Of a stretch of 20,225 bases of DNA, positions 1 through 20,225 are shown in pieces. Made by a program: the position numbers and the translations under genes. Origin of the DNA: a virus. The stretch covers positions 1 to 20,225 of IMG/VR virus record IMGVR_UViG_3300046517_001510, one strand, 5' to 3'. The notes under the pieces are model-generated. The model did not search any database. It was not told the DNA's origin and worked only from the letters and a program-made list of their open reading frames with translations. Positions within the stretch are counted from its first letter, which is position 1. Every line of letters begins with the position of its first letter.

Positions 1-276
1 TGGCAGCGCCAGCGCGAGCTGATCGAGGCGCAGGCCGCAGCGACGATCGCCGAGTTGCGGGCAGTCGTTGCCGAGTTGCGCGGCGAGGTCCGGCAGATGG
101 TCGCGGATGGGCTGAACGGCGCTATCCTGCTGCCGCCCGAGCTGGCCGGGCAAGTCGCAAATGCGGCGCGCCAATTGCATGAGCCGATCGCGAGCGAGCG
201 CCCATCAAAGGTCTTGCGCATCGAGCGGGACGAGAATGGCGCGCTCGTGCCGATCTATGACGAGCCGCAGCCATGA
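1..276 (+). CDS. Partial coiled-coil phage protein (3' end only)
   Basis: The reading frame is open from the first base of the window to a TGA at 274-276, so the start lies upstream. The 91 visible residues begin with an Ala/Glu/Arg/Leu-rich stretch with heptad-like spacing (about residues 1-40), which suggests a coiled coil. A short hydrophobic patch (ILLPPEL) and a polar, acidic tail ending PIYDEPQP follow. A TTG at 55 is in frame but is probably internal, because the helical pattern continues upstream of it. The stop overlaps the ATG of the next gene (ATGA), so the two are translationally coupled. From its place just before small virion genes and the connector it may belong to the head module. 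I do not recognise the family. Confidence 0.65.
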   Translation, partial: WQRQRELIEAQAAATIAELRAVVAELRGEVRQMVADGLNGAILLPPELAGQVANAARQLHEPIASERPSKVLRIERDENGALVPIYDEPQP

Positions 277-638
277 TCGTCAATCTTTCGGAAGCCGCGA
301 GCAACGCGATGCTCGATCAGCTTGGCAAGATGATGGACGGCGGCACCATCGAGCTGTCGTCGGATAACGGAGTAACACTCGCGGTGCTCAGACTTTCCCG
401 TCCGGCGGCCGGCACTGCCGATGCCGGCAACCTGGTGTTCAACAAGATCGCCGAGGAAGACGCCGCACTTGCACAAGGCAATGCCGCGTCCGCGCGCATC
501 CTGGCCGATGACGGCAGCGAGGTGTTGTCTTGCGATGTCGGCGATGAAAAATCCAATGCGGTCATTAAGCTCAACACCACCAGAATCTATCCCAACGGCC
601 CGGTGCGGCTGACATCTTTCCGGCTGGGGATGTCGTAA
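273..638 (+). CDS. Small phage virion protein, first of two related copies
   Basis: A 121-residue protein starting in an ATGA overlap with the previous gene. It begins LSEAASNAMLDQL and ends with LNTTRIYPNGPVRLTSF. This resembles a family of about 110-130 residue phage proteins I recall between the major capsid and connector genes, with an N-terminal 'AARNAALDAL' helix, alternating beta strands, and a C-terminal 'LNTTSIxxGxPVxITSFTxT' strand pair. The middle is Ala/Gly/Asp rich with no Cys pair or catalytic motif. A capsid-surface or decoration role is inference from position and beta content. The next gene shares the C-terminal pattern, so the two are probably paralogues. The family resemblance is from memory; the gene itself is well supported by its tight packing. 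Confidence 0.75.
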   Translation: MIVNLSEAASNAMLDQLGKMMDGGTIELSSDNGVTLAVLRLSRPAAGTADAGNLVFNKIAEEDAALAQGNAASARILADDGSEVLSCDVGDEKSNAVIKLNTTRIYPNGPVRLTSFRLGMS

Positions 639-1016
639 ATGGCGGTCAATTACGACGCGGCGACGAAAACGGCGCGCATGGCTGCCACGATCTTGCAGAT
701 CGACGCCAATGCTTCGCCTGCTTACATCGAGATATGCACGGCGTCGTTTGCCGCCACGCTCGTGAGCATCACGCTGTCTGATCCCAGTTTCACGGAATCG
801 GGTGGCGTGATCACCATGGCCGGGGCGCCAAAATCCGGTGTTGCAACCAATGCCGGCACCGCGGCGGTGGCGCGCATCAAGGACGGCGGCGGCACAACCA
901 AAGTGAATAACCTTACATGCGGCACGAGTGGTGCTGATATCAATCTCAACAGTACGACGGTCAGCGTAGGTCAGACCGTGACGCTTACCTCGGCGACGAT
1001 CACGCACGCGACATGA
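639..1016 (+). CDS. Small phage virion protein, second of two related copies
   Basis: A 125-residue protein whose ATG directly follows the TAA of the previous gene. It is rich in Thr, Ser, Ala and Val with alternating polar/hydrophobic residues, as in a beta sandwich. Its C-terminus (GADINLNSTTVSVGQTVTLTS) matches in pattern the end of the preceding protein (AVIKLNTTRIYPNGPVRLTS), and the middle has the 'LSDPSFTESGGVITMAGAP' segment typical of that small phage family. It lacks the long N-terminal helix and starts MAVNYDAATKTARMAA instead. Probably a virion surface or head-associated protein; the function is inferred from position only. It overlaps the next gene by ATGA at 1013-1016. Confidence 0.75.
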   Translation: MAVNYDAATKTARMAATILQIDANASPAYIEICTASFAATLVSITLSDPSFTESGGVITMAGAPKSGVATNAGTAAVARIKDGGGTTKVNNLTCGTSGADINLNSTTVSVGQTVTLTSATITHAT

Positions 1017-1915
1017 CTGCCCATATTGCGAACGAAGAAGCGGGCGTTGTTCACACCACTGAGCAGAGTAGTGGGAAGGTCCATACCAATCACGGCCACC
1101 CGATCGTCGGAACGCTGCAAGAGGTGGTGGGCACGCTGGCGGCGATCGAGGCGGGCGATACCGCAGCGATCGCCGGACTGGTCGGACTTATTGGCGCGTT
1201 CGCCGCAACGGAAGGCGCCGACGCGGCCGCAATCACAGGATTGGTCGGCCGCTCCGGGACGCTTGCGGCAACGGAAGGCGCTGACACTGCTGCCCTTGCC
1301 GGGCTGGTCTCGGTTACCGGCGCCCTGGCTGCGATCGAGTCGGCAGACGTTGCATCGTTTGACGCGACAGTCGTAACGCTCGGCACGCTGGCGGCGATCG
1401 AGGCCGGCGACACAGCAGCGGCAACCGGCGTTGTTGCGTCGGCCGGCGAAATCATCGGTTCGCTCGCGGCCGGCGAAGGCGGCGACACCGCGGCATTCGC
1501 TGGTGTCGTGCCGGTTCCGGTGGTCGTTGTGGTCGGCGGCGGGGGCTACTATCCGCCAGAGCGGCCGGTCCCGGTCGAGGGCTCCGGTTACGGCATTCTG
1601 CCGCCGCTCGATGGCGAGGCGCATGGCGTCGTGGCTGGCGTCCGCGCCGCAACGCCGGTTCGGATCGAGCCTTGGGCTGTAGCCACCGAATCGGCCGGCA
1701 TTGGTGCGGCGCGGCTATCAATCAACGCGGTGGCGGCCGGCAATCATGGCCGAATCGGCGCCGGGATTGTGATGCTCCGAGCTGGCGCCGTGGGCTCGGG
1801 AGTCATCGGTACGCACGGTAAAGGTTCAGCCATGGTCGCTAATCTCATGGGCACTGGTTCCGGGCAACATGACGACGACGAGGCCGCCGCTGTTGCATGG
1901 ATGTTGGCAGCATGA
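1013..1915 (+). CDS. Repeat-containing phage structural protein (six 21-residue repeats)
   Basis: A 300-residue protein starting in an ATGA overlap. Residues 1-39 form a non-repeated leader with several His (HTNHGHP). Six copies of a repeat of the form G-x-[LF]-A-A-x-E-x-x-D-x-A-A-x-x-G-[LV]-V follow, starting at residues 40, 61, 82, 103, 124 and 149. The first five are exactly 21 residues apart and the last is offset by a 4-residue insertion. Residues 166-195 are a Val/Gly/Pro hinge (VPVPVVVVVGGGGYYPPERP). The C-terminal 100 residues are Ala/Gly/Val rich and end in an acidic HDDDE cluster. Similar Ala/Glu/Asp repeats occur in virion proteins of Rhizobiales prophages (from memory). A fibrous or surface-display role is inferred; there is no enzymatic motif. 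Confidence 0.75.
   Translation: MTAHIANEEAGVVHTTEQSSGKVHTNHGHPIVGTLQEVVGTLAAIEAGDTAAIAGLVGLIGAFAATEGADAAAITGLVGRSGTLAATEGADTAALAGLVSVTGALAAIESADVASFDATVVTLGTLAAIEAGDTAAATGVVASAGEIIGSLAAGEGGDTAAFAGVVPVPVVVVVGGGGYYPPERPVPVEGSGYGILPPLDGEAHGVVAGVRAATPVRIEPWAVATESAGIGAARLSINAVAAGNHGRIGAGIVMLRAGAVGSGVIGTHGKGSAMVANLMGTGSGQHDDDEAAAVAWMLAA
1130..1507 (+). repeat. Intragenic tandem repeat, 63-bp unit, six copies
   Basis: The DNA encodes six copies of the 21-residue repeat. Copies start at 1130, 1193, 1256, 1319, 1382 and 1457, so the first five are spaced exactly 63 bp apart and the sixth is displaced by 12 bp. Units 1 and 5 share an identical 23-bp stretch at 1130-1152 and 1382-1404, while other units have diverged to about the level of the protein consensus. 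Such a pattern fits unit duplication or gene conversion inside the gene. Confidence 0.85.
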
Positions 1916-2649
1916 CCATCCCCGGCCCGGGATATTCGCTGCTTGACGGGCTGGGCACCTGTCTCGCGGTCGCGCAGCGGGCGCTCCTCGAGGTGCGGGC
2001 GCTCGCGCGGATTCCGGGGCCAGAGGGCAAGCGCGGGCCTGCCGGCGAGCGCGGGGAAACCGGCAAAACCGGACCGGCAGGGCCGGCGGGACGCGCCGGC
2101 ATCGATGGCAAGGACGGTGAGCCCGGTCCCCAGGGCAAGCCTGGGGCGCTGCCGGTGGCGCGCGACTGGACACCCGGCATCGTCCACTACGCAGGCACCG
2201 TCGTCGCGCATGCCGGCGCCAGCTTCCAGGCCAGCCGCGATACCGGACAAGCGCCGGGTCACGCGGACTGGATCTGCCTGGCGCGGCCCGGCCGCGATGC
2301 CGCGATGCCAACGGTGCGCGGCACCTTCGCCGAGGGCGAAACCTATGCGGCGCTCGACATCGTCGCGCTCGGCGGCTCGAGCTTCATTGCGCGCCACGAC
2401 GCGCCAGGGGCCTGCCCTGGCAGCGGCTGGCAGCTCATCGCCTCGGCCGGCAAGCCCGGCAAGCCCGGCCCAAAGGGCGATGACGGGGCTCCCGGCGCGC
2501 GTGGCGAACGGGGTTCCACCGGGCCAACCATCGTCGGATGGCGCATCGACCGCGAGGCCTACACGGCACAGCCGGTGATGTCCGATAACAGCAAGGCGCC
2601 GCTTTTGGAGTTGCGTGCGCTGTTCGAACAGTTTCACGAGGCGCGCTGA
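1912..2649 (+). CDS. Collagen-like phage protein with carbohydrate-binding-like modules
   Basis: I chose the ATG at 1912 (ATGA overlap with the preceding stop), giving 245 residues; an in-frame ATG at 1897 is possible. Residues 36-78 hold 15 uninterrupted Gly-X-Y triplets and residues 180-204 nine more, the signature of a trimeric collagen-like helix. Between them are two aromatic modules (about 84-128 and 133-178) with the W..G..Y..G..V.H.G..F.A pattern of small chitin-binding-type (CBM5/12-like) folds. The C-terminus (PLLELRALFEQFHEAR) looks helical and could trimerise or anchor the chain. Collagen-like phage proteins are known as fibre or head-fibre parts. The position between capsid-side genes and the connector suggests a head-attached fibre (inference). 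Confidence 0.8.
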   Translation: MTIPGPGYSLLDGLGTCLAVAQRALLEVRALARIPGPEGKRGPAGERGETGKTGPAGPAGRAGIDGKDGEPGPQGKPGALPVARDWTPGIVHYAGTVVAHAGASFQASRDTGQAPGHADWICLARPGRDAAMPTVRGTFAEGETYAALDIVALGGSSFIARHDAPGACPGSGWQLIASAGKPGKPGPKGDDGAPGARGERGSTGPTIVGWRIDREAYTAQPVMSDNSKAPLLELRALFEQFHEAR

Positions 2650-3296
2650 TGGCCGATGTTTGGGTCAAAGTGCTGACGCCGGCCGATAGCTATGCGCTCG
2701 TCACGTTGGATGAAGTCAAGAGCATCCTTGGCCTGCCGCCGGCCAATACCAGCGAAGACACGCAACTGCAGATGTGGATCGACCAGTACAGCGATGTCAT
2801 CGCGACGATGTGTCAGCGCGTGTTCGCCTACGAGCAGGTCGCCGAAACCTGGCGCGGCGACTCGACGCCATACGACAGCCCGCGCCTGTTTCTGACGCAC
2901 TATCCGGTCGCCGACGCCGACATCGTCTCGGTGGAGTCGCCGCGCGGCAACGTCCTCGACCCGGCGAGTTACGAAATCGAGAACATTTCCGGCAAGCTGC
3001 GCATCGACGGCGCCTGGACCGATCCGGTCACCGTGACCTATAGCGGCGGGTATCTGCTGCCCGACGGCGCGCCGCCGGCGCTCAAGGCGGCGACCACGCT
3101 ATTGATTCAGGCGGCGCGGTTACAGCAGCGCTTGAACGCCACCGGCGGCGTCCGAATGGTCCGGCACGCCGACACGATCGTGCAATATTACGATCCGCTG
3201 CAGGTGCTCGGTAAGGCCGCGCCCACCGCGCCATTGCAGGCGGCGACCGATACCGCCACTGGCTTGCTTAGTGCCTACATGCGCATTTATGTATGA
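2649..3296 (+). CDS. Head-tail connector protein (gp6-like)
   Basis: A 215-residue protein starting in a TGATG overlap. Residues 18-60 (LVTLDEVKSILGLPPANTSEDTQL then MWIDQYSDVIATMC) have the typical start of gp6-like phage connector proteins: a helix-turn-helix layout 'TLDEVKxxLxI...DxxLxxxIxxAxxxIexxxxR'. A mostly beta middle with a YPV motif and a YSGGY strand follows, then a C-terminal helix (APPALKAATTLLIQAARL), also family-typical. Proteins of this family form a ring under the portal and mediate tail attachment. Here it sits ahead of a glycosyltransferase and the other neck proteins. Length is in the normal family range (about 190-220). The next gene begins inside its stop (ATGA). Confidence 0.8.
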   Translation: MADVWVKVLTPADSYALVTLDEVKSILGLPPANTSEDTQLQMWIDQYSDVIATMCQRVFAYEQVAETWRGDSTPYDSPRLFLTHYPVADADIVSVESPRGNVLDPASYEIENISGKLRIDGAWTDPVTVTYSGGYLLPDGAPPALKAATTLLIQAARLQQRLNATGGVRMVRHADTIVQYYDPLQVLGKAAPTAPLQAATDTATGLLSAYMRIYV

Positions 3297-3919
3297 TCGT
3301 CGCGTGTGTGCGCACCGGGACCAAATACGGGCCGGAATACGTCGAGCGGCTGGTCCGCGGCGTCAAACGCCACAGCAGCGTAGAATGCAGGTTCGTGTGT
3401 CTCACCGACCAGCAGGAGACCTGGCCGGGCGTCGAGAACTATCGCGTCGAATTGTCCGGATGGTGGGCCAAGATGGCGCTCTTCAATCCGGATTGGCGGG
3501 GCAATGATCGCTTGGTTTATCTCGACCTCGACACCGTGGTGATTGGCAATATCGATCCGCTGCTCGTGCTGGAGACCGAGTTTGCCATTTGTCACAGCTT
3601 CACACCGGCGCACCTCAAGCGGCCATGCAAATACAGCTCATGCATGATTGCGCTTGCGCCGAATTTCGGCCGCCGGATTTACGATGAGTTCATGGCAAAC
3701 CAATTGGCGCTGATACGAATGTACGTCCGTTATGGCGACCAGCGCGTGATCGAGCATATCGACGACAGCGCCAAGTGTTTGCAAGATCTGTTGCCGCCTG
3801 GATTCTTTTCATATTATCGGGACGGGTTCCAGAAAAACGCTTCGCTGCTGGTCTTCGGCGCCCAAGCAAAACCGCACAATTCCCGCGACGCCTGGGTGAA
3901 AGAGGCATGGGTGTCATGA
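3293..3919 (+). CDS. Glycosyltransferase, GT-A type with DxD motif
   Basis: A 208-residue protein with the layout of a compact nucleotide-sugar glycosyltransferase. It has an N-terminal Rossmann-like strand (MIVACVRTGTKYGPEYVERL), a GWWAKMALF segment at about 56-64, then RLVYLDLDTVVIGNIDPLL with the DLD metal/nucleotide-binding motif at residues 78-80. The distal LLVFGAQAKPHN corresponds to the C-terminal 'vxFhGxxKPH' motif of related enzymes. It should transfer a sugar from a nucleotide donor in the cytoplasm. Acceptor unknown: it could be a virion protein or a host glycan. The gene is locked in the neck operon by ATGA overlaps on both sides, so it is not a loose passenger. No signal peptide or membrane segment is visible. 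Confidence 0.8.
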   Translation: MIVACVRTGTKYGPEYVERLVRGVKRHSSVECRFVCLTDQQETWPGVENYRVELSGWWAKMALFNPDWRGNDRLVYLDLDTVVIGNIDPLLVLETEFAICHSFTPAHLKRPCKYSSCMIALAPNFGRRIYDEFMANQLALIRMYVRYGDQRVIEHIDDSAKCLQDLLPPGFFSYYRDGFQKNASLLVFGAQAKPHNSRDAWVKEAWVS

Positions 3920-4287
3920 CCGTCGACTTTAGCGAACAACTATACAACCCGGTGTATGCGGTGCTCGGCGTGCCGGCGGTATTGAGCGTGGCGGGGAGCG
4001 GTGGCGCCGAGGTGGATATAACCGTGATCGACGACACGCGGCCAAACGTGTTGCCGATCGCAGCCGGGGGCGGGACGCCGGCGGAGGTGCGCAGCGTCGG
4101 TCCTGGCGCCTTTGCCCGTGTGCCAGAGCTCGCCGAAAAGGGCATAGCGCGGGCCGACTATGCCGATGCGGTGCTGGCCTTCAACGGTCGGACCTGGATC
4201 GTTCGTTCGTGGGAACTGCGTGGCAGCCCGAATGGCGAGGACATGGGCGAGGTTAGGTTCGCACTGAAGGCCGACTCCATTGGTTGA
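3916..4287 (+). CDS. Probable head-closure (neck) protein
   Basis: The start chosen is ATG 3916, overlapping the glycosyltransferase stop (ATGA), giving 123 residues; an in-frame ATG at 3907 would add three. The protein begins MTVDFSEQLYNPVYAVLGVPAVL, contains several predicted beta strands (AEVDITVIDDTRP, WIVRSWELRG, MGEVRFALKA), and ends KADSIG. Length, beta content and place after the connector and before a terminator-like gene fit a head-closure or head-tail adaptor (as SPP1 gp16 or the small neck proteins of HK97-type phages). I see no diagnostic motif, so the role is inferred from synteny. It overlaps the next gene by 8 bases. Confidence 0.65.
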   Translation: MTVDFSEQLYNPVYAVLGVPAVLSVAGSGGAEVDITVIDDTRPNVLPIAAGGGTPAEVRSVGPGAFARVPELAEKGIARADYADAVLAFNGRTWIVRSWELRGSPNGEDMGEVRFALKADSIG

Positions 4288-4735
4288 CGTTCGCGAAGAC
4301 ATTCTGGCCCGGCTGCTCGTAGTGGTCGCGGGTATTCCCAATATCAAATCGGCCCAGCGTAACAATGTGGACATCCCGGAAGACCAATTGCCGGCGGCGC
4401 TCGTGTTCGACGGCGACGAGGAAACCGACGACGCCTCCGACCTGTCGATGCGCCCCGCCAACCGGCCGACCATGGTTCGCATGCATCCGGAAATCATCAT
4501 CGCACAGCAGGCCGACGAGGTCGGTTCCGATCTGACCACCTTGCGGCGGGAGCTGATCAAGCGTGTGACGACCGACACCGTGCTCAACGAGCAGATCGTC
4601 AAGACGGGACGGAATGGCAACGGCGCAATCCGCTATCTCGGCTGCCAGACCGACCTCGGCTGGGGCCGCTCGCTGCAGGGGGCGCTGCGCGCTCAATTCA
4701 TGTTCAAGTACGCACTCAAAATAGAGGACTTATAA
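4280..4735 (+). CDS. Probable tail terminator / minor tail protein (gpU-like position)
   Basis: A 151-residue protein read from TTG 4280 inside the end of the previous gene. The N-terminus (VDVREDILARLLVVVAGI) is a helix of the kind seen in tail terminator proteins, followed by beta strands and ending in FMFKYALKIEDL. The sequence before the start (GAAGG at 4265-4269) is a weak ribosome-binding site, and TTG starts are used elsewhere in this window. Directly upstream of the tail tube gene is the usual position of the tail terminator or completion protein, which caps the tail and joins it to the head. Assignment is by position and fold impression only. Confidence 0.65.
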   Translation: MVDVREDILARLLVVVAGIPNIKSAQRNNVDIPEDQLPAALVFDGDEETDDASDLSMRPANRPTMVRMHPEIIIAQQADEVGSDLTTLRRELIKRVTTDTVLNEQIVKTGRNGNGAIRYLGCQTDLGWGRSLQGALRAQFMFKYALKIEDL

Positions 4736-4738
4736 GCC

Positions 4739-5266
4739 ATGCCTACGTCACCGAACGTTCAGAACTATCACATCGGCAAAGGCATCGTGTCGTTCAAGGA
4801 AGTCGGCGGCTCGACCTTCACCGACCTCGGCAACGCGCCGAAGTTCATCTACACGCCGACAGTCACCAAAAAAGAGCACTTCTCGTCCCGCGAGGGTATC
4901 AAGACCAAGGACTTCACCGCCATCACCGAGGTCGGCGCGACCATCAAGGTGACGCTGGACGAGATCACCGGGCTCAATCTTGCCTTCTTTGCGCTGGCCG
5001 ATACGGGCACAGACAGCGACGGCAACATCACCCTGAGTGGCCTGTCGAAGGCCGAATTCGTCGGCGACATCAAGGTGGTCGGTACCAACGACGTCGGCCA
5101 GCAGGTCGACTTCCTTGCCACCGTTTCATTCATTCCGTCCGGCGATTTCAGCTTTATCACCGACGCGGACGACTTCACCGTGATCGAGATCGAGGCCGAG
5201 GTGCAGAAGGGGCCGGATGGCGACTTCGGCGTCTGGACGATCCGGGATGACGCCGTGTCGTCGTGA
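4739..5266 (+). CDS. Major tail (tube) protein
   Basis: A 175-residue protein with start ATG 4739, preceded by GAGGA. Tail tube features: N-terminal NVQNYHIGKGIVSFKEVGGS, a TDLGNAPKFIYTPTVTKKEHFSS segment, ITEVGATIKVTLDEITGLNLAFFAL and a C-terminal DFTVIEIEAEVQ strand. This matches the pattern of siphophage tube proteins ('GxGxVxfxxxGxxxFxDLGNxxxf...'). It forms stacked hexameric rings around the tape measure. It lies just before the chaperone genes, the standard order tube - chaperone - tape measure. There is no appended Ig-like domain, so the tail surface is probably plain. Confidence 0.85.
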   Translation: MPTSPNVQNYHIGKGIVSFKEVGGSTFTDLGNAPKFIYTPTVTKKEHFSSREGIKTKDFTAITEVGATIKVTLDEITGLNLAFFALADTGTDSDGNITLSGLSKAEFVGDIKVVGTNDVGQQVDFLATVSFIPSGDFSFITDADDFTVIEIEAEVQKGPDGDFGVWTIRDDAVSS

Positions 5267-5276
5267 GGAGAAAAGC

Positions 5277-5747
5277 ATGGCGGACTTATTGGATATTGCA
5301 CCCTCGACGGCGGTCGAGGTCGTCAAGATCGACGGCCTGCGGGTCAAGGTGCGTGGCGTTTCGGTCGACGCCATCGCATCCATCGTGGCCCGGTTTCCTG
5401 AATTGAAATTGCTGGCCAGCGGCAGCTCGGGCGATAGTTTCCTGCCGCGCCTCATCCAGGGCTGCGGTGCGGCGGTCGGGCCGATCATCGCGGCCGGGTG
5501 CGGCCATCTCGCGAATGAATCTTACGAGCAGCACGCCGCCATGCTGCTGCCCGAGCACCAGATGAAATTCCTCAAGGCCATCTTCGGGCTGACATTCCCA
5601 AACGGAATAGGCTCCTTCGTCGAGGAACTGACGGGCCTCATCGGCGGGGCGGGCGAAGGAGCAAAGCCGGTGAAAATCCGCTTGCGGAAATCGCCCTCGC
5701 CGTCGTCGCCCTCGGACGAAGCGGATTCCCTCCCGACTTTGCAATGA
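5277..5747 (+). CDS. Tail assembly chaperone, first part (gpG-like)
   Basis: The ATG at 5277 is preceded by GAGGAGAAAAGC, a strong ribosome-binding site, giving 156 residues. The body (MADLLDIAPSTAVEVVKIDGLRVKVRGVS, then LPEHQMKFLKAIFGLTFPNGIGSFVEEL) fits the tail assembly chaperone that coats the tape measure before tube assembly. The C-terminal tail after about residue 130 becomes Ser/Pro rich (SPSPSSPSDEADSLP), unlike a fold, as expected when the ribosome normally leaves this frame. The downstream ORF is in the -1 frame and open far upstream, so a G-GT type fusion product is likely. The role follows from order (tube - G - T - tape measure), as in lambda and HK97-like phages. Confidence 0.8.
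   Translation: MADLLDIAPSTAVEVVKIDGLRVKVRGVSVDAIASIVARFPELKLLASGSSGDSFLPRLIQGCGAAVGPIIAAGCGHLANESYEQHAAMLLPEHQMKFLKAIFGLTFPNGIGSFVEELTGLIGGAGEGAKPVKIRLRKSPSPSSPSDEADSLPTLQ
5597..5678 (+). promoter_or_regulatory. Candidate -1 programmed ribosomal frameshift zone
   Basis: Two candidate slip sites lie in the G-like frame. At 5597-5603 there is CCCAAAC with zero-frame codons CCA AAC, a canonical X XXY YYZ heptamer. At 5670-5678 the codons GTG AAA ATC carry an A-run (5673-5676) with a Shine-Dalgarno-like AAGGAG at 5656-5661, 11 bases upstream, which is the distance known to stimulate -1 shifting in bacteria. Between the two sites the zero frame still looks like protein and the -1 frame is Arg-rich shadow. 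From about 5669 on, the -1 frame looks real. That favours the later site although its heptamer is not canonical. Confidence 0.5.
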
Positions 5748-5896
5748 CGCTGACGCCGCGCCAGGTCGCGGCCTATCTCGAGCTCGGCGAGCAGCTCGAC
5801 CGCATGGAGCGGGCGAACGATCTCACCATCGCCGCCATCGCGGCGCAGGGCGATCAGAAGGCGATCGAGAAGACGCTCAAGGAATTGGGCGGATAG
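5744..5896 (+). CDS. Tail assembly chaperone, second part (gpT-like), reached by -1 frameshift
   Basis: From the ATG at 5744 (ATGA overlap with the G-like stop) to TAG 5894-5896 there are 50 codons: MTLTPRQVAAYLELGEQL, then DRMERANDLTIAAIAAQGDQKAIEKTLKELGG. The frame is -1 to the G-like gene and stays open far upstream. Before the ATG it reads NPLAEIALAVVALGRSGFPP then DFA, which looks like real protein and continues smoothly into the ORF. This supports translation mainly as a fusion (G body plus about 75 residues) rather than from the internal ATG. The fused T domain would bind the tube or tape measure during assembly, as gpGT does in lambda. Confidence 0.75.
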   Translation: MTLTPRQVAAYLELGEQLDRMERANDLTIAAIAAQGDQKAIEKTLKELGG

Positions 5897-5901
5897 AACA
5901 A

Positions 5902-6162
5902 TCAGTGCCCGCACCGATGCCCGTCACACTCGATTCTGTCTTTTTCCTTGGCATCTTGTATCGTCTGCCATTGAAGGTTTTTTTGGTCGTTGGTGCCGCC
6001 ATTCCTGAGCGGAATTATGTGGTCAATCACATAATCTCTGCGAGGGCCGGAGGGGGGATTCTCGCGTTCGAACTTCCTCACGGCAGACGACGAACGTCCG
6101 TCAGCAAAAGCCGGCGCTGTAATGCCAGCTATGATGGCCAGCGCCAAAACGAACTTCTTCAT
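5902..6162 (-). CDS. Small exported HNH-type nuclease (moron gene)
   Basis: An 86-residue protein on the reverse strand inside an otherwise forward operon. Residues 1-20 are a clear Sec signal peptide (Lys-Lys, hydrophobic core LALAIIAGI, cleavage after AFA). The mature part carries KFERENPPSG, then YVIDHIIPLRNGG (D47, H48), N62 in KNLQWQT, and AKEKDRIE. This is the pattern of a family of short HNH proteins with 'VIDHxxPLxxGGxxxxxNxQWQTxxxAKxKDRxE', where Lys takes the place of the last His. It ends in CDGHRCGH. The mature protein should act in the periplasm or outside the cell, probably on nucleic acid. It has its own good ribosome-binding site. Base composition is less GC-rich than the neighbours, a sign of separate origin. 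Confidence 0.8.
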   Translation of the reverse strand: MKKFVLALAIIAGITAPAFADGRSSSAVRKFERENPPSGPRRDYVIDHIIPLRNGGTNDQKNLQWQTIQDAKEKDRIECDGHRCGH

Positions 6163-6172
6163 AACAACTTTT

Positions 6173-6180
6173 CCTTCCTT
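6173..6180 (-). promoter_or_regulatory. Ribosome-binding site of the reverse-strand HNH gene
   Basis: Read on the reverse strand this is AAGGAAGG, ten bases before the ATG at 6162. It fixes the start at the signal-peptide Met and shows the gene is translated independently of the forward operon. I could not identify a convincing promoter in the remaining 130 bases up to 6309. Confidence 0.6.
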
Positions 6181-6309
6181 TTGCCGATACGAGCAAGGAG
6201 TTACGGTGGATGCGTTGGCTGGGTTTCATGGGACCAAACGTCTACCCGAGCCGCGCCAATGCCGTCTTGTCATTTCGTGCCACATATTGCTTTTTGACGC
6301 CAAAATGAG

Positions 6310-6846
6310 ATGAAACTCGTCTTTTCGCAGCGGGAATCGGCTGTAGCGCGGCTGATCGAGGAGATCGCGAGCCAGATCGATGCGGCTAGGGCTGGCGCGG
6401 TGCAGGATGCCGCCGCCCTCGCGGTCGCGTTAGGCCGGGAGAACATCGCCTCGGCCGGCTTTCCTGGACTATGGCAGGCGGCGCTGAAGTCGAAGTTCTT
6501 TCCGAACAAGGGCAGCGATCCGGCCGCACTGATCTTTGACACGACGCCGTTTGCCGGCGTGTTTGAAAGCGGCGCCACGATCGCCGGCCATCCGCTGCTG
6601 TGGCTGCCGATCGAGCGGAACCTGCCGGCGGCAGTTCATTCGCCGCGCCAATACGGCCGCAAGCTGGTATCGGTCAACGTCGCCGGCAAGCCGCCATTAC
6701 TGTTCGACGCCGGCAATCGTGCGCTGGGGCCGCTGTTCGTCGGGGTGAAACGGGTCAGCATCCGCAAGCGGTTCGATCTCTATCGCATCTTTGCCCAGGT
6801 GGCTGCGCGCATGACCGAATTCTACGAGCGACGGATCAAGGGCTGA
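6310..6846 (+). CDS. Phage neck/tail-completion-like protein (possibly DUF6441)
   Basis: A 178-residue protein. It begins with a helical N-terminus (ARLIEEIASQIDAARAGAVQDAAALAVALG), followed by a GFPGLWQAALKSKFFPNKG segment, an FESGATIAGHPLLWLPIE strand pair, PRQYGRKLVSV, and a C-terminal helix (YRIFAQVAARMTEFYERRIKG). The layout helix - 'FxxGATIxxxxxxxLxIPxxxxLP' - 'LxxVxxRxRxDxxxxxxxxAxxxxxFY' resembles a phage family that I believe is DUF6441, found next to tape measure genes and thought to help join tail parts. The family name is from memory. It directly precedes the tape measure gene. The ribosome-binding site is weak, perhaps because the HNH gene was inserted just upstream. Confidence 0.65.
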   Translation: MKLVFSQRESAVARLIEEIASQIDAARAGAVQDAAALAVALGRENIASAGFPGLWQAALKSKFFPNKGSDPAALIFDTTPFAGVFESGATIAGHPLLWLPIERNLPAAVHSPRQYGRKLVSVNVAGKPPLLFDAGNRALGPLFVGVKRVSIRKRFDLYRIFAQVAARMTEFYERRIKG

Positions 6847-6852
6847 TCATCG

Positions 6853-9663
6853 ATGGCCAGCAAGACGATAAGCCAGCGCATCACCCTCGAAGGTGGCGAT
6901 GACATCAAGAAGCAGTTGGAAGACCTTGGCAGGGCCGGCGAGGCCTCCTTCAAGCAGATCCAGGACGCCGCCGAGAAGACCAAGATCGATCCGGCACGCA
7001 TCGATCAAACCAAGCAGGCATTCAACAATCTTAGCACCGCCGGTGCGCAACTGGGGAATCAATTCAAGGCGCTCACCGAAAGCGTCGCAGGTTTTGCCAG
7101 CCAAGGGACCACGTCGGCCTTGGATGTCGCATCCGGATTGCAGAAGACCACCGCGGCGGCGCAGCAGGTCGGCAGCGCGTTCGTGCAAGCCAACCAGCAG
7201 ATCAGCACGTCCGCAGAATCCGCCGGGGCCAAGCTTATTTCGGCCGCCACCGCTTTCAAACTCGCCGCCGCCGGCATTGTGGCCGCCGTCTTGGCGATCA
7301 CGACATCACTGACCAAGGGTGCGGTCGAGAGTGGCGCCGCGCTGGCCGATCAGGCCGAGAAGTTGCATATCACGACCGCGGAATGGTTGAAACTGCGCGA
7401 GGCGCTCGTCGGCTCGTCCATATCGAGCGACGATTTTGCAAAATCATTATCCAAAATTTCCCAAATGGCGAAGGATGCGAAAGAGGGGATTGTTCAGCTC
7501 AGGGACGGAGTCACCGAAGAGACGAAAAAGGTCGGCGACAACATCGTCACCATCATTCGGATGAACGATACGCTTAGCGATACGAGCAAAAAGTCCAGCG
7601 AAGCCGCGCAGACGCTGCGCCAACTCGGCATCAGTTGGCAGACCATTCTAAGCGGCAACACGCTTGAAATCATGCGACAGGCCGCGATCGCCATCAATAA
7701 TATGAAGGATGCCGCGAAGCAGGCCGAGCTCGGTGTGAAACTCTTTGGCGATAACTGGAAAGAAGCCATCAAGATTCTAACCTCAACTACAAAACCCATT
7801 GACGAAACGGGCAAGTCGTTGTCGGAGCTCGGCAAGCTGCACCGCGATATGTCGGCCAACTCGGCCAATCTTGCTAAAGAGCTTAAAAAGGCGTGGGAGG
7901 ATCTGAGCGGCGCGATCGGGGCCACAAAAAACCTGATCGGCTCGCTGTTTCTGGGTGCCAATTTGACGAAGGCAAAATGGCTGACGGATATGGTCGACGG
8001 CGCGACCGAGCTGTTGCGCATGTTTCTCAGGTTGAACGAGGAGTCGAAAAAGGGTTTCCTGGCTGGGCTCGCCGACACGCCGGCCGCTACTCTATTCAAG
8101 TTTCTGATCGATGTAGGCAACCAACTCGCTGGCCTTTGGAACGATCTCCTGGTGCCGGCGGGCGAGGCGCTCGTGGGTATCGTCAAGCAGATCGCCGCGA
8201 ATTTCGAGGGCGTCACGAAAAGCCAGGTTGCGGCGTTCTTCATAGCGGCGGCAGTCGCTGCGGTCGCTCTTGCAGTTGCATTCAAAGGCATCGGCCTGGT
8301 GCTGTCGCCGTTCACGGCGTTGATTTCGCTGTTTGTTGGTTTTGGCCCGATCCTGATCCCGCTCGTTGCGCTGGTGGTGCTGTTCTGGGATCAGATAAAG
8401 GAGGGAGCAAAGACGGCGGCGGCGTTGATCCCCGGCGCGCTGGCGCAAATTGGGCAATCGTTCAAGCTTTTATTATCCGGTGATTTTGCGGGATTTTGGA
8501 CTCAATTCAGTGAAGCCGCGCTCACCGCATTCGACACCATCAAGCAGGCGATCTTAAATATTCCGTGGGCGGCGGAACTAGTTGCTACCCTCAAGGACAT
8601 CGGCAAGGATCTGCCCGCAACGATTTTGCTCATCGTGGCCGCTTTCCTGGCTCTGCATAAAGCGGCCAGCCTGGTGGCGCCCGTTATCAGCCGTATGTTC
8701 GGGGTGGAGATTACTGGCAGCGGCCTAATTCTATTGGGACTGCTCGGATCGATGACAAGCGCATTTACAGCATTGTCAGCGGTGGTTACCATTTTAAGTG
8801 TGTCGTTGTTCGCTCTATTCAATGCGTTGAGATTGGTTGGATTGCTGTGGGGCTTCATTCAGGCCGGGGCTCTCGCTTTCGGCGCAAGCGCCGGGGCGGC
8901 GTTTGTTATTGCCACTTCGGCAATCCTGGCCATCATCGCCGCGCTGGTCCTGCTCTACAGCTACTGGCCGCAAATTAAACAGGCGGCGATCGATGCCGCC
9001 GATGCGATCGCGGCCAAATGGCAGGAGCTCAAGGCATTGTTTGATGCCTGGGTCACGACACCGGTCGGCAATGCGTGGCAATGGATCGTCGATTCGTTCA
9101 ATGAGGTTGTGAGCTCGCTCAACGCGGCGATAGATCAAGCCATAGCCCTCATTACCTCCTGGGTGACGACGCCGGTGGCCAATGCGTTCCAGTGGATCAA
9201 AGATACGTTCAACAGCGTCTTAGGTGCTCTAGGGTTCGGCGGCGCGTCGTCGAGCGGCGGCGGCGGCAGCGGTTTTGCGGGTGGCGGACTACTCGGCGGT
9301 CGCGGCAGCGGCACCTCCGACAGCAATCTCGCGTGGGTCTCGCGCGGTGAGTACATCACGCCGGCGCGCGCCGTGAGTCAGCCGGGCGTTCTGGCCTTCC
9401 TCGAGGCGCTGCGGCGCTCGGGCGGCAATCTGCGCGATGTGCTCGACGGCATGGGCCGCTTCGCGCTCGGCGGCATGGTGCAGGCGCCGCTTGCGCTTCC
9501 GGCCTTCGCCGGGGCTGGTATGAATCACGTCACCATCCAGTTCCCTGGATTGCCGGCCATAACCGGGTTGCGCGCCTCGTCCGATGTGGTCGATGAACTT
9601 CACAAGGCCGCGGCCATGGCGCAAGTGCGCTCGGGCGGGCGCAAGCCCAGCCGGTTTTCCTGA
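6853..9663 (+). CDS. Tail tape measure protein
   Basis: The longest gene in the window, 936 residues. The N-terminus (TLEGGDDIKKQLEDLGRAGE) and the following 120 residues are Ala/Gln/Lys rich and helical. Hydrophobic segments lie at about 137-152, 455-510 and 586-705, with amphipathic helices between. Residues 795-815 are Gly/Ser rich, followed by SNLAWVSRGEYITPARAV, a typical C-terminal motif of tape measures of alphaproteobacterial siphophages. A 37-residue near-repeat beginning WVTTPV occurs twice just before the Gly-rich part. The protein sets tail length and may help DNA cross the host membranes. At the usual ~0.15 nm per residue the tail would be roughly 140 nm (inference). It overlaps the next gene by one base (TGATG). 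Confidence 0.9.
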   Translation: MASKTISQRITLEGGDDIKKQLEDLGRAGEASFKQIQDAAEKTKIDPARIDQTKQAFNNLSTAGAQLGNQFKALTESVAGFASQGTTSALDVASGLQKTTAAAQQVGSAFVQANQQISTSAESAGAKLISAATAFKLAAAGIVAAVLAITTSLTKGAVESGAALADQAEKLHITTAEWLKLREALVGSSISSDDFAKSLSKISQMAKDAKEGIVQLRDGVTEETKKVGDNIVTIIRMNDTLSDTSKKSSEAAQTLRQLGISWQTILSGNTLEIMRQAAIAINNMKDAAKQAELGVKLFGDNWKEAIKILTSTTKPIDETGKSLSELGKLHRDMSANSANLAKELKKAWEDLSGAIGATKNLIGSLFLGANLTKAKWLTDMVDGATELLRMFLRLNEESKKGFLAGLADTPAATLFKFLIDVGNQLAGLWNDLLVPAGEALVGIVKQIAANFEGVTKSQVAAFFIAAAVAAVALAVAFKGIGLVLSPFTALISLFVGFGPILIPLVALVVLFWDQIKEGAKTAAALIPGALAQIGQSFKLLLSGDFAGFWTQFSEAALTAFDTIKQAILNIPWAAELVATLKDIGKDLPATILLIVAAFLALHKAASLVAPVISRMFGVEITGSGLILLGLLGSMTSAFTALSAVVTILSVSLFALFNALRLVGLLWGFIQAGALAFGASAGAAFVIATSAILAIIAALVLLYSYWPQIKQAAIDAADAIAAKWQELKALFDAWVTTPVGNAWQWIVDSFNEVVSSLNAAIDQAIALITSWVTTPVANAFQWIKDTFNSVLGALGFGGASSSGGGGSGFAGGGLLGGRGSGTSDSNLAWVSRGEYITPARAVSQPGVLAFLEALRRSGGNLRDVLDGMGRFALGGMVQAPLALPAFAGAGMNHVTIQFPGLPAITGLRASSDVVDELHKAAAMAQVRSGGRKPSRFS

Positions 9664-10040
9664 TGCCCGCCTATACCCTGTTGGCGATCGACGGCATCGA
9701 TTTCAGCCAGTACGCGGTGCGCGGCATCACCATGACGCTGGCGCCGATCGACCAGGCAAAAAATGTGGCACGCGATTGCCGCGGGAGCCTGGCGGACATC
9801 TCGCTCGCACAATTCCGGCAGTACAAGGTGACGATCACCTGTACGGATCACGAGGTGCCGGAGCTCACCGATGTTTGGCCAGGAATGGACATCACCATTA
9901 CTTGTATTCCCGGTCTCGGCGCCGCCAATACGACCGGCGATGTGCTGACCATTCTCGCCAAGGTGACGTCGTGGAACACCTCGCGCGACGAGTGGGCGGC
10001 CGAGGTGGCGTGGCAGCTCGAAGCGGAGCAGAGAGCCTGA
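9663..10040 (+). CDS. Tail-tip (distal tail-like) protein
   Basis: A 125-residue protein starting in a TGATG overlap with the tape measure gene. Strong beta pattern: YTLLAIDGIDFSQYAVRGIT, MTLAPI, QYKVTITCTD, MDITITCI and EVAWQLE. The motif 'RGITMTLxPIxQA...RxxxGxLxDxSxxQFRxYxxTIxCTD' is one I recall from small proteins that directly follow tape measures in Rhizobiales phages. It contains three Cys. By position it may form the ring that joins the tail tube to the tip or hub (distal tail role), but there is no decisive motif. The next gene begins in its stop codon (TGATG). Confidence 0.65.
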   Translation: MPAYTLLAIDGIDFSQYAVRGITMTLAPIDQAKNVARDCRGSLADISLAQFRQYKVTITCTDHEVPELTDVWPGMDITITCIPGLGAANTTGDVLTILAKVTSWNTSRDEWAAEVAWQLEAEQRA

Positions 10041-12007
10041 TGCCGGCGGGAACGCCCTATTTCGCCTGGATCGATCCCAGCGAGACGGTCTTCGGCGCCG
10101 AACATCTGCGCTGGGACGAGGATGTGTTCTCGTTCACGCTCAAGCAGGATGAGGGCGATCCGGCGAGCCTGACCATCGTCGTCCGCCGGCCGCGCAACGA
10201 CGCCGGCGAGGCGATCGGGTTGCTCGGCCCTGGGCGCAAGATATGGGCGTGGTTCGCGCTCGACTGTGGGTCGGACCTGATCAGATTCCGCGGCCGGCTC
10301 GTCGGTGTCCCAACCAGCATATTCGAGGAGCTGGTGACGCTTGAATTCGTAGCGCGGCCGATCGATCTGGTGGCCCAAAAGGCAGCGCTCGCGGATTCAC
10401 TGCGCGTGCTGCCGTATTACGACGAGGTGGTGATCGATCCGACGCGGCGCAGCGATCCCGAAGTCGTGCTCGAGGGCTACAGCAAGATCTGGCACTACGA
10501 CCGCGAGACGCACATCCTCACCGTATCGGACGAGATCACCGGCGAAGACGGCCTCGTCGAATTCGACGGCGCCAGTGAAGGCGGCAAGGTGCTCTATGAC
10601 GGCCTCGGCCTCACGTTGACCAGCGGGCCGCTGGCGCGCGTCGATGTGAGCGCCGAGTATACCTGGACGCAGCAGGCGCAAGGCGGCGTCGATCTGACCG
10701 ACTACCTGATCGACAATTGGCCTGACCGATATAAACGCTATATCACCTCGTACACCTTGACGGCCGATGACTGGCCGAAGCCGGGGGCCAGCATAGGCGA
10801 TGGTTGGATCGTTGCCGACGCGACGGCCAGCGCACTATTTAGCACCGAGGTCAAGAGCATCACCACGGGCAGCAACCTGACGGTGATATTTCCCGATAGT
10901 TCCTGGTTCGGCCCTTCGCGCATGACCACTACATTTAGCGAGACGCGAAGCTATACGGATGCGCCGATTGGTCTGAGCTTTCCCGAACTGGTGACCAGCG
11001 ACGTCATCGACGTCCAGAAAGGCTCAGTTAGTCGCAGTTATTCGGCCACAGCCGCCTTTTTGCCGTTGAACTATACCGCGGTCACGCTATCGGCAGCATA
11101 CACGGGGAACCGGCAATGCACCGAGATCGTGTCGTTCTCTCTTTATGCCGATGTGCAGCACGTCTTGACCGATCCAGATGATGGCGAGGCGCTGCTCATC
11201 AACGACGTCAAATCGGTAAACCTGAGCGAAATGATTGGTACCTCTGCGCCGATTGGCGATCCGCAGCGTCGGTCTTATATCGCGACCGAGCGCGGCAATC
11301 GGAGCCTCGAGCATCTGATCGCCTTGGCGCGGGCGCATCTGTTGCAACGAGCACGGGTCGTGGAAATCGCGTTTGTCCCCAAACTGTCGCGCATGCTGGA
11401 AATCACGCTGCGCAAGAACGCCTTTCTGGTCGAACCGCGTGTTGGTGAGGCGTTGGGCAAGATCATCGGATATTCGCTAGCATTGGACGGCTCGGATGGT
11501 CGGATCAAATGCGAGGTTCGCATCGGCTGCGCAATCGGCCGCGGCGGCTCGGCTATCGCGGCCGGCGGCGAACCGACCTATTGCAGCGTCGACTATACTG
11601 GCGCCGACTATCAGCAGTTCACCGGCCGAACAGTCCTTTTCGATTCCTCGGTTGGTTATCAGCCGCCAAATTCGAATCCAAACGACGACGGAATCGAGTT
11701 CCTTTCCGATCTCGTGTCGGAGGATGTAATGGGGACCGGCCTCGTCGTGGAAAATCCGGCCTCGGTGCAGGCGCCTATTTTGTTTCAGGCCGGCGAATTT
11801 GCCTCGGTGCCGATCAGCGGCGCAGACATTGAACAGATGGCGAAGATTCCTACCGCGCGGGCCACGGCGGTCAGCAACGCAATGAAAGAATGTGAGACCC
11901 GCGCGACCTTCAAGCTCAAAGCCATGTCGGGGCAGTTTACGAGCGATTACCAAGTGCAGGTCACAGATCTGTATATTCCGACCGGCTATAACCTGGAGGC
12001 AACGTAA
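10040..12007 (+). CDS. Tail hub / large minor tail protein
   Basis: The start is ATG 10040 (TGATG overlap), giving 655 residues; the frame is open further upstream but that part lies over the preceding gene. The N-terminal half (PYFAWIDPSETVFGAEHLRW, FTLKQDEGDPASLTIVVRRP, FRGRLVGVPTS, LVTLEFVARPIDLVAQKAAL) looks like the beta-rich hub fold of tail-tip proteins. The middle (about 210-420) has Thr/Ser/Tyr-rich strands. The end, from about residue 510, carries a separate domain (GAIGRGGSAIAAGGEPTYC-like, then ATAVSNAMKECETRATF). Following the tape measure and distal-like gene, it probably forms the tail-tip hub that the spike proteins attach to. No peptidase or lysozyme motif is visible. The assignment is by order and composition. 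Confidence 0.7.
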   Translation: MPAGTPYFAWIDPSETVFGAEHLRWDEDVFSFTLKQDEGDPASLTIVVRRPRNDAGEAIGLLGPGRKIWAWFALDCGSDLIRFRGRLVGVPTSIFEELVTLEFVARPIDLVAQKAALADSLRVLPYYDEVVIDPTRRSDPEVVLEGYSKIWHYDRETHILTVSDEITGEDGLVEFDGASEGGKVLYDGLGLTLTSGPLARVDVSAEYTWTQQAQGGVDLTDYLIDNWPDRYKRYITSYTLTADDWPKPGASIGDGWIVADATASALFSTEVKSITTGSNLTVIFPDSSWFGPSRMTTTFSETRSYTDAPIGLSFPELVTSDVIDVQKGSVSRSYSATAAFLPLNYTAVTLSAAYTGNRQCTEIVSFSLYADVQHVLTDPDDGEALLINDVKSVNLSEMIGTSAPIGDPQRRSYIATERGNRSLEHLIALARAHLLQRARVVEIAFVPKLSRMLEITLRKNAFLVEPRVGEALGKIIGYSLALDGSDGRIKCEVRIGCAIGRGGSAIAAGGEPTYCSVDYTGADYQQFTGRTVLFDSSVGYQPPNSNPNDDGIEFLSDLVSEDVMGTGLVVENPASVQAPILFQAGEFASVPISGADIEQMAKIPTARATAVSNAMKECETRATFKLKAMSGQFTSDYQVQVTDLYIPTGYNLEAT

Positions 12008-12426
12008 TGGCGGGGCTCGAGGTTGTCGTCCGGCCAGTGGTGTTCCCCAACATCCGGCCACCCGCAGCAAGAGCTTTGGCGCCGGATGATAATCCCAATT
12101 CTGGCATTGCTGTTATCAATGGATCGGGCGGCAAGCTGCTCGATCTTCCGCGCAGTTGGAGCGTGAGCACCACCAAATCAACTCCCTACAAGGAGACCAA
12201 GCGACAGTTCAACAAGGAAAGGGTCTATCAGAAGGACGAAAATGGCATCAACAAGTCGAACTTTGTCGATGTTGAGCGCTTGAAAAAGGTCCAAATGGAG
12301 AGAGAAGAAGGTGATCCGATAAGACAGAGCTACGCGAGCCCACCGAAAATTGATAATGTTGAAACGTTAGAGACCGACGCCGAGAGAACAACTGATCCAA
12401 CAGCCGACGACGGTGGGGGATCATGA
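12007..12426 (+). CDS. Conserved-type phage tail protein of unknown function
   Basis: A 139-residue protein with its ATG overlapping the TAA of the hub gene. The first part (GLEVVVRPVVFPNIRPP, then GIAVINGSGGKLLDLPRSWSVS) is beta-like and resembles a protein I recall beside tail genes of Bradyrhizobium-type prophages. The second half is highly charged and polar (KETKRQFNKERVYQKDENGI) and ends in an acidic, probably disordered tail (TTDPTADDGGGS). No enzymatic motif, signal peptide or membrane segment is visible. Codon use is more AT-rich than in the hub gene. It overlaps the following gene by ATGA, so it is coexpressed with tail genes; a small tail-tip adaptor is a guess. Confidence 0.65.
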   Translation: MAGLEVVVRPVVFPNIRPPAARALAPDDNPNSGIAVINGSGGKLLDLPRSWSVSTTKSTPYKETKRQFNKERVYQKDENGINKSNFVDVERLKKVQMEREEGDPIRQSYASPPKIDNVETLETDAERTTDPTADDGGGS

Positions 12427-13223
12427 CGATCGTCTTCGTCACCACCGGCGCCTGGGGTGCCGGCACCGGCACACCGAACAGCGCGGCCCAGGTCGACGGC
12501 AATTTCTACGATGTTGATCAGCGCATCGTCGACTTGAATTCCGCGCTCGCCGAAGGCAAGCGCATCGATTCCGTCACCTATACGGCCAACAGTATGACGT
12601 TCCACTTCACCGATGGAACGTCGCAAGTCATTCCGCTGCCGGTCGCCGTCATCACATATGTGGGGCAGTGGACAAACAGCACGCCTTATACGGTTGGCCA
12701 GATGGTCTCGGTTCGTGGCCTCGGCATGTACCAGGTGCTCATCAGTCACACAACGCCGCCATTGCCGGCGGCTTTCGATCCGAATGCGACAGACGGCTCA
12801 GGCAATCCGCTCTACTCGTTTTGGATGCCGCTATACGATGTGAATTACGATGCTGCGATCTTCGTGCCCGGCACCATTCAGCGCACAGTGGGCGAGGTGC
12901 TCTTTCAAGCCGTCGCCAGCCGGACAATGCAATTGGTTAGCGGGAGTGGGCATGCCTACGCCTATCTGGATGTCGGCAATGATGGAACAGGGGCCACCGA
13001 CATCATTCTGTCGATCCAACAGAATCGGATCGAGATCGGGACCATCACGTTCGCCGCCGCGGGCGACATCGACACCGGCGGCGGACAGCGCGGCGCGTTC
13101 AACATTCCCGCTACAGTGGATTTCGCCGAGGGCGATATTTACGCCATCCGGGTCATACAGTCCGACAACGCCGAGCCGTCCGGACTGTCAGTGACGCTGC
13201 CGTTCCTGCGCACGGATATCTGA
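12423..13223 (+). CDS. Tail fibre-type protein with a carbohydrate-binding-like segment
   Basis: A 266-residue protein starting in an ATGA overlap. The N-terminus (FVTTGAWGAGTGTPNSAAQV, then DGNFYDVDQRIVDL) is typical of phage fibre proteins that dock to the tail tip. Residues 77-105 (ITYVGQWTNSTPYTVGQMVS, then MYQVLISH) have the W...Y..G..V...G..Y pattern of small chitin-binding-type modules. The C-terminal part is beta-rich (MQLVSGSGHAYAYLDVGN, IILSIQQNRIEIGTITFAA) and could be a jelly-roll-like head. It probably contributes to host surface binding. The specific receptor cannot be read from the sequence. It is coupled to the next gene by TGATG. Confidence 0.65.
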   Translation: MTIVFVTTGAWGAGTGTPNSAAQVDGNFYDVDQRIVDLNSALAEGKRIDSVTYTANSMTFHFTDGTSQVIPLPVAVITYVGQWTNSTPYTVGQMVSVRGLGMYQVLISHTTPPLPAAFDPNATDGSGNPLYSFWMPLYDVNYDAAIFVPGTIQRTVGEVLFQAVASRTMQLVSGSGHAYAYLDVGNDGTGATDIILSIQQNRIEIGTITFAAAGDIDTGGGQRGAFNIPATVDFAEGDIYAIRVIQSDNAEPSGLSVTLPFLRTDI

Positions 13224-13852
13224 TGCCGGTCGGTCCGTACTCTCAGGATATTCTTACACGCATCTATAATGTGCAGTGGAATTATCTGCTGTCTTGGACT
13301 ATCGGTCTGTCGGTCAGTGCCGAAACGGTGGACGAGCTTGGAATGACCGGCGATGCGGTCTGTACTGCATCGGCGCTTGGATTATCGGTGACCGCAAGTC
13401 GTTCCAATCTGCTTGCTTCGGAGAGCGTATCCGCGAGCGAGGGCGGCGGTATATCTGAAAAGAGCTTATCTATGGCAATAGATAGTGTACTCGTCACGGG
13501 CGTCGGAGCGGGTGCAAACTACGTATCCAGACGTCGTGGCCCATACGATCCTCCTGCAGACAGCGGATCACATATTGAATGGGTGCCGTTCAATGGCGCC
13601 AATATAGTGTCTTTTACCCTTAATTTAGAACTACCCGAGACCAATCCCGCTTACCCTTCAAAGGAAGTTCGCGGATATAAAAATGTGTTTGCGACCGCCC
13701 AGTTGTCGAATAGCTGGTTTCAGCCGACCGAGGAAAACATCGTATATAAAACAGCCGCTTCCGCCCTTTTGACGGCGCCGAGCGGCGGGGCCGTAACTGC
13801 CTCGGTGACCGCAATCCTCGATCCTCCATCGATTACGGTGTCCATGGGATAG
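13223..13852 (+). CDS. Phage tail-associated protein, unknown family
   Basis: A 209-residue protein starting in a TGATG overlap. The first 90 residues contain degenerate Ala/Ser/Glu/Asp repeats (LSVSAETVDELGMTGDAVCT, LSVTASRSNLLASESVSASE) like those of the gene after next. The rest is beta-like, with aromatic and polar residues (HIEWVPFNGANIVSFTLNLE, NVFATAQLSNSWFQPTEENI) and ends ILDPPSITVSMG. No catalytic motif is seen. Part of this gene (about 13450-13770) is noticeably more AT-rich than the flanks, as in the spike gene. Given the context it is probably a fibre or spike component. Confidence 0.6.
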   Translation: MPVGPYSQDILTRIYNVQWNYLLSWTIGLSVSAETVDELGMTGDAVCTASALGLSVTASRSNLLASESVSASEGGGISEKSLSMAIDSVLVTGVGAGANYVSRRRGPYDPPADSGSHIEWVPFNGANIVSFTLNLELPETNPAYPSKEVRGYKNVFATAQLSNSWFQPTEENIVYKTAASALLTAPSGGAVTASVTAILDPPSITVSMG

Positions 13853-13865
13853 GACATGGTAGCAA

Positions 13866-14366
13866 ATGCTCGTCTGTAATGTCAGCCAGTTGCAACGGCG
13901 GGCCGCAATCCTGGTCGATATCGCCGAGGCCGCTGCAGCGCTGGACGCGCCGGGCACTGGCAATGTCGTGTTTGCCACGCTGGTCGATGACCCGGCATCG
14001 GTGGGCGACCACGTCGACGCATTCCTTGGGCAGATCATGGTCGAGGCGGCGAACGCGGTCTCGACCATCAACGCTGGGCTGGTCTACAGGGTAGTCGTTG
14101 CCGAGGCAGCGAGTGCGACCGACGCGGCCTTCGCTTCTCGACAGATGAGCGCGGCGGTGGCGGAAACGGTTGCCGCTGGTTCCGCGCAAGACGCGACGCT
14201 AGTGGCCGGCGGCGTTGTAAGCGCGGCGGTGGTGGAGGCGGCGACCGCGGCCGATGCGCCCGACGCCTCTGTGATTGCTGGCGTGCGCTTTGAAGGTGTG
14301 CTTGCGCTCGATGGGCCGATCATGCCGTCGACCCCGCAGCCGACCGTGATCTATATCGAAGGGTGA
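13866..14366 (+). CDS. Repeat-rich phage tail protein (Ala/Glu/Asp repeats)
   Basis: A 166-residue, extremely Ala/Val-rich protein. At least four degenerate copies of a roughly 20-24 residue unit can be seen, each with a core like [VA]-E-A-A-x-A-x-D-A followed by small hydrophobic residues: MVEAANAVSTINAG, VAEAASATDAAFAS, VAETVAAGSAQDAT, VVEAATAADAPDAS. The C-terminus is short and strand-like (PQPTVIYIEG). The start is ATG 13866; the upstream AGGA is rather far, so the start is less certain. It resembles in spirit the 21-residue repeats of the protein at 1013-1915. A fibrous part of the tail tip is the likely role; no enzyme motif is present. Confidence 0.65.
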   Translation: MLVCNVSQLQRRAAILVDIAEAAAALDAPGTGNVVFATLVDDPASVGDHVDAFLGQIMVEAANAVSTINAGLVYRVVVAEAASATDAAFASRQMSAAVAETVAAGSAQDATLVAGGVVSAAVVEAATAADAPDASVIAGVRFEGVLALDGPIMPSTPQPTVIYIEG

Positions 14367-14370
14367 AATC

Positions 14371-16170
14371 TTGGCATTCTACGATCTCGTTTGGTACTGT
14401 AACGCAGGCGATCAATCAACAACTGGTCACTATGCCGTTACGAAGTGGGCGACCGGCGCGACCATAGCGGCTGGTGCGTTGCGACGGCAGAATGCCGCTC
14501 CCGCGGTAGGAAGCGAGCGGGTGTTCGTTTGCATTGTCGCCGGCACCACGCACGCGACAACCGAGCCGACGTGGGTCATCACACGCGGCGGCAAGACCAC
14601 CGACAATACCGTCACTTGGCAAGAATGCACGGGTGCGAGCGCGATCAACGGCGATCTGACCAATACGCCGACCTGGGCAGCCGCAAAGGCGATTTCGTCG
14701 GCCGTCACGCTTGGCGCGATCATCCAGCGCAACAACGGCGCGAGCTACTGGATATGCTCGACGGCCGGGAACACGGGCGCATCAGAGCCAGCTTGGGCGA
14801 ACAACACCGCTGGCACGACACAGACGGACAGCACGGTGACGTGGACGTGTCTGGGTGTTGTGGGCAATTTCACCGGCGGTCAGGCCCCGCACGCGCGCCT
14901 CCCCAACGCCGCCACCCTAAACTGGTTCGCGGCGGGCAACACGATCTACGTCGGCGATAATCATACCGAGTCGCAGGCGTCGGCTATGTCGATTACACCA
15001 ACAATCAACCATACAACAACGAGTAAGATATTATGCGCTGATCATACTAAATATCCGCCTGGCAGTGGTGATTTGAAGACTACTGCTACGATTACTACCA
15101 CTGGAGCGTTCGCGATCACGATCAATCCAGCAAGTGGAACTGTATATTTTTACGGGTTGCAATTTATTTCAAGTAGCGGTGCTGTTTCTGCTCCATACGT
15201 TCTTAATCCTGCGAACGCTTATTTTTATTTTGATAATTGTTTGCTCAAGAAGGCTGGCACGGGTACAGGTGCCTGTACAATTGGTGGTACGACTGCCGGT
15301 GCGGTTATATTCAATAACACGACCGTATATTTCGGTGCCGTTGGAGATTATTTGGATCCTAGTATTAGCACTTTTATTTGGCAGAATACCGGGCCGATAC
15401 TTGCTTCAGGTTCGGCTGTTCCAAATAACCTTATTGGAAGTGCTACTGCAGGGCGGCTTGCTAACATTATTCTTGAAGCTATTGATCTGAGCCAGATTAC
15501 TGGAAATCTGAACAATTATAATGCCAGTCAGCAAATGGGCAATTGGGTCATCAAGGATTGCAAGCTAAACGCTGCTACAGCCGTTCAAGCTGTACCGTTT
15601 CCTGGACAGACTATCCAATTCGTGCGTTCCGATTCGAGTGGTACTGCCTACAAATCCGCCCGTTATCAATACGAAGGCACCGAGACCACCGAGACCTCGA
15701 TCACGCGAGTCGGTGGTGCATCCGATCCGACCGGGCAGGCGCAGTCCCGCAAGATCGTCACCACCGCGAACTCGCAATGGCTGCGGCCGTTCAAGGCCGA
15801 GCCCTACGCGATTTGGAATCCGACCACGGGCGCCAATGTCACGGTGACGGTGTGCGGCACCATCAACGCGGGCGCGCTGCCGAACAACGATGACATCTGG
15901 CTGGAGGTGGAATACCTGGGCTCGTCGGCCACGACGCTGGGCACGATCGTCACTACAACCAAGGCTAATCTGTTGGCAGCCAACGCGGCGGTGGCATCGG
16001 ACTCATCGACATGGAACGGCGGCGGCTCGGGCGCAGGCTGGTCGCCCTTCAAGCTAGTGGCCGTGCTGTCGGCCCCGCAGCCGGGAATGGCGGGCTATCT
16101 GCACGCGCGGGTGCGCGCCGCGAAGGCGAGCACGACATATTATCTCGATCCAAAGATCATCCTGAGCTGA
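14371..16170 (+). CDS. Tail spike / receptor-binding protein candidate
   Basis: A 599-residue protein read from TTG 14371, five bases after the previous stop. Residues 1-170 hold two related modules (VFVCIVAGTTHATTEPTW and YWICSTAGNTGASEPAW, each followed by a TVTW strand), as found at the base of many phage spikes. Residues about 200-410 are Thr/Ser/Asn/Gly rich with short repeating strands (VYFYGLQFISSSGAVSAPYV, AYFYFDNCLLKKAG), like a right-handed beta helix. The C-terminal 190 residues form a beta-sandwich-like domain ending TTYYLDPKIILS. The central part is encoded by AT-rich DNA unlike its flanks. It probably determines host recognition; an enzymatic (glycan-cleaving) activity cannot be shown. 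Confidence 0.75.
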   Translation: MAFYDLVWYCNAGDQSTTGHYAVTKWATGATIAAGALRRQNAAPAVGSERVFVCIVAGTTHATTEPTWVITRGGKTTDNTVTWQECTGASAINGDLTNTPTWAAAKAISSAVTLGAIIQRNNGASYWICSTAGNTGASEPAWANNTAGTTQTDSTVTWTCLGVVGNFTGGQAPHARLPNAATLNWFAAGNTIYVGDNHTESQASAMSITPTINHTTTSKILCADHTKYPPGSGDLKTTATITTTGAFAITINPASGTVYFYGLQFISSSGAVSAPYVLNPANAYFYFDNCLLKKAGTGTGACTIGGTTAGAVIFNNTTVYFGAVGDYLDPSISTFIWQNTGPILASGSAVPNNLIGSATAGRLANIILEAIDLSQITGNLNNYNASQQMGNWVIKDCKLNAATAVQAVPFPGQTIQFVRSDSSGTAYKSARYQYEGTETTETSITRVGGASDPTGQAQSRKIVTTANSQWLRPFKAEPYAIWNPTTGANVTVTVCGTINAGALPNNDDIWLEVEYLGSSATTLGTIVTTTKANLLAANAAVASDSSTWNGGGSGAGWSPFKLVAVLSAPQPGMAGYLHARVRAAKASTTYYLDPKIILS

Positions 16171-16183
16171 TGGAGTGAAACCC

Positions 16184-16768
16184 ATGACCGAGGAACGCGC
16201 CGAGGCGCGCGAATGCAATGACGCGTCCGTAATTCGTGGCAGTGGCCTCGGCGAGCATGCCGACGCACACGGCCGCTATGAGATCGAATGCCGCGGCGCT
16301 GACGGCAAGATCAAATGGCGCGAGACTATCGACAATGTGGTGGCCACCGTAGGCAAGAATCTCGCACTGGACGCGTTTCTCGCCGGGGCGGCCTACACCG
16401 TAACCGGGCCATTCATGGGCCTGATCTCGTCGGTGTCTTATACGGCGGTTGCGGCCGGCGACACGATGGCGTCGCACTCGGGATGGCTCGAGGCTGGCGG
16501 CACCAATGCGCCGACATATACCGGCAACCGCAAGACTGCGGTTTGGTCCGCAGCGACGGCGGGATCGAAAGCGCTATCTGCGGCGCTGTCGTTTGCGATC
16601 ACCAGCACCGGAACCGTCAAGGGCGCGTTTCTCTGCTACGGCACCGGCGCGGTCGCCACCAAGGACGACACCAACGGCACGCTTTGGTCGGCCGGCACAT
16701 TCTCGACCGGCGACAAGGCGGTGGTGAACGGGGATACGCTAAATGTGAACTACTCAACGAGCCTGTAA
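16184..16768 (+). CDS. Phage structural protein of a widespread unknown family
   Basis: The ATG at 16184 was chosen because TGGAG lies just upstream, giving 194 residues; a GTG at 16175 in frame is less likely. The N-terminal 40 residues are polar and charged. The core reads TIDNVVATVGKNLALDAFLA, MGLISSVSYTAVAAGDTMAS, NRKTAVWSAATAGSKAL and GTVKGAFLCYGTGAVAT. I recall this combination from many phage proteins near the tail fibre or lysis genes, where the 'NxVxxxGKxxxLDxxL...MGL' pattern is conserved. Function unknown. It is the last structural gene before the lysis cassette. Confidence 0.7.
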   Translation: MTEERAEARECNDASVIRGSGLGEHADAHGRYEIECRGADGKIKWRETIDNVVATVGKNLALDAFLAGAAYTVTGPFMGLISSVSYTAVAAGDTMASHSGWLEAGGTNAPTYTGNRKTAVWSAATAGSKALSAALSFAITSTGTVKGAFLCYGTGAVATKDDTNGTLWSAGTFSTGDKAVVNGDTLNVNYSTSL

Positions 16769-16781
16769 CGAGGAGGGCCGC

Positions 16782-17018
16782 ATGAGCATCCTGATCAGCT
16801 TTTTGTATTTGCTGCTCTACATCGCGATCGTCGTGTTTGTCGCCTTCTGCATTGTGTGGCTGATCCAGAGCTTTATGGGCTGGTCCATCGACGCCAATGT
16901 GATGAAATGGGGAAAGGTGATTGTCGGGCTGCTGTGCATGATCGCTGTCGTGGTCTGGCTTGCCGGCGTGCTGGGTATGGGGCCTGGGCTGCCGCATCCC
17001 GTCTACGGGAGATACTGA
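16782..17018 (+). CDS. Holin-like membrane protein (two helices)
   Basis: A 78-residue protein with an excellent ribosome-binding site (GAGGAGGG) before ATG 16782. Hydropathy by eye gives two membrane helices, at about residues 5-28 and 46-65, with a short polar loop (GWSIDANVMKWG) between and a short C-terminal tail. The second helix and loop recall the small Thivi_2564-type membrane proteins. Position directly before two more membrane proteins and the endolysin makes a holin or holin-like role likely: it would open the inner membrane at the end of infection. Holins are too diverse to confirm by sequence alone. TGATG overlaps the next ORF. Confidence 0.65.
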   Translation: MSILISFLYLLLYIAIVVFVAFCIVWLIQSFMGWSIDANVMKWGKVIVGLLCMIAVVVWLAGVLGMGPGLPHPVYGRY

Positions 17019-17107
17019 TGCGCGGCTGGGTCATCGCCATCGGCTTCGCGCTGATCCTCGTGGGCGGCATCTGGGTCGTGCATACGCTCGAGGCGATGTA
17101 CCCATGA
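17018..17107 (+). CDS. 29-residue single-helix membrane peptide in the lysis cassette
   Basis: An ORF of 29 codons between the holin-like gene and the next membrane protein, coupled to both: its ATG lies in the TGATG overlap with the upstream stop and its TGA overlaps the following ATG (ATGATGA). It encodes one membrane helix (WVIAIGFALILVGGIWVV) with an Arg before it and HTLEAMYP after it. The tight double coupling and clean hydrophobic segment support a real gene. It might tune holin timing or act as a second small pore former; that is inference. Such short genes are usually missed by annotation. Confidence 0.6.
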   Translation: MRGWVIAIGFALILVGGIWVVHTLEAMYP

Positions 17108-17379
17108 TGACCACCGTGCGATCGTGGTTTCACGAGAACCAGGCGCTGGTCTATTTTCTGGTGGCGCAGGGCATCGCGATCGGCGCTGCGGTCCTGTCGA
17201 TCACGGCCTACATGGTCGAGCTCGAGGCGCGGGTGAAGACTCTCGAAGTGCGCGGCTCGCCGCATCTCGGCGTGATCGACAACCGGCTGACGGTGCTGGA
17301 GAGCCTGACCCACAGCAACAAGGACAGCATCGACCGGGTCGTTGAAATCATGACGCGTGAGCTGGGCAAGAAACCTTAA
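17104..17379 (+). CDS. Lysis-cassette membrane protein with coiled coil
   Basis: The start is ATG 17104 (or 17107), giving 91 residues; earlier in-frame codons overlap the peptide gene and are not protein-like. One membrane helix at about residues 13-37 (ALVYFLVAQGIAIGAAVLSI) is followed by a charged coiled coil (ELEARVKTLEVR, then NRLTVLESLTHSNKDSIDRV to the end). The N-terminus is cytoplasmic-like (VRSWFHEN). This shape fits an inner-membrane spanin-like or holin-partner protein that works with the endolysin. No outer-membrane spanin lipobox partner is seen nearby, so the spanin idea is weak. Confidence 0.6.
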   Translation: MMTTVRSWFHENQALVYFLVAQGIAIGAAVLSITAYMVELEARVKTLEVRGSPHLGVIDNRLTVLESLTHSNKDSIDRVVEIMTRELGKKP

Positions 17380-17390
17380 GGAGGCCACTC

Positions 17391-18341
17391 ATGGCTTACG
17401 GTCGCATCGTCATTTCATCCGGCCACGGTAAGTATGTCCGCGGCGCGAGCGGGTTGCTCGACGAGGTCGAGGAAGCCCGCAATGTGGTCAACCGGCTCGC
17501 CGACCGGCTGCGCGACCGCGGCGTGAACGTGCAAGTTTTCCACGATGACACGTCCCGATCGCAGGATGAAAACCTCAGAACCATCGTCGAGGCGCACAAC
17601 TCGCAGCAGCGCGAGCTCGACATCTCGGTGCATTTCAACGCCTACGTCGAGACCGCAAAGCCGATGGGCGTCGAGGTGCTGTACGTGACGCAGAATGCGC
17701 TCGCCGGCCAGGTGGCGGCGGCGATCGCCGCGTGCGGGTTCGTCAACCGCGGCCCAAAGAAGCGCACTGACCTCTATTTTCTCAACAACACCGAGATGCC
17801 GGCGATCCTGATTGAGACGTGCTTCGTGGACAGCGAGGCCGACGCGACAATCTACGCCGAGGAATACGACGCAATCTGCCGCGCCATTGCGAGCGTCCTG
17901 GCCGGCGGCGAGACGCTGCCGCTGCCGGAAGCGTCGGTGTGCGGCAAGGTTTCGTGGTTCGGCGGACCAAACGACAAGGGCGTTGAGCCGGACGAGGGGC
18001 TGGCGTTCATCGACGAGGTCGAGGACGCGCCGCATCTGTTCCTTCCGGCGCAGCCTCCGGGCACGACCGGGCTGGCGCGACGGCTCGATCCGCACGCCCA
18101 TTACATCGCCTGCCGCTGGGATTACGATGTCACGCCGCGGGCCATGCTGCTCGAGCAGGTCGCGCTCGTGCGCGCGCTGCCGACCGGCCGGGCGCTCACC
18201 GCCTTCCCAAGTGACTGGGGACCGCACGAGGATACCGGGCGTGTCGCCGACATCAGCCCCGGATTGATGGAGTCGCTCGGCATTCAAACGGACGACGAGG
18301 TTGAAGTCATTTTCCCTTACGAGAAATTGTCGATAAGGTAA
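17391..18341 (+). CDS. Endolysin: N-acetylmuramoyl-L-alanine amidase (Amidase_3) with C-terminal domain
   Basis: A 316-residue protein with a perfect AAGGAGG ribosome-binding site. Residues 1-172 are an Amidase_3 domain: IVISSGHGK (zinc ligand H12), a Glu in DEVEEARN (E27/E28) as second ligand, ISVHFNA (H81) as third, and AILIETCFVD with catalytic E142. It should cleave the amide bond between N-acetylmuramic acid and L-alanine in peptidoglycan. There is no signal peptide, so it needs the holin to reach the wall. Residues about 185-312 form a second domain (SWFGGPNDKGVEPDEGLAFI, then SDWGPHEDTGRVADISPGLM and LGIQTDDEVEVIFPY), resembling the double-psi beta-barrel type domains on some phage lytic enzymes. 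It is the last gene of the late operon. Confidence 0.85.
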   Translation: MAYGRIVISSGHGKYVRGASGLLDEVEEARNVVNRLADRLRDRGVNVQVFHDDTSRSQDENLRTIVEAHNSQQRELDISVHFNAYVETAKPMGVEVLYVTQNALAGQVAAAIAACGFVNRGPKKRTDLYFLNNTEMPAILIETCFVDSEADATIYAEEYDAICRAIASVLAGGETLPLPEASVCGKVSWFGGPNDKGVEPDEGLAFIDEVEDAPHLFLPAQPPGTTGLARRLDPHAHYIACRWDYDVTPRAMLLEQVALVRALPTGRALTAFPSDWGPHEDTGRVADISPGLMESLGIQTDDEVEVIFPYEKLSIR

Positions 18342-18364
18342 GGATTGTTACCCCCCATGACTTG

Positions 18365-18388
18365 GCCCCGCCTTGCGGGGCTTTTTTT
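18365..18388 (+). terminator. Rho-independent terminator after the endolysin gene
   Basis: GCCCCGC (18365-18371), a CTT loop and GCGGGGC (18375-18381) form a perfect 7-bp GC stem, followed by seven T (18382-18388). This is a textbook terminator on the forward strand, ending the late operon. The reverse-strand LuxR-type gene ends within the T tract. Confidence 0.9.
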
Positions 18389-18671
18389 ATTTCTTCGGCT
18401 TGGAATTCCGGTGGTTGTTCAGCAGCCCTTTCCATATGGCGATCGCGACGGCATTGGGCCGGTTGGTGGCTCCGAGATGTTTTTTAATGCGCTCGATATG
18501 ATCGAGGACGGTGGTCTCGGACACGCCGAGTTCGCGAGCGATGCTCTTGGCCGTTTTGCCGTTTGCGATGAGGCACAGGACACGCCGTTGGCGTGCTGTC
18601 AGTTTCATCGAAGGAGGGCGCGCGCGCTTTGGTCTATGGGGCATTGCAACCCCATCGTACCGTTCGAACAT
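18387..18671 (-). CDS. Stand-alone LuxR-type helix-turn-helix regulator
   Basis: A 94-residue protein from ATG 18671; an in-frame ATG at 18644 (85 residues, with GGGG just upstream) is an equally good start. The body is a LuxR/GerE-type DNA-binding domain: KLTARQRRVLCLIANGKTAK, SIARELGVSETTVLDHIERI and KKHLGATNRPNAVAIAIW, with the typical 'LTxRExxVLxLxAxGxsxKxIAxxLxxSxxTVxxHxxxIxxKLG' spacing. There is no receiver, PAS or ligand-binding domain, so it is a free HTH module. It runs against the lysis operon and towards its terminator. It may regulate lysogeny or late genes. An 18-bp palindrome lies just upstream. Confidence 0.8.
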   Translation of the reverse strand: MFERYDGVAMPHRPKRARPPSMKLTARQRRVLCLIANGKTAKSIARELGVSETTVLDHIERIKKHLGATNRPNAVAIAIWKGLLNNHRNSKPKK

Positions 18672-18682
18672 TCAGGTATACG

Positions 18683-18700
18683 CCCCTAACAAATTAGGGG
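18683..18700. promoter_or_regulatory. Palindromic operator-like site upstream of the LuxR-type gene
   Basis: CCCCTAA (18683-18689), a CAAA spacer and TTAGGGG (18694-18700) form a perfect 7-bp inverted repeat of 18 bp in total. It lies 12 bp upstream of the ATG at 18671, in the stretch between the divergent LuxR-type and XRE-type transcription units. Length and symmetry fit a binding site for a LuxR-type dimer, so autoregulation is possible (inference). Confidence 0.45.
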
Positions 18701-18801
18701 TCAAATTAACGTGAAATTCGCGAAAAGGAATCATAATTGACACAGCCCGTGGATGGCGGGCGCCGGGCGAGCCGCTAGCGGCGGCGGCTATAAGAGGAAA
18801 C
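18701..18801. other. Divergent intergenic region (promoter zone)
   Basis: About 100 bases between the operator-like palindrome and the small ORF at 18802. A TTGACA at 18737-18742 looks like a forward -35 box but no good -10 lies 16-18 bases later; a TATAAG lies about 47 bases further. A perfect 12-bp palindrome (GCCGCTAGCGGC) sits at 18771-18782. This is the likely control region of the XRE-type unit, but I cannot place a promoter with confidence. Confidence 0.35.
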
Positions 18802-18918
18802 GTGAGTCATATAGCTACACGTTTTGGTGGCAATGAGTGTCATCCTGGCTTCATATTGGATCGGGGCGATAACGACGGCCGGGAGAGAAATACTGGGGAT
18901 CAATCACACGCAACTTAA
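18802..18918 (+). CDS. Possible 38-residue leader ORF before the XRE-type regulator
   Basis: A GTG at 18802 is preceded by AGAGGAAAC, a fair ribosome-binding site. The frame runs 38 codons to TAA 18916-18918, three bases before the AAGAGGAG ribosome-binding site of the next gene. The peptide is polar (SHIATRFGGNECHPGFILDR and onwards), with no recognisable domain. Its place suggests a leader peptide or a small accessory gene, but it may be chance. Confidence 0.3.
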   Translation: MSHIATRFGGNECHPGFILDRGDNDGRERNTGDQSHAT

Positions 18919-18937
18919 CTCAAGAGGAGCGACGGTG

Positions 18938-19261
18938 ATGGACCAGGTAATCAGCAGAAGACAGGTTCTCGGCAAGCGGATTAAGCAGATTCGCGAGCAT
19001 CGCTTCATGACGCAGGCCGCGCTCGGCCAGGCGATCGGGTTCAGCAAGCACGCCATCTACCGTATGGAGAGGGGTGATAGGTGGATCACGGTCGAGGTGC
19101 TTGAGCTGCTGGCGCGCGCGCTGCGCTGCAAAATGAAGGACTTGCGCGTGGACCCGGCGGAGGCTGGCCCGCCGCTCGTGCGGGCGACGCCCATGCCGCG
19201 CATCCGGCCGAAGCTGTGGGGGGATCATGCCACAGCGCGACCACCCGACGACCAGAGCTGA
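18938..19261 (+). CDS. XRE-family helix-turn-helix regulator
   Basis: The ATG at 18938 is chosen because AAGAGGAG lies upstream; earlier in-frame codons do not look like protein. The 107-residue product has an HTH_3 domain at about residues 11-70: LGKRIKQIREHRFMTQAALG, QAIGFSKHAIYRMERGDRWI and TVEVLELLARALRCKMKDLR. The pattern 'RIKxxRxxxxxTQxxLAxxxGxSxxxIxrxExGxxxxxxxxLxxlAxaL' is clear. The C-terminal 35 residues are Pro/Arg rich and not part of the domain, so it lacks the RecA-cleavable or peptidase half of CI-type repressors. A lysogeny or accessory regulator is likely. It overlaps the next small ORF by 35 bases. Confidence 0.8.
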   Translation: MDQVISRRQVLGKRIKQIREHRFMTQAALGQAIGFSKHAIYRMERGDRWITVEVLELLARALRCKMKDLRVDPAEAGPPLVRATPMPRIRPKLWGDHATARPPDDQS

Positions 19262-19403
19262 GCCCGCCGACGGCGCGTGGCCCTTGCGTTGCCCGCACGC
19301 CCCCGACGGGGAATGCCGGTATCGGTGTGCCGCGCGCGTTTGCCGCTGCCTCATCGCAGACGTCATCACGGTGGCGGTCCTGGCCGAGAGCGAGGAAACT
19401 TAA
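19227..19403 (+). CDS. 58-residue Cys-rich small protein
   Basis: An ORF from ATG 19227, starting inside the XRE-type gene in another frame, to TAA 19401-19403 directly before the next ATG. The middle holds six Cys/His-type ligands in CPHAPDGECRYRCAARVCRC, which could bind a metal; the end is helical (LIADVITVAVLAESEET). Tight packing on the downstream side and the Cys pattern support a real gene; the overlap and Arg/Pro-rich start argue for caution. No family is recognised. Confidence 0.45.
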   Translation: MPQRDHPTTRAEPADGAWPLRCPHAPDGECRYRCAARVCRCLIADVITVAVLAESEET

Positions 19404-19745
19404 ATGATGCTGGTCAAAATGCTGGAAATTCGGGACGCCGGGACCTTTATCCCGGTGATGTGCATTCGGCCGCTGCCCGACAACGAAGGACAGCGATACC
19501 TCTTGCGGCGCGACGGCTACTCGTGCGATCCGGGCGACCCAATCGTGATCATGATCGATGCTCAGTGTCGCGGCGTTTCCTATGACCCGTACGATTGGCG
19601 TTCGATGACCCACAGGGTAGCCCACGACCACATCCGACAGCATTGGGACGAGCTGCGCGACGGGGATGTGATCGATGTGGAATTTATCCTCGGCCGCAGT
19701 AGCGCGCCGAAGGTGTCAGAGCGATTCGACGAGAACGGGCTCTAG
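19404..19745 (+). CDS. Phage protein of unknown function
   Basis: A 113-residue protein starting at ATG 19404 (or 19407), immediately after the stop of the Cys-rich ORF. The sequence MLVKMLEIRDAGTFIPVMCI, then RYLLRRDGYSCDPGDPIVIM and DVIDVEFILG recalls a small protein seen in many Bradyrhizobium-type prophages beside regulator genes, with a compact alpha/beta look. The middle (YDPYDWRSMTHRVAHDHIRQ, then HWDEL) is aromatic and His rich. No catalytic motif is certain. It is the last gene before a 442-bp non-coding stretch. Confidence 0.7.
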   Translation: MMLVKMLEIRDAGTFIPVMCIRPLPDNEGQRYLLRRDGYSCDPGDPIVIMIDAQCRGVSYDPYDWRSMTHRVAHDHIRQHWDELRDGDVIDVEFILGRSSAPKVSERFDENGL

Positions 19746-19892
19746 GCTGGCCCGTGGTGCGCCCATGCCGCCCGGGCCGGCGTGGGTAGCGGGCGCGTCC
19801 GGAACGCGCACGGGCGGCTGGCTGTGGGCGCTGGGCGAGTCAGCTTCAGCCGTCCCTACCCGGCGCCTCTATCGCGCCCATCTGCGCAAAAA

Positions 19893-19912
19893 CCCTACCC
19901 AGGCCCTACCCA
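19893..19912 (+). repeat. CCCTACCCA direct repeat pair, copy 1
   Basis: CCCTACCCA occurs at 19893-19901 and 19904-19912, 11 bases apart, so both lie on one face of the helix. The same pair with one base changed (G to T in the spacer) recurs at 20145-20164. The second box is also the left arm of the hairpin at 19903-19933. Confidence 0.85.
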
Positions 19913-19933
19913 GGCGCTTTTCCTGGGTAGGGC
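19903..19933. repeat. Perfect 12-bp inverted repeat (hairpin)
   Basis: GCCCTACCCAGG (19903-19914) and CCTGGGTAGGGC (19922-19933) are exact inverted copies around a 7-base loop (CGCTTTT). No T-run follows on either strand, so it is not a normal terminator. It more likely reflects opposed protein-binding boxes. Confidence 0.8.
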
Positions 19934-19950
19934 GTTATTGGCTAAGTATA

Positions 19951-19980
19951 TGAGATATTGTCTATATTAGACATATCTCA
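19951..19980. promoter_or_regulatory. Long AT-rich palindrome, operator-like
   Basis: The inner core is TGTCTA (19959-19964), TAT, TAGACA (19968-19973), a perfect inverted repeat. It is flanked by TGAGATAT on the left and TATCTCA on the right, which extend the symmetry to nearly 30 bp with one extra base on the left. It could be a repressor operator, an excisionase site or part of an att core. Confidence 0.5.
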
Positions 19981-20144
19981 GCCGCGAATACGCACATAGC
20001 TTCTGGGAATATGACGCTTGCAATGCATGGCGAGGAATTGCTATGCTTGGAAACATGATGCAAGAAAGATCGATGTATCAAGGACTACTCGCCCACTAGC
20101 GTTGAAGCCAATGGAAATGGATGGAAGCCAATATCTGAGCTAAA

Positions 20145-20164
20145 CCCTACCCATGCCCTACCCA
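20145..20164 (+). repeat. CCCTACCCA direct repeat pair, copy 2
   Basis: CCCTACCCA at 20145-20153 and 20156-20164, again 11 bases apart and preceded by AAA as in copy 1. It lies 23 bases before the integrase ATG, so a protein bound here could also repress integrase expression. Confidence 0.85.
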
Positions 20165-20187
20165 GAAACACACAAAGGCTCTTACGA

Positions 20188-20225
20188 ATGAAGCTCTCCG
20201 ACAAAACGATCCGCACCCTGGCCTG
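20188..20225 (+). CDS. Probable tyrosine integrase, 5' end only
   Basis: An ATG at 20188 opens a frame that runs off the window. The visible residues are MKLSDKTIRTLA, closely matching the start of many Rhizobiales phage and island integrases ('MxLTDKTxRALxxP', the arm-binding N-terminal domain). Only 12 residues are visible, so the family call rests on this start plus the repeat-rich region just upstream. No strong ribosome-binding site is seen (AAAGGC lies 12 bases upstream). If correct, it would integrate the phage into the host chromosome. Confidence 0.6.
   Translation, partial: MKLSDKTIRTLA

Follow-up and report, generated by a model that had tools for sequence, protein, structure and literature searches.

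A slot in a phage tail operon carries exchangeable genes for putative exported proteins, including an HNH-type protein

In a group of related phages, one position in the tail operon is either closed or filled with one of many alternative genes that run against the operon, each with the marks of an exported or membrane protein and all placed behind one common tandem repeat. The DNA analysed here (hereafter the window) is a virus fragment of 20,225 bases from IMG/VR, and its slot holds a small gene for an HNH-type protein with a signal peptide. The comparisons suggest that this cassette spot is swappable and changes the host-cell envelope, possibly in a way that keeps rival phages out; the HNH form probably serves as a nuclease in the periplasm that attacks incoming DNA. 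An earlier note on this DNA had described a backward-facing phage cargo gene for an exported nuclease. Its interpretation is partly supported and appears correct in outline, and the many alternative exported proteins behind a common element go beyond it. Phage morons are a known kind of gene; what appears to be new, on a reading of the sequences, is that the slot is fixed, that it comes with a tandem repeat and that its cargoes are consistently predicted to be exported.

A variable slot between two tail genes

The slot and the tail genes around it are as follows.

5265-5747, plus strand: pre-tape-measure or tail assembly chaperone-like gene (Pfam PF23789, Pre_tape_measure, E 4.4e-10)
5744-5896, plus strand: tail-operon ORF of 50 aa that overlaps the chaperone gene and forms the left slot border (phrog_13355, unknown function, E 3.6e-12)
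5897-6309, no strand assigned: entire inserted slot; the flanking genes abut in relatives without the insert
6310-6846, plus strand: DUF6441 tail-operon gene, right slot border (Pfam PF20039, E 4e-8)
6853-9663, plus strand: tail tape measure protein gene (phrog_3547, E 1.7e-12)

The DUF6441 and chaperone genes served as baits and retrieved 108 related loci. The slot is closed in 46 of them, where the 50-aa ORF and the DUF6441 gene abut within 17 bases; the other loci have a gap of about 300-655 bases, with the exception of one locus (L096, 72 bases) and a few truncated loci. Filled slots occur in 58 loci (L147 counted in) and represent 17 cassette types, which are the better count because many loci are overlapping or duplicate contigs and not independent events. 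Two marks of a moron are found here in addition to carriage by a probably temperate phage group: some phages carry the insert while relatives lack it at this position, and its base composition is unlike that of the flanks (GC content is 53.6% for the HNH gene and 52.1% for the slot, compared to 60.6% for the window). The phage cargo that the earlier note had proposed is supported, and it is moron-like.

That note had also placed the gene between the chaperone and the next tail gene. The gene does lie inside the tail operon, on the minus strand against plus-strand late transcription as had been claimed; its left neighbour, however, is the ORF at 5744-5896, while the true chaperone-like gene is at 5265-5747. 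Likewise, the reported distance of five bases is right, and it separates the HNH stop codon (5902-5904) from the stop of this 50-aa ORF and not from that of the chaperone gene. The span 5902-6309 that had been assigned to the gene divides into the gene proper (5902-6162) and an intergenic remainder that holds the tandem repeat.

A tandem repeat upstream of the cargoes

6267-6302, minus strand: tandem direct repeat TGGCGTCAAAAAGCAA-4-TGGCACGAAATGACAA, presumed cassette promoter/operator; found in 22/22 filled regions

The two copies in the window (6267-6282 and 6287-6302) are examples of a 16-base, TGGCACGAAnnAnCAA-like motif that occurs twice with a period of 20-21 bp, i.e., two helical turns. 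The doublet lies on the cassette strand just upstream of the DUF6441 start in all 22 distinct filled-slot upstream regions and is absent from closed slots. When the entire viral collection was scanned for the repeat, 44 stretches were returned; all those with tail genes have the repeat at the slot, and the remaining stretches, which lack tail genes, are unrelated sequences. Among the former is L147, a further phage at greater distance from the others, whose cargo is of another type and also predicted to be exported. Two kinds of match were set aside: the L133-type match (TGGCACCCTATAACAA...) is without tail genes and resembles a recurring sequence unrelated to the repeat, and tail genes are missing from L146 too.

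From its position and exclusivity, we infer that the repeat acts as a promoter or operator. A regulon of many sites was rejected, as seven long phage contigs hold one doublet each. No consensus sigma-70 promoter was found for the cassette. A sigma-54 promoter was also rejected: TGGCACG agrees with the -24 half, but the GC lies closer to it than it should by one base, and most second copies lack this GC. The search for a cassette terminator gave one terminator-like hairpin, which is at chance level, and the repeat has no Rfam match.

Alternative cargoes and their exchange

In 17 of 17 cassette types, an ORF with an N-terminal hydrophobic segment runs against the tail operon. The same mark, which is a measure of hydrophobicity rather than the output of a trained signal-peptide predictor, appears in 3.9% of dinucleotide shuffles of these slots and in 3/14 on the other strand. 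Cargoes include proteins with signal peptides (e.g., L034, L032, L076, L106 and L147), with lipobox-like signals (L026 and L028) and short membrane proteins (L052, L111 and L047). One type has a C-terminal motif common to phrog_14503, a 'membrane associated protein' of the moron category, and another matches phrog_14275 (unknown function); the remaining types tested gave no convincing family match. Non-HNH cargo genes have pN < pS, as genes for real proteins do. From the signal peptide of the HNH protein and the hydrophobic N-terminus in all 17 cargo types, the cargoes are predicted to have the envelope location of superinfection exclusion proteins. In one locus (L038:2618-2914, minus strand), an out-of-frame KFLCWIWGI signal-peptide remnant lies upstream of a membrane-protein ORF; it resembles the signal peptide of other cassettes, which suggests that an older cargo was replaced.

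5899-6165, minus strand: segment swapped between diverged phages (98-100% identity; left flank about 80-89%, right flank about 82% or less)

Cargo exchange is evident at two levels. Between the window and six more distant relatives (L024, L044, L061, L062, L019 and L011), the HNH gene has a dS of 0-0.06, while neighbouring genes have a dS of 0.19-1.03, with the exception of the right flank of L019, which is identical. In several relatives, the high identity ends abruptly, at 5899 and close to the start codon. In two near-identical phages (L099 and L100), the flanks beside the slot are about 99% identical and the first 176 cassette bases, which cover the element, the leader and the first part of the signal peptide, are identical, after which the mature domains are unrelated. 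Together, these patterns indicate that both whole cassettes and payloads behind a common signal peptide are exchanged. Since pairwise comparison of the other cargo types reveals no clear recent spread of this kind, the HNH form has spread recently, whether through selection, its own activity or chance. L002, which is 100% identical on one side of a common gene and 80% on the other, could be an assembly chimera and is never the sole support for a claim.

The HNH-type protein and its family

The gene in the window has the following parts.

5902-6162, minus strand: gene for an HNH-type exported protein of 86 aa (ATG start; stop codon counted in)
6172-6180, minus strand: ribosome-binding site AAGGAAGGA, seen in the sequence; present as AGGAAGGAG in L013/L061
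6103-6162, minus strand: signal peptide, residues 1-20 MKKFVLALAIIAGITAPAFA, with an AFA|DG site, from direct reading of the sequence
6019-6024, minus strand: D47-H48, first part of the HNH core, invariant in 62/62 homologues
5977-5979, minus strand: N62 of the HNH core, invariant in 62/62 homologues
5938-5943, minus strand: K74-D75 at the place of the usual last His/Asn, invariant in 62/62 homologues

A complete reverse-strand gene with a signal peptide, a strong ribosome-binding site and lower GC content, as first described, is borne out by this 86-aa ORF, its AAGGAAGGA site and the GC values of 53.6% and 60.6%. The Sec signal MKKFVLALAIIAGITAPAFA|DG is of the textbook type; read by eye, the A-x-A|D site places cleavage after A20 and leaves a mature protein of 66 residues (21-86). 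Thirteen other contigs keep the gene. Several relatives have 55-65 extra bases after the HNH stop, which are absent in the window and its nearest relatives (5899-5904).

A scan seeded with two distant homologues confirmed 155 HNH relatives in viral contigs; the loci of 80 of these were kept and 62 distinct ones from outside the window's phage group were aligned. The family has ten invariant columns. D47, H48, N62, Q64, K74 and D75 are invariant, and R23, F31 and E78 are nearly so. A strongly hydrophobic stretch precedes the HNH core in 60 of the 62 homologues, and the other two are ORFs with an unrecovered N-terminus. The Asp/His pair of the first strand and the Asn of the loop, which had been reported as D47-H48 and N62, are seen in the sequence, as is K74 where the last His is expected; the final-helix His or Asn of HNH proteins is absent and K74-D75 stands in its place. 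This Lys is not a lost catalytic residue: because K74-D75 is invariant in all 62 viral homologues, it is a property of the family and not decay.

The protein scores 20.4 bits against the Pfam HNH profile PF01844, just under the gathering cut-off of 21.4. In a structure model from 46 sequences, residues 25-34 form a helix, 44-48 and 63-67 form strands and 68-81 form a second helix, with pLDDT of about 77-93 for the core blocks; the model contains the expected strand-strand-helix, or beta-beta-alpha, nuclease core. Its best fold matches are HNH nucleases, with Cas8f-HNH first, at probabilities of 0.85-1.00 and with weak E-values (none better than 0.08), which is not surprising for a domain of only 66 residues. 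Cas8f-HNH proteins are also first in a sequence-profile search (E 7e-4). The PF01844 and Cas8f-HNH domains (8ydb and 9sjn) have the same DH...GG...N core and beta-beta-alpha arrangement; the window protein differs in its Lys-Asp at the third His/Asn position and in being stand-alone, with a 66-residue mature form that is predicted to be exported. Pfam and PHROG searches revealed no further domain in the 86 residues, and neither an NCBIfam family nor a PADLOC defence model covers the protein or its family.

Relatives occupy varied genomic places, such as between terminase and portal genes (L216) or beside a repressor (L246). Within the related phages the gene occurs in the same slot each time, while relatives outside the group sit elsewhere. 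Homologues that were chromosomal housekeeping genes would have spoken against a phage cargo, but this is not the case: compared to the 155 viral relatives, HNH matches occur in 2 of 337 bacterial genomes in a sample of one class, that of an Aminobacter genome. A chromosomal Aminobacter relative was rejected, as its match is limited to the signal peptide of an otherwise different protein. The 'hnhc' protein of phage ctDrO704, a protein on Polaromonas plasmid pW9NP1 and small, unannotated HNH proteins with export signals from other phages belong to the same family, with a common signature of a signal peptide followed by R...F...YVIDH..PL..GG.D...N(M/L)QWQT...K.KD..E. Most relatives have a conserved Cys pair (PCP...CPG) around the loop before the HNH core, whereas the window protein is without it, and their genome positions differ from that in the window. 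The plasmid homologue (L016:2875-3216, plus strand) lies where the PLSDB table lists no gene.

Comparison with known systems

In Pseudomonas phage JBD26, the moron Tab has its own promoter and is encoded within the late operon on the minus strand (PMC10884400). Like the window gene, it is small, prophage-carried and present only in some phages. It differs in lying between terminase genes and in acting on the tape measure protein during tail assembly (PMC10884400), whereas the cargo here is predicted to be exported and has an HNH core, and many unrelated cargoes use the slot. A gene of prophage ST64B that is antisense to lytic genes also has its own promoter (PMC7067206). The superinfection exclusion proteins HK97 gp15, TP-J34 Ltp and P22 SieA reside in the envelope and prevent DNA from being injected (discussed in PMC10883804). 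Like the predicted cargoes, they are prophage-encoded envelope proteins, and SieA also exists in very different types; they block injection without the involvement of a nuclease, and no sequence relation was found between them and the slot cargoes. SNIPE cuts phage DNA at injection (PMC13190303) and thus resembles the predicted HNH protein as an envelope-placed nuclease that strikes DNA during injection. It differs in having a transmembrane segment, DUF4041 and a cytoplasm-facing GIY-YIG nuclease (PMC13190303), compared to the free exported HNH protein predicted here; the window protein is only 86 aa long and has no Pfam match to these SNIPE parts.

Proposed function and alternatives

The reading preferred here, to which we give an even chance, is that the HNH gene is a moron-slot cargo that is transcribed from the prophage and encodes a periplasmic nuclease that protects the lysogen from incoming DNA. 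Transcription of the cargo in the prophage, against the late genes, would start from the repeat as its control region. The 66-residue mature protein would fold as a minimal metal-dependent nuclease of the beta-beta-alpha type and, in the periplasm, would cut DNA that crosses or is stranded there. The lysogen, and hence the prophage, would be shielded from superinfecting phages or other incoming DNA. Host DNA would be spared in the cytoplasm, and no immunity gene should be needed for this reason. In long-tailed phages, the tape-measure conduit may shield DNA across the periplasm. Given this shielding and the cytoplasmic-side action of SNIPE, injected DNA may be largely out of reach of a free nuclease in the periplasm; because conduits may hide DNA there, the target of the enzyme might instead be stranded phage DNA or DNA that enters by transformation or conjugation.

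A broader proposal, which we hold more tentatively, is that the slot is a dedicated export-cassette locus with one control element and interchangeable envelope-acting payloads that are swapped within the group, in some lineages behind one signal peptide common to the payloads. Each payload, be it a nuclease, lipoprotein or membrane protein, would then be an envelope-acting weapon or shield. Most phage morons turn up singly; this slot is recognizable from the two genes at its borders together with a repeat of about 36 bp, and so far all of its payloads look exported, which makes it a search handle for envelope-acting prophage genes. The L099/L100 payload swap is a natural experiment on payload function. 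If the slot is such a locus, it offers a ready catalogue of phage-exclusion proteins, including a new class of periplasmic nuclease; if the HNH form cuts incoming DNA in the periplasm, a prophage-borne extracytoplasmic nuclease joins the systems that discriminate self from foreign DNA by location.

Two other roles for the same kind of enzyme are unlikely to a similar degree. In the first, a secreted nuclease would benefit the host outside defence by converting extracellular DNA to phosphate or nucleotides, or by loosening biofilms. The export signal, the small nuclease domain and the Cys pair of most homologues, which suits extracytoplasmic life, would fit this role, but the other slot cargoes do not resemble nucleases, and probable lipoproteins and membrane-spanning proteins are among them, which argues for an envelope role rather than a feeding role. 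In the second, the enzyme would be a general barrier to DNA uptake by transformation or conjugation, with phage exclusion as a side effect. Naked or single-stranded DNA that crosses the periplasm during uptake would be more exposed than injected phage DNA; nevertheless, the variety of cargoes in the slot seems to fit phage-phage conflict better.

Less probable still is a free-standing homing endonuclease, in which the HNH protein would cut the slot in phages without the gene and repair would copy the gene across. Such copying would explain the near-identity of the HNH gene in diverged phages: the slot is constant each time, the junctions are sharp, the gene is almost identical across diverged backbones and the other cargo types, in the pairs tested, show no clear recent spread of this kind. 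However, the signal peptide, judged from its A-x-A site and the hydrophobic N-terminus of 60/62 homologues, would remove the enzyme from cytoplasmic DNA. Moreover, the 66 residues hold no DNA-recognition domain, homologues elsewhere are exported too and lie at different places, and cargo types that are not nucleases also occupy this slot and are exchanged there. A nuclease made late and released at lysis, which would degrade host DNA or lower viscosity, would suit the late-region location and the Sec signal and is very improbable for a gene that lies opposite the late genes, so that late transcription is antisense to it. A chance ORF or dead gene, to which the Pfam score just under the cut-off might point, can practically be dismissed, as it is already contradicted by a conserved family with invariant residues, 13 contigs that keep the gene, a good ribosome-binding site, a signal peptide and a confident core fold.

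The phage group and other variable regions

Tyrosine integrases occur in 13 of 17 related records, including two with the HNH gene, and thus indicate a probably temperate, dormancy-capable group of long-tailed phages; the window, itself a fragment, is without an integrase. At a threshold of E 1e-5, neither the chaperone nor the tape measure protein has a match among the cultured phages of the collection. A remote DUF6441 relative occurs in two genomes of the Aminobacter order.

A second variable slot follows the head-tail adaptor gene, where the window has a glycosyltransferase-like gene (GT8, weak E of 0.039; 3293-3919, plus strand). The match between the window and L004 and other relatives breaks at this position; L004 has about 2.1 kb there instead (L004:8307-10455), with methyltransferase-like and glycosyltransferase-like ORFs identified by eye. 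Two further regions of the window can be mentioned. Near the amidase gene are LuxR-type-like and XRE-type-like helix-turn-helix ORFs, again recognized by eye (18387-18671, minus strand, and 18824-19261, plus strand). An ORF at 1897-2649 (plus strand) has collagen-like Gly-x-x repeats and possibly encodes a fibre protein.
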